A DNA stretch of 64,000 bases from Auraticoccus monumenti. Its GTDB lineage: Bacteria; Actinomycetota; Actinomycetes; Propionibacteriales; Propionibacteriaceae. Position numbers and translations under genes: made by a program. The stretch covers positions 930,001 to 994,000 of the forward strand of contig NZ_LT629688.1 of the NCBI RefSeq assembly GCF_900101785.1, read 5' to 3'. Positions 1 through 64,000 of the stretch are shown here, piece by piece (the stretch's first letter is position 1; each line of letters begins with the position of its first letter). The notes under the pieces were generated by a model that did not search any database, had not been told where the DNA came from, and saw only the letters and a program-made list of their open reading frames with translations.

Positions 1-144
1 CGGGAGGCGTTGACCCTGGCGTACTTCGGGGGGTACACCCACACGGAGGTGGCCGGCCTTCTCCAGCTCCCGCTGGGGACGGTCAAGACGAGGATCCGAG
101 ACGGCCTGATCGGCCTGAGAGACGCGATGGGAGTGGGATCGTGA
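1..144 (+). CDS. ECF-type RNA polymerase sigma factor, C-terminal fragment
   Basis: The reading frame is open from the window edge to a TGA at 142-144, so only the last 47 residues are visible. They form a sigma region 4 helix-turn-helix ([20 protein letters not shown]), which recognises the -35 element. The stop overlaps the GTG start of the next gene by four bases (GTGA), so the two are probably translationally coupled. Because the next gene is an RskA-type anti-sigma factor, this is likely the cognate SigK-like ECF sigma factor. The partnership is inferred from position, and the N-terminal region 2 is outside the window. Confidence 0.85.
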
Positions 145-977
145 GTCACGACCTGCATTCCGACGTGGGCGCCTACGTGGCCGATGCCCTCGACGACGAC
201 GAGCGCGAGGCGTTCGAGGCCCACCTGCCCGACTGCCCGAGCTGCCGTCGCGAGGTGACCGAGTTCCGGGAGACCGTGTCCCGGCTGTCGGTGGTGAGCG
301 AGACCGCACCGCCGCCGGCGCTGCGGGCCTCCGTGCTCGCCGCGATCGCCCAGGTGCGGCCGCTGCCCCCTGAGGTGCAGGAGGAGCCCTCGACGTCCGT
401 GGCCCCGCCACTGGTCGCCGCCGCCCCGCCACGGCGTGGTCTGCCCGAGGAGGGCGGGACCGACGAGGGACCGGTGGACGAGCTGGCCGTGCGCCGGCAG
501 CGCCGGGTGACCCGTCTGCTCACCGGTCTGGTGGCCGCCGCCGTGGTGGTGGCCCTCGCGGTGGGCGGCTGGGCGGTGACCCTGCAGCAGCGTGTCGAGA
601 CCATCGTGGCCGAGTCCCAGGTCCGGACCGAGCTGCTCAGCGCACCGGACGTGGAGGCGGTGAGCGTGCCGCTGCCCGACGGCGGGCACGTCGGCTACAC
701 CCTGTCCCGTCAGCAGGACCGGGCGATCCTCTCGGCGGCGGCGCTGGCCGAGACCGAGCCGGGCAAGGTCTACCAGCTGTGGACCATGCAGATCGACGAG
801 GAGGCCGGGACGCCCATCGAGGAGACCGTCAGGCCGAACGCCACCTTCACCGGCGGTGAGGACGTGTCCGTCCTGTTCGACCAGGTGAGCGACACCGAGG
901 CCCTGGCCATCACGGTGGAACCCGACACAGGCTCGACGATGCCGACCACGACGCCATTCGGGGTGGCTCAGGTGTGA
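141..977 (+). CDS. rskA: RskA-family membrane anti-sigma factor
   Basis: This 278-residue protein should hold the upstream sigma factor inactive at the membrane. The N-terminal cytoplasmic part carries a zinc-finger-type anti-sigma motif (H28, C32, C35, in HLPDCPSC). A single hydrophobic segment lies at about residues 126-148. The extracytoplasmic C-terminal half resembles the RskA domain ([11 protein letters not shown] followed by a beta-rich end with [10 protein letters not shown]). In this family, regulated proteolysis of the anti-sigma factor releases the sigma factor. The GTG start is set by the four-base overlap with the sigma gene. A strong hairpin follows the stop. The signal it senses is not evident here. 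Confidence 0.85.
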
Positions 978-1029
978 GACCGGGATTCGGTCCGCCACCC
1001 TCGTGGTCGGGGGGCGTCGTCAGCAGCAG

Positions 1030-1063
1030 AGGTCCGGGAACGCGGTCACCGCGTCCCGGACCT
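1030..1063 (+). terminator. Strong hairpin after the anti-sigma gene
   Basis: The arms AGGTCCGGGAACGCGG and CCGCGTCCCGGACCT pair over about 15 bases with one bulge and a TCA loop. There is no T-tract, which is common for actinobacterial terminators. It lies 52 bases after the rskA stop and before the next plus-strand gene. Confidence 0.6.
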
Positions 1064-1098
1064 CACTGCGTCCGGGGGCCGCGAACTAGCATGGGCCC

Positions 1099-2082
1099 GT
1101 GGACACCGTGACCGGGTGCTGTGGCACCGGCCGAGGGGATCTCCCCGGGGCGCCGACGGACGCCGCGCCCGCACCGGGGACCAGGACGGTGGCCGGCGCG
1201 GCCGATCCCAGCCCGCGATCACCGCTGGTCGAGGTGCCCGCTGGGAGCTTCTGGATGGGCTCGGAGGACCCCGACGGCTTCCCGGCCGACGGCGAGGGTC
1301 CGGTCCGGCAGGTGTCCACCCGGGCTTTCGCCATCGCGGCGCACGCGGTCACCAACGCCGACTTCGCGGAGTTCGTCGAGGCCACCGCGTACCGCACCGA
1401 CGCCGAGCGCTTCGGCTGGTCCTTCGTCTTCCACCTGCTGGTGCACCCCCGCGCCCGGCGCCACGTGATGGCGGAGCGGGTGCCCGGTGCGCCCTGGTGG
1501 CGGGCGGTGCGGGGTGCCACGTGGTTCGCTCCCGGCGGCCCGGGTTCGGACGTCGCCAGGCTGGCCGACCACCCCGTGGTGCACGTCTCCCACGCCGACG
1601 CGCTCGCCTACGCGGGCTGGCGCGGGGCCCGGCTGCCCACCGAGGCCGAGTGGGAGCGCGCGGCCCGCGGTGGCCTGGAGGGCGCCGTCTACCCCTGGGG
1701 TGACGAGCTGACCCCGGGCGGGGAGCACCGGGCCAACATCTGGCAGGGTCGTTTCCCCGAGGACAACACCGAGGCCGACGGATGGTTGGGGACCGCCCCG
1801 GTGGACGCCTTCGCTCCCAACGGCTGGGGCCTGTACGGCACGTCGGGCAACGTGTGGGAGTGGACCGGCGACCTGTTCTCGGCCACGTACCACCGTCACG
1901 ACAAGCCGGCCACCCGTCAAGACCCCCGCGGCCCCCGCTATGGGCAGGCCCGGGTGGTCCGTGGGGGCTCCTACCTCTGCCACCACTCCTACTGCAACCG
2001 GTACCGCGTCGCCGCCAGGACGTCGGTCACCGACGACTCCTCCCTCGGTCACACCGGTCTGCGCGTCGTCGTCGAGCGCTGA
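1099..2082 (+). CDS. Formylglycine-generating enzyme (SUMF1/FGE family)
   Basis: The 327-residue protein fits the family of aerobic, copper-dependent oxidases that turn a sulfatase active-site cysteine into C-alpha-formylglycine. The fold starts at VEVPAGSFWMGS (about residue 49) and continues through GARLPTEAEWERAARGG, YPWGDE and GLYGTSGNVWEWTGD to VVRGGSYLCHHSYCNRYR. Both active-site cysteines of the bacterial enzyme are present as C294 and C299 in CHHSYC. The GTG start gives a short Cys-Cys-containing leader. No sulfatase is nearby, so the substrate must be encoded elsewhere. The family and cysteine pair are clear; that it is active is inferred. Confidence 0.9.
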   Translation: MDTVTGCCGTGRGDLPGAPTDAAPAPGTRTVAGAADPSPRSPLVEVPAGSFWMGSEDPDGFPADGEGPVRQVSTRAFAIAAHAVTNADFAEFVEATAYRTDAERFGWSFVFHLLVHPRARRHVMAERVPGAPWWRAVRGATWFAPGGPGSDVARLADHPVVHVSHADALAYAGWRGARLPTEAEWERAARGGLEGAVYPWGDELTPGGEHRANIWQGRFPEDNTEADGWLGTAPVDAFAPNGWGLYGTSGNVWEWTGDLFSATYHRHDKPATRQDPRGPRYGQARVVRGGSYLCHHSYCNRYRVAARTSVTDDSSLGHTGLRVVVER

Positions 2083-2259
2083 GCTTCGCCGGCTCCGGCG
2101 GAGCAGTCGGCACGGTCTGGCGGTCAGGTGCTCCGGAGCGTGCCCGACCCGATCCGACCCGACCCGACCCGTCGCCCGGGCTGACGCTGCGGCGGCTCGC
2201 GGCCCGGCGCGATCACCAAGGCGGGGCGGGAAGGCCGCCGCTGTGTGATCCCGTCCCGG

Positions 2260-2697
2260 TCAGTCGTTGACGCAGAACTCGTTGCCCTCGGGGTCGAGCA
2301 TGAGGTGCCAGGACTGCGGACCCTGCCGGTGGGTGGCCACGAAGCGGGCGCCACGGGCCTCCAGCTCGGCGCGGGCGGCGTCCTTGTCTCCGGTGCGGAC
2401 GTCCAGGTGCAACCGGTTCTTGACGGTCTTGGGCTCCGGGACGTCCTGGAACAGCACCCGCAGACGCGAGCGCCCGCCGTCGGGGTCGGGACTGATCGCG
2501 GCGGCTCCCCGCCAGACCAGCGTGCCGTGGTGGGTGGTGGTTTCCTCCTCCGTGGCGTGGCCCTGCTCGACCATCCGGCGGACGAACGCCTCGTCGGTGG
2601 GCTCGACCTGCCAGCGGAGGGTCTCGGCCCACCAGTCGGCGAGGGTGAGGGCGTCGGCGCAGTCGACGGCGACCTGGATGATGCGCGGCTCGGTCAT
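2260..2697 (-). CDS. VOC-family protein (glyoxalase/dioxygenase superfamily)
   Basis: A 145-residue protein made of two beta-alpha-beta-beta-beta modules of the vicinal-oxygen-chelate fold. The first strand reads IIQVAVDCAD, the second half has NRLHLDVRTGD, and the C-terminus has HLMLDPEGNEFCVND, which carries the usual glutamate ligand. Members include glyoxalases, dioxygenases and antibiotic-binding proteins, and the subclass cannot be chosen from sequence. Many small actinobacterial relatives are annotated only as glyoxalase-like. It is a single minus-strand gene with an ATG start, next to a plus-strand FGE gene that ends 177 bases away. Confidence 0.75.
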   Translation of the reverse strand: MTEPRIIQVAVDCADALTLADWWAETLRWQVEPTDEAFVRRMVEQGHATEEETTTHHGTLVWRGAAAISPDPDGGRSRLRVLFQDVPEPKTVKNRLHLDVRTGDKDAARAELEARGARFVATHRQGPQSWHLMLDPEGNEFCVND

Positions 2698-2852
2698 GGT
2701 CTGAGTATGTCCCGCGCCGCTGACACTCCGGAAGACCGTGCGCCCTCCCCGGCAGGGCCTCTCCCAGCGTGCGGCGGGGCTGCTCGCCAGGGAGCTCCGG
2801 CTCGTGCTCCCGTGGGCCGATGCACGCCCTGCGTCCCGACGACGTGGGTGTG

Positions 2853-3473
2853 ATGCCGCGCCGCAGCCGTCCCGACAGACTCGCTGGCGTGACCAGCGCC
2901 AGACGACCGCCGACCTGGCTGGCCGGCCTCCGCGCGACCACGGTCGTCGCCGGGGCGGTGGCGGCGTGGGGGTTCAGCTTCCCCGGTCAGCCGGTCCTCC
3001 CGGTGCTGCTCGCCCTGGTGGCGAGCGTGGTCGCCGCGGTGGGAGCCGTCGTGTGGGTCGGGTCCCTGCCCCGGAGCCGGCGGCACCGGCTGGGGGTGGG
3101 CCTGGTCCTCGTGGCCGTGGTGGGGCTGGCCGCCGCCGCCGAGCTGCCCGCCCGGGCGCGGTTCCTGCCCAGCGCACCGGTCTTCAGCCTGGTCGCGGGG
3201 CTGTCGGACCGGCCGCCCGCGCCGGGCACCGTGTTTGGCGCCGAGCACCGGGGTCCCTGCCCGGCCGTGGTCGGCCTGGAGCTGGTCAGCCACTGCGTCA
3301 CCGTGCCCGGTGGTCTGCTCCTCTTCGACCACGCCGGGTCGGCGCTGTTCGACGACGCCGGCTGGGCCTACCTGCCGTGGGGCCCGGACGTCGTGGTCGA
3401 GGAGGGCTGGTTCGAGCGTCCAGAGTTCATCCACCTGGTGGGGGACTGGTACGCGTTCTCGTCCAGCTGGTGA
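2853..3473 (+). CDS. Hypothetical membrane protein
   Basis: About 206 residues from the ATG at 2853; a GTG at 2889 (VTSARRPPTW) is an alternative start. I do not recognise the family. The N-terminal half has two or three hydrophobic segments: TVVAGAVAAWGFSF, a valine/alanine-rich stretch near VLLALVASVVAAVGAVVWVG, and GLVLVAVVGLAAAAEL. The C-terminal half looks soluble and aromatic-rich and ends in WYAFSSSW. This architecture suggests a membrane-anchored extracytoplasmic domain. The frame stays open further upstream, but those codons look like chance extension. It converges on the methyltransferase gene. Confidence 0.5.
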   Translation: MPRRSRPDRLAGVTSARRPPTWLAGLRATTVVAGAVAAWGFSFPGQPVLPVLLALVASVVAAVGAVVWVGSLPRSRRHRLGVGLVLVAVVGLAAAAELPARARFLPSAPVFSLVAGLSDRPPAPGTVFGAEHRGPCPAVVGLELVSHCVTVPGGLLLFDHAGSALFDDAGWAYLPWGPDVVVEEGWFERPEFIHLVGDWYAFSSSW

Positions 3474-3604
3474 GGCTGGGCGGTCCCTTCGTCTGGATCC
3501 GCTGGGCGACGGGTCCGGTCACGGCAGGCGCAGTCCGAGGACCGCACCGTAGTCGTCGCCGTACCACCCTCCGATGGCCGCGCGGATGCCGTGGTCGTCG
3601 CGGG

Positions 3605-4351
3605 TCAGGACCGGCGGGCCAGCAGGCTGTAGGTGTTCGGCAGCCGGCCGTCCCAGACCGCGGCGTCGACCCCGTCCGGACGCCAGAACGGCTCAGGGTG
3701 CTCGCGCAGGTCGACCAGCTCCAGGCCCGCGTCCAGCACGGCCATCACCGTCTGGGCGAGGGTGTGCTGGCGCTCCACGGCGCCGTGGCCGGGGAAGGTG
3801 TCGTTGACGTGCTTCTCGGCGAAGTAGCCACGGTCGGCGCGGACCCGGGGCTCGTCGGCGTCCCAGCTGAACACCGGCACCAGGGGGTGCGCCTCGTGGA
3901 CGAAGAGGTGGCCACCGGGGCGGAGCAGCCGGGCCATCTCCCTCGCCCAGGCCGTCAGGTCGCCGAGCCAGTTCAGGGCGCCCTTGCCGGTGTAGACGAG
4001 GTCGGCGCAGCCATCGGCCAGCGGCGTGCTCGGCAGCACGGCCACCAGGTAGCGGCAGGGGACACCCAGCTCGTCGGCGCGACGCTGGGCCGCCCCGACC
4101 GCGGTCGTGCTGTAGTCCAGCCCGACCACCGCGACGGCACCGGCGCGCACCAGGGCGACGTCGTCGATGCCGTGGCCGCTCTGCGGGTGCACCACGCGGG
4201 GCCCGGTGCGCAGGATCGGGTCCAGCAGCTCCCGTTCCACGGGAAACAGGTCGGCCGTCCGAGCCTCCGCCAGCAGCTCGTCGTACTCGCGCACGTGCTT
4301 CGTGGAGGCCTGTTCCCACGCCTGTCGGGTCCGCTGGTCGATGTCAGTCAC
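3605..4351 (-). CDS. Class I SAM-dependent methyltransferase
   Basis: A 248-residue protein with the Rossmann-type methyltransferase fold. Motif I is atypical (VVHPQSGHGIDDVAL, where a glycine-rich loop is expected). It is followed by AVVGLDYSTTAV (acidic end of strand 2), LVYTGKGALNWLGDLTAW (post-II region) and MARLLRPGGHLFVHEAHPL (motif III). Relatives with this HPQSG-type loop methylate small molecules or are uncharacterised, so the substrate is unknown. It starts with GTG. The upstream 493 bases hold no other convincing gene and should carry its promoter. Confidence 0.75.
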   Translation of the reverse strand: MTDIDQRTRQAWEQASTKHVREYDELLAEARTADLFPVERELLDPILRTGPRVVHPQSGHGIDDVALVRAGAVAVVGLDYSTTAVGAAQRRADELGVPCRYLVAVLPSTPLADGCADLVYTGKGALNWLGDLTAWAREMARLLRPGGHLFVHEAHPLVPVFSWDADEPRVRADRGYFAEKHVNDTFPGHGAVERQHTLAQTVMAVLDAGLELVDLREHPEPFWRPDGVDAAVWDGRLPNTYSLLARRS

Positions 4352-4844
4352 CCCGCCAGTCTCGTCCGGCTCCCGGTGCCGCGCGCAGGGACTTTCCGGA
4401 AGGCCGCCTGCTAGGCGGTCGAGGCGGGACCGCCGCGCGCTGAGCCGTCACAGCCGACGGCCGGGTGAGAACTGAGCATGTCCTGAGGCAAAACAGAGCA
4501 GGATCCGGGCAGACGCTGATGGTGAGGGGGCAGAGTTGTCTTCGTCGGGCTGCCGACCACGTCGTCTCGGGGGAGCGGCACACGGGGAGCAGATCTGGCA
4601 CAGGACGCGGCGTGGCCGCGCAGCAAACCATCGGGGGACGGTGCGCTGCGCGGACTCGTCGGTCTGCCCCCTCCTCGGTGAGTGTTCCCGAGTTCCCGCT
4701 TCGACACCGACCACGCCACGAGTGTGCGGCTGCGGCATCCGCGCTGGAACAGCCCTGACCGCCCCTGGTGTGTGCGGCACGGGTGATGGGGAGCCCGAGC
4801 CGGCCCGCAGGTCCACCACCTGGACCGCGGGACGCCCGGCGGGA
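4352..4844. other. Non-coding stretch between the methyltransferase and gdhA
   Basis: No reading frame here has convincing protein-like composition. Read on the minus strand it follows gdhA and leads into the methyltransferase gene. The clearest structure is an inverted repeat GGCGGTC (4412-4418) with GACCGCC (4426-4432). The first arm could instead pair with CCGCC at about 4402-4406, giving two mutually exclusive hairpins about 60-80 bases before the methyltransferase start. I see no clear promoter. Confidence 0.4.
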
Positions 4845-6879
<2,035 letters not shown>

Positions 6880-6883
<4 letters not shown>

Positions 6884-8196
6884 CGGTGGTTCCTCCCGGT
6901 CAGTGCGGTGCCGCCCCGTCCGTCGACGCCGGGCGCGGCTCCGGTGGTGCCGGTGGCCGGGGGCGAGGGGGTGCCGGCCGACGTCGGTGCCGTGGCGGTG
7001 AGCGGCGCCCGGGCGGTCAGCGTGAAGGTGTGGGCGTCGCCGGCGTGCCGGAGCGAGCCGCCGACCGCGGTCAGCCGTTCGGCCATCCCGATCAGGCCGC
7101 TGCCGGCGGAGCGCTCACCGTCGGTGCGCACCCCGTCGTTGACCACCACCAGCTCCGCCTCGGCCGACCCTGGCCCGTCCACCAGCCGCAACGTGATCCG
7201 GGCGCTCCGGGCCCGGCTGTGCCGGATGACGTTGGTGACGGCCTCGCGGACCACCGCGCCGAGGACGTCGCCGACCTCGGCGTCCACCCGCCCTTCCGGC
7301 AGCTCGTTGACCAGCACGCACTCGATCCCGGCCGAGACCAGCAGCGACCGGGCCCCGACCAGCTCCTGGGGCAGGTCGGAGGAGCGGACGCCGGCGACGA
7401 TCCGCCGCACCTCCTTGCTGGCGTCCTCGGCGATGCCCCGCACCTGCGACATCTCCTCCGCCGCTCGCTCGCTGCGCCCGCGCCGGGCCAGCTCGGCGGC
7501 CAGCTCGCTCTTGACCACCACCGTGGTGAGGGTGCGGCCGAAGACGTCGTGCAGGTCGCGGGAGATCCGCAGCCGCTCCTCGGCGATGGCCAACCGGGCG
7601 GACTGGCCGCGGGCGTCGTCCAGGGCGTACAGCACCCGCAGCATCCACCCCGACAGCCACACCGTCCCGGCGACGAAGGCCATCATCAGCGACAGCACCA
7701 CGATGGAGACCACGTTCTGCAAGACCGTCATGCTGCTGATCGGACTGATCACCAGCAGCAGCACGACGGCCGCCACCACCGGCACCCCGACCGCGAGCCA
7801 CCAGGCCAGGCGGGGGGAGAAGGCCGCCACGCTGATGGCCACCACGACCAGCATGGCCGAGGGCCAGGAGCTGCGCAGCGGCATGGTCAGGGGGATCGCG
7901 GCCAGCGTCAGCACGGTGAGGCCCAGCCAGAGCCCGAGCAGCACGCGCAGCCGCCCGCTCATCCCCGCGGAGGTGCGCACCGAGAGCAGGCTCCAGCGCA
8001 GCCAGGCCACGTTGGTGGCCGTGTGGACCAGGACCAGGAGCATCGCCGCAGCCAGCGGAGGCCCGCTGTACCGCGGGTCGACACCCATCTGCAGCCCGGC
8101 GAACAGCTCGGTGGCCATGATCACGTACACCGACCAGTGCACGTAGGCGACGAAGCGCTCGGTGCTGCGACGCAGGGCGCCCGGGTTGTCCTTCAC
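6880..8196 (-). CDS. Membrane sensor histidine kinase (DesK-like, HisKA_3)
   Basis: A 438-residue kinase. The N-terminal 190 residues hold about five or six membrane helices with short loops and no large sensor domain, so the signal is probably read in the membrane. The dimerisation and phosphoacceptor motif is ISRDLHDVFG with H216. The HATPase_c domain has the N box REAVTNVIRHSRA and a G box NDG...GSGLIGMAERL. The last 45 residues are a proline/threonine/alanine-rich tail. It starts with GTG, and its stop overlaps the response regulator start by four bases. Confidence 0.92.
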
Positions 8197-8256
8197 GAGG
8201 TCGATCCTCCCAGCGGCCGGGGCGGCTCAGCGGTGACGCCCGTCATCTCCCCGCCC

Positions 8257-10338
8257 TCAGCGTCCCCGCCGGCCCCCACGGGTGCGCAGGTAGTCGCGCA
8301 CCACGTACTCACCGAGCCGCCCGGCCTGCGGGGCGAACACCCGCCCACCGGCCCGGCGGGCCACCGCGTCGAGGAACCGCTCCAGCCCCGGGTCGTCGCC
8401 GAGGCGAAAGAAGTTGAGCGTCGCCCGGGCGCGGGTCAGGCGGTCCACCTGCTGCAGCGTCGCCCGGAGCGTCTCCCGCTCCGGCGGCCAGGAGAAGTAC
8501 GGGGTGCCGTCGGGCTGCAGGTGGGCCGTCGGCTCGCCGTCGGTGACTACCAGCACCACCGGCTCGGCGTCGGGGTGGCGGTGCAGGTGCCGTCCGGCCA
8601 GGGAGAGCGCGTGCGCCAGGTTCGTGCCCTGCACCCACGCCGGCTCCACCCCCGCCAGCTCCAGCGGGCTCAGCCGCCGGGCCATCAGGTCGAACCCGAT
8701 GATCTGCAGCGCGTCGCTGCGGAACCGCGTGGCCACCAGGTGGGCCAGCGCCAGCGAGGTCTGCTTCATCGGACCCCACCGGTCGGCCTGGATCATCGAG
8801 AACGACAGGTCCACGCACAGCGCCACCGCCGCACTCGTCCGCCGCTCCGTCTCCGCCACCACGAAGTCCTCCGCCTCCAGCGTGAACCCCGCCGCGGGGA
8901 CGGCACCACCGGAGCGTACGCCGTCGGGCGGCGGCGTCCTCCCGGAGCCGTCCCGGTCGTGCACCTCCAGCCGGGAGCCGGTGGCCCCGTCGCGCGCGGT
9001 CGGCGTCCCGGCCTCCGCGGCGCGACGGGCGATGGCGTTGACCACCGACCGCACGGCGTCCACCGGCTGGTCGCCGCCGAGCTCCCAGGGCAGGTAGGCC
9101 CCCGTCCGCTCGTCGGCGGCGCCCGTGCGCCGGTCGTCGTGGGAACCGGTGCCCGGGGCGTCCAGGGAGGCGAAGATCCGCTTGAGGGTGGTCTCGCCCA
9201 GGCGGCGCAGCGCCTTGGGGCTGAGGCTGAGCCCGGAGTCACCGCGCTGCAGCCAGCCCTGCCGCTCCAGTTCGCGCTCCATCCGGCGCAGCTGCTCGAG
9301 GTCGCGGACGGCCTCTCCGCCCAGCTGGCGCTCGATCGCCTCCACGTCGACGTCGTCCAGCCCGGCACCGGCGTAGTCCTGCCCGAGCTGGGCCTGGAGG
9401 TCCTCGACGTCGGCGAGGTCGGAGACCACGCCCACCGCCTCGCCGTAGCCCAGGCCCTCCTCGCCGTCGACGTCGAACCCGCGGCCGCGCATCATCCCGG
9501 GCCGCAGCGCGGTCAGGTTGTCGCGGAGCTGGCCGAGCTGGCTGGCCAGGTCGGCGTCGCCCATGGCCTGCTGCATCAGGTCGGCCAGCTCGGCGCGCTG
9601 CTCGCGGCTGAGGGAGCGCATCATCCGCTCGGCGTCGGCCTGGCGGCGGGCCAGCAGGTCGACCAGCTCGTCGGTGTCGGCCGGGCCCTCGGGGAAGAAC
9701 TCGCCGTGGCGGTCCATGAACTCGGCGAACTGCTCGGTGGTGTCCTGCCCCTTCGAGTGGGCGGCCAGCAGGGAGTTGAGGTCGGCCAGCATGTCGCGGA
9801 GCTGCTGGGAGCCGGCCGGGTCCTGCCCGGAGAGCGCCTGCTTCAGCCCGGCGAACTGCTGGTCCAGGACCTGCTCGCGCAGCATCTCCTTGATCTGCTC
9901 GTAGGTGCGGCGGGCCTCCTCGGAGCGCCAGGAGTAGTCGGCCAGCGCCCGGACGTCGGCCGCGGTCGAGCCGGGGAGGGTGTCCAGCTCCATCTCGGCC
10001 AGCCGGGCCGCGTCGGTGCCGTCGCCGGCCAGCGCCTCCCGCTCGGCCGCGACGGCCTGGTCCAGGGCGGCGCGGACCTGGTCCAGGACGCCGCCGAGGT
10101 TGCCGCGGCGCTGCAGCTCGCGGCGTCGGCGGGCCAGCTGGCGGCGCAGGGCGTCCGTCCCGGGGGTGCGGCCGGTACCGGAACGGCGCAGCTCGTCGAG
10201 GACGTCGCGCAGGTTCTCCCCGGCCAGGACGCGCTCACCCACCTCGTCCACCACCGCTCGCAGGTCGAAGGGTGCGGCCAGCGGGTCGGGGCCGTCGTGC
10301 CAGGCGCCGTAGGACCAGCGGCCCGGACGTGAGCTCAT
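8257..10338 (-). CDS. VWA-domain protein paired with a MoxR ATPase
   Basis: A 693-residue cytosolic protein. The first 480 residues are charged, helical and glutamine/leucine-rich. A von Willebrand A domain follows, with a MIDAS motif DLSFS near residue 510 and TDGEPTAH further on, and the chain ends RGGRRGR. VWA proteins next to MoxR-type AAA ATPases usually act as a chaperone-like pair that remodels or inserts a cofactor in a target complex; magnesium chelatase is the distant model. The gene starts nine bases after the ATPase stop in the same direction. No target enzyme is obvious nearby. Confidence 0.82.
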   Translation of the reverse strand: MSSRPGRWSYGAWHDGPDPLAAPFDLRAVVDEVGERVLAGENLRDVLDELRRSGTGRTPGTDALRRQLARRRRELQRRGNLGGVLDQVRAALDQAVAAEREALAGDGTDAARLAEMELDTLPGSTAADVRALADYSWRSEEARRTYEQIKEMLREQVLDQQFAGLKQALSGQDPAGSQQLRDMLADLNSLLAAHSKGQDTTEQFAEFMDRHGEFFPEGPADTDELVDLLARRQADAERMMRSLSREQRAELADLMQQAMGDADLASQLGQLRDNLTALRPGMMRGRGFDVDGEEGLGYGEAVGVVSDLADVEDLQAQLGQDYAGAGLDDVDVEAIERQLGGEAVRDLEQLRRMERELERQGWLQRGDSGLSLSPKALRRLGETTLKRIFASLDAPGTGSHDDRRTGAADERTGAYLPWELGGDQPVDAVRSVVNAIARRAAEAGTPTARDGATGSRLEVHDRDGSGRTPPPDGVRSGGAVPAAGFTLEAEDFVVAETERRTSAAVALCVDLSFSMIQADRWGPMKQTSLALAHLVATRFRSDALQIIGFDLMARRLSPLELAGVEPAWVQGTNLAHALSLAGRHLHRHPDAEPVVLVVTDGEPTAHLQPDGTPYFSWPPERETLRATLQQVDRLTRARATLNFFRLGDDPGLERFLDAVARRAGGRVFAPQAGRLGEYVVRDYLRTRGGRRGR

Positions 10339-10347
10339 CGGTCCTCC

Positions 10348-11796
10348 TCAGCTGCCGTAGACGGTGCGCTGGCCGCGGCGGTGCTCGTCGACGGTGGCCT
10401 TGGAGAGCCGTCGGGTCAGGTAGAGGCCCTCGCAGACCAGCTCGACCGCTGCCGCCGCCTGCCCCGGGGAGACGGTGTCCTCGTGCACGCCCAGGGCGGC
10501 CATCACCGTCGACAGCCCGGGGACCTGCTCGAACTGCTGCAGCAGCTCCGCGGAGGAGACCAGCGGGCCGGTCTCGATGGTGGCGTCCTCGGCGAAGAGG
10601 TCGGTGAAGCCGGTCAGGTCGACCCCGACCAGCAGCTCGCGGAAGACGGTGGCGGTGGCGAGCCGGGCCAGGTGCTCGACCACGTCGGCCTCGCGCCCCT
10701 CCTCACCCATCTCGAACTCGAGCTTGCCGCGCAGGGTGGGCAGGACCGCGGCCAGGTCGCCGATCCGGGCCACCGGGTGCGGGTCGCCGGTGACCGCTGC
10801 ACGTCGCAGCGCCGCCCCGGAGAGCTCCTCCGTGGCGGCGACGGCGAACCGGGCCGAGACGCCGGCGGACTGGTCGATCGCGGTGGAGCCACGCAGCTCG
10901 TCGACCAGGTGGGCGACCACGCGCAGCAGGTGCTCCGGCACCTCCCCGGTCAGCCGGGTGCCGTCGGGCAGGGTGCCGGTGGCCACGGCGGCCTCCTGGC
11001 GGACCAGGGCCACCTCGTGCTCGATCTCGGTCGGGTAGTGGGTGCGGATCTCGGCGCCGAAGCGGTCCTTGAGCGGGGTGATGATCCGGCCGCGGTTGGT
11101 GTAGTCCTCGGGGTTGGCCGAGGCGACCACCAGCAGGTCCAGGGGCAGCCGCAGCGCGTACCCGCGGATCTGGATGTCGCGCTCCTCGAGCACGTTGAAC
11201 AGCCCCACCTGGATCCGCTCGGCCAGGTCGGGGAGCTCGTTGAGACCGAAGATCCCGCGGTGGGCGCGGGGGAGCAGCCCGTAGTGGACCGTCTCCGGGT
11301 CGCCGAGGGAGCGGCCCTCGGCCAGCCGGGTCGGGTCGACGTCACCGATCAGGTCGCCGATGGAGGTGTCGGGGGTGGCCAGCTTCTCGGCGTAGCGCTC
11401 GTCGCGGTGCCACCAGCTGACCGGGAGGTCGTCGCCGAGCTCCTCGACCCGCTGCCGGCTGCCGACGGTGATCGGGTCGTAGGGGTGCTCGTGCAGGGCC
11501 GAGCCGGAGATGCACGGCGTCCACTCGTCGAGCAGCCCGGCCAGGGTGCGCATCAGCCGGGTCTTGCCCTGGCCGCGTTCACCGAGGAGGACGAAGTCGT
11601 GCCCGGCGAGCAGGGCGCGCTCGACCTCGGGCAGGACGGTGTCGTCCAGCCCGACGAGCCCCGGCATCGACGGGTCGCCCTCACGGAGCCGGTGCAGCAG
11701 GTTGTCCCGCAGCTCGCTCTTGACGCTCCGCTGCACGTGCCCGGAGGCCCGCAGCTCGCCGAGCGTGGTGGGGGAAGGAGGTGTGCTGGCTGCCAT
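10348..11796 (-). CDS. MoxR-like AAA+ ATPase (magnesium-chelatase-like)
   Basis: A 482-residue AAA+ protein. The Walker A loop is GERGQGKT (residues 72-79). A Walker B-type region follows in RGIFGLNELPDLAERIQVGLFNVLEERDIQIRG (only part is diagnostic: FGLNELPDL), then a sensor-like stretch VVASANPEDYTNRGRIITP. These are typical of the MoxR/ChlI group. It is the first gene of a two-gene operon with the VWA protein, and both are expected to work together in ATP-driven remodelling of an unknown target. Alternative names such as sigma-54 interaction domain are unlikely because the GAFTGA loop is absent. Confidence 0.85.
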   Translation of the reverse strand: MAASTPPSPTTLGELRASGHVQRSVKSELRDNLLHRLREGDPSMPGLVGLDDTVLPEVERALLAGHDFVLLGERGQGKTRLMRTLAGLLDEWTPCISGSALHEHPYDPITVGSRQRVEELGDDLPVSWWHRDERYAEKLATPDTSIGDLIGDVDPTRLAEGRSLGDPETVHYGLLPRAHRGIFGLNELPDLAERIQVGLFNVLEERDIQIRGYALRLPLDLLVVASANPEDYTNRGRIITPLKDRFGAEIRTHYPTEIEHEVALVRQEAAVATGTLPDGTRLTGEVPEHLLRVVAHLVDELRGSTAIDQSAGVSARFAVAATEELSGAALRRAAVTGDPHPVARIGDLAAVLPTLRGKLEFEMGEEGREADVVEHLARLATATVFRELLVGVDLTGFTDLFAEDATIETGPLVSSAELLQQFEQVPGLSTVMAALGVHEDTVSPGQAAAAVELVCEGLYLTRRLSKATVDEHRRGQRTVYGS

Positions 11797-12046
11797 GACC
11801 TGAATCTACGTCGCGCTCCCAGCCGGTCCGGCCTGGGTGCTCGTGCACCCGGTTGCCGCCGGGTCCCCCAAGCCCCGGTGGGGCAGAACCGGTCGCTCAG
11901 CAGACCGCGCTCGACACCTGTCCACCGGTGTCCGCTGAGGGACCGGTCGTGCTCGTCCCGACCGGGGAGCGCCCTGGGGTCGGTGTCCCGGTGGCGGCCG
12001 GCGGGGGCCGGTGACGGTTCGGGCGGCTTGGGGGGAGACTGGCCCG

Positions 12047-12406
12047 GTGTTCACCCGACTGACCCCGATCCTGCCCGTCGCGCAGGTGGCCGAGGAGCTC
12101 GCGTTCTACGAGGCCCTGGGCCTCACCCGGCACACCGACCCCGAGGAGACCTACCCGCTGGAGGACTTCGCGGCGGTCGCCTCCGGCGAGCACATCCTCT
12201 TCGGGCTGGCCCGCACCGACGACGTCGCGGTGCCGCCCGCGGGTCTGCTGTGGCAGCTGGAGACCGACGACCTGGACGCCGTCGCGCGGGCCGCGGTGGA
12301 CGGAGGGGTGCAGGTCACCTCGGCGGTCGCCACCCAGCCCTGGGGACGCCGGACGATGACCCTGCGCTCGCCGAACGGCTACCTCGTCGGCGTCGAGGAG
12401 GTGTAG
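12047..12406 (+). CDS. VOC-family protein (glyoxalase/bleomycin-resistance-like)
   Basis: A 119-residue protein from the GTG at 12047, which has a GGGGGAG ribosome site about ten bases upstream. The frame is open 12 codons further, but those codons would overlap the ribosome site. The first half is LTPILPVAQVAEELAFYEALGL and the end is TMTLRSPNGYLVGVEEV, the pattern of single-module VOC proteins that dimerise. No metal-binding role can be proven. Function is unknown; resistance or detoxification is only a family-level guess. It diverges from the MoxR/VWA operon, whose promoter shares the 250-base gap. Confidence 0.72.
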   Translation: MFTRLTPILPVAQVAEELAFYEALGLTRHTDPEETYPLEDFAAVASGEHILFGLARTDDVAVPPAGLLWQLETDDLDAVARAAVDGGVQVTSAVATQPWGRRTMTLRSPNGYLVGVEEV

Positions 12407-12581
12407 TCGAGGAGGTGCAGCGGCCACACCTCTGCTGCGATGAGGGGGACGACCGCCCCGGCCGCGTGGGCCGGGGCGATCGGGTTGCGGCAGGTTCTGC
12501 ACCGGACCGCGGGGCGGACCCACGCTAACCCGGGGCTGCCAGGCGTCGGACCCCACCCCCGCCGGACGTCGCCGATGCGGG

Positions 12582-13604
12582 TCAGGCGAGGGGCCGCGGG
12601 TCGGCGGCGCGGGGGACGTCCCGGCGGCGGCTCCAGATCCAGACGGCGACGGTGACCAGGGCCATCATGGCGCCGGGGATGAGCATCATCGCCCCACCCG
12701 AGCCGGCGCTGCGGTCGATCACGACCTCGCTGGTCAGGAACGCCGAGATCCCGAAGAGGACCGTGTTGTTGACCGCGTGCAGGACGACGGCCGCCTCCAG
12801 CCCGCCGGTGCGCCAGGTGATCAGCGAGCAGGCCACCCCGAAGGCCAGGTAGTACAGCGCGAGCGTCCAGTCCCCGGCCCCGTGCGCGACCATGAAGATC
12901 AGGTTCGGCCCGATCAGGGCCGCGACCAGCGCCGCCCTGGGGGAGGCGAACCAGGAGCCGAAGGCGCGCGCGAGCAGACCGCGGGCGGCGTACTCCTCGC
13001 CGGCGGCCTGGAAGGGGGTGGTGAGGACCACCACGGCGAGCATGGTCAGGGTCGAGAGCAGCGTCGGCGCCGCACCGCCGGCCCCGGCGGCGGCCGGGAA
13101 GAACCAGGTGAGGACGACGGCGTAGACCAGCCAGACCGGCACCAGGATCGCGGCCAGCCGGAGCGACAGGCCCCAGCGGAACCGGCCGTGCACGGAGTGC
13201 AGCCACCGTCCGCGCTGGCCGAAGAGCATCCGCTGCAGCAGCATCGAGACCGGGATCATCAACCCGATCGAGACGTTGGTGGCCAGCAGCAGCCCCGGGG
13301 TCATCACCATGTTGGCCCCGTCCACCCGGATCAGCTCCCAGCCGGTGAGCGCCTGGACGACGACCAGCGGGATGGACACCGCCACCTGCAGCAGGAGGAA
13401 CAGCACGGCGGTGAGCAGCACGGCGAGGGCGCCCCGCCACCAGCCACGACGCTCGGTCCGCAGGAAGTGGTGGTACCCGGTCGGCCCCTGGGGCAGCACG
13501 TCGACCACCGGCGGCCGGGTGGCGGGGACCTCGGCGCCCACGTCGCGGAGGGCGCGGGGCTCGACGGGGTCGGGGGGCGGGGTACTCGGTGTCGTGGTCT
13601 CCAT
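12582..13604 (-). CDS. CPBP-family intramembrane metalloprotease
   Basis: A 340-residue multi-pass membrane protein with about eight hydrophobic helices after a 55-residue proline-rich cytoplasmic N-terminus. The CPBP/Abi (CAAX-protease-like) active-site pattern is complete: AAGEEYAARG (EExxxR-like), LIFMVAHGAG (FxxxH) and AVVLHAVNNT (HxxxN). In eukaryotes relatives cleave prenylated proteins. Bacterial members take part in bacteriocin self-immunity, peptide maturation or anti-sigma cleavage, so the substrate here is open. It is a single gene, with its promoter probably in the gap shared with the divergent ABC operon. No peptide-modification gene is nearby. Confidence 0.85.
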   Translation of the reverse strand: METTTPSTPPPDPVEPRALRDVGAEVPATRPPVVDVLPQGPTGYHHFLRTERRGWWRGALAVLLTAVLFLLLQVAVSIPLVVVQALTGWELIRVDGANMVMTPGLLLATNVSIGLMIPVSMLLQRMLFGQRGRWLHSVHGRFRWGLSLRLAAILVPVWLVYAVVLTWFFPAAAGAGGAAPTLLSTLTMLAVVVLTTPFQAAGEEYAARGLLARAFGSWFASPRAALVAALIGPNLIFMVAHGAGDWTLALYYLAFGVACSLITWRTGGLEAAVVLHAVNNTVLFGISAFLTSEVVIDRSAGSGGAMMLIPGAMMALVTVAVWIWSRRRDVPRAADPRPLA

Positions 13605-13762
13605 GCCTCCAAGCCTCCGCCCCGGTCCGCTCGGGCGGCAGGGCCCCGGATCACCGGATGGCGTGTCCTGCTCCCGGCCGTGCGGTGACGGACGTCATGC
13701 CCGGGCGGATCGCGAAAACCGTCTGACGGCGCCGATAGCGTGTCCGTGGTGGAGGAGGGGCC

Positions 13763-14845
13763 ATGACCGCGATCACCGTGGATCGTCTGCACAAGACCTA
13801 CGTCGTGCCGGAGCGCGAGGGTGGCCTGAGGGCTGCCCTCGGGGCGTTGGTGCGTCGTCGCACCCGCCAGGTGAGGGCGGTCTCCGACGTCAGCTTCACC
13901 ATCGAGGCGGGGGAGGTGGTCGGCTTCCTCGGGCCGAACGGCGCGGGCAAGACGACCACGCTGAAGATGCTGGCCGGGCTGCTGCACCCCAGCGAGGGCA
14001 CCGCCTCGGTCCTCGGGCACACCCCTTGGCAGCGCGACCGCTCCTACCTGGCCCGGATGGCGTTGATCATGGGCCAGCGCAACCAGCTCCAGTGGGACAT
14101 CCCGGTGCTGGACTCCTACCGGCTGAACCAGGCCGTCTTCAGGATCAGCGACGCCGACTTCCGCCGCCGGCTGGACGAGATCACCGAGCTGCTCGAGCTC
14201 GGCGACCTGCTCCGCAAGCCGGTGCGCAACCTGTCCCTGGGTGAGCGGATGAAGTGCGAGATCGCCGGGTCGCTGCTGCACGCCCCGCAGGTGCTGTTCC
14301 TCGACGAGCCGACCATCGGCCTGGACGTGGCCATGCAGCGCCGGATCCGGTCGTTCGTGGCCGAGTACAACCAGCGCACCGGCGCCTGCGTGATGCTGAC
14401 CAGCCACTACATGGCCGACGTCGAGGCGCTCTGCCGCCGGGTGATCGTGATCCACCACGGGCGGCTGCTCTTCGACGGCGGACTCGCCGAGCTGGTGCAC
14501 CGGTTCGCGACGGACAAGACGATCACCGTCGAGCTGGAGGACGGGAGCGCCGTGGACGACGCCACCCTGGCCGCCGTGGTCGAGGGCCGGGCCGTCGAGC
14601 GGTCGTTGACCGGGCTCACCCTCCGGGTGCCGAAGGCCGACACCCCGCGGGTCGCGGCCCGGCTGCTGGCCGGGCTGCCGGTCACGGACCTGATGATCGA
14701 GGAGCCGCCGATCGAGTCGGTGATCGAGCAGGTCTTCGCCTCCCCGGCCGAGGACGACGAGCCGGCCCAGGTCGAGGGCCCCACCGCCGACGCCGACCCG
14801 GTCGAGGCCGCGACGTCGCCGGGGGAGGGGGCCACCCGTGGCTGA
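13763..14845 (+). CDS. ABC-2 type exporter, ATP-binding subunit
   Basis: A 360-residue ATPase. Walker A is GPNGAGKTT (57-65), the signature is LSLGE (157-161) in place of LSGGQ, and Walker B is VLFLDEPTIGLD (177-188). A DrrA-like C-terminal extension follows, with a proline/alanine-rich tail. A GGAGGAGG ribosome site lies just before the ATG at 13763. The gene overlaps the next permease by eight bases and heads a three-gene operon. With two dissimilar permeases, the complex resembles viologen-exporter/DrrAB-like ABC-2 systems. The cargo (drug, lipid or polymer) is unknown. Confidence 0.9.
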   Translation: MTAITVDRLHKTYVVPEREGGLRAALGALVRRRTRQVRAVSDVSFTIEAGEVVGFLGPNGAGKTTTLKMLAGLLHPSEGTASVLGHTPWQRDRSYLARMALIMGQRNQLQWDIPVLDSYRLNQAVFRISDADFRRRLDEITELLELGDLLRKPVRNLSLGERMKCEIAGSLLHAPQVLFLDEPTIGLDVAMQRRIRSFVAEYNQRTGACVMLTSHYMADVEALCRRVIVIHHGRLLFDGGLAELVHRFATDKTITVELEDGSAVDDATLAAVVEGRAVERSLTGLTLRVPKADTPRVAARLLAGLPVTDLMIEEPPIESVIEQVFASPAEDDEPAQVEGPTADADPVEAATSPGEGATRG

Positions 14846-15692
14846 GCCCACGGTCGCGGTGCCGGCGCCGGACTTCACCAGGACCTCCGGACGCGCCCTG
14901 TCGCGCTACTACCGCGGCGAGTTCTCCGCGTCGCTGGCCAACAACCTCGCCTACCGCGGCGCGGTGGCGATCTGGGTGCTCACCACCGTCATCCAGCCGC
15001 TGGTCTCGATCGTGGTCTGGCAGACCGTGGCCGGTCCGGGCGGGCAGGTCAACGGCTACACCGCCTCGGAGTTCGTCACCTACTTCGCGGTGACGATGCT
15101 GGTGGAGCACCTCACCTTCATCTGGCTGATGTGGGAGTTCGAGTACCGGATCCGCACCGGCTCGATGTCACCGCTGCTGCTGCGCCCCATCCACCCCGTC
15201 CACAAGGACGTGTGCGACAACCTCAGCTACAAGGCGGTGGGGCTGGTGGGGGTGGTCCCGGCCATGGTGCTGCTGGTGATCGGGTTCGGCGGCGAGGTGT
15301 CGGCGATCAGGGTGTGGCAGGTGCTCGCCTTCCTGCCGGCGCTGCTGCTGGCCATGGCGCTGCGCTTCGTGCTCGAGTGGGCGCTCGCGCTGTCGGCCTT
15401 CTGGCTGACCAAGACCTCCGCGCTCAACAACCTCTACTTCTCGCTGTTCCTCTTCCTCGGTGGCGCGTTCGCGCCGCTGGCCGTGCTGCCCGAGACGGTG
15501 CGCACCGTGGCCCTGGCCTCCCCCTTCCCGTGGATGCTGGCCTTCCCGGTCGAGGTGGCGATGGGTCGACGGACGGGGATCGACGTGCTGGTCGGCTACG
15601 CCGTGCAGCTGGGCTGGTTGGCGCTGGCCCTGGTGCTGATGCGGGTGGTCTGGGCACGGGCGGTCCGGACGTACTCCGCGGTGGGGGCCTGA
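14838..15692 (+). CDS. ABC-2 exporter permease subunit 1
   Basis: A 284-residue integral membrane protein with about six hydrophobic helices (for example GAVAIWVLTTVIQPLVSIVV, GLVGVVPAMVLLVIGFGG, LFLFLGGAFAPLAVLPETV). It fits the ABC-2 family permeases that come as two unequal partners with one ATPase. Conserved features include EYRIRTGSMSPLLLRPIHP, a cytoplasmic segment after the second or third helix that probably contacts the ATPase. Start GTG at 14838; it overlaps the ATPase gene, and only one base separates it from the next permease. Confidence 0.85.
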   Translation: MAEPTVAVPAPDFTRTSGRALSRYYRGEFSASLANNLAYRGAVAIWVLTTVIQPLVSIVVWQTVAGPGGQVNGYTASEFVTYFAVTMLVEHLTFIWLMWEFEYRIRTGSMSPLLLRPIHPVHKDVCDNLSYKAVGLVGVVPAMVLLVIGFGGEVSAIRVWQVLAFLPALLLAMALRFVLEWALALSAFWLTKTSALNNLYFSLFLFLGGAFAPLAVLPETVRTVALASPFPWMLAFPVEVAMGRRTGIDVLVGYAVQLGWLALALVLMRVVWARAVRTYSAVGA

Positions 15693-15693
15693 G

Positions 15694-16533
15694 GTGGGCG
15701 TCACCGACGCGGGTCCGCTGGCCACCACCCGGCGCGGACGGCTGCGGCACGACGCCTCGATCCTGCGCACCTACCTCGGGCTGGGTGTGCTCAACCTGGT
15801 CCAGTACCGCTCGGACTTCGTGCTCTCCGTCGTCAACGCGGCGATCACCCTGCTCACCCAGCTGCTGGGGCTCTCGGTGGTCTTCGCCCAGACCACCGAC
15901 CTGGCCGGTTGGCGGTCCGACGACCTGCTGGTCCTGGTCGGCGTGCACTTCCTGATCGGCGGGCTGATCGGGCTGGTGCTGCGCCCCTCGATGGAGATGA
16001 TGATGGAGGGCATCCGCCAGGGCACCTTCGACTTCACCCTGGTCAAGCCCGCCGACTCCCAGCTGCTGGCCAGCATCCAGGTGGTCCGGCCGCAGGCGCT
16101 GGTCGACGTGGTGGTGGGTCTCGGCGTGATCGTGTTCGCCACCACCCGGCTCGGTGGTGCCCTCGGCCCCGTGGACGTCGGGCTGTTCCTGCTCACCCTG
16201 GTCTGCGGGGTGGTGGTGATCTACAGCTTCATCCTGGCGCTGAGCACCATGGCGTTCTGGTTCGTCCGGCTGGACAACGTGCTGGCCATCTTCCAGTCCC
16301 TGTTCGGCCAGGCCGGTCGCTGGCCGATCACCATCTTCCCCGGCTGGCTCCGGGTGATGCTGACCTTCGTGGTCCCGGTGGCCTTCGCGGTGACGGTGCC
16401 GTCCCAGGCGCTGACCGGCCGGCTCGACCTCGTCACCACGCTGGGCGCGGTCGGCGTGGCCCTGGTGTTCTTCGCCGCCTCGCGCTGGTTCTGGTTCTTC
16501 GCCCTCCGTCGCTACACCGGCGCCTCGGCCTGA
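15694..16533 (+). CDS. ABC-2 exporter permease subunit 2
   Basis: A 279-residue membrane protein with about six helices. It shares with its partner the cytoplasmic motif MEGIRQGTFDFTLVKPADSQ, the counterpart of the TGSMSPLLLRP segment, so the two permeases look like diverged copies that form a heterodimer. The GTG start lies one base after the upstream stop, and the operon ends here. The next gene, nadE, comes in from the other strand with only 13 bases between stops, too little room for a separate terminator on each strand. Confidence 0.85.
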   Translation: MGVTDAGPLATTRRGRLRHDASILRTYLGLGVLNLVQYRSDFVLSVVNAAITLLTQLLGLSVVFAQTTDLAGWRSDDLLVLVGVHFLIGGLIGLVLRPSMEMMMEGIRQGTFDFTLVKPADSQLLASIQVVRPQALVDVVVGLGVIVFATTRLGGALGPVDVGLFLLTLVCGVVVIYSFILALSTMAFWFVRLDNVLAIFQSLFGQAGRWPITIFPGWLRVMLTFVVPVAFAVTVPSQALTGRLDLVTTLGAVGVALVFFAASRWFWFFALRRYTGASA

Positions 16534-16546
16534 AGCGCCCTGCCGC

Positions 16547-17383
16547 TCAGCCGGCGGGGTGCCACCAGGTGGCGGTCGGCGTCACCGGCACGGTGCGCTT
16601 GTGCCGGGTCTGCAGGTAGAGGGTCTCGATCCGGGTGGCGACCTCGTCGGTGACGTCCGCGCCCTCGAGGTAGTCGTCGATCTGGGCGTAGCTGACACCG
16701 AGGGCGATCTCGTCGGGCAGACCCGGGCGGTCGTCCTCGAGGTCGGCGGTGGGGACCTTGGTCCAGCTCGAGGCGGGTGCGCCCAGGTGCTGCAGCAGCT
16801 TCGCGCCCTGGCGCTTGGTCAGGCCGGTGAGCGGGGTCAGGTCCACACCGCCGTCGCCGTACTTGGTGAAGAAGCCGGTGACGGCCTCCGCGGCGTGGTC
16901 GGTGCCGATCACCAGCAGGGCGTGCTGGCCGGCGATGGCGTACTGCAGCACCATCCGCTCGCGGGCCTTGACGTTGCCGCGGACGAAGTCGCGGAGCTCC
17001 TCGCCGAGCCCCTCGGCCACGGCGGCGCTGGAGGCGTCCGCCCCCGGGCGCACGTCGACGGTGACCACGCGGTCGGGGCCGATGAAGTCCAGCGCGATCT
17101 GGGCGTCGGCCTCGTCGGCCTGGGTGCCGTAGGGCAGCCGCACGGCGACGAAGGAGGCCTCGAGGCCGTCGGCCCGCAGCGACTCCACCGCGCGCTGGGC
17201 CAGGGCCCCCGCGAGCGTGGAGTCCTGGCCCCCGGAGATGCCCAGCACGAACCCCTTGGTGCCGGTCGCCCGCACGTAGTCGGCGAGGAAGGCGGTGCGG
17301 CGTTCGACCTCCGTCCCGGGGTCGATGGTGGGCTGCACATCGAGCGCGACGCGGATCTCGTCCCGGAGAGTCATGCGGCTCAA
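16547..17383 (-). CDS. nadE: Ammonia-dependent NAD synthetase
   Basis: The enzyme adenylates the nicotinate carboxyl of NaAD and amidates it with ammonia to give NAD. At 278 residues it matches the short, glutaminase-free bacterial form. The PP-loop is SGGQDST (50-56) in [17 protein letters not shown], and other family stretches are [42 protein letters not shown] and [10 protein letters not shown]. The start could be TTG at 17383 or ATG at 17374 (three residues later). A CCAGGTAG ribosome-like site precedes both. It is a single gene between convergent and co-directional neighbours. Confidence 0.95.
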
Positions 17384-17397
17384 ACTACCTGGCGCGG

Positions 17398-19242
17398 TCA
17401 GCGGCCGGCGGCGTAGCCCTGCATACCGCGCGGGTTGGCCGCGGCCAGCAGCAGTCCGGTGTCGGGGTGGCGGGCCACGGCGCTGAGCCGCCCCTCCGAC
17501 CAGGGGCCGCCCACGCTCACCCGGTGCCCGCGCCGGCGCAGCGCGTCCACGGTGCTCTCCGGCACCCGGCTCTCCAGCACCAGCGAGGCGGCCTCGTAGC
17601 CGCGTGGCCAGAAGGAGTTGACCAGGTGGTTGGTGTGCCAGTTGGGGGCGTCGATCGCGGCCTGCAGGTCCAGGCTCCGGTCACGGGCGAACCCGGCCAG
17701 CAGCCGCAGCAGCAGGTGGCTGCTCCACTGGTCCTGCTGGTCACCGCCGGGGGTGCCGAAGGCCAGCGTCGGACGTCCCTGGTAGCTGGCCAGGCTGGGG
17801 GTGAGGGTGGTGCGCGGGCGGCGTCCGGGGGTCAGGGTGCCGGGCAGGCCCTCGTCCAGCCAGGCCATCTGCAGCCGGTTGCCCAGCGGGAACCCCAGCC
17901 CGGGGACGACCGGGTTGGACTGCAGCCACCCACCGCTCGGGGTGGCCGAGATCATCGTCCCCCAGCGGTCGACCACGTCGAGGTGGCAGGTGTCGCCGCG
18001 GGTGGTGCCGTCGGCGTCGACCGGGGGAGCGACCGGGTCGGGCCGCTGGGGCTCCTGGTGCTGCACGGTCGGCTCGCCCAGCCCGCCTCCGACCTCGTGC
18101 GTGACCTCGCCGGCGACCACCCGGCGGGCGTGCTCGGGGACCTGCGGTGCGGTGCCGGTGGGTGAGCCCGGGCGCCAGTCCTCCGAGGCGGTGTCGCCGA
18201 TCAGGGCGCGGCGCGCGTCGCCGTAACCGGGGGAGAGCAGCGCGTCGAGGTCGACCGGCATGGCGTCGCCGTACCAGGCGTCACGGTCGGCCATCGCCAG
18301 CTTGGTCCCCTCGACCAGCCGGTGCACGGTGGCCGGGTCGTCCACGTCGAGGGTGGCGAGTTCGACGTCGCCGAGGAGGGTGAGCTGCTGCAGCATCACC
18401 GGTCCCTGGCTCCACGGGCCGGCCTTGTGGACCGTCCAGCCGCCCAGGTCGACGCTGACCGGCTGCTCCCAGGTGGCCTCCCAGCCGGCCAGGTCGTCGG
18501 CCTCGAGGAAGCCGGCGTGGGGCGTCCCGGTGGAGTCGACGGTGGGGGTGCCGGCGGCGGCCACCAGGGCCTCGGCGATGAAGCCCTCCCGCCAGACGCG
18601 TCGCGCGGCCTCGATCTGGGTGTCGCGGTCGGGCCCGGCGGACTCGGCCTCGGCGAGCAGCCGCTGCCAGGTGCCGGCGAGGTCGGGGTTGCGGAACAGC
18701 TGCCCGGTGCGGGGGCCGTCCGCGCCGAGGTAGAGCGCGGCGGAGCTGGTCCAGTGCTCGGTGAAGAGCTCCTGCACGCTGGCCACGGTGGCGGCCACCT
18801 GGGGCACCGGGGAGTGGCCGTGCTCGGCGAGCCCGATCGCGTGGTCCAGGACGTCGCGCAGGGTCCAGGTGCCGTGGTCGCGGAGCAGCAGCAGCCAGGC
18901 GTCCACTGCCCCGGGGACGGCAGCGGCCAGCGGGCCGGAGCCGGGGACGATGTCCAGCCCGAGGTCGCGGTAGCGCTCCGCGGTGGCGCCGGCCGGGGCG
19001 ACACCCTGCCCGCAGAGGACGACGGGGTCGGCGCCCTCGACGCTGAGCACCATCGGCACCTCGCCGCCGGGCCCGTTCAGGTGCGGTTCGACCACGTGCA
19101 GCACGAAGCCGGCGGCCACGGCGGCGTCGGCGGCCCGTCCGCCGCGCTCGAGCACCGACATGGCTGTGGCGGTGGCCAGCCAGTGGGTGCTGCCCACCAT
19201 CCCGAAGGTGCCCTGCAGGGTCGGACGCGTGGTGAAGGCCAT
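17398..19242 (-). CDS. Gamma-glutamyltransferase-family Ntn hydrolase
   Basis: A 614-residue protein from the ATG at 19242 ([16 protein letters not shown]); the longer open frame upstream is low-complexity. GGT homologues self-cleave before a threonine that becomes the nucleophile. Here that residue is T418 in [13 protein letters not shown], and the following PSGGWLQSN and [10 protein letters not shown] fit the catalytic small subunit. No signal peptide is evident, so it may be a cytosolic member rather than a periplasmic glutathione hydrolase. Bacterial paralogues also act on other gamma-glutamyl amides or acylated substrates. The substrate is not settled. Confidence 0.85.
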
Positions 19243-19409
19243 GTCGGATGAGTCTAGGAGGGGCCCTCCGGACCCGGTCGGCGGCCGTCGGGGAGCGGCC
19301 GCGTCGGTCACGGAGGTCCGAGCCGGGAGGGCGGCGCGACGCGGGGCCCTGCGACGCGGGGGTGCGGCCCGCGCGGCCGGAGCCTGCCGGCGCAACTAGG
19401 GTCGCGAGC

Positions 19410-20426
19410 ATGGCAGTGAGCACCCGCATCGTCCTGGCCGCCCGACCCTCCGGGGAGCCGACGTCCTCGGACTTCCGCACCGAGACCGTCGAGCTCGACG
19501 CCCCTGGCGAGGGCGAGGTGCTGCTGGAGACGCTCTACCTGTCGCTGGACCCCTACATGCGGGGCCGGATGAACGACGCCGAGTCCTACGCCGAGCCCCT
19601 CGCGCTGGGGCAGACCATGGTCGGGCAGACCGTGTCCCGCGTGCTGGAGTCCGCGGCGCCCGGGCTGGCCCCCGGCGACGTCGTGCTGGCGGGCAGCGGC
19701 TGGCAGACCCACTCCGTCCAGCCCGCCGACCGGCTGATCCCGCTCACCGACCCGCCCACCCCGCTGTCCACCGCCCTCGGTGTGCTGGGGATGCCGGGGA
19801 TGACCGCCTGGACCGGTCTGCTGACCATCGGTGACCCGAAGCCCGGTGAGACGGTCGTGGTGGCCGCCGCGACCGGTCCGGTGGGGAGCGCGGTGGGGCA
19901 GATCGCCAGGATCAAGGGTGCTCGTGCGGTGGGCATCGCCGGCGGCCCGGAGAAGGTGGCTCACCTGCGCGAGCTCGGGTTCGACGCCGCCCTGGACCAC
20001 CGGGCCGAGGACTTCGCCGAGCAGCTGGCCGCGGCCACGCCGGACGGGATCGACGTCTACTTCGAGAACGTCGGCGGACGGGTCTGGGACGCCGTGCTGC
20101 CCCGGCTCAACACCTTCGCGCGGGTCCCGGTGTGCGGCCTAGTCGCGGGCTACAACGCCACCGGGCTGCCCGAGGGACCGGACCGCTCGGGGCTGCTGAT
20201 GGCCAAGGTGCTGCAGAAGCGGCTGACCGTCCGCGGCTTCCTGGTCCACGAGCTCGCCGCCGGTCAGCGGGAGCGCTTCCTGCAGGAGATGGGGCAGTGG
20301 GTGGCCGAGGGGCGGGTCCGCTACCGCGAGGACGTCACGGAGGGTCTGGAGAACGCGGTCGCGTCCTTCGTGGGCATGCTCCGCGGCGACAACTTCGGCA
20401 AGACCGTCGTCAAGGTGTCCGACTGA
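19410..20426 (+). CDS. NADP-dependent oxidoreductase (MDR superfamily, leukotriene B4 dehydrogenase/CurA-like)
   Basis: A 338-residue zinc-free medium-chain reductase. The start is placed at the ATG at 19410, where the family begins (residues TRIVLAARPSGEP). Landmarks are LSLDPYMRGRM, the cofactor-binding VVVAAATGPVGSAVGQIARIKGARAVGIAGG, ALDHRAEDF and YFENVGGRVWDAVL, typical of enzymes that reduce the carbon-carbon double bond of enones and alkenals. A role in detoxifying reactive enals is the family expectation. The gene stands alone, diverging from the GGT-family gene, and is followed after 29 bases by xthA, possibly on the same message. Confidence 0.88.
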   Translation: MAVSTRIVLAARPSGEPTSSDFRTETVELDAPGEGEVLLETLYLSLDPYMRGRMNDAESYAEPLALGQTMVGQTVSRVLESAAPGLAPGDVVLAGSGWQTHSVQPADRLIPLTDPPTPLSTALGVLGMPGMTAWTGLLTIGDPKPGETVVVAAATGPVGSAVGQIARIKGARAVGIAGGPEKVAHLRELGFDAALDHRAEDFAEQLAAATPDGIDVYFENVGGRVWDAVLPRLNTFARVPVCGLVAGYNATGLPEGPDRSGLLMAKVLQKRLTVRGFLVHELAAGQRERFLQEMGQWVAEGRVRYREDVTEGLENAVASFVGMLRGDNFGKTVVKVSD

Positions 20427-20455
20427 GGACGCGGTGGCCCGGTTAGGCTGCCGCC

Positions 20456-21250
20456 GTGCGCCTGGTCACCTGGAACGTCAACTCGCTGCGGTCCCGGATC
20501 GGTCGGGTGGAGGCGCTGCTGGCCCGCCACGACGTGGACGTGCTGGCCCTCCAGGAGACCAAGGCTCGGGAGGACCAGCTGCCGCTGCTGGGTCTGGAGG
20601 CGATGGGCTACGAGGTGGCCGCCGCCGGCACCAACCAGTGGAACGGCGTGGCCATCATCAGCCGGGTCGGTCTGGAGGACGTCCAGGTCGGCTTCGAGGG
20701 GATGCCCGGCTGGGGTGAGCCGGAGGCGCCGGAGTCCCGTGCTCTCGGCGCCACCTGCGGCGGGGTGCGGGTGTGGTCGCTGTACGTGCCCAACGGCCGC
20801 AAGCCCGACGACCCGCACTACCTGTACAAGCTGGACTGGCTGGCCCGGCTCCGCGAGGCCGCTCAGGGCTGGCGCGGGACCCCCACCGCGCTGGTCGGGG
20901 ACTGGAACATCGCCCCACGCGACGAGGACGTCTTCGACATCGCCCAGTTCGCCCGCTCGACCCACGTCACCCCCCGGGAGCGCGCCGCCTTCCAGGGGTT
21001 CCTCGACGACGGCTGGGACGACGTGGTCCGCCCGCACGCGCCGGGGCCGGACGTCTACACCTACTGGGACTACTACCGGCAGCGGTTCGAGCGGAACCGC
21101 GGGCTGCGGATCGACTTCGTGCTCGGCTCCCCCGCCCTCACCGGCCGGGTGACGGGCGCCTGGATCGACACCGAGGAGCGCGCGGGCACCGGGGCCTCGG
21201 ACCACGCGCCGGTGGTCGTCGACCTCGCCGACGCGCCGGCCGCCGGGTGA
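20456..21250 (+). CDS. xthA: Exodeoxyribonuclease III / AP endonuclease
   Basis: A 264-residue Mg-dependent nuclease of the EEP superfamily that cuts 5' of abasic sites and degrades DNA 3' to 5'. The domain runs the whole length. Catalytic motifs are MRLVTWNVNSLR, LALQETKA (metal-binding Glu), LVGDWNIAPRDEDVFD, RIDFVLGS and SDHAPVVVDL (the catalytic histidine). The start is GTG. Its stop overlaps the GTG of the next gene by four bases, so the DUF402 gene is coupled to it. Base-excision repair is the expected role. Confidence 0.93.
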   Translation: MRLVTWNVNSLRSRIGRVEALLARHDVDVLALQETKAREDQLPLLGLEAMGYEVAAAGTNQWNGVAIISRVGLEDVQVGFEGMPGWGEPEAPESRALGATCGGVRVWSLYVPNGRKPDDPHYLYKLDWLARLREAAQGWRGTPTALVGDWNIAPRDEDVFDIAQFARSTHVTPRERAAFQGFLDDGWDDVVRPHAPGPDVYTYWDYYRQRFERNRGLRIDFVLGSPALTGRVTGAWIDTEERAGTGASDHAPVVVDLADAPAAG

Positions 21251-21798
21251 GCTGGCCCGCTGACGCGCGTCCTGGTGAGCCGGTGCTCTGCCGCTTCACC
21301 AAGTGGCCGGGGTCGGAGCACTGGCGCCACGACTGCGTCTGGCTGGGCACCGACGAGCACGGGGACTGGATCGGGCAGCGGGCCGGCGCGCGGAGCTGGC
21401 GTCCCGGTGCCGCCTTCGACAACCCGGTCCCGAACGTCAGCCTGGTGCCGGCTGGTGCTCCCGACTGGGTGGGGACGCTCTTCCCGCCCGGCCACCCCTC
21501 CGGCACCGCGGTCTACCTCGACCTGATGTGGGACGTCGCCTGGTCCCCCGACGAGCGCGGCGTCCTCACCGGCATCGACATGGACCTCGACGTGGTCCGC
21601 ACCGACGCCCGCGGCACCTTCCTCGACGACGAGGACGAGTTCGCCGAGCACTCCGCCCGCTGGGACTACCCCGAGGACGTCCGGGCGCAGGTGGTGGCGC
21701 GGGCCGACGCGCTGCTGGTGGACGTCCGGATCGGTACCGCGCCGTTCGACGGTGCGACCGGCGCGGGGTGGTTGGAACGGCTCCGCCGTCTCGAGTGA
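21247..21798 (+). CDS. DUF402-domain protein
   Basis: A 183-residue protein from a GTG that overlaps the xthA stop (GTGA). The core fits DUF402: VYLDLMWDVAWSPDERGVLTGIDMDLDVVR, then DDEDEFAEHSARWDYPEDV. Some DUF402 proteins are nucleoside di- or triphosphate phosphatases with metal-binding acidic residues. Here the acidic cluster D-x-D plus DDEDEF is present, so a phosphatase role is possible but unproven. Coupling to a DNA repair gene may mean little more than shared transcription. It is the last plus-strand gene before the repeat-bearing gap. Confidence 0.72.
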   Translation: MSWPADARPGEPVLCRFTKWPGSEHWRHDCVWLGTDEHGDWIGQRAGARSWRPGAAFDNPVPNVSLVPAGAPDWVGTLFPPGHPSGTAVYLDLMWDVAWSPDERGVLTGIDMDLDVVRTDARGTFLDDEDEFAEHSARWDYPEDVRAQVVARADALLVDVRIGTAPFDGATGAGWLERLRRLE

Positions 21799-21951
21799 CG
21801 GTGCTCGCGGGCCCGAACCTGGCCCCGCCCGAGGTCGCCCGCACCAACGTGTCCATACGAGCACACTGGCCGCCCTACGGCGCCGTCGCGCCGCTATGAA
21901 CAGCTTCCGGTGGACGTCCCCGGCGGGACCGTGCCGGGACGCCCGTCGATT

Positions 21952-22008
21952 CGTGCGTCCCACAGCCCGACAGGCTCCGCAGGGACCGGATGGGCTCTCG
22001 GACGCACG
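21952..22008. repeat. Hairpin in copy 1 of the 298-base-period repeat
   Basis: The outer arms CGTGCGTCC (21952-21960) and GGACGCACG (22000-22008) match perfectly. Inner arms AGCCC (21964-21968) and GGGCT (21992-21996) also match. It fits a bidirectional terminator or a structured repeat. Confidence 0.7.
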
Positions 22009-22249
22009 TTCTGACGACGCATCCGGGGGCCACCCCTCTGCCGCGGACTCAGACGCCGACGGGCGTGCAGGACGGCGTCGAAGGTCGGGCTCGACGAGGT
22101 GGCGGGCGGAGCGCGTCCGTTCCGTCACCTCCTGAGCGCGCGAACCTGCTCATGGGAGCACCCTGGGCTCTCCACGGCGCTCGAGTGCCGCCATGGACAG
22201 GTTCCTGCGGCCGTCGAACCACGCGACAGGCACGGGACGGCCGTCGGTG

Positions 22250-22306
22250 CGTGCGTCCCGCAGCCCGCCAGGCTCCCTGGGGACCTGATGGGCTCTCCGG
22301 CGCACG
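22250..22306. repeat. Hairpin in copy 2 of the 298-base-period repeat
   Basis: It is the counterpart of the hairpin 298 bases upstream. The left arm CGTGCGTCC (22250-22258) is unchanged and the right arm is GGCGCACG (22299-22306), so one pair becomes a G-T wobble and the stem survives. Inner arms AGCCC (22262-22266) and GGGCT (22290-22294) are unchanged. Its nearest end is about 37 bases beyond the minus-strand kinase stop, a terminator position. Confidence 0.7.
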
Positions 22307-22343
22307 TTCCGACGACGGCGGCCGGAGCCACCTGGACAGGGAC

Positions 22344-23576
22344 TCAGGTGCTGACGGCGCGCAGGACCGTGTCGAGGGTGTCGTCCTCGCCGACGTTGCC
22401 CGGCACCACCACCAGCACCACCGGACGTCCGGCAGGAGTGCTCAGGTCCCAGACGGAGACCCCCGGCAGCACCTGGCCGCGGACCCTGGCCCGGGCGGCA
22501 CCGAGCCCGGCCCGGGCCACCTCCGCGCCGGTGATCCCACCTTTGGAGACCACCACCTCGACGTCGTCGCGGAGAGCGGCCACCGTGCCCACCAGCACCC
22601 GCATCACCGACTCGCCGTGGGCCAGGGTGTGGTGCTCGGGGCGCCGCACCCGTTCGCTGGCCAGCGCCGCGAAGCCGTCGGCCAGCGCGGGCGCCACCTC
22701 GCTCACCAGCCGGTCGACCTCCCCGGGTCCGTCGGCCAGCGCCGCGTCGGTGTCGATGACGCACGGGGCCCGTCGTCCGGCCGCGGCGACCGCGAGCTGG
22801 CGGGTGGCCGCGGAGGTGTGGGAGCCGCAGACCAGCAGCGTGCGCCCGGACGGCGTCACCGGGGTGGGGAGCAGGCCGGCGCTGGTGACCCCGGCCACTG
22901 CGGCGGCGATCGGCGCCCCACCGCGGACCACGAGCTCGCGCTCGGTCCAGGCCGTCCGGACCGCGACCGCCAGCCGCTCCACGTCGGCGTCGTCGTGGAC
23001 GTCGGGCAGCAGCACCTGGCCGTCACCCGCACCGACCAGGGCGGCCACCAGCGCCGCGGGGTCGCGGACCACCTCGATGGGCAGCAGCACCGGTTCGCGG
23101 TCGGAGTGCTCGCGCACGTAGTCGGGCAGGTGGCCGGAGCGGTACCCGAAGACGGGGTCGGCGGCGAACTCGGTCTCGTGCGCCGGCAGGGTCCGCCCAC
23201 CCACCCGGACCAGGTGGGTGCCGTCGACCGTGGTGCGGCCGCCGCCGGGGAAGGCCGGCACGAACAGCAGCGGGGCCCGGTCGTCGACGGCGGCGGCCTC
23301 GGCGAACACGTGCCCGCGCAGGGTGGAGTCCCCGCGCAGCACCAGGTGCACCCGCTCACCGAGGCGTCGCCCGGCCTCCGCGGCCATGTCCCGGGTCCGG
23401 TGCACCAGGGCGACGGCCTCCGCCTCGGCCACGGCGCGGGTGTTGGTCAGCAGGTAGACCGCCGGCGCGGAGCCCAGGGCGTCGGTCAGGGTGTCGGTGT
23501 CCCAGTCCAGCAGCACCTCCACGCCGGTGGCGGACTGGCTGCCGGTGGGGTCGTCGTCGAGGACCAGGACGAGCAT
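22344..23576 (-). CDS. Four-carbon acid sugar kinase family protein (DUF1537)
   Basis: A 410-residue ATP-dependent kinase. The substrate-binding N-terminal half starts LVLVLDDDPTGSQS. The nucleotide-binding half carries TLLVCGSHTSAATRQLA, EVVVSKGGITGAEVA and VVVPGNVGEDDTL. Known members phosphorylate threonate, erythronate, denoised C4 ketoacids or 3-oxo-isoapionate, so here it probably makes a 4-phosphate of a C4-C5 sugar acid. It is the last gene of a four-gene operon, 12 bases after the SDR stop. The 3' end lies inside the downstream copy of the 298-base repeat. Confidence 0.85.
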   Translation of the reverse strand: MLVLVLDDDPTGSQSATGVEVLLDWDTDTLTDALGSAPAVYLLTNTRAVAEAEAVALVHRTRDMAAEAGRRLGERVHLVLRGDSTLRGHVFAEAAAVDDRAPLLFVPAFPGGGRTTVDGTHLVRVGGRTLPAHETEFAADPVFGYRSGHLPDYVREHSDREPVLLPIEVVRDPAALVAALVGAGDGQVLLPDVHDDADVERLAVAVRTAWTERELVVRGGAPIAAAVAGVTSAGLLPTPVTPSGRTLLVCGSHTSAATRQLAVAAAGRRAPCVIDTDAALADGPGEVDRLVSEVAPALADGFAALASERVRRPEHHTLAHGESVMRVLVGTVAALRDDVEVVVSKGGITGAEVARAGLGAARARVRGQVLPGVSVWDLSTPAGRPVVLVVVPGNVGEDDTLDTVLRAVST

Positions 23577-23588
23577 CGGGACCCGCTC

Positions 23589-24356
23589 TCAGTGCATGTA
23601 GAGGCCGCCGTCGACGTTCAGGGTCTGCCCCGTCACGAAGCCGGCGTCCTCGCTGATGAGGTAGTGGACGGCCGCGGCGATGTCGCGCGGGGTGCCGATG
23701 CGTGGCAGCACGCCGTCGGCGGCCATCGCGGTCTTGCGCTCCTCGCTCAGGGCGCCGCCCATGATGTCGGTGTCCACCGGGCCGGGGGAGACGACGTTGG
23801 CGGTCACCCCGTGCGGGCCCAGCTCGCGGGCGATCGAGCGCATCAGCCCAACCACGCCCGCCTTGGACGCCGAGTAGGGCGTGCGGGAGTAGGTGCCGCC
23901 GCCGCGCTGCGCCGAGACCGAGGAGATGCCGACGATGCGGCCCACCCCGGAGACGACCAGCGACTCCGCCACCCGCTGGGTGATCCAGTGGGTGCCGGTC
24001 AGGTTGATCGAGAGCACCCGGTGCCACTCGTCGGCGTCCACCTCGAGGTAGGGGACCGGTGAGGAGACGCCGGCGAAGGCGACCACGGCCACCAGCTGCG
24101 GCAGCTGCGCCTCCAGCTGGTCCACCGCCGCACGGGCTGCGGCCCGGTCGGCCACGTCCGCCCCGACCCCGACCGCCCGGACGCCGTGCTGCTCGCTGAC
24201 CTCGGCCGCCGTCTCCGCCGCGGCCGTCGGGTCGACGTCGACGACCCCGATGTGCCAGCCGTGCTCGGCCAGCAGGTGGGCGGTGGCCCGGCCGATCCCG
24301 CGCGGGGAGGCGGCGCCGGTGAGCACCGCCGTGCGCTCGGCCGGGAAGGAGCTCAC
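23589..24356 (-). CDS. Short-chain dehydrogenase/reductase (SDR)
   Basis: A 255-residue classical SDR. The cofactor motif is TGAASPRGIGRA, and the acidic D of GVVDVD after strand 2 points to NAD. The NNAG position is degenerate (VAFAGVSSP). The catalytic set includes a serine in GISSVSAQRG and YSASK (Y-x-x-x-K). It ends in the usual GQTLNVDGGLYMH. In this operon it may oxidise a sugar, polyol or sugar acid. Its GTG start overlaps the upstream stop by four bases. Confidence 0.88.
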   Translation of the reverse strand: MSSFPAERTAVLTGAASPRGIGRATAHLLAEHGWHIGVVDVDPTAAAETAAEVSEQHGVRAVGVGADVADRAAARAAVDQLEAQLPQLVAVVAFAGVSSPVPYLEVDADEWHRVLSINLTGTHWITQRVAESLVVSGVGRIVGISSVSAQRGGGTYSRTPYSASKAGVVGLMRSIARELGPHGVTANVVSPGPVDTDIMGGALSEERKTAMAADGVLPRIGTPRDIAAAVHYLISEDAGFVTGQTLNVDGGLYMH

Positions 24357-25360
24357 TGCTCGGTCTCGCCCGGCTCGGCGGGGTGGATCGGGGCGGGGCC
24401 GAGCTCGGCCAGCAGCTCCTGCATCTTGACGTAGGCCTTGTTGCGGTAGGCCACCAGCTCCGGCACCCGCTCGGCGGGGACGTCGAGGAAGCCGCCGCCG
24501 GACTTGGTGCCCAGCTTGCCCTGGGCCACCAGCTCGGCCAGCGCGGTCGGGGTGGCGAAGCGCTCGGGCCAGCGGCCCTGCAGGGACTGGAAGCAGAACT
24601 CGTAGACGTCCAGCCCGGCCATGTCGGCGATGGCGAAGGGGCCGAAGAACGGCAGCCGGAAGCCGAAGGTGGTGCGCACGATGGTGTCGACGTCCTCGGC
24701 GGTGGCCACCCCCTCCTCCACGAGCTGGCTGGCCTCGGAGAAGAGCGCGTACTGCAGCCGGTTGAGCACGAACCCGTCGGTGTCGTTGACCCGGGCGGTC
24801 TGCTTGCCGGTGGCGCGGACGATCTCCTCCACGCCCGGCAGCAGCGACTCGTCGGTGCCGGGGTGGGGGATGATCTCGACGCCGGGGATGAACGGCGCGG
24901 GGTTGGAGTAGTGCACCCCGAGGAAACGCTCGGGACGGTGCACCGCCTCGGCCAGCCGCGCGATCAGGATGGTGGAGGTGTTGGAGCCGATCACCGCGTC
25001 GTCGGCGGCGGCGGCGGAGATGCGGCGCAGCGTGTCGTGCTTGACCGCGATCTTCTCCGGCACGGCCTCCTCGACGAACGAGGCGCCGTCGACGGCCTCC
25101 TCCAGCGAGGCGGCGGCGCTGACCCGGGCTCGCATCACGTCGGCCGCACCCTCGGGGAACAGGCCGTCGGCGGTGTACTGGGTGGCCTCGGCGACGATGC
25201 GTTCCAGGTTGCCGGCCGCCACCTCGGCGCTGACGTCGCTGATCCGGACGTCGGCGCCGGCCAGGGCGAGCAGCTGGGCGATGCCGCCGCCCATGTAGCC
25301 GCTGCCGACCACGGCGATCTGGCGTCCCTGCAGGGGTGCGGGGGAGGAGGTGGTGGACAT
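24353..25360 (-). CDS. 3-hydroxyacyl-CoA dehydrogenase-family NAD oxidoreductase
   Basis: A 335-residue protein. The N-terminal Rossmann domain starts IAVVGSGYMGGGIAQLLALAGADV and continues with FVEEAVPEKIAVKHDTLRR and GSNTSTILI. The catalytic histidine region is LGVHYSNPAPFIPGVEI and the C-terminal dimer domain has DGFVLNRLQYALFSEA and GGGFLDV. Some family members oxidise sugar acids or other free hydroxy acids (L-gulonate or carnitine dehydrogenases), and the company of a sugar-acid kinase favours that here over beta-oxidation; this is inference. It is the second gene of the operon. Confidence 0.85.
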   Translation of the reverse strand: MSTTSSPAPLQGRQIAVVGSGYMGGGIAQLLALAGADVRISDVSAEVAAGNLERIVAEATQYTADGLFPEGAADVMRARVSAAASLEEAVDGASFVEEAVPEKIAVKHDTLRRISAAAADDAVIGSNTSTILIARLAEAVHRPERFLGVHYSNPAPFIPGVEIIPHPGTDESLLPGVEEIVRATGKQTARVNDTDGFVLNRLQYALFSEASQLVEEGVATAEDVDTIVRTTFGFRLPFFGPFAIADMAGLDVYEFCFQSLQGRWPERFATPTALAELVAQGKLGTKSGGGFLDVPAERVPELVAYRNKAYVKMQELLAELGPAPIHPAEPGETEQ

Positions 25361-25413
25361 CGACGTCCCTTTCTCGGAGCGGGTCGGTTCGGACGGGGGC
25401 GGGGAGCTGTCGT

Positions 25414-26346
25414 TCAGCGCGGCAGCAGCGAGCGGAGGTAGCGCTCGTTGGTGGCGCAGACCCCGAGGCTGTCCCCGCCGTACTGCTCGAGCAGGAACGG
25501 GCCGCGGAAGCCGAGGTCGACGGCGTCGCGGACGACCTCGCGGTAGTTGATCAGCCCGAGCTCCATGCTGGTGGGGGTGGAGCTGGCCCAGGAGCCGTCG
25601 CCGGCCTCGTCGCGGGCGTAGTTCTTGACGTGCCAGTAGTTGGCGTAGGGCAGCGTCTTGGCGTGCATCTCGCGCCAGTCCTCGATGGGGCGGTGCAGCC
25701 GGACCAGGTTGCCGATGTCGGGGTTGAGGCCGACGTTGTCCAGCCCGATCTCCTGCACCAGCTGGACGGCGCTGTCGGCGGTGCCGAGGTAGGTGTCCTC
25801 GTACATCTCCAGCGCCATCGGCAGCCCGACGCTGGCCGCGTGCTCACCCAGCTCACGGAGCCGGCGGACGCAGAGCGCGCGGGTCTCGGCGTCGTCGGGG
25901 TCCTTCCAGCCCGGGGCCGTCCAGAACCACAGCGCCTTCTTCTGGGCCTCGCTGAACGGGTGGTGCAGACCGGTGGAGAAGACGCTCATGCCGAGTGCGG
26001 CGGCGCCGTCGATGCTGCGGTGGGCGTACTCGAGGTTGCGCTCGCCGTGCTCGGGGTGGATGACGCTCTGGCGCTGCACGTGGACGGAGATGATCTCGAC
26101 CCCGTGGGACTTCGCCACGGCGAGCAGCTCCTCGCGCCGGGACGGCTCCAGGTCGGCCGGGCGGATGTGGTTGTCGGCGATCTCGATCGCGGTGAAACCG
26201 AGCTGCTCCACCTCGGTGAAGACCTCGTCCCAGCGCTCGACCGGGGCGTCGTGCAGGGGGTCGGCGCCGGGGCGGGCGAAGCCGTGCATGCAGACGGCGA
26301 TCGGCCAGTTCTCGGCGGTGAGCTCGGCGGGTGCGGCGGGGGTCGA
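25414..26346 (-). CDS. Sugar phosphate isomerase/epimerase-like TIM-barrel protein
   Basis: A 310-residue protein of the xylose-isomerase-like TIM-barrel (AP endonuclease 2) family from the ATG at 26346. A longer frame begins at 26391, inside the operator, so is less likely. Metal-site stretches are FTAIEIADNHI, ALEMYEDTYL, VGLNPDIGN (D), YWHVKNYAR and PFLLEQYGGDS. Relatives are isomerases (hydroxypyruvate, tagaturonate-type) or the 3-oxo-isoapionate decarboxylase type, and I cannot choose among them. It leads the four-gene operon, 45 bases downstream of operator 1. Confidence 0.8.
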   Translation of the reverse strand, partial: STPAAPAELTAENWPIAVCMHGFARPGADPLHDAPVERWDEVFTEVEQLGFTAIEIADNHIRPADLEPSRREELLAVAKSHGVEIISVHVQRQSVIHPEHGERNLEYAHRSIDGAAALGMSVFSTGLHHPFSEAQKKALWFWTAPGWKDPDDAETRALCVRRLRELGEHAASVGLPMALEMYEDTYLGTADSAVQLVQEIGLDNVGLNPDIGNLVRLHRPIEDWREMHAKTLPYANYWHVKNYARDEAGDGSWASSTPTSMELGLINYREVVRDAVDLGFRGPFLLEQYGGDSLGVCATNERYLRSLLPR

Positions 26347-26390
26347 CATGACCACGTCCTCGGGATCGGTACGGCTGACTAGATCCAACA

Positions 26391-26400
26391 TCCTATAGGA
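26391..26400. promoter_or_regulatory. Operator 1: TCCTATAGGA palindrome before the isomerase operon
   Basis: The perfect 10-base palindrome TCCTATAGGA is part of TCCTATAGGAAGT, which recurs identically at 30787 and 30882. On the minus strand a consensus -35 TTGACA lies at 26411-26416, and TAGGAT inside the palindrome could be the -10, although the 15-base spacer is short. A bound GntR regulator would then block the operon promoter. Confidence 0.75.
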
Positions 26401-26508
26401 AGTGGGGAGGTGTCAAGGCGTGGGTAGGAGACGGTGGTCGTCGCGCACCGGCTGTTCACCATGACTGGCCAGGATCGGAGCAGGCAGGCGACAGGAGGAG
26501 TGGGGCAG

Positions 26509-27405
26509 ATGACGCAGACGGACTTCCGGGAGTACCTCGACTCGCTGCGGGGCGACGGGTTCAGCGTCCGCCACGACGAGCACGGGTCCGACCCCGACCT
26601 GATCGACCCGGGTGGCCGGGCGGTGGAGAGCTGGCGCGAGCAGTACCCCTACGAGGAGCGGATGGGCCGCGACGAGTACGAGGCGGAGAAGTACGTGCTG
26701 CAGATCGAGCTGCTGAAGTTCCAGTACTGGACCCAGGACACCGGCGGCCGCCACGTCGTCCTCTTCGAGGGTCGCGACGCCGCCGGCAAGGGCGGCACCA
26801 TCAAGCGGTTCACCGAGCACCTGAACCCGCGCGCCTCCCGGGTGGTGGCCCTGACCAAGCCCACCGAGACCGAGCAGGGGCAGTGGTACTTCCAGCGCTA
26901 CGTCAGCCGGCTCCCCACGGCCGGGGAGATCGTGCTCTTCGACCGCTCCTGGTACAACCGCGCCGGGGTGGAGCGGGTGATGGGCTTCGCCAGCGACGCG
27001 GAGTACGAGCTGTTCATGACCCAGGCGCCGCAGTTCGAGCAGATGCTGGTCGACGCGGGCATCTCGGTGACGAAGCTGTGGTTCTCGGTGACCCAGGCCG
27101 AGCAGCGGACCCGGTTCGCGATCCGCCAGCTGGACCCGGTGCGGCAGTGGAAGCTCTCCCCGATGGACATCGAGTCCCTGGACCGGTGGGAGGACTACAC
27201 CGCGGCCAAGGAGCAGATGTTCCTCCGCACCGACACCGACCACGCCCCGTGGACCACGATCAAGAGCAACGACAAGAAGCGCGCCCGGATCCAGGCCATG
27301 CGGTTCTTCCTGTCCCAGTTCGACTACGACGGCAAGGACGCCGACGTGGTCCAGACGCCCGACGAGAAGGTCGTGCAGCGTGGGCTGAGCGCGGTGGGTG
27401 ACTGA
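26509..27405 (+). CDS. ppk2: Polyphosphate kinase 2 (PPK2) family protein
   Basis: A 298-residue protein from the ATG at 26509, preceded by an AGGAGGAG ribosome site. A start at 26461 is possible but lacks such a site. The Walker A motif is GRDAAGKGGT (88-97) in VVLFEGRDAAGKGGTIKRF. The following VALTKPTETE, GEIVLFDRSWYNRAGVERVMGF (Walker B and lid) and KLWFSVTQAEQ belong to class-I-like PPK2 enzymes, which use polyphosphate to phosphorylate nucleoside diphosphates or the reverse. It sits alone on the plus strand between the two sugar operons, with no sign of sharing the operator. Confidence 0.93.
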   Translation: MTQTDFREYLDSLRGDGFSVRHDEHGSDPDLIDPGGRAVESWREQYPYEERMGRDEYEAEKYVLQIELLKFQYWTQDTGGRHVVLFEGRDAAGKGGTIKRFTEHLNPRASRVVALTKPTETEQGQWYFQRYVSRLPTAGEIVLFDRSWYNRAGVERVMGFASDAEYELFMTQAPQFEQMLVDAGISVTKLWFSVTQAEQRTRFAIRQLDPVRQWKLSPMDIESLDRWEDYTAAKEQMFLRTDTDHAPWTTIKSNDKKRARIQAMRFFLSQFDYDGKDADVVQTPDEKVVQRGLSAVGD

Positions 27406-27435
27406 GGGTTCGCCTCCACCGACGGCAGGGAGGGG

Positions 27436-27490
27436 CAGGACCGACGTCCTGGGGGCGTACGTCGAGCTCGAGGCGGGCCGGGTTCGGCCC
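27436..27490. terminator. Two short hairpins between convergent genes
   Basis: The first hairpin has arms CAGGAC (27436-27441) and GTCCTG (27446-27451). The second has GGGCCG (27475-27480) and CGGCCC (27485-27490) with a GGTT loop. They lie between the ends of ppk2 and the GntR gene and could serve both as terminators. Confidence 0.45.
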
Positions 27491-27513
27491 TCCGAGGTGC
27501 ATCCTGAGCAGGC

Positions 27514-28245
27514 TCAGAGCTCCCGGGCGATGCGCAGCGAGCGCTCGCGGACGTTCTCGATGTGACGCCGCATGGCCTGCTCCGGGCTGAGGACCTCACC
27601 GCGGGCGGTCGTGCGGGAGGAGAAGGCGTCCACCACAGCGGCGTGCTCGGCGACGGCCTCGTGCACGTCGGTGACGCCGCGCAGCGCGCTCTGCCGCATC
27701 CGGTGCAGCTGGGCCCCGAGGGAGACCGACATGCTGAGCAGGTACCGGTTGCCGCAGTGCTCGAGGACGACGGCGTGGAAGTCGGAGTCGCTGGCGAAGT
27801 ACTCGGTGGTCAGGGTCAGGTCCACCCGGCCGGCGGCCAGCGCCTCGGCCACCCGCTCACCGGCGCGGACGTGGCGCTGCTGGGCCTCGCGGAGCTGCTC
27901 GAGCATGACACCGCTGGCGGGGGTGGCCAGCCGGGCCGCGGTGGTCTCCAGCATCAGCCGGGCCTCGAACACCTCGGCCAGCTCGCCCTCGGACAGCGGG
28001 GGCGCCACCCGGTAGCCCTTGAGCGCCTCGCGGGTCACCAGCCCGGTGCGCTCCAGGTGGACCAGGGCCTCCCGGACCGGGGTGGGGGAGACGGCCAGCT
28101 CCCGGGCGATGGTGTCGATCGCCAGCCGGGCGCCGGGTTCGAGCTCGCCGCTGAGCAGCAGCTCCAGGATCCGCTCGTAGACGTGGTCGCGGAGCCCGCG
28201 CCGTGCGATCCGGCGGTCGGGTGCGGGGGTCGGGGGACGTGGCAT
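27514..28245 (-). CDS. GntR-family transcriptional regulator (FadR/FCD type)
   Basis: A 243-residue regulator from the ATG at 28245, coupled to the upstream isomerase gene as TGATG. The winged helix-turn-helix fills about residues 15-80 (RDHVYERILELLLSGELEPGARLAIDTIARELAVSPTPVREALVHLERTGLV, abbreviated by its ends RDHVY and RTGLV). The FCD ligand domain follows, with conserved R and H residues such as ARLMLE, DSDFHAVVLEHCGNR and AVAEHAAVVDAF. As the last gene of the kinase-isomerase operon it most likely binds the TCCTATAGGA operators and is released by a pathway intermediate. Binding is inferred from context. Confidence 0.88.
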   Translation of the reverse strand: MPRPPTPAPDRRIARRGLRDHVYERILELLLSGELEPGARLAIDTIARELAVSPTPVREALVHLERTGLVTREALKGYRVAPPLSEGELAEVFEARLMLETTAARLATPASGVMLEQLREAQQRHVRAGERVAEALAAGRVDLTLTTEYFASDSDFHAVVLEHCGNRYLLSMSVSLGAQLHRMRQSALRGVTDVHEAVAEHAAVVDAFSSRTTARGEVLSPEQAMRRHIENVRERSLRIAREL

Positions 28246-29021
28246 CAACGCGGCTCCCGGTCGGCGACGTCGAGGACCTCGTCCAGGATGCGGGCGACGG
28301 CGGCCGGGTCGTGGGCGAAACGGCCGAGGAACATGCCGTCCACGCTGTCGGCGATGGTGGGCCACAGCCCCGGTCCGGCGCTGCCGCCGTAGATGACGCG
28401 ACCGGGCAGCATCGGGTCGGGGGCGACGGAACGGCGCAGTGCCGCGGCCACGGAGCGGATGTGGTCCGCCCCGGCCGGCTCGGGGGCGCCGATGGCCCAG
28501 ACGGGTTCGTAGGCCACCACCACCGGACCCTCCAGCCCCTGCTCGCGCGCCGGGGCCAGCGCGGAGTCGATCTGGCCCAGCACCTCCGCGACCGCCTCCG
28601 CGGGGCGGCCCCGCTGCGGCTCGCCGACGCAGAGCACCGGGGTGAGCCCGTTGCGGAGCGCGGCGGTGGTCTTGGCGGCGACCACCTCCTCGGTCTCGCC
28701 GAACATCGCCCGGCGCTCGGCGTGGCCGACCTCGACCAGGGTGCAGCCCAGCTCGGCCAGCACGCGTCCGCTCACCTCACCGGTGAAGGCGCCCTCGTCC
28801 TCGGTGCCCAGGTCCTGCGCGCCCACCCGCAGCCCGGAAGGCAACCCGAGCTCCAGCGCGGCCGGGATCGAGGGGAACTGCGGCATCACGAAGAGCTCGG
28901 CCAGCCCGCCGGTGATCGCGGGGTGGGTGCGGGCGGTCCCGGCCACCGCCTCCACCCACGTGCGGGTGCGCGCGTGGGAGAAGTAGGTCTTGAGGCTGGA
29001 ACCCACCAGCACCGGGGCCAT
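28245..29021 (-). CDS. Triosephosphate-isomerase-family protein, probable tetrulose-phosphate isomerase
   Basis: A 258-residue TIM-barrel isomerase. The catalytic H (GHAERR), E (VAYEPVWAIG) and phosphate loop (YGGSAG) of triosephosphate isomerase are present. However the N of the usual N-x-K motif is S here (GSSLKTYF), so it differs from housekeeping enzymes. Its neighbour is a DhaK-DhaL kinase, and in mycobacteria such a pair makes and isomerises L-erythrulose 1-phosphate (LerK/LerI). I infer a similar role and am not certain. Its ATG overlaps the kinase stop as TGATG, and its own stop overlaps the GntR start. Confidence 0.78.
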   Translation of the reverse strand: MAPVLVGSSLKTYFSHARTRTWVEAVAGTARTHPAITGGLAELFVMPQFPSIPAALELGLPSGLRVGAQDLGTEDEGAFTGEVSGRVLAELGCTLVEVGHAERRAMFGETEEVVAAKTTAALRNGLTPVLCVGEPQRGRPAEAVAEVLGQIDSALAPAREQGLEGPVVVAYEPVWAIGAPEPAGADHIRSVAAALRRSVAPDPMLPGRVIYGGSAGPGLWPTIADSVDGMFLGRFAHDPAAVARILDEVLDVADREPR

Positions 29022-30748
29022 CAGGCGCCCCAGAGCCGTCCGCCGACCGTGCCGACGACCAGCGCGAAGGAGACCGCGCCGGGGTCGGCGGTGCCGCGGG
29101 ACTTCTCCCCGTGCGAGCGGGCGCGTCCCAGCTTCGCGGTCAGCTCCTTGGTCGACTCGGCCCCCTGGTCGGCGGCCTGCACGGCGGCGTCCCAGGCCTG
29201 CGGCAACGGGTCACCGGCGCCGACCCGCTCGGTGAGGGTGCGGACGAAGGGGACGATGGCGTCGACCATGGTCTTGTCCCCGACCGCGGCGCCGCCGACA
29301 CGCTCGACGGCCTCCTCGGCCTGGCGGACGCCCTCGGCCACCGCCGCCGCCTCGACCGCGTCCTCGTCGCCGATCGAGCGGGCGAAGGCGTCCAGCATGG
29401 CGGCCCAGATCGCCCCGGACGTCCCCCCGGCCCGGTCACCCCAGGCGTCGCCCGCGCGCTGCACGGTGGTCCCGGCACCGGCCCCCGCCTCCAGGGCCTC
29501 GTGGGCGGCGTCCCGGGCGGCGCGGCTGCCGCGCTGCATGCCGATGCCGTGGTCGCCGTCGCCGGCCACCCGGTCCAGCCGACCCAGCTCGTCGGCGTGC
29601 TCGTCCAGGACTGCGGCGACGGCGTCCAGCGCCTCGGCCACCCGGGTGGCGGCCCGGCGGGAGACATCGCTGGCCTCGCCGATCTCGGTGGCGGCGGCCA
29701 CCGCGGCCTCGATCTCCTCGGCGGCGACCTGCTGCTGGCCCGACACCCCGCCGCGGCGGAAGGCGGCGGTGTCGCAGGGGGCGGTCCAGAGCCGCTCCAG
29801 CTCCTCGTCCAGCCACAGCAGGGTGAGCGAGCAGCCGGCCATGTCGAAGCTGGTGCAGAACTCGCCGACCTCGGGGTCGACCACCTCGATGCCGGCCTCC
29901 TCGAGGAGGCGGTGCACGGTGGCGTAGACCACGAACAGCTCCTCGTACTTCACGCTGCCCAGCCCGTTGAGGATCGGCACCACCCGGGCGCCGCGGACGT
30001 CGACGCCGTCGGGCACCTCTCCCAGCAGGGTGGAGACGAAGCGCTCGGCCAGCCCGGCGGCGGTGGGGACCTCGACCTCCTCGATCCCCGGCTCGCCGTG
30101 GATCCCCAGCCCGACCGCCATCCGCCCCTCCGGGACGGTGAACAGCGGCTCGTCCGCGCCGGGGAGGGTGCAGCCGCCGAAGGCCACCCCCAGGGATCGC
30201 ATCCGGTCGTTGGAGAAGGAGGCGACCCGCTCGACCTCAGCAAGGTCGTAGCCGGCCTGGCAGGCGGCGCCGGCGATCTTGAAGACGACCAGGTCACCGG
30301 CGATCCCGCGACGCTTCTCGCGCTCGTCAGGGCCCGCGCTGGAGACGTCGTCGGTGGCCAGCACGGTGCGGCACTCGATGCCCTCGGCGCGCAGCCGCTC
30401 CTGGGCGGCGTCGAAGTTGAGGACGTCGCCGGCGTAGTTGCCGTAGCTGAGCAGGACGCCGCGGCCCTGGTCGGCGGCGCGGGCCACCGAGTGCACCTGC
30501 TGGGTGGAGGGCGAGGCGAACAGGTTGCCCATCGCCGCACCGTGGGCCAGGCCGGGGCCGACCAGACCGGCGAAGGCCGGGTAGTGCCCGGAGCCACCGC
30601 CGATCACCAGGGAGACGGTGGGCTCGCTGCCGCGGGTGCTGCGGACGACGCCGCCGGGGACGTGCCGCACCCAGCGGGACGCGGCGGCGGCGAAGCCGAC
30701 CACCATCTCGTCGGCGAACTGGTCGGGGTCGTTGAACAGCCACGCCAT
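29021..30748 (-). CDS. DhaK-DhaL fusion kinase (dihydroxyacetone/erythrulose kinase type)
   Basis: A 575-residue ATP-dependent ketose kinase from the ATG at 30748, with a GAGGAG ribosome site. The frame upstream is low-complexity and crosses operator 2. The DhaK half (about 1-335) has GGGSGHYPAFAGLVG and the histidine that holds the ketose in GLGIHGEPG. The DhaL half has DRVAGDGDHGIGMQRG (metal and ATP site), GGTSGAIWAAM and GDKTMVDAI. ATP-type Dha kinases differ from the PEP-dependent ones in being fused as here. A substrate such as L-erythrulose or dihydroxyacetone is expected; with the paralogous isomerase next door, erythrulose is favoured. Confidence 0.88.
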   Translation of the reverse strand: MAWLFNDPDQFADEMVVGFAAAASRWVRHVPGGVVRSTRGSEPTVSLVIGGGSGHYPAFAGLVGPGLAHGAAMGNLFASPSTQQVHSVARAADQGRGVLLSYGNYAGDVLNFDAAQERLRAEGIECRTVLATDDVSSAGPDEREKRRGIAGDLVVFKIAGAACQAGYDLAEVERVASFSNDRMRSLGVAFGGCTLPGADEPLFTVPEGRMAVGLGIHGEPGIEEVEVPTAAGLAERFVSTLLGEVPDGVDVRGARVVPILNGLGSVKYEELFVVYATVHRLLEEAGIEVVDPEVGEFCTSFDMAGCSLTLLWLDEELERLWTAPCDTAAFRRGGVSGQQQVAAEEIEAAVAAATEIGEASDVSRRAATRVAEALDAVAAVLDEHADELGRLDRVAGDGDHGIGMQRGSRAARDAAHEALEAGAGAGTTVQRAGDAWGDRAGGTSGAIWAAMLDAFARSIGDEDAVEAAAVAEGVRQAEEAVERVGGAAVGDKTMVDAIVPFVRTLTERVGAGDPLPQAWDAAVQAADQGAESTKELTAKLGRARSHGEKSRGTADPGAVSFALVVGTVGGRLWGA

Positions 30749-30786
30749 CGTGGGGCTCCTCGTGTCGGGGACCGGGTCAGCGCTGA

Positions 30787-30796
30787 TCCTATAGGA
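30787..30796. promoter_or_regulatory. Operator 2: TCCTATAGGA palindrome before the kinase operon
   Basis: The same 13-mer TCCTATAGGAAGT as the other two sites, 39 bases before the DhaK-DhaL start. Read on the minus strand the right flank of operator 1 (ACTTCCTATAGGAT) is repeated here. It is presumed to bind the GntR regulator encoded by this operon. Confidence 0.75.
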
Positions 30797-30881
30797 AGTT
30801 GGATGTCGCGCCAGGGGTGAGCGGGGGTGCGCACCCGCCTGGCTTCGTGGAACAGGCCTGCGCACCTCAGGCGGAGCCGCT

Positions 30882-30891
30882 TCCTATAGGA
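30882..30891. promoter_or_regulatory. Operator 3: TCCTATAGGA palindrome, upstream site
   Basis: It lies 86 bases beyond operator 2 and extends to the longer palindrome CTTCCTATAGGAAG. On the minus strand TTGACA occurs at 30912-30917, 20 bases outside it. Two sites 95 bases apart, nearly nine helix turns, would allow looping; it may also act on the plus-strand tad promoter. Confidence 0.7.
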
Positions 30892-31014
30892 AGTGCTACC
30901 GGACAAGAAGTTGTCAACATATTGCGCAGAATCCCTGGTGGAGTGGCCCGGTGGTCTGGTGAGGTCGGTCGCGAGACGGGCCGACCGGTCCGTCCAGACC
31001 AGTCGAGGGGGGCC

Positions 31015-31722
31015 GTGAGCACCACCGCCAGGGGCGCCCGGGGGAACGCACCAGCCGGCGCCGCACCGCAGCCGGCGCGTGCGCCGGGGCCGCCGCGACC
31101 CCCGGACCTGTCGGCGCTGGACCGTGCGCCACAGCTGCGGGCCCGCCGCTCGCCCCGCTGGATCGCCGCCGGGGTGCTCGCCATCTGCCTGGGCGCCATC
31201 GGGGCGGTGCTGCTCTGGGACGGTGCCGTCACCTCCCAGCAGGTGCTGCGCGTCAACGCCGCGGTCGCCCGGGGTGAGGTGGTCGAGGCCGGTGACCTCG
31301 GGCCCGTCACCATCGGCTCCCTGCCCGGGGTGTCGGTGGTGCCGGCCGAGGAGCTCACCGGGCTGGTGGGTCAGCACGCCCTGGTCGACCTGCCCGCCGC
31401 CAGCCTGGTCCCGGCCGGCGGCGTCGGCGCGCCGGTCGTCGCGGAGGGGACGGCCCGGATGGGATTGGCGCTGCCCGCCGGTCGCCTGCCCTCCGGGACG
31501 CTGGTGCCCGGGGAGTCGCTGCTGCTGATCCCGGTGCCCGCCCCCGACGACGACAGCCGCGAGGCGCGTCAGCCGGTGGTCGCCGCGACGCTGGTCAGCG
31601 CCCCGGCGGTGGGTCCGGACGGCGTCGTGACGCTCGTCGACGTCACGGTGGCGGTCGAGGACGCGGAGGCGGTGGCCCGGCTGGCGGCCACCGACCGCCT
31701 GGTCGTGGCCCGGGTGGGCTGA
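31015..31722 (+). CDS. SAF-domain protein, CpaB/RcpC-like pilus assembly component
   Basis: A 235-residue protein from the GTG at 31015. A proline/alanine-rich cytoplasmic N-terminus is followed by one membrane helix (WIAAGVLAICLGAIGAVLLW, about 47-66), then a SAF domain (VLRVNAAVARGEVVEAGDLGPV) and a beta-rich C-terminus. SAF proteins of this shape (CpaB/RcpC) belong to Flp/Tad pilus machines. It is the first gene of a tad-like operon; four bases separate it from the next start. The match is by architecture and context rather than by a diagnostic motif. Confidence 0.7.
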   Translation: MSTTARGARGNAPAGAAPQPARAPGPPRPPDLSALDRAPQLRARRSPRWIAAGVLAICLGAIGAVLLWDGAVTSQQVLRVNAAVARGEVVEAGDLGPVTIGSLPGVSVVPAEELTGLVGQHALVDLPAASLVPAGGVGAPVVAEGTARMGLALPAGRLPSGTLVPGESLLLIPVPAPDDDSREARQPVVAATLVSAPAVGPDGVVTLVDVTVAVEDAEAVARLAATDRLVVARVG

Positions 31723-31725
31723 GAG

Positions 31726-32511
31726 ATGGCGCTGCTGGTGCTGGCCGCTGCCGCCGGGTCGCCGGGAGTGACCGCGACCAGCGTCGGGCTGTCCCTGCTG
31801 TGGCCGCGGGACGTCCTGCTCGTGGACGGCGACCGCGACCCGTCCCAGTCCGTCCTCGCCGGGTTCCTGCAGGGAGCCGACGGGCGCGGCCGCGGGCTGG
31901 TGGAGCTGGCCCGGGCGCACCGCGAGGGACGTCCGCTGGAGCGGGAGGTGCTGCACCACACCCTGGTCCTGGCCGGGGACGGCACCCGCCAGCGGCTCTT
32001 CCTGCCCGGCTTCACCCGTCCCGGGACGGCCCTCCTCTTCTCCCGTGTCTGGGGGGACCTGGCGCGCGCCCTGCAGACCCTCGACACCGCCGGCTTCGAC
32101 GTCGTGGTGGACGCGGGCCGGATCGGGGCGGCCGGGCTGCCCAGGGAGCTGGTCGGTGCCGCGGACGCGGTGGCCGTGCTGACGCGGTCCACGTTGCGCT
32201 CGCTGGCCGCGACGCGGCTCTACCTGCCCGAGCTCCAGGAGACGGTGGCGCTCAGCCAGGGACAGCTGGGTCTGGTGCTGGTGGGTGAGGGACGCCCTTA
32301 CTCCGCGCGCGAGATCGCCGGTCAGTTCGGGCTCCCGGTCTGGTTGGTGGTGGCCGAGGACGCCGCGGCGGCCGCCGTCTTCTCCGACGGCGCACCCCAC
32401 CCCCGCAAGCTCGGGCAGTCCGCCTACGTCCGTTCGCTGCGGCAGGGGGCCGAGACGCTGTTCGGGCTGGCCACCCGGTCCCGTCGGCTGGTGAGCGGGG
32501 TGCCCCGGTGA
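31726..32511 (+). CDS. TadZ/CpaE-like ParA-family protein with a degenerate P-loop
   Basis: A 261-residue protein. The start LLVLAAAAGSPGVTATSVGLSLLW corresponds to the deviant Walker A of ParA/MinD proteins, but the lysines of KGGxGKT are gone (GSPGVTAT). A DGDRDPSQSVL stretch follows as in ParA family switch I, then FDVVVDAGRIG as the Walker B-like region. TadZ proteins in the tad locus place the secretion ATPase at a pole and many have altered P-loops. ATP binding is doubtful here. It overlaps tadA by four bases (GTGA). Confidence 0.7.
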   Translation: MALLVLAAAAGSPGVTATSVGLSLLWPRDVLLVDGDRDPSQSVLAGFLQGADGRGRGLVELARAHREGRPLEREVLHHTLVLAGDGTRQRLFLPGFTRPGTALLFSRVWGDLARALQTLDTAGFDVVVDAGRIGAAGLPRELVGAADAVAVLTRSTLRSLAATRLYLPELQETVALSQGQLGLVLVGEGRPYSAREIAGQFGLPVWLVVAEDAAAAAVFSDGAPHPRKLGQSAYVRSLRQGAETLFGLATRSRRLVSGVPR

Positions 32512-33614
32512 CCCACTCCCCGCTCCAGTCCGTGCCGCTGTTCCAGGCTCCTCCCGGGCCACCGGGGGACGACGTCGCCCCGCCGCCCCGGACCACCTTC
32601 ACCGCCACCGAGATCGCCGCCAGCCCCCTCGGTGAGCAAGCGGCCGGATCGGTGGACTGGGGTCTGGTGGTGGTGCTCCGACGCCAGGCCTCGGCGGAGA
32701 TCTCCGAGCACTCGCGGCAGTTCCAGGAGGAGCACGGCCGACCGATGCCCGACGTCGACCGGCGGCTGATGGGTCGGGCGACGATCCGTTCCATCGTGCG
32801 CCGGCACGCCGAGCAGCTCAGCGCCCTGGGCCAGGAGCTGTGGCCGATCCAGGTCGAGCGGCGCTACGCGGGGGCGGTGGAGGACGCGGTCTTCGGCTAC
32901 GGGCGGCTGCAGCCCCTGTTCGACCTCCCCACCGCGGAGAACATCGAGATCCACGGCCACGACTCGGTCATGGTGCAGCACGGGGACGGCCGCCGGGTGC
33001 CGCACCCGCCGGTGGCCGACAGCGACGCCGAGCTGGTCGAGGCGATCCGCTTCCTGGGCGAGATGGCCAGCCCCAGCCGACCCTTCGACGACGCCCACCC
33101 CACCATGACGCTGGCCCTGGGGCACCGCTTCCGGCTGCACGCCATCGGCTTCGGGCTGTCGTCGCGGCCCTCGGTCACGATCCGCCAGCACCTGCTCACC
33201 GACGTCACCCTGGCCGAGCTGGCCGACGGCGGTCTGCTGCCCGACGACGTGGCGGCCTTCCTGCACGCCGCGGTGCTGGCCCGCAAGTCGATCGTGATCT
33301 CCGGTGACCAGGGTGCCGGGAAGACCACCCTGCTCCGGGCCCTGGTGGCGGCCATCCCGGTGCAGGAGCGCTTCGGCACCATCGAGACCGACTACGAGCT
33401 CCTCACCCACCTGCTCCCCGGGCGGGGGAACGTGCTGGCCCTGCAGGCCCGCACCGGGCTGGGCGAGGTGGTCGACGGACGCCGGCTGGGGGAGTTCACC
33501 GTGGCGGACCTGCTGCCGGAGGCGCTGCGGCAGAACCTGTCCCGGCTGGTCATCGGCGAGGTCCGCGGCGGCGAGGCGGCGGCCATGTTCGAGGCGATGC
33601 AGGCCGGGCCGGGA
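32508..33614 (+). pseudogene. tadA: TadA/CpaF-type pilus ATPase, interrupted by the prophage
   Basis: The N-terminal about 369 residues of a type II/IV secretion ATPase. The N-terminal domain precedes Walker A GDQGAGKT (266-273). Then come an Asp/Glu box (FGTIETDYELL) and the Walker B-type RLVIGEVRGGEAAAMFEAMQAGPG, where the reading frame should continue into a SLSTxHA motif. Instead it enters phage DNA and runs on to 33770 as about 52 unrelated residues. The hexamer's C-terminal part is therefore missing and the ATPase is presumably dead. The other part of the gene should lie at attR beyond the window. Confidence 0.8.
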
Positions 33615-33634
33615 CTCGACTACCCTCGAACGTG
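33597..33634. other. attL: left prophage junction inside tadA
   Basis: tadA-like coding sequence stops matching after CAGGCCGGGCCGGGA (MQAGPG). Phage DNA with the integrase promoter and start begins within about 20 bases. The exact crossover core cannot be fixed without attB or attR; it probably lies at 33601-33615. Confidence 0.65.
33621..33626 (+). promoter_or_regulatory. -10 box of a leaderless integrase promoter
   Basis: TACCCT fits the actinobacterial TANNNT -10 element and ends seven bases before the integrase GTG. No ribosome site fits in between, so the transcript is probably leaderless. The surrounding TCGACTACCCTCG recurs with one extra base before the ORF at 35067. Confidence 0.55.
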
Positions 33635-35010
33635 TGAGAGCGGCGATCTACACCCGGCAGTCACAGGACCGCACCGGCACTGGGCTGGGAGTCGCCCGCC
33701 AGGAGGCCCTGTGCCGGCAGCGCGCCGAACAGCTCGACTGGACTATCGTCGCCGTCTACTCCGACAATGACGTCTCCGCCTCGACCGGGAAGCCGCGGCC
33801 TCGCTACCAGCAGCTGCTCGCTGACCTCGAGGGCGGCCTGGTCGACGCGGTGGTCGTGTACAACCTCGACCGGTTGCACCGCCGCCCGGTCGAGCTCGAG
33901 CACTTCATCACCTTGGCTGACCAGCACCGGACTGCGCTGGCCTCCGTCTCAGGGGAGGTGGACCTGTCTACCGACGGGGGCCGGCTGCACGCACGGATCC
34001 TCGGCGCGGTCGCGCGCGCGGAGATCGAGCGGAAGTCCGCCCGGCAGACCGCCGCGTACCGGCAGCGCGCGCAGCAGGGGCGTCTCCACCGGCTCCAGCC
34101 CGCGTTCGGGTACCGCGGACTCCAGCTGGAGCCCGTCGAGGCGCAGGCTGTGCGGGACGCCGTCGGCTGGGTGCACGACGGGGTGTCGCTCTACGAGATC
34201 GCCCGGAGGTGGACGGCCAGAGGGTTGACCACCGCGCTCGGGAACCCGTGGGAGGGGTCGACGGTGGCCACCTACCTGCGGAACCCGCGCGTCGCAGGCA
34301 TCCGGACCTACCGCCGGGAGCCGGTCGTGGTCGACGGCGAATACGTGCGGGGTGAGTGGGAGCCCCTCCTTGACGTTGACACCTGGCAGGCGATGACGGC
34401 CGCGCTGGCGAGCCGCGGGCACCGCTGGCCGGAGCGGCAGCAGCAGCTCCTGCTGTCGGGGGTGGCGCGGTGCGGCACCTGCGGGAACCGGATCAACTCT
34501 GGGGGCAAGCGGCAGGGGAACTCGGTCGGGCACCGCTACCGCTGCGTGAAGAACGGGTCGCACATCAACCGCACCGCAGCGCCCGTCGACGAGTTCGTGG
34601 TGGACGCCCTGGTCGCCCGGCTGGGGCAGCCGGACACGGTCGACGTGCTGAGCGCGGCGCCGACCGTCGACGTCGGCGGGCTCAGGGTCGAGGCCACACA
34701 GCTCCACCAGCGGATGGAAGGACTGTCGGAGGCGTACGCCGACGGCGCCATCAGCGTGGGCCAGCTCCGTGCCGGGACTGAGCGGCTGCGTGGCCAGCTG
34801 GCGGAGGTGGAGCGGCGACTGCAGTCCGGACAGCGGTCGGCGGCGACGGCCCGGCTGGTCGCTAGCTCGGACGTCCGGGCCGCTTGGGACGCTCTCGAGA
34901 TCTCCGTGCAGCGGACGGTGCTGCGCGAGCTCGCCGGCATCACCATGCACGGGCCCGGGGCCGGGATCAGGTACGTCACGGCTGAGCAGGTCGTCATCGA
35001 CTGGCTCTGA
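33634..35010 (+). CDS. int: Large serine recombinase (phage integrase)
   Basis: A 458-residue site-specific recombinase. The resolvase domain starts RAAIYTRQSQ with catalytic S10 and continues with YSDNDVSASTG, VVVYNLDRLHRRP and ARAEIERKSARQTAAYRQRA. The recombinase domain has FGYRGLQLEP and LRNPRVAGIRTYR. The zinc-ribbon region has CGTCGNRINSGGK and RYRCVKNG with only three cysteines visible, and a leucine-rich coiled-coil segment follows. Large serine integrases need no host factor to integrate, and a recombination directionality factor to excise. The GTG start is only about 20 bases from the junction. Location next to attL is typical. Confidence 0.95.
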   Translation: MRAAIYTRQSQDRTGTGLGVARQEALCRQRAEQLDWTIVAVYSDNDVSASTGKPRPRYQQLLADLEGGLVDAVVVYNLDRLHRRPVELEHFITLADQHRTALASVSGEVDLSTDGGRLHARILGAVARAEIERKSARQTAAYRQRAQQGRLHRLQPAFGYRGLQLEPVEAQAVRDAVGWVHDGVSLYEIARRWTARGLTTALGNPWEGSTVATYLRNPRVAGIRTYRREPVVVDGEYVRGEWEPLLDVDTWQAMTAALASRGHRWPERQQQLLLSGVARCGTCGNRINSGGKRQGNSVGHRYRCVKNGSHINRTAAPVDEFVVDALVARLGQPDTVDVLSAAPTVDVGGLRVEATQLHQRMEGLSEAYADGAISVGQLRAGTERLRGQLAEVERRLQSGQRSAATARLVASSDVRAAWDALEISVQRTVLRELAGITMHGPGAGIRYVTAEQVVIDWL

Positions 35011-35054
35011 GCGCGACCTGCGGCGGTCCGCGAGGACCTGTCATAGCGTCGACC

Positions 35055-35060
35055 TACCCT
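35055..35060 (+). promoter_or_regulatory. -10 box before the ORF at 35067
   Basis: TACCCT ends six bases before the ATG. The context TCGACCTACCCTCG nearly duplicates the integrase promoter (TCGACTACCCTCG). It again suggests a leaderless message. Confidence 0.5.
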
Positions 35061-35066
35061 CGGCCC

Positions 35067-35282
35067 ATGACCATGACCGGGGCACCTGAGGCCGTCGCCG
35101 CTGCTGAGCGCTGGCAGCACCGCAACATCTGCCACATCCTCGGCCTCGACCCGGACACCACCGTGCCGGGCAGCGTCCGGCGCGAGGAGCGGTGGGATCC
35201 TACCCGACGGCCGGCCCGGTCCATCTGGCTGACCTGGACTGACCCCGACGGCGTGCGTTGGGAACGCTGGCGCCGGCACTGA
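35067..35282 (+). CDS. Small hypothetical phage protein
   Basis: A 71-residue, tryptophan- and arginine-rich protein (MTMTGAPEAVAAAE... ending VRWERWRRH). I do not recognise it. It lies 56 bases after the integrase on the same strand and has its own TACCCT -10 box six bases before the ATG. An internal ATG (third residue) could be used instead. It converges on the ANTAR gene. Because of its place next to the integrase it could be an excision or regulatory factor, but the sequence gives no direct evidence. Confidence 0.5.
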   Translation: MTMTGAPEAVAAAERWQHRNICHILGLDPDTTVPGSVRREERWDPTRRPARSIWLTWTDPDGVRWERWRRH

Positions 35283-35328
35283 CGCGAGCCGTTGTGCACT
35301 TGATCGGCTCAGACATCGTCCAGCGCCT

Positions 35329-36039
35329 TCACCTCTGGCGGGTCGGGAGGGCGCTCGCGTCCGGCTTCCCTCGCATCGCGACGAGCTGCTCCGCCACCTT
35401 GAACAGCTTGACGTTCGATCGCTGTGAGGCCTCGACCAGGACGTCGAAGGCCTGCGTGGCGTCGATCCCGAGCCGCTCCATCAGGATGCCCTGCGCCTGC
35501 CCGATGAGCGTCCGGCTCGCCACTGAGGCGGTCAGCTGGTCGTCTCGGCGAGCGGCCGCGAGTGCGGCCGAGATTTGGGCGGCGAGGGTGATGGCAGCGG
35601 CTTGGTCGTACTCGTCGAAGGCGTCAGGGTCGGTGGAGTAGAGGTTGAGTGAGCCATGGCCGCCGGAACCGGCGTAGAGCCGCACCGACAGCATCGAGCG
35701 CAGTCCGAGCTCGTTGTAGGCGGCCCACGACCACCCAATCCAGCGCTGCTCGACCGCCAGGTCGTGGCTGAGCACGAGCTGTTGCCCCACCAAGGCCGTC
35801 AGGCACGGGCCCTCGCCGTACTGCAGCTGCAGTTGGTCACCGCGGCGTACCAGGTCGCTGGTGGCGGCGGTCGTGCGCACCTGGCCCCGGACGCTCTCGA
35901 AGAGCCCGGCGGCGGTGCAGCCCGGCACGATGACGAGTGCCTGTTCGACCGCGGCCAGGAGGGTGCTCGTCTCGCCGCGGGAGGTCTGCATGGCCAGTGC
36001 GGCGTCGGCCAGCGCACCGGCCCGTTCCTGGTGCTTCAC
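35329..36039 (-). CDS. GAF and ANTAR domain protein (putative RNA-binding antiterminator)
   Basis: A 236-residue protein from the GTG at 36039 (VKHQERAGALADAAL). The frame is open further but that part is low-complexity. A GAF sensor domain covers about 25-150 (VEQALVIVPGCTAAGLFE, GEGPCLTALVGQQLVLSHD, LRSMLSVRLYAG). An ANTAR domain covers about 170-230 (LIGQAQGILMERLGIDATQAFDVLVEASQRS). ANTAR proteins bind paired RNA hairpins to stop transcription termination; actinobacterial GAF-ANTAR proteins are often stress regulators. Its reason for being in a prophage is unknown. Two inverted repeats fill its leader. Confidence 0.88.
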   Translation of the reverse strand: MKHQERAGALADAALAMQTSRGETSTLLAAVEQALVIVPGCTAAGLFESVRGQVRTTAATSDLVRRGDQLQLQYGEGPCLTALVGQQLVLSHDLAVEQRWIGWSWAAYNELGLRSMLSVRLYAGSGGHGSLNLYSTDPDAFDEYDQAAAITLAAQISAALAAARRDDQLTASVASRTLIGQAQGILMERLGIDATQAFDVLVEASQRSNVKLFKVAEQLVAMRGKPDASALPTRQR

Positions 36040-36054
36040 CGTGTGAACGTACGC

Positions 36055-36114
36055 CCTCGCACAAAGGTTCGAAACCAACGCAGACGAGAAGGAGCGGGCG
36101 TAGGTTGTGCGAGG
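36055..36114 (-). promoter_or_regulatory. Leader inverted repeat of the ANTAR gene
   Basis: CCTCGCACAA (36055-36064) and TTGTGCGAGG (36105-36114) pair over ten bases around a 40-base loop. On the minus strand this lies 15 bases before the ANTAR GTG and could fold in its 5' leader. Confidence 0.5.
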
Positions 36115-36144
36115 CGGTGAGCAACGGGGCTTGCCGACTGGAGT

Positions 36145-36178
36145 GGGTTCTGCCCGATCGGGGGATGGGGCAGAACCC
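36145..36178 (-). repeat. Hairpin A: TTCTGCCC stem-loop upstream of the ANTAR gene
   Basis: Arms GGGTTCTGCCC (36145-36155) and GGGCAGAACCC (36168-36178) match perfectly around a 12-base loop. Read on the minus strand, stem and loop (CATCCCCCGATC) closely match hairpin B, which sits on the opposite strand 500 bases away. Confidence 0.75.
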
Positions 36179-36375
36179 GTTTCCTCCTTCAGCAGACCAG
36201 AAATCACGCGGTAGGAACGGTGGAGCCGAGCGCCGACCCGTGGCCCTCCGCGCCCCTCCGTGCAGCGGGAGCCCGGCAAGCCGCTGCTTGACCCGCCGAA
36301 CTCCCGGGCGACGGCCACGAGGACGCGCCTCCACTCCGCCTGTTACCCGACTGATCTGACTCAGACAGGTGGACC

Positions 36376-36405
36376 GAAGCCCGAAGGGTCACCGCTTTCG
36401 GCTTC
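36376..36405. repeat. Short hairpin
   Basis: GAAGCCCGAA (36376-36385) pairs with TTCGGCTTC (36397-36405) with one bulged base and an 11-base loop. Its role is unknown. A smaller CTCTC/GAGAG repeat follows at 36444-36460. Confidence 0.4.
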
Positions 36406-36585
36406 AGCGCTTCCAGGCAGGGATGCTGCTCCTAGCGTGCGCACTCTCAGCCACCGAGAGCGGGCGGGTATGCATGAAAGAGACCCTCGCCCGAGCAGTC
36501 CCGGGGCCGCTAGCTCCTACGCAGAGCAAGAGCGAAGCCCACTTCGTCGGGGGATCGAAGTGGACCTCGCCTGCAGACCATTATG

Positions 36586-36602
36586 TGTCAAGAAAGTTGA
36601 CA
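36586..36602. promoter_or_regulatory. Operator-like inverted repeat with embedded -35
   Basis: TGTCAA, five bases GAAAG, then TTGACA form a perfect 17-base inverted repeat. TTGACA is also a consensus -35 on the plus strand, but no good -10 lies at the right distance. It may be a repressor site. Confidence 0.45.
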
Positions 36603-36638
36603 GGTCCAGTCCGCTATCGGTTCAGATCGTCTTCAGGC

Positions 36639-36677
36639 GGAGTTCTGCCCCACTCCCCCGAACCAGGGCAGAACTCC
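36639..36677 (+). repeat. Hairpin B: TTCTGCCC stem-loop, inverted relative to hairpin A
   Basis: GGAGTTCTGCCC (36639-36650) and GGGCAGAACTCC (36666-36677) match perfectly over 12 bases around a 15-base loop CACTCCCCCGAACCA. The TTCTGCCCCA and TCCCCCGA parts are shared with hairpin A. Confidence 0.75.
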
Positions 36678-36779
36678 GTGACGATCCCCGAGTGGCGAAC
36701 CACAAGCGGATTTTATGTCACGCTTTTGTAACGATGCAAGAGGTAGCACGGCGTGGCTCGTGCTGCTCCTAACGACGAA

Positions 36780-36818
36780 GAGCCCCCAACTAGAGCACAT
36801 GACTCAGAGCAGGGGCTC
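36780..36818 (-). terminator. Probable terminator of the prophage late operon
   Basis: GAGCCCC (36780-36786) and GGGGCTC (36812-36818) pair across a 25-base loop that holds the direct repeat TGCTCT. It lies eight bases past the stop of the last late gene on the minus strand. Confidence 0.5.
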
Positions 36819-36825
36819 AGGATGA

Positions 36826-37377
36826 TCAGACAGTGGCTCCCACCCACGGCCGGCCCGCCACCCGGGTCCAGGACAGCCGCGGCGGGCCCTCGATGGTGGC
36901 GGTGACTTCGGCCGAGGCGGGGAGGCCGTTGCGGACGGCGGTGAATCCGAGGACGACCACAGCCCGGCTGGGGGGCATGACCGACGGCATGACGAAGGTC
37001 CTGGAGTCGGCGTCTCCCGTGAGCTGCACGGGCGTCCCAGAAACCTGCCGCACCGCCCACGAGTCGGCGGTACCTGACCCCATGGACGCGGTGACGGTCC
37101 TCTCCGATCCGGGCTCGACGTCGACCGCGTCCGGGGTCACCGTCAAGGTGACGGCCGCCGTGCTGATGGTGGTGATCTTGTGCAGCCTGAGGCGCTGGGC
37201 CAAGCCTGGTGCGGCCGGTGTGCTGGTCGTGGTGATCCGGTGGAGTCGGAGGTGTTGTGACGTGTCGGGTGTGGGCGGTGCGCTGCTGACCGTAGCGACC
37301 TTGTGCAGGCGGAGACGCTGCGTCGGCTCGGGCACGGTCGACCTTGTGAGGAGCCGGTGCACGCGCAGGCGGGGCAT
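36826..37377 (-). CDS. Phage tail-associated protein with repeated RLRLH motifs
   Basis: A 183-residue protein from the ATG at 37377, just after the stop of the previous gene (shared base region). The N-terminal 75 residues carry four copies of a short motif at steps of about 20 residues: PRLRVHRLLTRS, QRLRLHKVATVS, QHLRLHRITTTS and QRLRLHKITTIS, joined by proline/threonine linkers. The rest is beta-rich (VTLTVTPDAVDVEPGSERTV, VTATIEGPPRL) like an immunoglobulin-type or fibre domain. As the last gene of the late operon it is probably a minor tail or decoration protein. Function is unknown. Confidence 0.6.
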   Translation of the reverse strand: MPRLRVHRLLTRSTVPEPTQRLRLHKVATVSSAPPTPDTSQHLRLHRITTTSTPAAPGLAQRLRLHKITTISTAAVTLTVTPDAVDVEPGSERTVTASMGSGTADSWAVRQVSGTPVQLTGDADSRTFVMPSVMPPSRAVVVLGFTAVRNGLPASAEVTATIEGPPRLSWTRVAGRPWVGATV

Positions 37378-38462
37378 CAGGCCACCACACCGACCTGGAG
37401 CCGCAGGTCTGTCCAGTCGGTCCCGAGCAGGGTTCGGGGGTTGGTGATCATGACGGTGCGGTCGGTGGGGGTGCCGGACTGGGTGAGGGTCCATGCCTGG
37501 CGCTGGGTGGTGCCCTGCATGAGGCGGACCCGGACGGTGCCGGTGGGGTTGTTCACCGGGGTGCCGTCGGGGTTGACGGTGCTGGCGCGGATGACGAAGC
37601 CGAGCACGTCACGGGGGGCGAACTCGGCGGGGAGCCGGTACTCCTCCCACTGCTCGACGGCGGTGTAGTCAGGGGACTCGGTGCCCGTGTTGTCGGCCGC
37701 GTCGCTCAGGGCGGCGCCGTCGGTGGTGGCGACCCCGAACCGGGACCAGTCGGAGGTGGTGGTTCCGTTCTCCAGGCGGGGACCGGTGTCGCCGGTGATG
37801 GGGACGGCAGGGGCGATGTAGGGCCGCACGCCGACCGCGTCAGCACCGGTGCGGATCTGGACGTCGTCCCAGAAGAAACCGGTCGGGGTCGCGGCAGCGG
37901 TCTGCTTCCCGACACGGAAGAAGTTGAGCAGCGCGGTGGCGTCGGCCACGTTGATGCCGGTGAAGAGCTGGGAGATCTCCACCGGCGTCTCGGACTCGCC
38001 CACGTAGTAGGCGATCTGCGCGGTACCGGTGGTGGGGCTGTCGCCAGCCCGCAACGCCAGAGTCGCCCACACCCACTGCGACATGGGTAAGGGGTTGGTC
38101 GCCGTCCACAGGATGTTGCCCTTGACGTTGAGCCGGAGCCGGTTGGTCGCCTGGAGCAGCACCGAGGTGGAGACCGCGTCAGCGGCCTGAGTGGCGCGCA
38201 GCATGGTGAAGTCGGCGGTGGCGGCGGTGTCGAGCCACAGCCCGACCCCGACGTCGAGACGGTCGCTGTCGATCAGCCACCGGTCCGACGACAGCACGCC
38301 GGCGGTGGGAGACCCATGGGCAGACAGGCTGCCGTGGAATGCGCGCTCGTCGGAGTACGTGGTGCCTGCCGAGGCGAACACCGGGGCGGTAGACCCCGAG
38401 TTCTCCGGGGTGACAGGCTGACCGGGGGTGCCGGACTCGTAGCCGTTGTGACGGTTCGTCAT
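37377..38462 (-). CDS. Minor tail protein with a lectin-like domain
   Basis: A 361-residue protein from the ATG at 38462 (MTNRHNGYESGTPGQ). The first 200 residues look like a LamG/concanavalin-type jelly roll as in many phage receptor-binding proteins (SLSAHGSPTAGVLSS, VGVGLWLDTAATADF, WVWATLALRAGDSPTTGT, FFWDDVQIRTG). The C-terminal part (about 225-361) is another beta domain (YTAVEQWEEYRLPAEFAP). It starts 12 bases after the spike gene stop and ends at the start of the motif-repeat gene. Host receptor binding is inferred. Confidence 0.65.
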   Translation of the reverse strand: MTNRHNGYESGTPGQPVTPENSGSTAPVFASAGTTYSDERAFHGSLSAHGSPTAGVLSSDRWLIDSDRLDVGVGLWLDTAATADFTMLRATQAADAVSTSVLLQATNRLRLNVKGNILWTATNPLPMSQWVWATLALRAGDSPTTGTAQIAYYVGESETPVEISQLFTGINVADATALLNFFRVGKQTAAATPTGFFWDDVQIRTGADAVGVRPYIAPAVPITGDTGPRLENGTTTSDWSRFGVATTDGAALSDAADNTGTESPDYTAVEQWEEYRLPAEFAPRDVLGFVIRASTVNPDGTPVNNPTGTVRVRLMQGTTQRQAWTLTQSGTPTDRTVMITNPRTLLGTDWTDLRLQVGVVA

Positions 38463-38473
38463 GATGACCTCTC

Positions 38474-39964
38474 TCAGCCTCGGACGAGGAAGTGGGTTGC
38501 AGGAGTGACACCGGCCGCGGCGAGCGACGCGGCGGACGGCGGCCAGGTGCCGGTCACCTGGTGGGCGGTCTTGCGGACGCCGGCGGAGTCGCGGACGTCC
38601 ATCGTGGTCGGGTAGCCGTCGAGCACCCAGTACGTGGAGCTGATCGCCCGGATCGACAGGAAGCCGTCCACCGAGGGGAAGCCTGTGTTGCGGAAGATGT
38701 TGTTGCCCCGCACCTTGAGCCGGCCGCCCCGCGGGTTCCTGTGGCCAGTCGAGGTCAGCGAGAAGTGGTGCGGCAGGGAACCGGTGGTGCGGGGGTTGTC
38801 CTGGCTGACGATGGAGTCCTCGATCTCGATCGTGCCGTTGACCGACTCCCAGCCCAGGCAGGAGGCCTGGTTGTTGGAGCCACCCTTGCCGTCCTGGCCG
38901 GTGTTGCTGACCTGCTCGATCTTGGAGCGGATGAAGCGATAGATGCCCGAGGTCTCCTGGTTCTCGTCGTTGGCGGCGTAACGACTGATGTAGGAGTGGT
39001 GCATCCACGAGTCGATGACCTCGTTGAGCAGCTCGTTGTTGACCATGATCATGCCGCAGACCCGGGGGCGGGCGGCGTCGATGTCGGGGGACCGGCGGCC
39101 GTCGATCTCGGTGCGGAGGATCTGTCCGTGAGGGGACTTCTGGGTGTTGAGGTTGGCGTGCTCGAAGGGCGGCGCCGCGGTCATGGCCTTCCCGAAGCCC
39201 TGGAAGCGGGCGCAGTCGATGATGTACGCCGCACCGGGGTAGATGAAGAGCCCCTGGTGGGGTGCTGACTGTGGCACGGTGGCGCCGTACCAGTCGCCCG
39301 CGACGGTGAGCGGCTGCTGGTCCCAGGACCGGCCGGTGACGCCGACCCAGATCACGGGGGAGCTCGAGGTGCCGTCGAGGCGGCAGACGCTCATCTGGTT
39401 CGGCCGGAACTCGTCCTTGTCCATCGTGTGCAGGAAGTCCAGCTGGGCCTGGCTCATCGAGTTGGGGCCCATCTCCACGAAGCACTTGTCCGCGCCGGGG
39501 CCGATGAAGCCCTGGAGCTTGGGGAACCAGAACCCGAACGAGTAGTCCTGCAGCCCGGACGAGCCGACCAGGCGGAAGCTGCTGAGTCGGTGGGCGCCCG
39601 CGGGCAGCCGCACGGCCGCGCGCCCCATGACGGGGGTGAGGGTGTTGGCCAGCCTGTCGTAGAAGGTGGCCCCGTTGGTGGACAGGTCAACGATGGTTGT
39701 CCCGGCCGGCACGTTCTTCTCGATGTCAGCCTGGCTGGTGTAGGCCCACGGCAGGTTCGTCTCTGACCAGTCATAGGCAGCGGAGTCGCCCGGTGGCGTC
39801 ACAGGCACCGACGACCCGAACGCCGTCAACCTGTGGACCCTCAGCCGCTGCTGCGCCAGGGGAGGCCCGATGACCGCTCCCGGCAGGCTGCCGCGGCCGA
39901 ACGCCTCCCACACCTGCCGCCCCGGCAGCCTGGTGTACTCCACCCCCGGGATAGGCGTGCTCAC
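38474..39964 (-). CDS. Probable tail spike / beta-helix minor tail protein
   Basis: A 496-residue protein. The N-terminus carries one QQRLRVHRLTAF motif like the four copies in the downstream gene. From about residue 65 it is rich in short beta strands and asparagine/glycine turns (GATFYDRL, AAVRLPAGAHRLSSFRLVG, IYPGAAYIIDCARFQGFGKA, GTIEIEDSIVS, LKVRGNNIFRNTGFPSV), typical of right-handed beta-helix spikes. No catalytic site is evident. It overlaps the upstream fibre gene by four bases. The spike fold is inferred from composition. Confidence 0.6.
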   Translation of the reverse strand: MSTPIPGVEYTRLPGRQVWEAFGRGSLPGAVIGPPLAQQRLRVHRLTAFGSSVPVTPPGDSAAYDWSETNLPWAYTSQADIEKNVPAGTTIVDLSTNGATFYDRLANTLTPVMGRAAVRLPAGAHRLSSFRLVGSSGLQDYSFGFWFPKLQGFIGPGADKCFVEMGPNSMSQAQLDFLHTMDKDEFRPNQMSVCRLDGTSSSPVIWVGVTGRSWDQQPLTVAGDWYGATVPQSAPHQGLFIYPGAAYIIDCARFQGFGKAMTAAPPFEHANLNTQKSPHGQILRTEIDGRRSPDIDAARPRVCGMIMVNNELLNEVIDSWMHHSYISRYAANDENQETSGIYRFIRSKIEQVSNTGQDGKGGSNNQASCLGWESVNGTIEIEDSIVSQDNPRTTGSLPHHFSLTSTGHRNPRGGRLKVRGNNIFRNTGFPSVDGFLSIRAISSTYWVLDGYPTTMDVRDSAGVRKTAHQVTGTWPPSAASLAAAGVTPATHFLVRG

Positions 39965-40971
39965 GTCAACTCCGTGTAGCTGTACTTGTCGATCACACCG
40001 GCCGGGGTGTCTCCCATGTGCTGCGTCGGGCCGTAGAAGTGGCGGACCCGGACCCCTGACGGGACGTCGTCGGGCAGCGGAGTTGGGGTGACGCCGTCGA
40101 GGTAGCAGACCCAGGCGCCCTCACGCCAGAACACCGACAGAGTGTCACCGCCCCGACCACCGAAGCCGCCTGTGTTCTCAAGGACCTGCTGCACGGCCAG
40201 GTCCAGGTCGATGACGTCTCCAGCGTTCGGCCGCCAGTCACCGCGCTTCGCCGTGTCCTCGGTGTCCCCCAACTCCAGGTCGGAGGTGCCCGCGCCCAAC
40301 GCTCCACGGGCTGCGTCCCTACTCGTCGCGAAGGCCAGCTGCGCACCCACCTCGGTGAACTCGATCGCCTCACCACCACCGGGAATCTCAGGGAGCTGCT
40401 CGAGCGGGACGCGCCCGGCAGCGTCCAGGGATGCCACCCCGCCCGCGACGCCCTTGGCGTACACCGGCGCCGGGTTCGTGGGGGCACCTGGCGGCACCTC
40501 CACCATGTTGAGGTTGACCCCGAGCGGCAGCGACGACAGGTAGGTGTCGATGAAGTACGTCTTGCCCTTGGCCTTCGTCAGCTGCTCCAGCACCATCACC
40601 TGGAAGTCGCCCTGGACGATGTCCGGGTCGTCGACGGCCGGGAAACTGGTGAACACCGACCCGGGAAGCAGCCGGTCCCACTCGACATCCCAGGCGGTGC
40701 CGTCGAAGGCATTGCCGTCGGCGGTGGCCTGCGCCTCGGCCTGGTTCCGCAGGGTCGTGCGGATCAGGGACCGGACCGCCGGGTCCTGCTGGGAGGTGTC
40801 GCCGATGGTGATGGTCTCGGTCCAGTCACCGGGGTAGAGAACCGTCCCGTCGACCCGGGTCAGCCGCCCGGCGATCGAGAAGGACACCTTGCCGGTGATC
40901 GGCTCACCGTGGGGCGTCGAGTACCGGGCCCACACGGGGACCCGGTCCCACGCTCGCGTCGGGTTGGGCAT
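39961..40971 (-). CDS. Phage tail fibre-like protein
   Basis: A 336-residue minor tail protein. An N-terminal beta domain (WARYSTPHGEPITGKVSFSI, YPGDWTETITIG) is followed by the fibre linker GVASLDAAGRVPLEQLPEIPGGG, found in many actinophage fibres, and a C-terminal beta domain ending in HFYGPTQHMGDTPAG. The GVASLDAAGRVPLEQLP type of linker usually separates virion-attached and distal parts. It lies between the lysis cassette and the spike gene and overlaps the latter by four bases. I cannot say what it binds. Confidence 0.68.
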   Translation of the reverse strand: MPNPTRAWDRVPVWARYSTPHGEPITGKVSFSIAGRLTRVDGTVLYPGDWTETITIGDTSQQDPAVRSLIRTTLRNQAEAQATADGNAFDGTAWDVEWDRLLPGSVFTSFPAVDDPDIVQGDFQVMVLEQLTKAKGKTYFIDTYLSSLPLGVNLNMVEVPPGAPTNPAPVYAKGVAGGVASLDAAGRVPLEQLPEIPGGGEAIEFTEVGAQLAFATSRDAARGALGAGTSDLELGDTEDTAKRGDWRPNAGDVIDLDLAVQQVLENTGGFGGRGGDTLSVFWREGAWVCYLDGVTPTPLPDDVPSGVRVRHFYGPTQHMGDTPAGVIDKYSYTELT

Positions 40972-41004
40972 CGTCGTACCTCTCTCAGCAGGGCGGGCGG
41001 ATGG

Positions 41005-41553
41005 TCAGGAGGCCGGGTGCGGCTTGACGTCCGGCTGGCCGTCGGGCGGGCGGACGTCGAGGTAGCGCAGGCCCTCGCCCGGGTGCTCGAGCACAGCCGG
41101 GACGCCGGACTCGTCCAGGTCGGGGTCGTAGGGGTCGTCGGTGACGTCGTCGTAGCCGGCGTCGTCGACGTCACCGGTGATGTCACGAGCGGGGTCGAGG
41201 GTGGTGGCCTGGTTGCCGGCGAACGTGCGCTGCGCGGCGGCGCTGGCCCCGACGGGCTTCCAGAGGCCGTAGTGCATGCCGACCGCCACGAGGAAGGTCG
41301 GTAGGGCGGCCAGGAGGCTGAGGCCGATGTCGTAGACCCCGCCGGTGAGCAGGACGTCACCGAGCTCGATCAGCATGGAGGAAACGAGCGCGACCAGCGC
41401 GAGCAGGATGGCCTTGACCCCGCTGGCGGTGACCCGCTGGGTGATGAGCCCGACCAGCAGGGGTAGGACGACGGCGACGAGGAGCTGGACGACCAGCTGC
41501 GGGTCGAGGGTGAAGGCGAACATCGCCAGGGTGATGAGCATGGGCGTGAGCAT
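41005..41553 (-). CDS. Probable holin or phage membrane protein
   Basis: A 182-residue protein. Three hydrophobic helices lie in the first 100 residues (MLITLAMFAFTLDPQ, LLVAVVLPLLVGLI, AILLALVALVSSMLIEL and a fourth weaker LSLLAALPTFLVAVG). The C-terminal 80 residues are acidic and hydrophilic. The ATG overlaps the amidase stop as TGATG, the usual endolysin-holin order. It is the best holin candidate, although three other small membrane proteins lie upstream. Confidence 0.6.
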   Translation of the reverse strand: MLTPMLITLAMFAFTLDPQLVVQLLVAVVLPLLVGLITQRVTASGVKAILLALVALVSSMLIELGDVLLTGGVYDIGLSLLAALPTFLVAVGMHYGLWKPVGASAAAQRTFAGNQATTLDPARDITGDVDDAGYDDVTDDPYDPDLDESGVPAVLEHPGEGLRYLDVRPPDGQPDVKPHPAS

Positions 41554-42716
41554 CAGGACTCCTCGGAAAACAGGGCGCGGGCGGTGATGTGGCCGACCTG
41601 GACGGTGGTGGACGAGTGGTTGGTGAGCTCGAGCTGGTACTCCAGCGAGCCGCCCGTGGGCGGCTTCTTGCCGCAGCGGTCGATCTGGGTGACCTTGAAG
41701 GAGTCGCGGCCGCGGCCCTTGCCGAACTCCTGGACCTGGTCGAAGGCGTAGACGACGCGGCCGGCCTTACCCGGGGCGTACTCGACGAGGACGATCCGGG
41801 CGCGGACGTCCTCGCCCTTGCGGAGGTCGTAGACGTCGAGGGTGACCTCGAGGTCGACGAGCTGGCCGGGGACGGCGCGGACGATCTGGTGGACGCCGCT
41901 CCGGGCCTGGGTGTCGGCGGTGACCTTGAGGCGAGCCTTCTGCTTCACGCCGACGCGCTGGCGCTGGGCCGAGGGGCGGGGGGTGCCGTTCTGGTACTGG
42001 GTCATGCCGAGGATCCCTTCCGGGGCGGTGGGTGTGGTGGGCTGGCTGCTGCCGGTGGCAGGTGGGGCGGTGACGACCGGAGTGGTCGGCTTGAGGGTGC
42101 CGGGCGGGCCGTCGGCGAGGCGGGCGTTGACGTCGCGTCGGAGGCGGGCCATGTCGGTCTCGCCCGGGTCCCACTTCGATCGGGTCCACTCGCCGTGGCC
42201 GCCGATCGAGCGGCCGTCCCAGCCGTGGAAGTCGCAGACGGCGGCGCACCACAGCACGAGGCACGCGTACTGGGCGTCGGTCATGGGGGACGAGCCGTCG
42301 AACATGACCTCGTTGCCGTAGAAGCGGGCGTTGCCGTCGACGGAGTCCGGGCCGGGGGTGACCTCGCGGGTCAGCGGCATCGCGTCCTGGCGGATCAGGT
42401 CGAAGACGGCCACCGAGCCCTTCCCGGCGTGGTTGGCCCGTCCGGTGGCCCCGATGTAGGTGATGCCCTTGGCGTTGGTCGCCGCCTGGCACAGCGGTCC
42501 GGGGAGGTCGGAGCGGCCGCTGAAGAACAGGAACAGCAGGTAGGCCGCCGACTGCGCCCAGGAGCCGGTGTGGTGCACCAGGATCCCGACGACGTCGTTG
42601 AACGGCCCGGTGTAGGCGGGGCGACCGTTGCCCTCCCACCCGTCCACGAAGGCGTGCGGCACCTTCCACTTCTGCATCTGCGCCCGCCACTGGGCGGGCG
42701 TCATCGGTCGAGCCAT
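41553..42716 (-). CDS. Endolysin: N-acetylmuramoyl-L-alanine amidase (Amidase_2)
   Basis: A 387-residue phage lysin from the ATG at 42716; the longer frame upstream is low-complexity. The Amidase_2 domain (about 30-200) binds zinc through HHTG (H48/H49 in GILVHHTG) and ends in GGHGEWTRSKWDPGETD. After a proline/threonine linker, a C-terminal beta domain (about 250-387, VKQKARLKVTADTQARSG ... TVQVGHITAR) probably binds the cell wall. It would cut the peptidoglycan stem from the glycan strand to release progeny. It is coupled to the downstream holin candidate. Confidence 0.85.
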   Translation of the reverse strand: MARPMTPAQWRAQMQKWKVPHAFVDGWEGNGRPAYTGPFNDVVGILVHHTGSWAQSAAYLLFLFFSGRSDLPGPLCQAATNAKGITYIGATGRANHAGKGSVAVFDLIRQDAMPLTREVTPGPDSVDGNARFYGNEVMFDGSSPMTDAQYACLVLWCAAVCDFHGWDGRSIGGHGEWTRSKWDPGETDMARLRRDVNARLADGPPGTLKPTTPVVTAPPATGSSQPTTPTAPEGILGMTQYQNGTPRPSAQRQRVGVKQKARLKVTADTQARSGVHQIVRAVPGQLVDLEVTLDVYDLRKGEDVRARIVLVEYAPGKAGRVVYAFDQVQEFGKGRGRDSFKVTQIDRCGKKPPTGGSLEYQLELTNHSSTTVQVGHITARALFSEES

Positions 42717-42781
42717 GAGTGCCTCCTGGGCATGAGTGAGGCCCGGCCCGCACGTGCGGGCCGGGTGAGGGTGCTGGTGGG

Positions 42782-43075
42782 TCAATCGGACGGATGCTCG
42801 TAGAGGCGGGCCTGGCAGGCCTCCAGCTGCCCGCGGACTCGGCTGAGCTCGGTCTCTGCGGACTTGGCGCGGTCGCGCCATGCTTCGATGGCGTCGTCGG
42901 CGTGGTCGTCGGGCTCGATGGTCATGCCGATCACCGGCTGGGGGGTGGCCGGGTCAGCGTCAGGCTTGCGCCACTTCTCGATCTTCTTGACCAGCCAGGC
43001 GACGCCGCCGCCCACTGCGATGAGGAGGGCGGTGACAGCGGTGACGAGTGCGGTGATCTTCTCGGGGGTCCACAC
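42782..43075 (-). CDS. Small membrane protein with coiled-coil tail (lysis cassette)
   Basis: A 97-residue protein from a GTG. One N-terminal transmembrane helix (ITALVTAVTALLIAVGGGVAWLV, about 7-29) is followed by a lysine cluster, a short linker and a heptad-like helix (AIEAWRDRAKSAETELSRVRGQLEACQARL). The shape is like phage spanin-type or holin-like accessory proteins; actinophages without an outer membrane do not need classic spanins, so its exact job is open. It sits directly before the amidase. Confidence 0.65.
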   Translation of the reverse strand: MWTPEKITALVTAVTALLIAVGGGVAWLVKKIEKWRKPDADPATPQPVIGMTIEPDDHADDAIEAWRDRAKSAETELSRVRGQLEACQARLYEHPSD

Positions 43076-43088
43076 ACGGCCTCCGCGG

Positions 43089-43568
43089 CTAGTCGGTGGG
43101 TGTCGCTGCAGCCAGCGGGACGGGGGATGCTGGGCGCTGCTGAGCCAGGGCGGCGTCGAGGCGGGGGAGTTCGCGGTGGATCTGCCGGGCCCGCCAGACG
43201 CAGCCGGCGACGATGGCGACGACCATGCTCTTCGTGGTGAGGCTGGACGCGAGCGGGTAGCCGACGATCAGCGACGCGAAGTAGAGGCCGAGGGTGAGCG
43301 CGATGGCGATGCACGCCCAGAACTCGGTGACGAGGTGGGAGCGGATGTTGGTCGGCTTGGCGGTCGAGGCGGTGATGAAGGCGAACCCGCCGGCGAGGAA
43401 CAGGGCCAGCGCCCACACCGATGCCCCGTGCTCGGTGACGAGGTCGATCAGGGCCGTGGCGGTGGCGAGGTCGGTCAGGTGCCAGAGCCCGATGGCAGCG
43501 CACAGCGGGTAGACGCCGAGGGCGACACCGTGGCGGGGGGAGGTGATCTGCAGCGCTCGGTGCGGCAT
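43089..43568 (-). CDS. Hypothetical membrane protein (lysis region)
   Basis: A 159-residue protein from the ATG at 43568, overlapping the upstream stop as TGATG. About four hydrophobic helices (VALGVYPLCAAIGLWHL, SVWALALFLAGGFAFITAS, FWACIAIALTLGLYFASLIVG, MVVAIVAGCVW) are followed by a basic, proline-rich tail. I do not recognise the family, but the location before the amidase suggests a lysis or superinfection-exclusion role. The long open frame upstream of the start is arginine-rich noise. Confidence 0.6.
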   Translation of the reverse strand: MPHRALQITSPRHGVALGVYPLCAAIGLWHLTDLATATALIDLVTEHGASVWALALFLAGGFAFITASTAKPTNIRSHLVTEFWACIAIALTLGLYFASLIVGYPLASSLTTKSMVVAIVAGCVWRARQIHRELPRLDAALAQQRPASPVPLAAATPTD

Positions 43569-43993
43569 CAGGGCCGTCCTCTCTTGCCGGTGGCGGCGAG
43601 GGCGCACAGGGCGCACACCCAGGCGAACCCGCCGTAGACGACGGGGGCGGTGAGGAGCCCGCCGCGGCCGACGCCGAGGACGGTGGCGATGGCGAACAGC
43701 GCCCAGACGGCGGTGCACGCCAGGGCGGGCAGCACGGCAGCGGAGCGGCGCAGGATCCCCGCCACCCCGCAGGTGACGCCGAGGACGAGGAACAGCGTCG
43801 ACCACACCCACGGCTGCAGCCAGGTGAAGGTGACCCCGAAGCTGCGGGCCTGGGCGACGCGGGGGTCAGCGGCGATGACGATGCCCAGACCCGCAGAAGT
43901 CGCCGCCACCAGAGCGATCAGCAGCTCGGGGATGAAGTGCTGGGCGACGCGCTCCCGAAGCTCGATGAGCTGGGCGATACGTCCGCTGGCCAT
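43568..43993 (-). CDS. Hypothetical membrane protein (lysis region)
   Basis: A 141-residue protein from the ATG at 43993 (MASGRIAQLIELRERVAQ). Four hydrophobic helices (FIPELLIALVAATSAGLGIVI, WVWSTLFLVLGVTCGVAGIL, VLPALACTAVWALFAIATVLG, PVVYGGFAWVCALCALAA). The start overlaps the stop of the chitin-binding-like gene as TGATG and its own stop overlaps the next gene. Family unknown. With its neighbours it makes four small membrane proteins in the lysis region. Confidence 0.6.
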   Translation of the reverse strand: MASGRIAQLIELRERVAQHFIPELLIALVAATSAGLGIVIAADPRVAQARSFGVTFTWLQPWVWSTLFLVLGVTCGVAGILRRSAAVLPALACTAVWALFAIATVLGVGRGGLLTAPVVYGGFAWVCALCALAATGKRGRP

Positions 43994-44643
43994 CAGAGCG
44001 CCACCCAGCCATAGACGCCGGGCGCCCAGACGTTGGCCTCCGCTGTTGACTCCCACAGCTTGTCGGCGTGCGTCACGCGGTCACCCTTCTGGTAGGCGTC
44101 GTGCCCGCCGGCGGGCTGCTTCCACACCGCGACAGTCGGCGTGGCCGGCTCGGACGCGGGCGGCTCCTCGGACGGCTCTGTGCCCTGCTGGTCGACCAGC
44201 TCCCAGCCGTGCGGGTGCCCCTCTGGGCTCCACACGTTGGCGTCGATCAGCGAGCGGTACACCTGGCCCTGCCAGATCACCTGCTCGCCGATGCGGTACG
44301 AGTCGATGGCGCCGGACGGCTGCCGCCATGGCGCCGGCGTGCCGTCCTCGCCCCCGAGCTGACGCCAGCCACCCACCCCGGGCGCCCACACGTTTCCGTC
44401 GACCAGGGACCGCCACAGCACCCCGTCGTGGGTGACCGCGTCGCCACGGCGGTAGGCGGTGAGAGTGGTGGGCGGCTGCCACTCGTCGCCGGGCTGACGG
44501 TCCAGCTTCGCCAGCTGCTCGGCGGCAAGCCGCTGCTCCTGCTCGAGCATCTCGGCGCGCTGCCGGCGCCGCTCCTGCTCGGCGACCAGGTCCCGGCGGG
44601 TCTGCTCGAGCTCGCTGTCGTCCATGCTCGCGACGTCGATCAC
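43993..44643 (-). CDS. Tail-associated protein with three carbohydrate-binding repeats (CBM5/12-like)
   Basis: A 216-residue protein from a GTG that overlaps the upstream stop as GTGA; an ATG at 44625 (MDDSELEQ) is possible. A charged N-terminal helix (RRDLVAEQERRRQRAEML) is followed by three similar blocks ending GWRQL, GWELV and GWVAL. Each has Y-x-x-G-D/E-x-V ... W/Y-x-S ... NVWxP, as in ChiC/CBM5/12 chitin-binding modules. They may help the virion or lysin grip cell-wall or surface glycans. Confidence 0.72.
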   Translation of the reverse strand: MIDVASMDDSELEQTRRDLVAEQERRRQRAEMLEQEQRLAAEQLAKLDRQPGDEWQPPTTLTAYRRGDAVTHDGVLWRSLVDGNVWAPGVGGWRQLGGEDGTPAPWRQPSGAIDSYRIGEQVIWQGQVYRSLIDANVWSPEGHPHGWELVDQQGTEPSEEPPASEPATPTVAVWKQPAGGHDAYQKGDRVTHADKLWESTAEANVWAPGVYGWVAL

Positions 44644-45635
44644 GGGAGCACCGTGTAGTTGAAGGTGACCTCGAGCGACGGCGCGTCGGTCAGCCGGCGG
44701 GTGATCTGGTGGTTGGGCGGGGCGCCGCCGCGGATGATGATGCCGCCCGAGGCGTTGAGGAACATGTCGCAGCCGTTGGTGAAGAAGGCGTCGCTGTCGC
44801 CGTGCAACCCGCCCCAGAAGGTGCCGCGGGCGTTCGCGCCGCGACGGCCTGGCTCCAGCTCGGGGACGACCCTTCCGATCTCGATGTCGCCGGTGCCGCC
44901 GTACTGGTCGAAGAGGAAGGCGGGGGAGTACTTCCGGGTCTGGACGAAGAGGTCGACCTGCTTGGCGCCGCCCGGCAGGTCGGTGACGATCGCCGATGAA
45001 CCGTAGAGGCCAGCGCCGCCGTAACCCCACCCGCTCTGCCATGCGCGGATGACCTGGCCGTCCTTGAGCTCCACGGGCGGCACCTCGGGGACAATCGACC
45101 AGTTGAGGCCATCGCTCTCGTACTCGAGGTCCTGGATGCGGGCACGGCCGCCGAAGACGCCAGGGGGCAGCGCGAGCGAGGAGCGACCGCTGATCATCTT
45201 CGAGGCGCCGAGCCGGAGGTCGACCCACTCCATGATCCGTGCCTCGCCGGCCTGCAGACGGGCTAGCACCAGCGGGACATCGAACAGGGTGCCCGGGCTG
45301 CGCTGACGGCCGGCGGGCAGCGCGCGGGAGGAACCGCCCTGCACCACCACGACCTCGCCCTTGTTGGTCTGCCAGTTGATCCGCAGCGCGACCATGTCCC
45401 ACCGGCTGCCCGACGTCGGCGGCACCAGGTCGCGCACTTCCTCGGCGGTGAGCTGATACCGGACGCCGTACGCGTGGCCGGATCCGACGCCGACGATGGT
45501 GCGGGTCCGGTTGGTGAGGTTCACCTGCAGGTCTAGGCCCTCGGACACCGCGTAGGGGACGCCCAGCTGCGGGGCGAGCCACGCCCAGTCGGTCTCGGTC
45601 AGGGTCCCGTCGAACCCCCACGCCAGCACAGCCAT
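44640..45635 (-). CDS. Minor tail protein
   Basis: A 331-residue protein (MAVLAWGFDGTLTETDWAWLAPQLG). It is mostly beta-rich with some polymer-binding-like stretches (RSSLALPPGVFGGRARIQDLEYES, DLFVQTRKYSPAFLFDQYG, FFTNGCDMFLNASGGIIIRGG). I do not recognise the family beyond its resemblance to actinophage minor tail proteins. It lies after the tail hub gene and is coupled to the carbohydrate-binding repeat protein, so a distal tail position is likely. Confidence 0.6.
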   Translation of the reverse strand: MAVLAWGFDGTLTETDWAWLAPQLGVPYAVSEGLDLQVNLTNRTRTIVGVGSGHAYGVRYQLTAEEVRDLVPPTSGSRWDMVALRINWQTNKGEVVVVQGGSSRALPAGRQRSPGTLFDVPLVLARLQAGEARIMEWVDLRLGASKMISGRSSLALPPGVFGGRARIQDLEYESDGLNWSIVPEVPPVELKDGQVIRAWQSGWGYGGAGLYGSSAIVTDLPGGAKQVDLFVQTRKYSPAFLFDQYGGTGDIEIGRVVPELEPGRRGANARGTFWGGLHGDSDAFFTNGCDMFLNASGGIIIRGGAPPNHQITRRLTDAPSLEVTFNYTVLP

Positions 45636-45651
45636 CAGATCTCCCTCGTAC

Positions 45652-47151
45652 TCATTGGTCGGTGGCCTTCTTGCGCATCCGGCGGCCGATTGCGGCCAGC
45701 AGGTACACGAGCTGGCCCATCGGCTTGGAGTCAGCTCGTTCGCCGACCGTGGGTACGGCGCGGTAGCCGTCTTCTGGAGTCCACGACAGGCTGACGGTGC
45801 GGATGACGTCGGTGTGCGCGATGCCGGCGCCGGTGTCGGCGGTCACCTGGTCGCCGCGCCAGATGGTGCCCGGGTGGACGCGGAAGTTGTCGGTCTCGGA
45901 GACCGTGACGGCGATCCCTGCCTTCGTGTTGGCCTCGTGCAGTCGTTCCCGGCCGCGCTGCTGCATCTCGGCGACGGCCTGGGCGCGAGTGGTGACGATG
46001 GCGTCCTCGGCTCGGCCCAGGGCTGTGACTGCCTGGTTGTAGGCCGTGACCGCGGCGGCGAGCTCGGTCTCGGCCTCGACGCGGTCGACGTTGGCGTCGG
46101 CGCGATCCGCTCGAGCCTCCGACAGGTTCGTCGCTGCGGCATCCTTCTGAGCACCCGCGGGAGCGGACTCCCAGGTGCGTTGCGCCCGCGCCGCAGCCCG
46201 GTCGAGGTCGATGTAGCGGCGGGTCAGCGCATCCCGCTTGTTCTGAGCAGCTCGCAGATCCGCGCGCGCCTCGGTCAGGTCCTCCCGGCGGTCCGGGAGA
46301 TCCCGCAGAGCTTCTGACCAGGCGGACCCAAGGTCCCGCGCGTCGACGAACGCTTCGAGCTTGCCGAGAGACGGACCCCAAGCCGCCTCCGCCGACTCGT
46401 TCACCACCTGCACCAGCAAGCGTCCAGTGCCTTCGCCGGGGCCGGCGACGACGCAGCGAGTGAACTCCGGGGCGGTGCGGGACCACTGCCACCCCGTCAG
46501 CACCTCAGACTTCTCGGTGAGCTTCTGGGCGAAGACGCGGGTCTGGTACACCGACAGGGAGAAGCCGGTGGCTGGCCACGGCTTCTGGACGATGTCCACC
46601 CCGAGCCCAACAGCGTCCAGGAGGGGCACGAGAGCATCAGCGGCGGTGTCGAAGCGGACGCGGGCAGTCGCGCTGCCGCCCCGCCCGAGGCTGGAGCCGG
46701 TGCTGAGCGGCCATCCCAGGCGGGCGATGTTCTCTCGGACGATCTGGAGGAAGACCGCCTCGGCGGTGCCCGTGACGACCCGTTCGGCTCGGGTCTGCGC
46801 TGCCAGTGATGCACCGGCGACTGGCCAGCACGGCAGTCCCGCCAGCATGCGGAAGTCCGACTCCACGCGCAGCTTGAGGGTGCCGGCCGCGGTCGGCCCG
46901 AGGCCGTCGGGGCGGATGATCGGACCCGACATCAACGTCCAGGGCTTCCCGTCGGGGTCCGTCACCTCGATGGTGACCCGGGCACCCTCGGCCAGCGCCC
47001 ATCCCTGGCCGTCCATCTTCTGCCAGGGGATGGTGATCTCCGCCGTGGAGATGGCGTTGTGCGCGAGCTGCACGACGAGGCGGGTCCAGCCGCCCAGCCA
47101 GCCCACCCTGGCCATGTTCTTGTCGTAGACGACGATCCGCGGTCGCTGCAT
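45652..47151 (-). CDS. Tail hub / minor tail protein (Gp37-like)
   Basis: A 499-residue protein of the family called siphovirus ReqiPepy6 Gp37-like in actinophages. It starts with RIVVYDKNMARVGWLGGWTRL, then a mostly beta part with WPATGFSLSVYQTRVFAQKL. A long charged coiled-coil insert (about 285-400: DRREDLTEARADLRAAQNKRD, then RADANVDRVEAETELAAAV) precedes a C-terminal beta part (HPGTIWRGDQVTADTGAGI). By position and family it is part of the tail tip that joins tube to fibres. It starts at the ATG that abuts the distal tail gene stop. Confidence 0.75.
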   Translation of the reverse strand: MQRPRIVVYDKNMARVGWLGGWTRLVVQLAHNAISTAEITIPWQKMDGQGWALAEGARVTIEVTDPDGKPWTLMSGPIIRPDGLGPTAAGTLKLRVESDFRMLAGLPCWPVAGASLAAQTRAERVVTGTAEAVFLQIVRENIARLGWPLSTGSSLGRGGSATARVRFDTAADALVPLLDAVGLGVDIVQKPWPATGFSLSVYQTRVFAQKLTEKSEVLTGWQWSRTAPEFTRCVVAGPGEGTGRLLVQVVNESAEAAWGPSLGKLEAFVDARDLGSAWSEALRDLPDRREDLTEARADLRAAQNKRDALTRRYIDLDRAAARAQRTWESAPAGAQKDAAATNLSEARADRADANVDRVEAETELAAAVTAYNQAVTALGRAEDAIVTTRAQAVAEMQQRGRERLHEANTKAGIAVTVSETDNFRVHPGTIWRGDQVTADTGAGIAHTDVIRTVSLSWTPEDGYRAVPTVGERADSKPMGQLVYLLAAIGRRMRKKATDQ

Positions 47152-48011
47152 CAGTACGCCCGGAGGTAGGGGGGTCGGAAGGTGGCGTAGATGGAGCCGG
47201 TGCCGACCATGGCGACGGTCAGTCGCACGTCTTCACCTGCCGGGATCGGAGCCCAGTCCGCCGCGGCCACCTCTGCGCTGCTGACGTCCTCACCCGACTC
47301 GGTGAGGAGCTTCAGCGTGCCCGAGGCCGTGACGAGGCGACGGGTCTCTCCCTCGAGCAGGGTCTTCGTCGACGTCACCGTCCGGCCAGCGACGCCGACC
47401 GTCCAGGACGTGCACGGCCCGGTGATCGGCCACGTCACCCAAGCCTCGTCGTCACCAGGGTTCGTGACGCGCGCGGACCCCATCGTCTGCCCCTGCGCGA
47501 GGCGCACGACGCCACCTTCACCGGGACCGAGGAACCACGGTCCCTGGTAGCCAGTCGCGCCCCAACCTCGCTCGACGAGCTCACCCAGCCAGAAGTCGTC
47601 GCCGAGCAGCTCGAGGTCGAAGCGCTGCTTCAGCTGCACCAGCGGGTCGTAGGGCGAGGACCAGCCGTCAGCGTTCAGCCGCACCTGCAAGTCGCGCGCC
47701 GCGCCGTCAGGGGTGCGGATCGTCCAGGTGGCCGGGAACGCGGGATGGAGATCGGCAGTGAACGCCCGGTGCTGCTCGAGCCACTCCGTGGCGGTGCGGC
47801 CGGTGAGCTTGACCGGCCATCGCACGGGCCGCTCAGCCACCCGCCATCCGGTCCACCATGACCCGTGCCCGTTGCGCGGGTGGAGGTGGTGCTGCACCAG
47901 CGGCACACCGTGGCCGACGAGACCGGACTGGTCGAAGCCGAGGCTGGGTGACAGGAGATCCCACACGCGCCCGGACGGGCCGGTCAGGGTCTGGATGAGT
48001 CCCTCTGACAT
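47151..48011 (-). CDS. Distal tail (Dit-like) protein
   Basis: A 286-residue protein of the siphovirus tail-component family. It starts LIQTLTGPSGRVWDL, with typical GWRVAERPVRWPVKLTGRTATEWLEQHRAF and DLQVRLNADGWSSPYDP. The C-terminal half is beta-rich (ARVTNPGDDEAWVTWPITGP, GTLKLLTESGEDVS). Dit proteins form the ring below the tape measure. The order tape measure, Dit, hub seen here matches the family rule. It is coupled to the tape measure stop. Confidence 0.78.
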   Translation of the reverse strand: MSEGLIQTLTGPSGRVWDLLSPSLGFDQSGLVGHGVPLVQHHLHPRNGHGSWWTGWRVAERPVRWPVKLTGRTATEWLEQHRAFTADLHPAFPATWTIRTPDGAARDLQVRLNADGWSSPYDPLVQLKQRFDLELLGDDFWLGELVERGWGATGYQGPWFLGPGEGGVVRLAQGQTMGSARVTNPGDDEAWVTWPITGPCTSWTVGVAGRTVTSTKTLLEGETRRLVTASGTLKLLTESGEDVSSAEVAAADWAPIPAGEDVRLTVAMVGTGSIYATFRPPYLRAY

Positions 48012-51000
48012 CAGAAGCTACCGATCGCGGAGAGGTCAAGGGCCGCCGGCTCGGGGAGCGTCTCGGCCAGGGCCTGGCGTGATCCCTCGAAGACAGCGCG
48101 GGTCATCTTGCGGTAGTCGGTGACGTCGATCAGCGCTTCGGCGATCGCCACCGGGTCGATGTGCTGGGTCGCCTGCTGGGTGGTCTGCGGCGCCTGGGTG
48201 ATGTAGCGGCGCTCGACGTTGACCGAGCCGTAGGTCATGGCATCGAGCAGGTCCCGGTTGCGTGCGGTGACGTCCGGGGGGACCACGTACTCCCCGTCGG
48301 AGATCGGCACCAGGTTGGAGTCGCTGGTCGGGGTCCCCGCCCCGCGGACGAAGCCGCCCTGCCACAGCCCCCACGGGGAGGACAGGGACTGGCTGGCGCC
48401 GCCGCGGCGGAGGTAGTCCTGCGCCTGCCAGATCGCCGAGCCGCCGGCCGTACCTGCGCCGGGGGTGGGCACGCCGTGAGCGTGGCCCACCCAGTTCCCC
48501 AGACCGGCGCGGTCGCCCATCGCGATCCCCAGTCCACGGGAGGGCTGGATGAACTGCCGGTAGTTGCCGGTGATGTCGACGGCGTCCTTGGCGTGGGAGG
48601 TGCCGGAGTAGGACGTGGACGGCCGGTAGCCGCCCTGCGTGATCTGCATCCGGGCGCCAACCATGTCTTCGACCTTCAGCAGCCGGTTGGCGAAGTTCTG
48701 GGTGAAGGTGAAGCCGCGCAGGTTCACCAGCCCGCTGGACCCCAGCGGGGTCGCCGAGCCCCCCGACATGCCACCGAAGGCGGCGTTGATGCCCTCCTTC
48801 ACCGACTTGGTCAGCGCCTGCATGAAGTCCTCGGACCGGACCTGCAGCGGCCAGTGCGCGGCCGAGGTGAACCCGCCAAATGACGGGGCCACCGTGCCGC
48901 CGTCGCGGTACCCACGCAGCCCGTGGAAGAAGCCGTCCAGCCCGCCGGTCAGGGCTGCCTGGCGCATCCGGTACATGGCGGCGTGGCCGCCGACGGCGTC
49001 GACCTCTTCGGGTGTCCAGACGTGCTCGTCGACGCGGAGGGTCGCCAGCTCGGTGTCGTACTTCTGCCGGCCGCGGCCGGAGAGGTTCTGGACGCGGCCG
49101 CCCTCGTCGTAGGCCGAGAACTTGGGGCCGCCGTTGATGGAGAACGTCTTCTTGATGTCGGAGACGGTCTCGCCCGCGTTGGTGGAGAAGTGCGCGGTGA
49201 GCCTGACGTCCTTGCCGTTCAGGCCGCGGATCCGCTCATCGAGAGTGCGGACCTGGCGATCGGCCTCCGTCGTTCCAGGAGCAGAGACCTTCGTCTGCTT
49301 GGCCTCCGGCAGCAGCCCGTACTGGTCAGCGAGGTCCTCCGCCTCACGGCGGGTCATGCCCATCTTCTCGGCGGTCTCGATGAACTTCTTCCGGCCACGC
49401 TCGGTGGCCTCGGTGACGTCTTCGGTCGAGGCGCCGGCCTTGATCAGCGACTCACGGTAGGAGCCAGCCGACGAGGCGATGTTGTCCAGCGCGGTCCGGT
49501 TCGCGCGGCCCTTCTCGGTGTTGATGTTGAGGGTGCGGCCGTTCTCCTCGACCGCCTTCGTCGCGTCGTCGATCGCGGACTCCATGCCGATGGCGGACCC
49601 GGAGGCCTGGAGCAGCGCGCTGGCCTGCTCGTAGTAGGCCTCGGTGGCCTCCTGAGCGGCGATGGTGGCCTCGTCGAGGGATGCGGTGAGCCCTGCGGTG
49701 TCCTCGCCGGTGTCGGAGGCTGCCTTCCCGGCGGCGCGGACCGCTGGCGGGATCTCACCGCCCATCCAGGCGACGTACTCGGCATTGGTCAGGTTGTTGA
49801 CCCCGAGCTGGGCGGCCTGTGCGGCGAGCTCGTCGCGGTACTGCGGCAGGACCGCCACGATCTCGTCGACGCTGAGGCCGGCGGCCTCGAGCTCCGCGGT
49901 CAGGACCGCGGTCGCTTCCGCCGCAGGGCCGGGGTCCATCTGGGCGAGCTGGGCGTCGAGCGCGGCGAACTGCTCCTTCGCCAGGGCGAGCTCGTCCTTG
50001 ACGCCCACCACGCCGAGGAGGTCGGAGCCGAACTTGGCCAGCCCGTTGTCGTAGGTGAGGGCCGTCACGGCGTCGTCCAGGGACGCCATGTTGGTCGTCA
50101 GCCCTGACGGGTCGACCGCGAAGAACCGGTCGAGCTGGTCGGTGCTCTCCCCGGCGGACTCGCCCAGCTGCTGCAGGGCCGTAGTGGCCACCCCGGCGCC
50201 GGACGGGATGTCCAGGGTGTTCTCCTGGATCAGCTTGGCCGCGAGAGCGCCCGCCGCCAGCCCGGTGGCCGCCCCGCCGGCGGCCTGACCGATCCCCTTG
50301 AGCTTGCCCGCGGTCGTGCCGTCGGGGTCGATCGTCTTCAGGTTGTCCCGCAGGTCGACCACACCGCCGACGAGCTTGACCACTCCGGCGAAGCCGAGGA
50401 GCGCGGCGGCACCGGCGGCAGCAACCACGAGACTGCCCTGCTGCACCGGCGCTGGCAGGGCACCGAAGGCGTTCACCGCGTCCGTGGCGCCCTGTGTCAG
50501 GGCCCGGAGGGGTCCGTTGGCGCCCTCGCCGGCTCCGATCAGGGCGGACTCGAAGGCGCCGCCGAGGGCCTCGAGATCCCCGGAGAGGTTGTCGAGCTTG
50601 GTGGCCGCGGTCTCCGCCGCGTACCCCTGGTCGTTGACGTCGGCGGTCCACTTGGCGATGCCGTCGGCACCCTGGTCGTAGAGCACGTTCGCGGCGCGGA
50701 CGGCGTCGGAGCCGAAGATCGTGGCCAGGGCGGCGTTGCGCTGCTCCTGGGTGAGCCCGCCGAGCTGGGTCTTCAGCTGGCCGGCCAGGCCCTCCATGCC
50801 GACGAACTGGCCCTGGGCGTCGTAGACGGCCAGGCCGAGCTCCTGCATCAGCTCCTTGCTCTCACCCGTCGGGTTTCCGAGGGCCTGGAGCATGGTCTTG
50901 AAGCTGGTGCCGGCGTCGGAGCCGAGTAGCCCCGCTGAGGCGAAGGCCGCCAGGGAGCCGGTGGTCTCCTCGATCGACAGCCCGTAGGCGTTGGCCACCA

Positions 51001-51598
51001 GACCGGACTGGTTCAGCGCGGCGCCGAGGTCGGACACCTCGCCCTGCGCCTTGCCCGCCCCGGCGGCGAGGAGGTCCGCGATGCGGGGGACGTCCTTGCC
51101 CTCCAGCTTGAACTGGGTCATCGCGGTGGCGGCGATCTCACTGGCCTCGGCGACCCCGAGGCTCCCGGCCGCGGCCAGGTCGAGCGAGCCGCCGAGGCCG
51201 CCGCCCATGACGTCGGAGGCGGCCACGCCCGCCTTCAGCAGGTTCTCGACGCCCTCGGCGGCCTCGGTCGCTGAGAAGGCGGTCGAGGCGCCGGCGGCGA
51301 TCGAGGACTCGCGGAGGGCGTCGATGTTGCGGCGTGCGTCGTCGCCTGAGGAGGCGACCGCCGACATCTGGGAGTCGAAGTCGGCGTAGGTCTTGACCGC
51401 GATGCCGACCCCGGCGGCCAGCCCGGCGCCCATGTAGCCGGCGGAGGTGGAGAGGTCGTCGAGGGCCTGACGGTTCTTGATGGCCCCGTCGTTGCCCCGG
51501 TCGTAGAACCGGTCAGCGGCGCGGGAGGCCTTGTCGATCCCGGACATGAAGCCAGAGACGTTGGCTCCGAGGCGGACGACGACGCTCTGCTCAGCCAC
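48011..51598 (-). CDS. Tail tape measure protein with an M15-like domain
   Basis: A 1195-residue protein that sets tail length and travels down the tube. The N-terminal third has the TP901-type tape-measure region (DSQMSAVASSGDDARRNIDALRE, AFSATEAAEGVENLLKAGV, IFGSDAVRAANVLYDQG). Hydrophobic stretches follow at about 395-415 and 455-475. Near residue 1000 is a peptidase-like segment (GYRPSTSYSGTSHAKDAVDI and GNWVGHAHGV) with His, Asp and His placed as in M15-type muramyl-peptidases found in other tape measures. The start is GTG. Confidence 0.9.
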   Translation of the reverse strand: MAEQSVVVRLGANVSGFMSGIDKASRAADRFYDRGNDGAIKNRQALDDLSTSAGYMGAGLAAGVGIAVKTYADFDSQMSAVASSGDDARRNIDALRESSIAAGASTAFSATEAAEGVENLLKAGVAASDVMGGGLGGSLDLAAAGSLGVAEASEIAATAMTQFKLEGKDVPRIADLLAAGAGKAQGEVSDLGAALNQSGLVANAYGLSIEETTGSLAAFASAGLLGSDAGTSFKTMLQALGNPTGESKELMQELGLAVYDAQGQFVGMEGLAGQLKTQLGGLTQEQRNAALATIFGSDAVRAANVLYDQGADGIAKWTADVNDQGYAAETAATKLDNLSGDLEALGGAFESALIGAGEGANGPLRALTQGATDAVNAFGALPAPVQQGSLVVAAAGAAALLGFAGVVKLVGGVVDLRDNLKTIDPDGTTAGKLKGIGQAAGGAATGLAAGALAAKLIQENTLDIPSGAGVATTALQQLGESAGESTDQLDRFFAVDPSGLTTNMASLDDAVTALTYDNGLAKFGSDLLGVVGVKDELALAKEQFAALDAQLAQMDPGPAAEATAVLTAELEAAGLSVDEIVAVLPQYRDELAAQAAQLGVNNLTNAEYVAWMGGEIPPAVRAAGKAASDTGEDTAGLTASLDEATIAAQEATEAYYEQASALLQASGSAIGMESAIDDATKAVEENGRTLNINTEKGRANRTALDNIASSAGSYRESLIKAGASTEDVTEATERGRKKFIETAEKMGMTRREAEDLADQYGLLPEAKQTKVSAPGTTEADRQVRTLDERIRGLNGKDVRLTAHFSTNAGETVSDIKKTFSINGGPKFSAYDEGGRVQNLSGRGRQKYDTELATLRVDEHVWTPEEVDAVGGHAAMYRMRQAALTGGLDGFFHGLRGYRDGGTVAPSFGGFTSAAHWPLQVRSEDFMQALTKSVKEGINAAFGGMSGGSATPLGSSGLVNLRGFTFTQNFANRLLKVEDMVGARMQITQGGYRPSTSYSGTSHAKDAVDITGNYRQFIQPSRGLGIAMGDRAGLGNWVGHAHGVPTPGAGTAGGSAIWQAQDYLRRGGASQSLSSPWGLWQGGFVRGAGTPTSDSNLVPISDGEYVVPPDVTARNRDLLDAMTYGSVNVERRYITQAPQTTQQATQHIDPVAIAEALIDVTDYRKMTRAVFEGSRQALAETLPEPAALDLSAIGSF

Positions 51599-51619
51599 GC
51601 ACGCACCACCTCTCCGGGG

Positions 51620-52617
51620 TCAGTCGGTGAACTCGCTGCGGTGTCGTGCGAACCAGGACCGGTGGTGGGTCGCGGTGGGGGTGCCGGCCTTGCGCGCGGC
51701 GTCGTCCCGCTTGGCCTGGTTGATCTGTGCGAGCTCGACGGCCTCAGCGGCCGGGCAGGCGTTGAACACGGGGACGTAGTCCTCGGGCGTCTCGTGTGCA
51801 TGGTCGGCGTAGGGGCGCCCGCAGCCAGGGCACGCCAGCGCCTCCCAGCGGGTCAGCTCGTTGAGCAGGTCGACGGACCAGTCGTCCCAGTCGGAGTCCC
51901 GGACGGTCTCCGCGGAGACCAGGCGGCCGTTGTCGTCGTAGAGGTAGGTGGTGCGCTCCTGCGGCTCCCACCCGGCGAGGCGCCGGGGGGAGATGCAGAG
52001 GGCTCGGGCTTGGCGGAGGTCTGCCCTCAGCGCCGCCGATCCAGCGACTGCCGCACGGAGAAAGGGAGCTCGACCTTGCCGGTGGAGGCCTGCCCGATCT
52101 TCTGCGCCAGGGTCTGGACCTCCGCCCGGGACGCGACCATCAGGAACTCGTTGAGCTCCTCCGAGCCGCCGGGGATCCGCTGCCCGTCACGCTCGAAGTG
52201 GGAGAACGTGGTCCTGATGGTGACGGGGTCGATCTCCATGGCGCTGCGCTTCTCGTTGTCCTTCAGCAGCTGCACGTAGGCGTCCTGGGACAGCGCCTTG
52301 CACACGACGACCACCGACACGTCGGCGATCTGGGCTTCGAGCGCGGTGATCCTCTCCTTGAGAGCGAGCAGCGGGGACACGTCGCCGTAGGTGGCGTCGG
52401 ACGGCTGGTCGTCGGCCTTCCGACGCCTCTCCTCGAGGACGGCGTCGTTCTTCGCCTCCTCCAGCTCGCCCAGGTCCGACAGCAGCTCAGGCACGAGGCA
52501 GACGGCGTAGCGCACGATCGGGCGGGAGTCGGTCGACTTGCGCTGCTGCAGCAGCCCGCGGAGGTCGAAGACGGGGGCGGTGGCCTGGGTGAAACCGCTC
52601 TCGGTGGTGTCGGTCAT
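51620..52617 (-). CDS. Tail assembly chaperone frameshift product (G-T fusion)
   Basis: A second frame, open from the slippery site to the stop at 51620-51622, has no start of its own and holds protein-like sequence: RQARALCISPRRLAGWEPQE, ETVRDSDWDDWSVDLLNEL, a C-x-x-C (CPGCGRPYADH) and SWFARHRSEFTD. It is in the -1 frame relative to the upstream gene. Slipping at CCCTTTC (52060-52066 on the minus strand) joins the first 186 residues of the chaperone to these 146, giving about 332 residues. Such G/GT pairs help the tape measure fold and are the rule in siphoviruses. Confidence 0.82.
52027..52617 (-). CDS. Tail assembly chaperone, short form (G-like)
   Basis: A 196-residue protein, ATG at 52617. 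A mixed helical protein (RPIVRYAVCLVPELLSDLGELEEAKND, SPLLALKERITALEAQIADV, EDPVTIRTTFSHFERD in part). Its stop at 52027-52029 lies 30 bases past the slippery heptamer. It sits between the tail tube gene and the tape measure, which is where the chaperone pair lies. Most ribosomes would make this form. Confidence 0.8.
   Translation of the reverse strand: MTDTTESGFTQATAPVFDLRGLLQQRKSTDSRPIVRYAVCLVPELLSDLGELEEAKNDAVLEERRRKADDQPSDATYGDVSPLLALKERITALEAQIADVSVVVVCKALSQDAYVQLLKDNEKRSAMEIDPVTIRTTFSHFERDGQRIPGGSEELNEFLMVASRAEVQTLAQKIGQASTGKVELPFSVRQSLDRRR
52060..52066 (-). promoter_or_regulatory. -1 programmed frameshift site CCCTTTC
   Basis: On the minus strand the heptamer C-CCT-TTC follows the X-XXY-YYZ rule in the frame of the short chaperone. 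After slipping, Pro and Phe tRNAs re-pair as CCC and TTT. The downstream frame then continues without a stop for 146 codons. Confidence 0.8.
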
Positions 52618-52713
52618 GGGTGGTGCCTTCCTCGGTCATGGGTGTGGTGCACGGGTGTGTGGGTGAAGCCCCGGCCTGCCCGCACCCATGAACGGGCAGG
52701 CCGGGAGACGGGA

Positions 52714-53244
52714 TCAGGCGAGGGCGATGTCCTGCAGCACCCGCTGGGTGAGGCGGACGAACAGGGTCGACCGCAGCTTCTGCACGTTGTCGACGGTGAT
52801 CTGCTCGCGCCGGCGGACCGGGCCGATCTCGACCTGGAACAGGTCTCCGACCTGGCCGACGGCGACCAGCAGGTCGGCGGGGAGACCGCGGCGGTCGAAG
52901 ATCTCCCACACGGTCCCCGGCTGCAGCTTGAGGTAGGCCTGGTACTCCTCGGAGTCCGGGTTCTGCGGGTCGTAGACGACGGTGAAGTCGGGGATCGTCC
53001 ACGTGGGGATCCCGAACTCCTGCACGACCTCGGCGTCGCCGTAGCGGTTGTCGGGGTTCATCGGCACGTCCGGGGTGGGGTTCCACGCCACGACGTCCTT
53101 GTGGATGGCGAACCCGGTCGGGCTCGCGAAGTGGGTGACGGTCGGGGCGCTCCTGTCCGTCATGGTGGCCGGGGCCACGATGATCGAGCCCTTGCCGGGC
53201 GCGGACACGCCGAGGGGGCGACCCTCCGGGTAGTACGTGGTCAT
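52714..53244 (-). CDS. Major tail tube protein
   Basis: A 176-residue protein from the ATG at 53244, preceded by GAGGAGGCC. It is beta-rich (GKGSIIVAPATMTDRSAPTV, TWTIPDFTVVYDPQNPDSEEY, YLKLQPGTVWEIFDRRGLP), of tail-tube size, and lies between the head-tail joining genes and the chaperones, the fixed position of the siphovirus tube gene. The name rests on position plus size and fold type. Confidence 0.75.
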   Translation of the reverse strand: MTTYYPEGRPLGVSAPGKGSIIVAPATMTDRSAPTVTHFASPTGFAIHKDVVAWNPTPDVPMNPDNRYGDAEVVQEFGIPTWTIPDFTVVYDPQNPDSEEYQAYLKLQPGTVWEIFDRRGLPADLLVAVGQVGDLFQVEIGPVRRREQITVDNVQKLRSTLFVRLTQRVLQDIALA

Positions 53245-53254
53245 CGTGGCCTCC

Positions 53255-53542
53255 TCAGCCGTTGCTGGGGTCGATGGTGGGGTCGGTGTTGACGCCCTCG
53301 GTGAGGGCACCGATCAGCTCGTCCTTGGTGGCCGAGCTGGGGACGTCCAGGCCCCGCTGCTCAACCCGCTCGCGCAGCTGGGCCTTGGTCAGCTCGGGGA
53401 GCTGGTCGACGGGGGTCTCCAGCGGCTCGAGCGGGGTGTACCGCCGCGGGTTGCGGCGCGCCTCGTGCTCGGGCACCAGCCGGCCGTTGGTCAGGTGGGG
53501 GAGGGCGGCGTCCTTGACGCGGACCTCGCGGTCGATGTGCAT
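53255..53542 (-). CDS. Small phage protein with SAP/Rho-N-like segment
   Basis: A 95-residue protein. The C-terminal half (LPELTKAQLRERVEQRGLDV, then KDELIGALTEG) resembles the short helix-turn-helix of SAP/LEM or Rho N-terminal domains, which bind nucleic acid. The N-terminal half is basic (EARRNPRRY). In phages small proteins of this type lie by the tail tube gene with unclear roles. It is 10 bases upstream of the tail tube start. Function unknown. Confidence 0.55.
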   Translation of the reverse strand: MHIDREVRVKDAALPHLTNGRLVPEHEARRNPRRYTPLEPLETPVDQLPELTKAQLRERVEQRGLDVPSSATKDELIGALTEGVNTDPTIDPSNG

Positions 53543-53544
53543 GG

Positions 53545-53934
53545 TCAGCTCCTGTTGGTGTGGAAGCGGTAGCGGATCCCGTGCGAGAACCGCTCGTCGT
53601 TCTCCGGGCCGCCGTCCTTGAGGGACTGGGCGGCGACCTCGGCCATGGGCGACGAGGACGGTCGGTCGTCCGGGGCCCAGTCGGTGTAGGTGTCGCGCAC
53701 GGTCTGCACCAGGTCACGAAGGCCGTCGCGCGTGCGGGCCACGCAGTGGAAGACGATCGTGTTCTCCACGCGGCTGGAGGCCCCGTCGTAGGTCTCGGCC
53801 TCGGCACGGCCCGGGTCGTCCCATGCCACGACGTAGCGGTCCGGAGGGGTGACCAACGGCTTGCCGTCGTAGACGTCGAGCTCGGCCGCCCGGCCGCGCG
53901 CCACGATGGCCTGCATGGCTGCGGTGGACGCCAT
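53545..53934 (-). CDS. Head-tail joining / tail terminator-like protein
   Basis: A 129-residue protein from the ATG at 53934, overlapping the upstream stop as TGATG. A mixed protein (YVVAWDDPGRAEAETYDGAS, NTIVFHCVARTRDGLRDLVQTVRD, RYRFHTNRS) with the pattern and size of tail terminator (gpU-like) proteins, which cap the tail. The longer open frame upstream overlaps the previous gene and is not used. The assignment is by order and size. Confidence 0.6.
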   Translation of the reverse strand: MASTAAMQAIVARGRAAELDVYDGKPLVTPPDRYVVAWDDPGRAEAETYDGASSRVENTIVFHCVARTRDGLRDLVQTVRDTYTDWAPDDRPSSSPMAEVAAQSLKDGGPENDERFSHGIRYRFHTNRS

Positions 53935-54296
53935 CAGAGAAGCCCGCCTGCGACGCGCTCGACACCCTTGACGAAGCCCGACTCGTGAGCCCGGAGAGCC
54001 GGTGCGGCGAACGGCTGCGGGGCCATGTCCTCGGTGCCCCACTCCAGGAAGCGGCCGACGAAGTGCGTCGGGCCGACGTCGGCGTACAGCTCCTGGCTGT
54101 TACCGGTGCCTGTGATCACGGTGGTGATGGAGTCGTGCGTGAAGCCGGTCTCCCAGGCCACCAGCTGCCGCTGCAGCTCCTCCACCTTCGCGGCGTTGCG
54201 TCGCACCTCCTGCGACACGTCCCGGCCGACCCGCGCCCGACCCTGGTCCAGCTTGACCGCGAGGGTGTTGATCTCGCTCCAGTCGCTGACGGTCAC
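53934..54296 (-). CDS. HK97 gp10-like tail-completion protein
   Basis: A 120-residue protein (ATG at 54296). It has an N-terminal helix with basic residues (VSQEVRRNAAKVEELQRQLVAWETGF), then YADVGPTHFVGRFLEWGTEDMAPQPFAAPALRAH, which fits the HK97 gp10-like family end FLExGT ... PFxxPA. This family helps join head and tail. It is coupled to the next gene as TGATG. Confidence 0.72.
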   Translation of the reverse strand: MTVSDWSEINTLAVKLDQGRARVGRDVSQEVRRNAAKVEELQRQLVAWETGFTHDSITTVITGTGNSQELYADVGPTHFVGRFLEWGTEDMAPQPFAAPALRAHESGFVKGVERVAGGLL

Positions 54297-54311
54297 GTCG
54301 GTCCCTCCCGC

Positions 54312-54713
54312 TCAGCCCAGGTTGTCGGTGGCCACGAGGCGCCGCTGGTAGCCGATGCTCGCGCCGGTGACGGAGGTGATGACGAGGGTGCGGCCGACTA
54401 GGAAGGCATCCTCGGCCTCGGTGATGGTCAGCCAGTGGCCCACTCGCAGCTCGGTGACGGTGATGGGCACGTTGACCGCGTACTGCTGGGTGGTCAGGGC
54501 TTGGTCGCCTGCGACTTCCTCCGCCGACTGGCGGAGGGCGCGCAGCTTGCAGATGCCGGACCAGACGGTCGGTCCGGGCTGCAGCTCCTCCTGCTTCGTG
54601 TACTCGTTGAACACCCGCCGGCCCGGCTCCTGCACCTCGCACTCGGAGGTCATCAGGGACTCGGCCTCCGCCCGGAGGCGTGGCAGAGCGGCCCGGATGC
54701 TGTCGCCGATCAC
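54312..54713 (-). CDS. Head-tail joining protein (head closure type)
   Basis: A 133-residue protein from a GTG that overlaps the upstream gene's stop by four bases (GTGA); the frame runs further upstream but the overlap fixes the start. It is beta-rich (CEVQEPGRRVFNEYTKQEEL, YAVNVPITVTELRVGHWLTI, GRTLVITSVTGASI) as in DUF6093-like head-closure proteins of actinophages. The assignment is by context and general fold. Confidence 0.6.
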   Translation of the reverse strand: MIGDSIRAALPRLRAEAESLMTSECEVQEPGRRVFNEYTKQEELQPGPTVWSGICKLRALRQSAEEVAGDQALTTQQYAVNVPITVTELRVGHWLTITEAEDAFLVGRTLVITSVTGASIGYQRRLVATDNLG

Positions 54714-55075
54714 CAGGCGCTGCCCGGGTGTGACGAGGGCGTGATGGTGAAGGCGCCGCCGGGGCGCCAGCCGAGGATCTGCCACCACTCGTCCGAGATG
54801 ACGAGCCCGCTCAGCGGGCGCTCGAACCGGTCCACGACCCGGCCCTCGTCGATGGCGACCTCGGTGGAAGTGCGGCCGTCGGCGGGAGCCCGGAGTCGTG
54901 CGACGACGACCTCAGTGGTCACCATGTCGAGGTCGTCCTGGTCGAGCCCGTTCAGGTCGCCCAGCCGGTTGGAGATCATCTTGCGGGTCCACCCGATCCA
55001 GAGGTTGACCTGCTGGACCTCCGGGGCGGTGAGGGAGCGGCCGATGGCCTTCCCGACGTCGTCGGCGTCGATCAC
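54710..55075 (-). CDS. Head-tail connector (gp6/gp15-like) protein
   Basis: A 121-residue protein from a GTG. The helical first part (DVGKAIGRSLTAPEVQQVNLWIGWTRKMISNRLG) followed by LVISDEWWQILGWRP fits the connector (adaptor) proteins that dock on the portal ring. Its position right after the capsid gene region and before the head-closure gene agrees. The next gene overlaps it by four bases. Confidence 0.68.
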   Translation of the reverse strand: MIDADDVGKAIGRSLTAPEVQQVNLWIGWTRKMISNRLGDLNGLDQDDLDMVTTEVVVARLRAPADGRTSTEVAIDEGRVVDRFERPLSGLVISDEWWQILGWRPGGAFTITPSSHPGSAW

Positions 55076-55091
55076 GACCGCTCCCTCCCCG

Positions 55092-55427
55092 TCAGCTCGG
55101 TGTCGAGGGGGAACCCTCGACGGCCTCGAGCAGCGTTGAGCGGTTCTTCCCGGCCTTCTCGGCCTCGACGACGCGGGCGACCTCGGCGTCGCGGGCCGCC
55201 GGGTCGTCGTCGCTCAGCCCCGCCAGGTACTCCACGACCGCCTCGACGTTGTGCTCGGCGGGGTTGAACTGCTCGGTGGCGTCCTGCCTCGGGGGGGCCT
55301 CGTCGAGCACGTGCTCCCCGACGAGGTCGTAGGCCCACTCGGGCAGGTTGGAGCCCTCGGAGAGGAACTCCACCTGCCCGGTGGACGGGTGGCGCAGCAC
55401 CACTCCTGCCGTCAGCTTCGGCATCAC
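55092..55427 (-). CDS. Hypothetical phage structural-region protein
   Basis: A 111-residue acidic protein from the GTG at 55427, or ATG at 55424 that overlaps the capsid stop (GTGATG). The N-terminus is beta-like (LTAGVVLRHPSTGQVEFLSEG) and the rest is helical and acidic (VEAVVEYLAGLSDDDPAARDAEVARVVEAEK). I do not recognise it. It lies between capsid and connector genes, where many phages have a small protein of unknown role. Confidence 0.6.
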   Translation of the reverse strand: MMPKLTAGVVLRHPSTGQVEFLSEGSNLPEWAYDLVGEHVLDEAPPRQDATEQFNPAEHNVEAVVEYLAGLSDDDPAARDAEVARVVEAEKAGKNRSTLLEAVEGSPSTPS

Positions 55428-56449
55428 AGCACCTTGGCCGAGAGGGACAGGTTGGCGTTGGCCAGGACGGGGAGGCTGATCGAGTCACCGATCACCTCGG
55501 CGATCATCGGCGGCTTCTGGTTGCGCCAGACGCCGGCGACGATGCCCGCCATGTCCTCGGTGGCCTCCAGCCCGAAGTCCGAGTCCGACGCGGTGAGGGT
55601 CTGCCCCCAGAACGTTGCCCCGAGCTCGGTGCCCTCGGCGTCGTTGACGTCGACCGGCGCGGGCAGGAACAGCACCCGGTCGTCGGGCAGCACCAGGCCG
55701 GACTTGGTCCGACGGTTGTACCGGGTGATCTCCGGCAGGCCGTGACCGGTGATGGTCTGCTGGGCCTGCTCGAAGGTCGCCGGTCGGGAGGCCCCGTTGG
55801 CGAGCTGGGTGACCATGCCGGGCGATCCGGCGAACTGCCGCAGCACCCGGTTGCCCATCAGCATGGCTCCGGGCTCCTGGCCCGCCTTCGACACGTACAG
55901 GTCGAAGAGCGTGGTCAGGTACTCCAGCGGGTCCGCGTCCGCCGCCGACCAGAGCGTTCCCGCGGTGACGGTGAGGGCCGGGTCCCGGCCGAAGTCGTCG
56001 TCGGAGACGAAGTTGCTCTGGTTGATGGTGGCCTTGCCGGTGTTCAGCACGACGCCGCGGGTCCGCTCGACCCGGTCCGCGATCGCCCGGACGACGCTGT
56101 CGGTGGTGCGCAGCACCGCCGAGAGGATCGCCTGGTCACCAGCGTTGCGCTCGCGCAGCTGCTGGTACTCCGACACCGGGATCTCCTGCGAGACGGCCGG
56201 CAGCTCGATGCTGACCCGGCGGCCCGGCTGGGGGGCCCCGATCTCCGGCTCCGCGTCGTAGGCGCGGTAGCGGGCCTCCTCCACGAGACCGGACTGGCCG
56301 GCGACGAAGCGCACCGCGACGTCGTTGACCTCCCGGTTCGGCAGCCAGCGGGCGAGGGTGCCCTGGCGGGCCTCGTAGGCGGCCAGGGACTCCCGGGCGT
56401 AGCCGGTGAGCTCGGCCGGCGTGATGACGTCGGTCCACAGAACGGCCAT
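55424..56449 (-). CDS. Major capsid protein
   Basis: A 341-residue protein (MAVLWTDVITPAELTGYARESLAAYE). It fits the gpE-like/HK97-fold capsids of actinophages: SIELPAVSQEIPVSEYQQLRERN, DSVVRAIADRVERTRGVVLNTG, a central GQEPGAMLMGNRVLRQF and the end SISLPVLANANLSLSAKVL. It lies immediately after the decoration protein gene (two bases between) and before head-tail joining genes, the standard order. Confidence 0.85.
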   Translation of the reverse strand: MAVLWTDVITPAELTGYARESLAAYEARQGTLARWLPNREVNDVAVRFVAGQSGLVEEARYRAYDAEPEIGAPQPGRRVSIELPAVSQEIPVSEYQQLRERNAGDQAILSAVLRTTDSVVRAIADRVERTRGVVLNTGKATINQSNFVSDDDFGRDPALTVTAGTLWSAADADPLEYLTTLFDLYVSKAGQEPGAMLMGNRVLRQFAGSPGMVTQLANGASRPATFEQAQQTITGHGLPEITRYNRRTKSGLVLPDDRVLFLPAPVDVNDAEGTELGATFWGQTLTASDSDFGLEATEDMAGIVAGVWRNQKPPMIAEVIGDSISLPVLANANLSLSAKVL

Positions 56450-56451
56450 GG

Positions 56452-56829
56452 TCAGGCACCTGCCTCGGTGATGAAGGTGAACCCGGAGGCGTCACCAGCG
56501 GTGGGGGCGACGTGGGCGACGGGCAGACGCGCGGTCTTGACCATCCCGTGTCGCAGGATCGGCGCCGGGATGTCGGCGGTGCCGTCGGTGGACTGGTCGG
56601 TGAACAGGAAGCCGAGCTTCTCGGTCGCCGCGCCGGTCCACGGCTTCACGGCGGACTCGGAGGCCACGTTGACCTCGAGCCCGGACGGGAAGTAGCCGTT
56701 CGGGTAGTGGGTGGCCTTGGTGAAGGCGGACACGTCCAGCACCGACGTGCGGCAGTTGGTGATGCCGTGGTCGGACGCGAGCCAGGACTGGTCGCCACCA
56801 CCGATGGTCTCGCTCTTCATGCGAGGCAT
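56452..56829 (-). CDS. Head decoration protein
   Basis: A 125-residue protein that begins with a lysine/arginine start (MPRMKSETIGGGDQSWLAS). It is beta-rich (RTSVLDVSAFTKATHYPNGYFPSGLEV, EKLGFLFTDQS, AHVAPTAGDASGFTFITEAGA) with the size of gpD-type decoration proteins that bind the capsid threefold sites. The gene sits between the scaffold and capsid genes, the usual place. No enzyme motif is seen. Confidence 0.68.
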   Translation of the reverse strand: MPRMKSETIGGGDQSWLASDHGITNCRTSVLDVSAFTKATHYPNGYFPSGLEVNVASESAVKPWTGAATEKLGFLFTDQSTDGTADIPAPILRHGMVKTARLPVAHVAPTAGDASGFTFITEAGA

Positions 56830-56853
56830 AGGGGTTCTCCTTGTTGGAAGGGG

Positions 56854-57606
56854 TCAGTTCTTCTTGTGCCGGTCCCGGAAGAGGTCCCGGCCGGAGGAGA
56901 CGGTGGACGTCGCGCCCTTGTCGTCGCCGGACCCGCGCCCGACCGACCGGTCGGGGCGCGGGGTGCCGTTCTGCTGCTGCTGGCCAGCGCTCTTGAGCCG
57001 CTTGGCCAGCTGCTCCATCAGCTCGGAGTCCTTCGCGGACCGGAGGAGCTTGATGTCGTCGGGGTCGCTGATGTTGTGGTCCCGGGCGATCCGGTCGACG
57101 TCAGCGTTGTGGGTCATCTCGGCCACCTGCTGCTGCAGCTGGCTCACGAGGTCGTCGGTGGAGGCCTTCTTGTCGGGCTCGAAGCCGAAGGCCTTGGCCA
57201 GGGCGGCCATCTGGTCCTTCTGCGACTGCTGGAGCTGCTGGAGCTGCTGCTCGAGCTGCTTCCGCCCGTCGCGCTCAGCCTGGAGCGCCTTCTTGCCGCC
57301 GGGGCCGAGCGGCTCGTCGTCGTCCTTGTCGTCGCCGGTGCCGGACTTCGCGCCCGTCCCGCTGCCTTCGGACCCGGAGCCGATCTGGCCGCCGGCACCG
57401 CCTGCCCCTGCGCCGGAGCCGGCGTTGCGCGAGTCGCCGGAGCCACCCTGGCCCTCGGAGCCGCCGTCGGCGCCGCTGTCCACCATGGTGTAGCCCGCGA
57501 AGCGGTCGTGGTTCCTGGCGATGATGCCGTCGCGGATGGCGATCAGGTTGTCGAAGTCGCACTGCCCTGCCGTCGCGGCCGAGACGATGCTGTTGGTGCC
57601 GTACAT
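56854..57606 (-). CDS. Capsid scaffold-like protein
   Basis: A 250-residue protein from the ATG at 57606. Its GGAGG ribosome site overlaps a nearby upstream ATG, which is therefore unlikely to be used. The N-terminal 45 residues (IVSAATAGQCDFDNLIAIRDGIIARN) are followed by a glycine/acid-rich linker and a charged helical C-terminal half (QAERDGRKQLEQQLQQLQQSQ, DRIARDHNISDPDDIKLLR). This pattern is typical of phage scaffolding proteins, which are lost after assembly. The C-terminus ends in a basic RDRHKKN. Confidence 0.7.
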   Translation of the reverse strand: MYGTNSIVSAATAGQCDFDNLIAIRDGIIARNHDRFAGYTMVDSGADGGSEGQGGSGDSRNAGSGAGAGGAGGQIGSGSEGSGTGAKSGTGDDKDDDEPLGPGGKKALQAERDGRKQLEQQLQQLQQSQKDQMAALAKAFGFEPDKKASTDDLVSQLQQQVAEMTHNADVDRIARDHNISDPDDIKLLRSAKDSELMEQLAKRLKSAGQQQQNGTPRPDRSVGRGSGDDKGATSTVSSGRDLFRDRHKKN

Positions 57607-57658
57607 GGGTTCCTCCATCGCGGAGTGGCCCGGGCCCGTTGCCCGGGATGATCTGGGG

Positions 57659-58402
57659 CTACGCGAGGTAGCCGTGCACGCGGAGCAGACTGAGCTGCTG
57701 CTCGCGGTCGCTGGTGGCGCGCAGGATCCCCTCGGGGGTGGGGCGGCGGCCGCGCTGCAGGACGCTGGAGCCGACCGTCAGGCCGGCGGAGCGGCGGCGG
57801 ACGTTGACGACCTGGTCGACGGCTGCCCCGAGGCTGACCGCCTGCTCGTCTGCACGAGAGAGGCCGCGGACCTTCCCGGCTCGGGCCAGCTGCTGCGGGT
57901 CGGTGATCAGGCTGGCGGGGACGTCGGCGCCGCTGGGGGCCATGGTGCAGTCGCAGACCGGGTGGCGGCGGAACCCCGTCGAGTAGGGGTAGGCCCGTCC
58001 GGCGAGGACCGCGCAGCGGCCGCAGCACGGTGGGTTCACGACCCGCACGTAGCTCTGCACAGCTGGGCGACGGGCGAAGTCGACCATCTGGCCGCTGCGT
58101 CCGGCGTCAGCGACCAGCGTGTGTGCGAGCCGGGCCACGCCCGCTCGGGATTCCGTCTGCTCCAGGAGCGCCAGCAGCACGGTGGACGGGGTCACGAGCG
58201 CTGCGACGTTCAGCCTCGCGGCCACCGCCTGGTCGAGCCCCTGCTCGCTGAGCGCCTCCCCGACTGCGTGAACCGCGAGGTCGACCGCTTCGGCCTGGTG
58301 GGCAGCGACGACGGCCGCCAGCTTGCTGCTGCCCACCGCGGCGACGACGGACCGCGTGAGCCGCTGCGCTTCGCGGTGGTGCTCACGCGCCGCTGTCAGC
58401 AC
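57659..58402 (-). CDS. Minor head protein (VG15/MuF-like)
   Basis: A 247-residue protein from a GTG at 58402, overlapping the portal gene by 20 bases. The first 120 residues are helical (LAAVVAAHQAEAVDLAVHAVGEAL). A cysteine-rich motif follows (NPPCCGRCAVLAGRAYPYSTGF, then HPVCDCTMAP), characteristic of VG15-type minor capsid proteins of actinophages and possibly metal-binding. A few copies are thought to enter the head with the portal. The long open frame upstream of the start is not used. Confidence 0.78.
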   Translation of the reverse strand: MLTAAREHHREAQRLTRSVVAAVGSSKLAAVVAAHQAEAVDLAVHAVGEALSEQGLDQAVAARLNVAALVTPSTVLLALLEQTESRAGVARLAHTLVADAGRSGQMVDFARRPAVQSYVRVVNPPCCGRCAVLAGRAYPYSTGFRRHPVCDCTMAPSGADVPASLITDPQQLARAGKVRGLSRADEQAVSLGAAVDQVVNVRRRSAGLTVGSSVLQRGRRPTPEGILRATSDREQQLSLLRVHGYLA

Positions 58403-59720
58403 GGTCCTGCAGCAGTCGCTCGGTGAGCGGGTCCAGCGCCTCGGCGGCGAAGTAGGCCCGCTCGCGATCCTTGCGGGTCTCGTCCCAGCCCATCTCGTCC
58501 CACACACCCTCGCGGGACAAGATGCCCTCGGTGTGAAGCTTGACCGCGGCGTCGGCGATCTGGGACTTGGTCGGGGTGGCCGGGTCGTGCCAGATGGTGC
58601 GGATCGAGTTCGGCTTCGGCCAGCGCCCGGTGCGGAACCGCTCGTGCAGGCTCATCACCCAGGCCCAGGAGTCGCCGTCGTGGCGGTTCTTCCGCTCGAC
58701 GTTCTTGATGAGTCGGGCCTCGTCGGCGCGGATGGCGCCCTCGGAGGCCGGGTTGACCTCCTGCTGGCCGGCGTAGCGCGTGGGGAGCCCGAGCACCGCG
58801 GCGCACCAGGCAAGCATGTTGTTGACCGCGTCGTGGAAGTTGTCCAGGTCGGCGGTGGCGAAGGAGCCGAACTTGGCCTCGGGGTTCTCGGTGGCCTTGA
58901 TGGCGGTCATGTACGCCTCCCACGTCGGGAGGGGCTTCCCGTTACGGTCGACGAAGTCGTCCTTCTTCATCCCCGCGGCCCACCGGTGCGGCAGTGCCAG
59001 GGTCTCCCCGGCGACCTGCATGTTGGTGATGATCCGGGCGATGGAGTCGGTCAGGCCCATCACGTCCGCCATCTCCGACACGCCGTTCCAGCGTCCGGTG
59101 CGCGGCCGGTTGAGAAACATCACGACGGGCACCCGGCCGAGCTTGTGCTCGTCGGCGTCCTCGCTGAGCTCCCAGCCGGACCCGCTCCGCACGAGCCAGT
59201 AGGTGACGTCGGGCAGGTACAGGGTGGCGTACTGGCGGCGGTCCACGTCGTCGCGGTAAACCCGCAGCGCAGCCCGCATCGACCGGCGTGGGGACACGTC
59301 GACTGCGAAGCCCTCCGGGGACTCGACCGTGATCAGCGGCGGCTCACTGGACACGTCGTTGGTGGAGACGGTGACGAAGGACCGCCCGAAGAGCCGTGCG
59401 TCCTTGTGGCACGAGGAGGACTGGGAGTCGAGGTTGTTGTAGTCCCACGCCTCACGCAGGCGCTTGTCGATCGCCACCTTGCCGGACCGCTGGAAGCCCG
59501 CCAGGTTCTGGCGGCCCTCCACCTCGTCGACCGCCATCCGGGGCACGTTGACCACGGTCTCGAACCGGCGCAGCTCCGGCGGCACCGCGAGGCCGATGTG
59601 CTCCAGGCGCTGCTTGCCCTCGTAGTAGCGGTCGAGGCGGGTGAACTCCGGCTCCCGGGTGCGCACCTGCCGCATCAGCCGCCGGACCGTGTCCTCGTGC
59701 TCACTCGGGAGAGCCACCAT
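58383..59720 (-). CDS. Phage portal protein (SPP1 gp6-like)
   Basis: A 445-residue protein that forms the dodecameric DNA gate of the head. Family stretches are RLDRYYEGKQRLEHIG, RFETVVNVPRMAVDEVEGRQ, DNFHDAVNNMLAWCAAVLGLPTRYAG and NPASEGAIRADEARLIKNVERKN. The start is the ATG at 59720, 17 bases after the terminase nuclease stop. Its 3' end overlaps the minor head protein start. It lies in the normal terminase-portal-head order. Confidence 0.9.
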   Translation of the reverse strand: MVALPSEHEDTVRRLMRQVRTREPEFTRLDRYYEGKQRLEHIGLAVPPELRRFETVVNVPRMAVDEVEGRQNLAGFQRSGKVAIDKRLREAWDYNNLDSQSSSCHKDARLFGRSFVTVSTNDVSSEPPLITVESPEGFAVDVSPRRSMRAALRVYRDDVDRRQYATLYLPDVTYWLVRSGSGWELSEDADEHKLGRVPVVMFLNRPRTGRWNGVSEMADVMGLTDSIARIITNMQVAGETLALPHRWAAGMKKDDFVDRNGKPLPTWEAYMTAIKATENPEAKFGSFATADLDNFHDAVNNMLAWCAAVLGLPTRYAGQQEVNPASEGAIRADEARLIKNVERKNRHDGDSWAWVMSLHERFRTGRWPKPNSIRTIWHDPATPTKSQIADAAVKLHTEGILSREGVWDEMGWDETRKDRERAYFAAEALDPLTERLLQDRADSGA

Positions 59721-59737
59721 GTGCCGAGGCCTCCCCT

Positions 59738-60352
59738 CTACGTGAAGCAGATGACGCGGGTGTCGGTCGGTTCCCGGCTCGGCCAGCCCTCAGAGCGGAC
59801 GTCGGACGCCGCCTCGTGGGCGAGGATGGAGGTGACGGCCAGGTCGATCTTCTGGTGCTGGGCCGGCTTGCCGAGGGTGTAGACCCTGCGGATCGGGAGC
59901 TTGCGGGCGTTGCGCATGTGGCGGATAGTCAGCGGGCAGCCGTCGTGGGTGATGAGCGCGGTCAGGTCCGACTCGAACCTGCGGATCGCCGGGTACATGC
60001 GCTGCATGCTCGTCGTGGGCCAGGAGATGAACACCTTCTCGCCCCACTCGGCGGCCCAGTCCTCGATGTCGCTCTCCCACGAGGTCTCGTCGTGGAAGCC
60101 GGGGTCGCAGTAGGCACGCCGCAGGTCGTAGGTCTCCACGACCTCGTCCCAGGCCTCGCGCACCTGCTGGCGGGGGATCAGGCCGCCCCACTCGGCTGGG
60201 TTCCAGATGGTCGGACGGCGGTCGGGGCCGTAGCGGGGGGTGAAGATGTACCCGTCGCGGGTCTCGGCCTTGATGGCGGTCCAGTCGTCGTTCAGGCTGC
60301 CGTCGAAGCCCGCCGCGATGCTGGTGCCGGGCTCAGGCGGTGGCAACCACAT
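59738..60352 (-). CDS. Terminase large subunit, nuclease part
   Basis: A 204-residue protein that starts MWLPPPEPGTSIAAGFDGSLNDDWTAI, where GFDGSxxxDWTA is the first metal-binding motif of the TerL nuclease. YCDPGFHDETSWESDIEDW is the second region and DLAVTSILAHEAASD the last. In most phages this domain is fused to the ATPase; here it is in another frame. Its ATG overlaps the ATPase reading frame by 20 bases and has a GGAAGGA site ten bases upstream, so independent translation is possible. Alternatively a +1 shift joins the two. Confidence 0.78.
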   Translation of the reverse strand: MWLPPPEPGTSIAAGFDGSLNDDWTAIKAETRDGYIFTPRYGPDRRPTIWNPAEWGGLIPRQQVREAWDEVVETYDLRRAYCDPGFHDETSWESDIEDWAAEWGEKVFISWPTTSMQRMYPAIRRFESDLTALITHDGCPLTIRHMRNARKLPIRRVYTLGKPAQHQKIDLAVTSILAHEAASDVRSEGWPSREPTDTRVICFT

Positions 60353-61442
60353 CAGCTCGTCGTCCTTCCCAGAGACCGTCCGGCAGCCACGACCCGCCGC
60401 CGGCGACGACCCGGTTGCCGAAGAACCGTTCGGCCTGCGCCGGGTCGCGGGCCACGAGCTCGGCTGCCTCGGCCTCGATGCTGTCCAGGTTCACGTGGTC
60501 GGAGCCCTCGTAGACGTAGGCGTGGATCCGGCGTCGGTTCACCTTTGTCCCGTAGGACAGCGGCTTCCCGTCGTGGCCTCGGAGGCGCGGGTTCGTGTCG
60601 GGGTTGCGCCAGAACCGGAAGACGTCGGCGGAGTGGGTCTCGTAGGTGCTCTGCGCCACCGACTCCGTGGACGGGTCCCAGCAGTTTGTGGTCTCCACTC
60701 CGCGCCCGCCCATGCCGGCGGCGCCGCGGCGCTGGGCGTCCGCGACGTCCCACATCTTGTTCTGCTTCGTGTAGAAGCCGGACTCGTCGTGGAGGAAGCT
60801 GGAGATCGGGTTCCCCACCCGGGAGCGGGCCGATGAGGTGACCATGTCGATCCGGTCCAGCTCGGGGTCGTCATCGTTCTCTCCGACCACCCGGATGAAG
60901 TCCTCCCGGGGGAGGAGGAGCTTGCCCAGCCTGGAGCCGGGCTTGCGGATCATCGCGGTCAGGGGCCGCCAGGTGTTGTCGACCTGGTCCTGGGAGTTCG
61001 CCGTCAGCTGGATCAACGGCGACGGGTGACGGGTGCCCATCGGCTCCCCGGGCTCGTAGGCGAAGTACCAGCCGCAGGGACAGCCGTGGTCCTCACACTG
61101 GTACGCGTCGCCCCGTCGGGCCCAGCCGGCGAACAACGCCGGCCCGACAGCCTCGTTGGCGGTGAGGCAGGCAGCCCACGGGCCCTTGCCCACCTTCTGC
61201 GGAGCCACCACCTGCGATCGCCGGTAGGTGAAGGCCTGGTTCATCGGCGGCCTCTCCGGGTCGAACTTCACGTCCTCACGGATCCGGTAGTGGTTCGCGG
61301 TGCACCAGAACTGCCAGTCGTACTGGACGAACGGCTTGCCCCGCTGGAACCCGTCAGGGATCAGGCAGTGCTGCTCGATCCAGCCGTCGACCAGGTCTCC
61401 GAGAGTCGGGAAGTCGACCGTCCCGACCGCGTCACTGATCAC
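60333..61442 (-). CDS. Terminase large subunit, ATPase part
   Basis: A 369-residue protein from a GTG at 61442 that overlaps the small-terminase gene by 11 bases. It packages DNA by ATP hydrolysis. The Walker A-like stretch is SQVVAPQKVGKGPWAACLTA, followed by LIQLTANSQDQVDNTW. The Walker B end is SSFLHDESGFY. It ends VATA after NRVVAGGGSWLPDGLWEGRR, which is where other terminases continue into the nuclease domain. The end is therefore premature compared with the family (usual fused length about 550-600). Confidence 0.8.
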   Translation of the reverse strand: MISDAVGTVDFPTLGDLVDGWIEQHCLIPDGFQRGKPFVQYDWQFWCTANHYRIREDVKFDPERPPMNQAFTYRRSQVVAPQKVGKGPWAACLTANEAVGPALFAGWARRGDAYQCEDHGCPCGWYFAYEPGEPMGTRHPSPLIQLTANSQDQVDNTWRPLTAMIRKPGSRLGKLLLPREDFIRVVGENDDDPELDRIDMVTSSARSRVGNPISSFLHDESGFYTKQNKMWDVADAQRRGAAGMGGRGVETTNCWDPSTESVAQSTYETHSADVFRFWRNPDTNPRLRGHDGKPLSYGTKVNRRRIHAYVYEGSDHVNLDSIEAEAAELVARDPAQAERFFGNRVVAGGGSWLPDGLWEGRRADVVATA

Positions 61443-61968
61443 CAGCAGCCCGGAGACGGCGAGCACGCGGCGCCGCCGGCGGCCCGGCCTCCTGCTCCTT
61501 GCCGGTGTGCGCGCGGCGACCCGCCAGCTCGTCGACGGCGACCTTCCAGCCCATCTCACGCAGCCCCGCCGTCGTCAGGCCGATCTGGTCGGCGTACCGG
61601 TGCAGCTGGCCGTGGTCGGCCGCCTTGGCGCTCGGACGCTCGCAGAGGACCGCCTGCCGGACCCAGCGGGCCACGGACTGTGCACGCCACTGCTCCGAAG
61701 GCAGCGACCAGGCGCACGCCTGCGGGGTGCGCCAGGCCCACTCCCACAGCTCGAGCTCCCGGGCATCGGTGGCCTGCTCGCGCTCGCGGAGCCAGTCCGC
61801 GGCGTCGTCGGGCAGGCCGTGCGAGTGCGCCGGCAGCGGCCACTCCGGCACGGGGCCGTCGTAGCCCTCCGCCGGTAGCGCCGTCAGTGAGTAGCCACGA
61901 CGCTCCGACCGCTCCGAGCCCTCCGTCGGAGCCGGCCCAGACCGGTTCCGTGCACCTCCTCGAGGCAT
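61432..61968 (-). CDS. Probable terminase small subunit
   Basis: A 178-residue protein upstream of the large subunit. A glycine/arginine-rich N-terminus is followed by a helical core with aromatic residues (LELWEWAWRTPQACAWSLPSEQW, SVARWVRQAVLCERPSAK, RYADQIGLTTAGLREMGWKV). Actinophage small terminases often carry such a segment; LTTAGLREMGWKV looks like the helix-turn-helix for DNA recognition. The ATG at 61968 is the only candidate without a clear ribosome site. Position is the main evidence. Confidence 0.6.
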   Translation of the reverse strand: MPRGGARNRSGPAPTEGSERSERRGYSLTALPAEGYDGPVPEWPLPAHSHGLPDDAADWLREREQATDARELELWEWAWRTPQACAWSLPSEQWRAQSVARWVRQAVLCERPSAKAADHGQLHRYADQIGLTTAGLREMGWKVAVDELAGRRAHTGKEQEAGPPAAPRARRLRAAGDQ

Positions 61969-62070
61969 CGCTCATCAACTCCTCGGGCGGCATCGCGCCG
62001 CCTCTCGATCCCAGCTCGGCGTCGCGCCGAGCAACCCCCGGGTGGGGGAAGTCTGAACCCGTCACACCCC

Positions 62071-62451
62071 TCAGGCCCCTCCCGAAGGGTTCTGGCCGGG
62101 TGGGCTGCTCGCCCCTCCCCCCACCCCGTGGTCGGGTGGTCGGGGCTGGCTGGCGGCGGCGAGGTGGAGGTTGCACGGGGCGCAGGCGGGCCCGCGGTAC
62201 TCCGTGCGGTCGTCGGTGTGGTCGAGGTGCCAGTGGCGGCCAAGGAGGCGCGTGTGGCATCGCCAGCAGGTGACGGTCTCACCGGCGTCGATGCGCCGCT
62301 GGATGTCGGCCCGGTGCTGGTCGTGGTCTCGGTCGTAGCCTCGCTGCTGCTTCGTGCCTCGGTCCCGCTCGCGAGCGGATCGGCATCTGGGGCAGCGGGT
62401 CGTGCGAGTGAGCGTGCCGCACCCGGGGGTGATGCAGACCTTGAGGCCCAC
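62071..62451 (-). CDS. HNH endonuclease
   Basis: A 126-residue protein from a GTG. A zinc ribbon (CITPGCGTLTRTTRCPRCRSARER) leads to the HNH motif CWRCHTRLLGRHWHLDHTDD ... GPACAPCNLHLAA, with the catalytic H in LDH and zinc cysteines around it. HNH proteins beside terminase genes are common in siphoviruses of this type and stimulate packaging cleavage. The tail after residue 100 is low-complexity and may be poorly ordered. Confidence 0.88.
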   Translation of the reverse strand: MGLKVCITPGCGTLTRTTRCPRCRSARERDRGTKQQRGYDRDHDQHRADIQRRIDAGETVTCWRCHTRLLGRHWHLDHTDDRTEYRGPACAPCNLHLAAASQPRPPDHGVGGGASSPPGQNPSGGA

Positions 62452-62554
62452 GTTGTGTCACCTCCCAGGAGGCGGGAACCCGTACATCCCGGAGTTCGCT
62501 GAACCCCCGGTGGCAGCGATGACCCCCGGGGAGGGGGTCCCGGCCCGGGGTCGG

Positions 62555-62905
62555 TCAGCCGAGGTGGCGCCAGACCCAGCCGGCGATCCAGCCGACCAGA
62601 TACGGCTCCGTCTCCCACGTGCGCCCCGTCTCCCCGACGTGGTCGAGAATCATGCGGGCGGCGTGGGCTGCCTCGTGGGCGACGCACTCGACGCGCTCCG
62701 CCTCGTCGGTGAGGCCGGGGTGCACGTAGATGGTGACCGCGTACTCGCCGTTCGTCGGGTTCACGTCGATGCTCGTGGCGCCCTGCGACGTCGGGTCATC
62801 ACCCAGGCTGTCGACGGTCCTCCGTAGCTTGCGCCACTCCTTGACCGAGCGGCACAGGTACAAGTCCGCGCCGTACACGTCGAGCTTGTGGTGCACGGCT
62901 GTCAT
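62555..62905 (-). CDS. Zincin-like phage protein (HEAAH)
   Basis: A 116-residue protein from the ATG at 62905 (MTAVHHKLDVYGADLYLCRS). A mixed N-terminal half leads to VECVAHEAAHAARMILDHVGETG, where HEAAH fits the HExxH zinc-protease motif. A conserved-looking end follows (ETEPYLVGWIAGWVWRH). Small HExxH proteins occur in many actinophages with unknown targets. It is the second gene from the right in the minus-strand early-late boundary. Whether it binds zinc or cleaves protein is untested. Confidence 0.68.
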   Translation of the reverse strand: MTAVHHKLDVYGADLYLCRSVKEWRKLRRTVDSLGDDPTSQGATSIDVNPTNGEYAVTIYVHPGLTDEAERVECVAHEAAHAARMILDHVGETGRTWETEPYLVGWIAGWVWRHLG

Positions 62906-62953
62906 GGGCCGGCCCCCGTTCCTTCTGCACCACCGCGAGGGCAGACTCAGCGC

Positions 62954-63166
62954 ATGGCATTCAGCGTGGGATACACGAACGAAGAGGGCACGTCGGTGAC
63001 GAGCAAGTACGGGGACGACTGCTCGTATCGCATCGGCGAGACCAACGGGGTCCTGACCATCCAGGAGCCAGACTCGGTGATGCACCTATCTCCGGGTGCT
63101 TGGCAGTGGGTTGCTGGCGGCCCCGTGACGAGCGCCTACACAGACAGCGAGTTCGTCGTTCTGTAG
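62954..63166 (+). CDS. Small hypothetical phage protein
   Basis: A 70-residue protein (MAFSVGYTNEEGTSVTSKYG ... TDSEFVVL) on the plus strand against the surrounding minus-strand genes, divergent from the zincin-like gene 48 bases away. Composition is ordinary and beta-like (DDCSYRIGETNGVLTIQEP). A GAGGG lies 12 bases upstream of the ATG, which is a little far. I do not recognise it. A separate regulatory or moron gene is a possibility. Confidence 0.5.
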   Translation: MAFSVGYTNEEGTSVTSKYGDDCSYRIGETNGVLTIQEPDSVMHLSPGAWQWVAGGPVTSAYTDSEFVVL

Positions 63167-63554
63167 GACGCCCAAGCTCTGTCGTGCGCTCGCGCTGGGA
63201 CTCGCGCTCACGCAGCGAGTGGGGCCGTGCCCGGTTGAGTGTGCTGCCGGTCGACGAGTCCCAGCGGAGGATCACATTGCCCGGCAGCCGCTCCACGCTG
63301 CCGCGATCGCCGAGCCGACACTGCCCGGGCCGTGCGGGCGGCGTTATGGCGATGCGGGGTAGGAGTGCCAGGCTGCCGGGCAAAGCCCGGTGTGAGGGGA
63401 GTGGAAGTCGTGCTCGGCTCGCGAGGGCGGAGCACCCATCCCCTGCGACTTGCGGCCCACCCCTGGTGCACTGAGCTGCGCCATCCCAGGAACGCGAGGC
63501 TCCGGGTACGCGAACGGCCAGTCACTCCGAGACGGATGACCAGCCAAGAGAAGG
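63167..63554. other. Non-coding stretch between convergent prophage genes
   Basis: No convincing ORF. It lies between the ends of the plus-strand ORF and the minus-strand helix-turn-helix gene. A short perfect inverted repeat ACTCGC/GCGAGT near 63197-63218 could help terminate transcription. I see nothing else. Confidence 0.4.
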
Positions 63555-63761
63555 CTAACGGCGTCCCGTCAAGTGGGCAATGGAGACCTCGACGACGCTG
63601 GGGCGGACGAGGCGGCGGACCTCCTCGAGCTCGACGTAGGTGCGGCGGGGTGAGGGCCGGCGCGACGTCACCCGCTGGTCCTGCACCAGCCGGCGGATGG
63701 TGCGCTCCGGGCAACGCAGTACCCGTGCGGCCACAGGAACCGTGACCCACCGAACCGTCAT
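63555..63761 (-). CDS. Helix-turn-helix protein (excisionase-like)
   Basis: A 68-residue protein from the ATG at 63761, overlapping the DUF6221 stop as ATGA. It has a MerR/excisionase-type winged helix (VPVAARVLRCPERTIRRLVQDQRV, then RRTYVELEEVRRLV). Such small proteins act as excisionases or regulators in actinophages. With a serine integrase the excision factor is often of another kind, so a role as general DNA-binding regulator is equally likely. The longer upstream frame is spurious. Confidence 0.7.
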   Translation of the reverse strand: MTVRWVTVPVAARVLRCPERTIRRLVQDQRVTSRRPSPRRTYVELEEVRRLVRPSVVEVSIAHLTGRR

Positions 63762-64000
63762 GGTCGCCACTCCTCGCGGTAGTCCTCGTGCTCGGCGTAC
63801 GGCAGCGCGAGCGCCTGCAGAGCCATCTCCAGCGCCCACTCGCCGTTGTCCCCGTGCTCCAGCTCTGGGCTGTAGTCCCGAGCCGCAGTCACGATCCGCC
63901 GCTTCGCCTCGCACTCGGCCAGTACCCGCCCGGACGTGACCGTGCAGCGGGCGTATCCGTCGCGGTTCACGAAGCCCAGGTCGGTGAGGTCGCGCGTGCT
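63758..64000 (-). CDS. DUF6221-family protein, C-terminal part
   Basis: The frame is open from the window edge (TRDLTDLGFVNRDGYARC) to the stop at 63758, giving about 80 residues. The hallmark is RVLAECEAKRRIVTAARDY ... ALQALALPYAEHEDYREEWRP, the conserved end of the DUF6221 proteins found in actinobacteria and their phages; function unknown. The ATG at 63970 is internal, so the true start is beyond the edge. Confidence 0.8.
   Translation of the reverse strand, partial: STRDLTDLGFVNRDGYARCTVTSGRVLAECEAKRRIVTAARDYSPELEHGDNGEWALEMALQALALPYAEHEDYREEWRP

Follow-up and report, generated by a model that had tools for sequence, protein, structure and literature searches.

Three identical palindromes as candidate operators of an FCD-type GntR repressor over two sugar operons in Auraticoccus monumenti

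Two sugar operons on the minus strand of the Auraticoccus monumenti genome are preceded by copies of one short palindrome, and the second operon ends with the gene for a GntR-family regulator that carries an FCD domain. Do the sites belong to this regulator, and if so, how might it act on them? We consider the question in the window (the whole stretch of DNA analysed, 64,000 nt), in the genome around it and in related bacteria. From sequence we infer, with a probability of about 0.86, that the three sites are the operators of an FCD-type GntR repressor (27514–28245), which would bind there, occlude the -10 boxes of both promoters, and regulate its own gene.

Sites, operons and candidate promoters

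The sequence-only reading had placed three identical sites upstream of minus-strand sugar operons, and all three coordinates are confirmed: TCCTATAGGAAGT occurs on the plus strand at 26391–26403, 30787–30799 and 30882–30894, and nowhere else in the 64,000-nt window. Allowing one mismatch in the 10-mer core, TCCTATAGGA, adds no site in the window scan. The operators and operons are as follows.

Operator 1: 26390..26401, minus strand; reads TTCCTATAGGAT on that strand; centre 46.5 bp upstream of the start codon of the xylose-isomerase-like (XylI-like) gene; at the same place in relatives
Operator 2: 30786..30797, minus strand; reads TTCCTATAGGAT on that strand; centre 43.5 bp upstream of the DAK start codon; kept in relatives
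Operator 3: 30881..30892, minus strand; TTCCTATAGGAA, a perfect palindrome; centre 138.5 bp upstream of the DAK start
Operon 1, gene 1: 25414..26349, minus strand; XylI-like TIM-barrel protein (PF01261; PDB match 5tnv)
Operon 1, gene 2: 24353..25360, minus strand; 3-hydroxyacyl-CoA-dehydrogenase-like enzyme (HCDH)
Operon 1, gene 3: 23589..24356, minus strand; short-chain dehydrogenase (SDR)
Operon 1, gene 4: 22344..23576, minus strand; DUF1537-type acid-sugar kinase (PF07005 and PF17042)
Operon 2, gene 1: 29021..30748, minus strand; fused Dak1-Dak2 kinase (DAK), candidate L-erythrulose kinase
Operon 2, gene 2: 28245..29021, minus strand; divergent triosephosphate-isomerase paralog (TIM-like), candidate L-erythrulose-1-phosphate isomerase
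Operon 2, gene 3: 27514..28245, minus strand; GntR/FCD regulator, its start overlapping the stop of the isomerase gene (TGATG)
Candidate -10 box TAGGAT: 26390..26395, minus strand; right half of operator 1
Candidate -35 box TTGACA of operon 1: 26411..26416, minus strand; 15 nt from TAGGAT

Operator 1 precedes operon 1, and operators 2 and 3 both precede operon 2, their centres 95 bp (approximately nine helical turns) apart with operator 3 the farther upstream. We also considered whether operator 1 serves the divergent ppk2 gene. This is unsupported; in loci L005–L015 of the relatives, regulator gene, site and XylI-like gene follow one another directly.

Chance recurrence of the 13-mer, judged improbable beforehand, can be ruled out. 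None of 100 shuffles of the window contains TCCTATAGGAAGT, and Markov models of orders 1–3, trained on the 64,000-nt window, predict 0.0001–0.006 copies of it per genome (0.008–0.36 for the 10-mer). In the whole genome, a single contig of 4,461,688 bp, the core occurs exactly three times, at operators 1–3, and its reversed control not at all; many unrelated genomic copies, named beforehand as one outcome that would refute the proposal, were thus not found. With up to two mismatches, TTCCTATAGGAA matches one further genomic place, 2015257 (TTCCTACCGGAA), and its reversed control gives seven forward matches.

L-erythrulose/D-apiose and tetronate acid-sugar catabolism are known pathways, and they share with these operons a DAK kinase, a TIM-like isomerase, a XylI-like TIM barrel and a DUF1537 kinase. 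RpiB, another enzyme kind of those pathways, is present at the operon locus in some relatives. The DUF1537 protein here differs from the characterised D-threonate and 3-oxo-tetronate kinases in falling below their NCBIfam equivalog cut-offs (75.4 bits versus 450, and 36.5 versus 350), and it has no PDB match at 1e-5. Matches of the HCDH-like protein include general 3-hydroxyacyl-CoA dehydrogenases as well as other proteins. The TIM-like isomerase scores 123.5 bits against PDB entry 11ef, the named L-erythrulose-1-phosphate isomerase, and 125.6–159 bits against six entries named triosephosphate isomerase; a separate, canonical triosephosphate isomerase is encoded at genome position 3859092 (306.6 bits, versus 176.3 for the operon 2 enzyme). 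Perhaps the operons act on a sugar acid that feeds L-erythrulose phosphate. The locus offers a ready regulon for an uncharacterised actinobacterial sugar or acid-sugar pathway, in which positions can be given for the operators, the likely promoter and the regulator.

That TAGGAT within operator 1 is a -10 box had been proposed from the letters alone, and the relatives support it. We assembled 27 XylI-type and 14 DAK-type promoters (operators 2 and 3 both among the 14), omitting loci that nearly duplicate others (L009 and L012, for example). Upstream of TAGGAT, matches to TTGACA in the 27 XylI-type promoters peak at a spacer of 16 nt (mean 2.85 of 6 bases, versus 0.96–1.56 at the other nine spacers tested), and -35-like matches in relatives peak at 16–17 nt. 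In 23 of the 27 (without L011, L015, L141 and L147), the observed mean of the best match was reached by none of 2000 shuffles, although the signal varies among promoters: 10 of these 23 have their best match at 16 nt, and six have two matching bases or fewer. A strict sigma-70 scan (16–18 nt spacer) found no promoter in 26300–31100, which leaves the TTGACA before operon 1, with its 15-nt spacer, and the relatives as the basis for proposing promoters. At operator 3, which reads TAGGAA and has no well-placed TTGAC-like hexamer, a search by eye turned up no convincing -35/-10 pair.

Might the palindrome be a conserved promoter or RNA element, and no regulator site at all? TAGGAT does resemble a -10 hexamer, and 16–17 nt upstream there does tend to be a TTGAC-like box. 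We nevertheless regard this as very improbable: a promoter need not be palindromic, it should recur elsewhere in the genome, where the motif is absent, and it would not be confined to genomes that carry the regulator. Conservation also extends beyond the hexamers, to bases 8–12 nt from the palindrome centre (25 of the 27 XylI-type promoters, without L011 and L147).

Conservation and co-occurrence in relatives

Orthologs of the regulator in Desertihabitans, Microbacterium and Pseudonocardia have the palindrome closely upstream of their DAK and XylI-like genes. In twelve loci (L004–L015), with regulators 65–78% identical to this one, a site precedes DAK in every case, starting 41–57 bp upstream of the DAK start, and a site precedes the XylI-like gene in all eleven loci that reach that gene; in the twelfth, from Desertihabitans, the four-gene operon is found on a different contig (L123), again with a site before it. 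L006 and L007 depart slightly, with one change in the DAK site (TTCCAATAGGAT) and TCCTGTAGGA before the XylI-like gene. Operator 3 has no counterpart in these 12 close relatives, where the 300 nt before DAK contain a single site.

Motif and regulator also occur together across genomes. Among 197 genomes of the window's family, WTCCTATAGGAW is found in 12, all of them among the 23 with a regulator match (E<=1e-40) and none among the other 174 (Fisher p 2.7e-13); in Microbacterium, 11 of 15 genomes with the regulator have the motif, versus 5 of 134 without it (p 3.8e-10). Both p-values overstate independence because the genomes are related. Reversed controls occur in 1 of the 197 and in 11 of the 149 genomes, respectively, and the four Microbacterium misses have the one-mismatch form TCCTGTAGGA before the XylI-like gene. 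The remaining 11 of the 23 family genomes, with homologs 43–47% identical, lack the strict motif; in eight of the 12 motif-bearing genomes the regulator is no closer (43–49%), and the strict site can lie far from it, by about 21 kb in one genome (G012) and by hundreds of kilobases in another (G066). A sample of the phylum Actinomycetota adds little because the regulator occurs in only 3 of its 396 genomes. All three have the motif (one is the window genome itself, and another shares coordinates with a Microbacterium genome already counted), as do 35 of the 393 without a regulator match; the reversed control is found in about 70 of 396.

These patterns bear on a second alternative, that the sites belong to a regulator encoded elsewhere, the GntR/FCD gene being a mere bystander. 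Motif and regulator mostly share one locus, so linkage alone could yield part of the co-occurrence. A Glycomyces locus (L016), moreover, has the regulator (59% identical) together with DAK, RpiB, TIM-like and XylI-like genes and no site within one mismatch across the locus; in the 300 nt before DAK there is none even with two mismatches allowed. The motif, however, tracks the regulator's clade beyond these operons. The same Glycomyces genome has four copies elsewhere, one of them beside a second FCD regulator (L119); sites adjoin FCD regulators approximately 36% identical to ours in this Glycomyces locus and in Devosia (L122), with genes for aldo/keto reductase and iron alcohol dehydrogenase next to them; and in Mesorhizobium the site, as ATCGTATAGGAT, lies beside 12 of 14 regulator homologs (30–36%). 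Near the locus itself, ten flanking ORFs were scanned and no other transcription-factor domain was found; the flanking GAF-ANTAR protein is of an RNA-binding type. We consider the bystander explanation improbable. Conservation and co-occurrence together support the earlier claim that the GntR/FCD regulator governs both operons, presumably by repression.

The regulator and its probable mode of action

The regulator has an N-terminal GntR winged helix-turn-helix (PF00392, 58.2 bits, cut-off 27) and a C-terminal FCD domain (PF07729, 59 bits, cut-off 24.3). FCD domains have six helices in the VanR type and seven in the FadR type. Our structure model is confident (pLDDT 89.9) and predicts helices after the wing at residues 86–106, 112–137, 143–163, 167–176, 178–189, 194–208 and 221–242. 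The folds ranked closest to it are those of PmiR, a Brucella GntR protein, Atu1419 (third), Lar and AlkR (TM-scores 0.51–0.68 by query length). PmiR of Pseudomonas aeruginosa (7xp0, 7xp1) is the best match in the PDB by sequence and by fold; it is approximately 32% identical, and its recognition helix, SRGPLREA, has an arginine discussed below. Asp153, His157, His201 and His228 are invariant in 31 aligned regulators; the corresponding histidines in TM0439 and LldR suggest that these are the positions of a putative metal site.

The closest known parallel, and an experimental precedent, is Atu1419, a VanR-group FCD/GntR protein of Agrobacterium fabrum. Passages of PMC7797058 describe autorepression, looping and a trio of identical 10-bp palindromes, two of which cover -10 boxes. 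The system here would be alike in having an FCD repressor, three identical short palindromes with two placed over -10 boxes, the regulator's own gene and pathway genes as targets, two sites in one regulatory region, and probably, by residue analogy, a metal in the effector domain. It differs in pathway and effector; and tetramer formation and looping, demonstrated for Atu1419 according to the same passages, find a parallel here just in a 95-bp spacing of operators 2 and 3 that is compatible with them.

Occlusion of RNA polymerase is the likeliest mode of action because TAGGAT occupies the -10 position, with -35 matches 16–17 nt upstream. A dimer of the repressor would sit on TTCCTATAGGAW, over the TAGGAT of each promoter, and block the polymerase, so that operon 1 (XylI-like, HCDH, SDR and DUF1537 kinase genes) and operon 2 (DAK, TIM-like isomerase and regulator genes) would be switched off together. 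A pathway metabolite entering the metal-containing FCD pocket would then release the protein; L-erythrulose, its phosphate or an upstream oxo-acid sugar is the most likely inducer. The loop would be autoregulatory because the regulator gene sits in its own target operon, as had been suggested earlier, and its position as the last gene behind operators 2 and 3, joined by the TGATG overlap, supports this. Operator 3 would be an extra operator with an auxiliary role, and might participate in DNA looping.

The regulator might instead bind these sites as an activator, or act mainly by looping. FCD activators exist, CitO being one (in excerpts of PMC4746285), and operator 3, 138.5 bp from the DAK start and 95 bp from operator 2, recalls the looping between palindromes described for Atu1419 (PMC7797058, in part). 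Operators 1 and 2, however, overlap the likely -10 position, here as in relatives, an unusual place for an activator, and operator 3 is not conserved before DAK in the 12 close relatives, which argues against looping as the main mechanism. Such modes seem unlikely, if somewhat less so than a bystander regulator, and we prefer repression by occlusion.

A possibly changed DNA word

FCD regulators were said earlier to bind short palindromes of this kind. In length and symmetry the operator does conform; in sequence it differs. In excerpts of the FadR-subfamily compilation of Suvorova et al. 2015 (PMC4494728), the consensus is TKGT/ACMA, with GT and AC 2–3 nt apart. The motif here is likewise palindromic, and its extra conserved bases 8–12 nt from the centre resemble the weaker boxes reported there at 7–12 nt. 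It has neither GT nor AC, however; the usual GT...AC core is absent from TCCTATAGGA. The regulator differs as well. At the DNA-reading positions it has Asp44 and Pro54, the latter in place of the recognition-helix arginine that contacts G (Arg45 in both FadR and Atu1419). Atu1419, by the passages available in PMC7797058, recognizes ATGTATACAT, in which Arg45 reads an essential G3; here the corresponding base is C, and Pro, Gln or His replaces Arg. An operator without the usual GT...AC core, paired with a regulator without the G-reading arginine, is the new observation here. Both consensus and arginine are usual features of the family rather than conditions of membership.

At the FadR Arg45 position, 108 homologs have Pro, Gln or His in 67 cases, Arg in 37 and another residue in four. 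These 108 come from 126 regulator matches (L083 and L084, apparently the same sequence, are both kept); the 18 skipped are nearly all repeated regions or the window's own regulator, and include, as L138 and L148, one Microbacterium regulator with a site close by, so that one positive was dropped. The search for sites covered the 350 nt before and the 400 nt after each regulator gene, so farther targets, such as the one before DAK in L004, count as misses. Residue 44 alone predicts sites weakly: regulators with Glu44 and Pro54 have the site in one of three.

We lean towards the view, on this comparative evidence, that the operator has been recoded in an FCD clade with members in both Actinomycetota and Hyphomicrobiales. 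Asp44, where FadR has Arg35, and Pro, Gln or His, where it has Arg45, would replace two G-reading arginines; at the corresponding bases the half-site TKGT would become TCCT; and (A/T)TCCTATAGGA(A/T) would replace the GT...AC palindrome. If this is true, the motif and residues 44 and 54 together would let the clade's regulons be read off genomes, and the clade would provide an unusually clean natural test of specificity change, in which two helix residues and two operator bases appear to have changed together.

Among the matches listed in a literature search with little coverage of subscription journals, titles and abstract openings do not report the motif or regulon; in PMC3187754, CCTATAGG occurs only inside a deletion oligonucleotide from devA flanks. 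The pairing of Asp with C at the matching position agrees with an Asp–C contact proposed in 2015 from correlation data.

Three palindromes ahead of two operons

The palindrome TCCTATAGGAAGT occurs at 26391, 30787 and 30882 (sites 1, 2 and 3), and the whole window holds no other copy. Throughout the genome (one contig, 4,461,688 bases), TCCTATAGGA is present three times, always at these sites, and the reversed pattern, searched alongside to gauge chance, is absent. Markov models trained on the window predict no more than 0.36 copies of the 10-mer per genome; the three-site repeat is real, not chance. If up to two mismatches to TTCCTATAGGAA are allowed, the genome yields one additional, poor site, and the reversed control seven forward matches. 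The sequence-only reading was right about the three sites. Site 1 precedes operon 1, and sites 2 and 3 both precede operon 2:

29021-30748, minus: operon 2, gene 1, DAK kinase
28245-29021, minus: operon 2, gene 2, TIM-like isomerase
27514-28245, minus: operon 2, gene 3, GntR/FCD regulator
26509-27405, plus: ppk2 (polyphosphate kinase 2), between the operons
25414-26349, minus: operon 1, gene 1, XylI-like TIM barrel
to 22344, minus: operon 1, genes 2-4, HCDH-like dehydrogenase, SDR and DUF1537 kinase

Because the genes of operon 2 overlap by one base (TGATG) at each junction, the regulator and the enzymes very probably share one transcript. It passes the PF00392 and PF07729 cut-offs, and its predicted model (mean pLDDT 89.9) best matches the folds of PmiR, a Brucella GntR protein, Atu1419, Lar and AlkR. 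Asp153, His157, His201 and His228, invariant in 31 homologs, are in keeping with a predicted metal site; metal-site histidines have been described for TM0439 and LldR (PMC4746285). Ten flanking ORFs, one of them for a GAF-ANTAR protein, were scanned, and no transcription-factor domain turned up.

Conservation and co-occurrence

A regulator scan of named genomes returned 71 loci, among which L004-L015 (12 loci) are the closest orthologs. DAK is preceded by a site at every one of the 12, as is the XylI-like gene at each of the 11 that contain it. Desertihabitans aurantiacus, source of the twelfth, has the XylI-HCDH-SDR-DUF1537 operon on a separate contig (L123), with a site 57 bp ahead of the first gene's matched start. 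The sites of L006 and L007 are one-base variants. Downstream of the XylI-like gene, HCDH and SDR are found in 10/10 Microbacterium loci and the DUF1537 gene in five (L005-L008 and L013); all three are absent there in Pseudonocardia (L014). The Microbacterium and Pseudonocardia loci run straight from the regulator to the operator and XylI-like gene; in the window ppk2 parts regulator from operon 1. The clearest counterexample to a strict regulator-site rule is the 13th close locus, Glycomyces L016, which has no site; its genome holds four motif copies elsewhere, one adjoining a second FCD regulator.

Among 197 genomes of the window's family (regulator counted at E<=1e-40), 23 encode the regulator and 12 contain the strict motif, WTCCTATAGGAW. 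All 12 fall within the 23, against 0/174 of the remaining genomes; the reversed control occurs in 1/197. Homologs in the 11 regulator genomes without a strict motif are 43-47% identical, and those of 8/12 strict-motif genomes are no closer; in one genome, G066, a long distance separates the strict site from the regulator. In Microbacterium (149 genomes), 15 have the regulator, 16 the motif and 11 both; the remaining four regulator genomes carry TCCTGTAGGA ahead of the XylI-like gene, and genomes lacking the regulator have the motif in 5/134, no more than the reversed control (11/149). In a phylum sample of 396, in which the window genome and one genome of Microbacterium recur, the motif occurs in 3/3 with the regulator versus 35/393 without, the reversed control also being common (about 70/396, counted by hand). 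Fisher p-values are 2.7e-13 (family), 3.8e-10 (Microbacterium) and 8e-4 (phylum), from related genomes that are not independent. The proposed GntR/FCD regulon, supported by this conservation and co-occurrence, is very probably right.

Some sites lie elsewhere. Strict sites remote from the regulator, in two genomes of the family, precede an SDR gene that shares 70% identity with the window's (L125, 4184) and a PdxA-family gene (L128, 3867), possible further regulon members. A third exact palindrome in Microbacterium sp. CBA3102 (L121, ~4084), also far from the regulator locus and assigned to no gene, is possibly a chance copy. In Glycomyces (L119) and Devosia (L122), ATCCTATAGGAT sits beside FCD regulators ~36% identical, which adjoin aldo/keto reductase and iron alcohol dehydrogenase genes; these probably mark separate regulons within this operator clade.

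Operator core and recognition helix

FadR-subfamily operators share the core TKGT/ACMA, whose G is read by recognition-helix Arg45 of FadR; Asp, which is rare at the Arg35 position, is proposed to contact C (Suvorova et al. 2015, PMC4494728). Here, in contrast, the core is TCCT/AGGA, and the regulator, aligned by eye, has Pro54 at the Arg45 position and Asp44 at the Arg35 position. We surveyed position 54 in 108 fetched homologs, seeking the motif close to the regulator gene. With at most one mismatch it occurs at 42/67 loci with Pro, Gln or His54, 0/37 with Arg54 and 0/4 others (reversed control 0 in each class); with two, at 44, 3 and 2 (control 4, 1 and 2). Palindromes within two mismatches of WTTGTATACAAW, such as ATTGTCAACAAA, accompany 22/37 Arg54 loci, many from Rhodobacterales, and 0/67 Pro/Gln/His54 loci (control 0/37 at Arg loci). 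In clusters at 70% identity, a site is present in 11/22 with Asp44 plus Pro/Gln/His54 versus 0/13 with Arg54. The apparent pairing of residue 54 with the operator is a strong lead, not proof, because the clades are few and all were picked by likeness to one protein. Bases further out, 8-12 nt from the palindrome's centre, are conserved too, and resemble the weaker extra boxes reported 7-12 nt out in FadR-subfamily operators (PMC4494728). As a type of repressor-operator system it is unremarkable; its non-canonical operator, with helix residues to match, is a novel variation worth testing.

At 12/14 Mesorhizobium loci (L019 and 11 more), ATCGTATAGGAT, often extended as ATATAGGAT, lies close upstream of a homolog gene; these homologs are 30-36% identical, with His replacing the recognition Arg.

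Promoters, pathway and neighbouring DNA

In 27 XylI-type promoters the TTGACA match is highest 16 nt upstream of TAGGAT (mean 2.85/6; 0.96-1.56 at the other nine spacers). Among 14 DAK-type promoters, a set that includes site 3, it is highest at 17 nt (2.64) and has a smaller peak at 12 (2.14). In 23/27 of the XylI-type promoters, the best match over spacers of 15-18 nt averages 3.30, compared with 2.50 for shuffled sequence, and 0/2000 shuffles reach the observed value; TTGACA ranks fourth of 180 anagrams, and the three higher all include TTGA. This -35 signal is uneven, the best match falling at 16 nt in 10/23 and six of 23 having two or fewer matching bases. Operon 1 in the window has a perfect TTGACA at 15 nt, a spacer that the strict promoter scan excludes. 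The operator thus lies over the likely -10 box, and the simplest mechanism would be that bound regulator blocks RNA polymerase there.

Site 3 reads TAGGAA, has no good -35 box and finds no counterpart within 300 nt before DAK in 12 close relatives. It lies 95 bp, about nine helical turns, from site 2, and DNA looping between sites can be hypothesized. Atu1419, also an FCD regulator, has three identical palindromes, two of which cover -10 boxes, and forms a tetramer that loops the DNA between sites separated by 190 bp (PMC7797058).

L005 and L008 have two additional genes, RpiB between DAK and TIM, and a 3-hydroxyisobutyrate-dehydrogenase-like gene ahead of DUF1537; L005 also has a transporter gene. 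DAK with the TIM-like isomerase (and RpiB in some relatives) is reminiscent of L-erythrulose phosphate metabolism, and the XylI-like, dehydrogenase and DUF1537 genes of acid-sugar pathways. A pathway yielding L-erythrulose or its phosphate has, in our estimate, about an even chance of being correct. The DUF1537 kinase falls below the cut-offs of the named DUF1537 enzyme families, and the TIM-like isomerase scores lower against L-erythrulose-1-phosphate isomerase (11ef, 123.5 bits) than against six entries named triosephosphate isomerase (125.6-159 bits). With a canonical TPI gene and three RpiB-family genes elsewhere in the genome, the TIM-like gene appears to be a specialised paralog.

Just past the end of operon 1 is a 111-nt direct repeat (21924-22034 and 22222-22332; 79% identity, 298 nt apart). 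A serine recombinase with Resolvase and Recombinase domains (32508-35010, plus) begins where a CpaF/TadA-type ATPase ORF breaks off, its T2SSE match stopping at profile position 236/370. No separate remainder of the ATPase is among the genome matches listed near it, and the region looks like an integrated element within a tad pilus gene.
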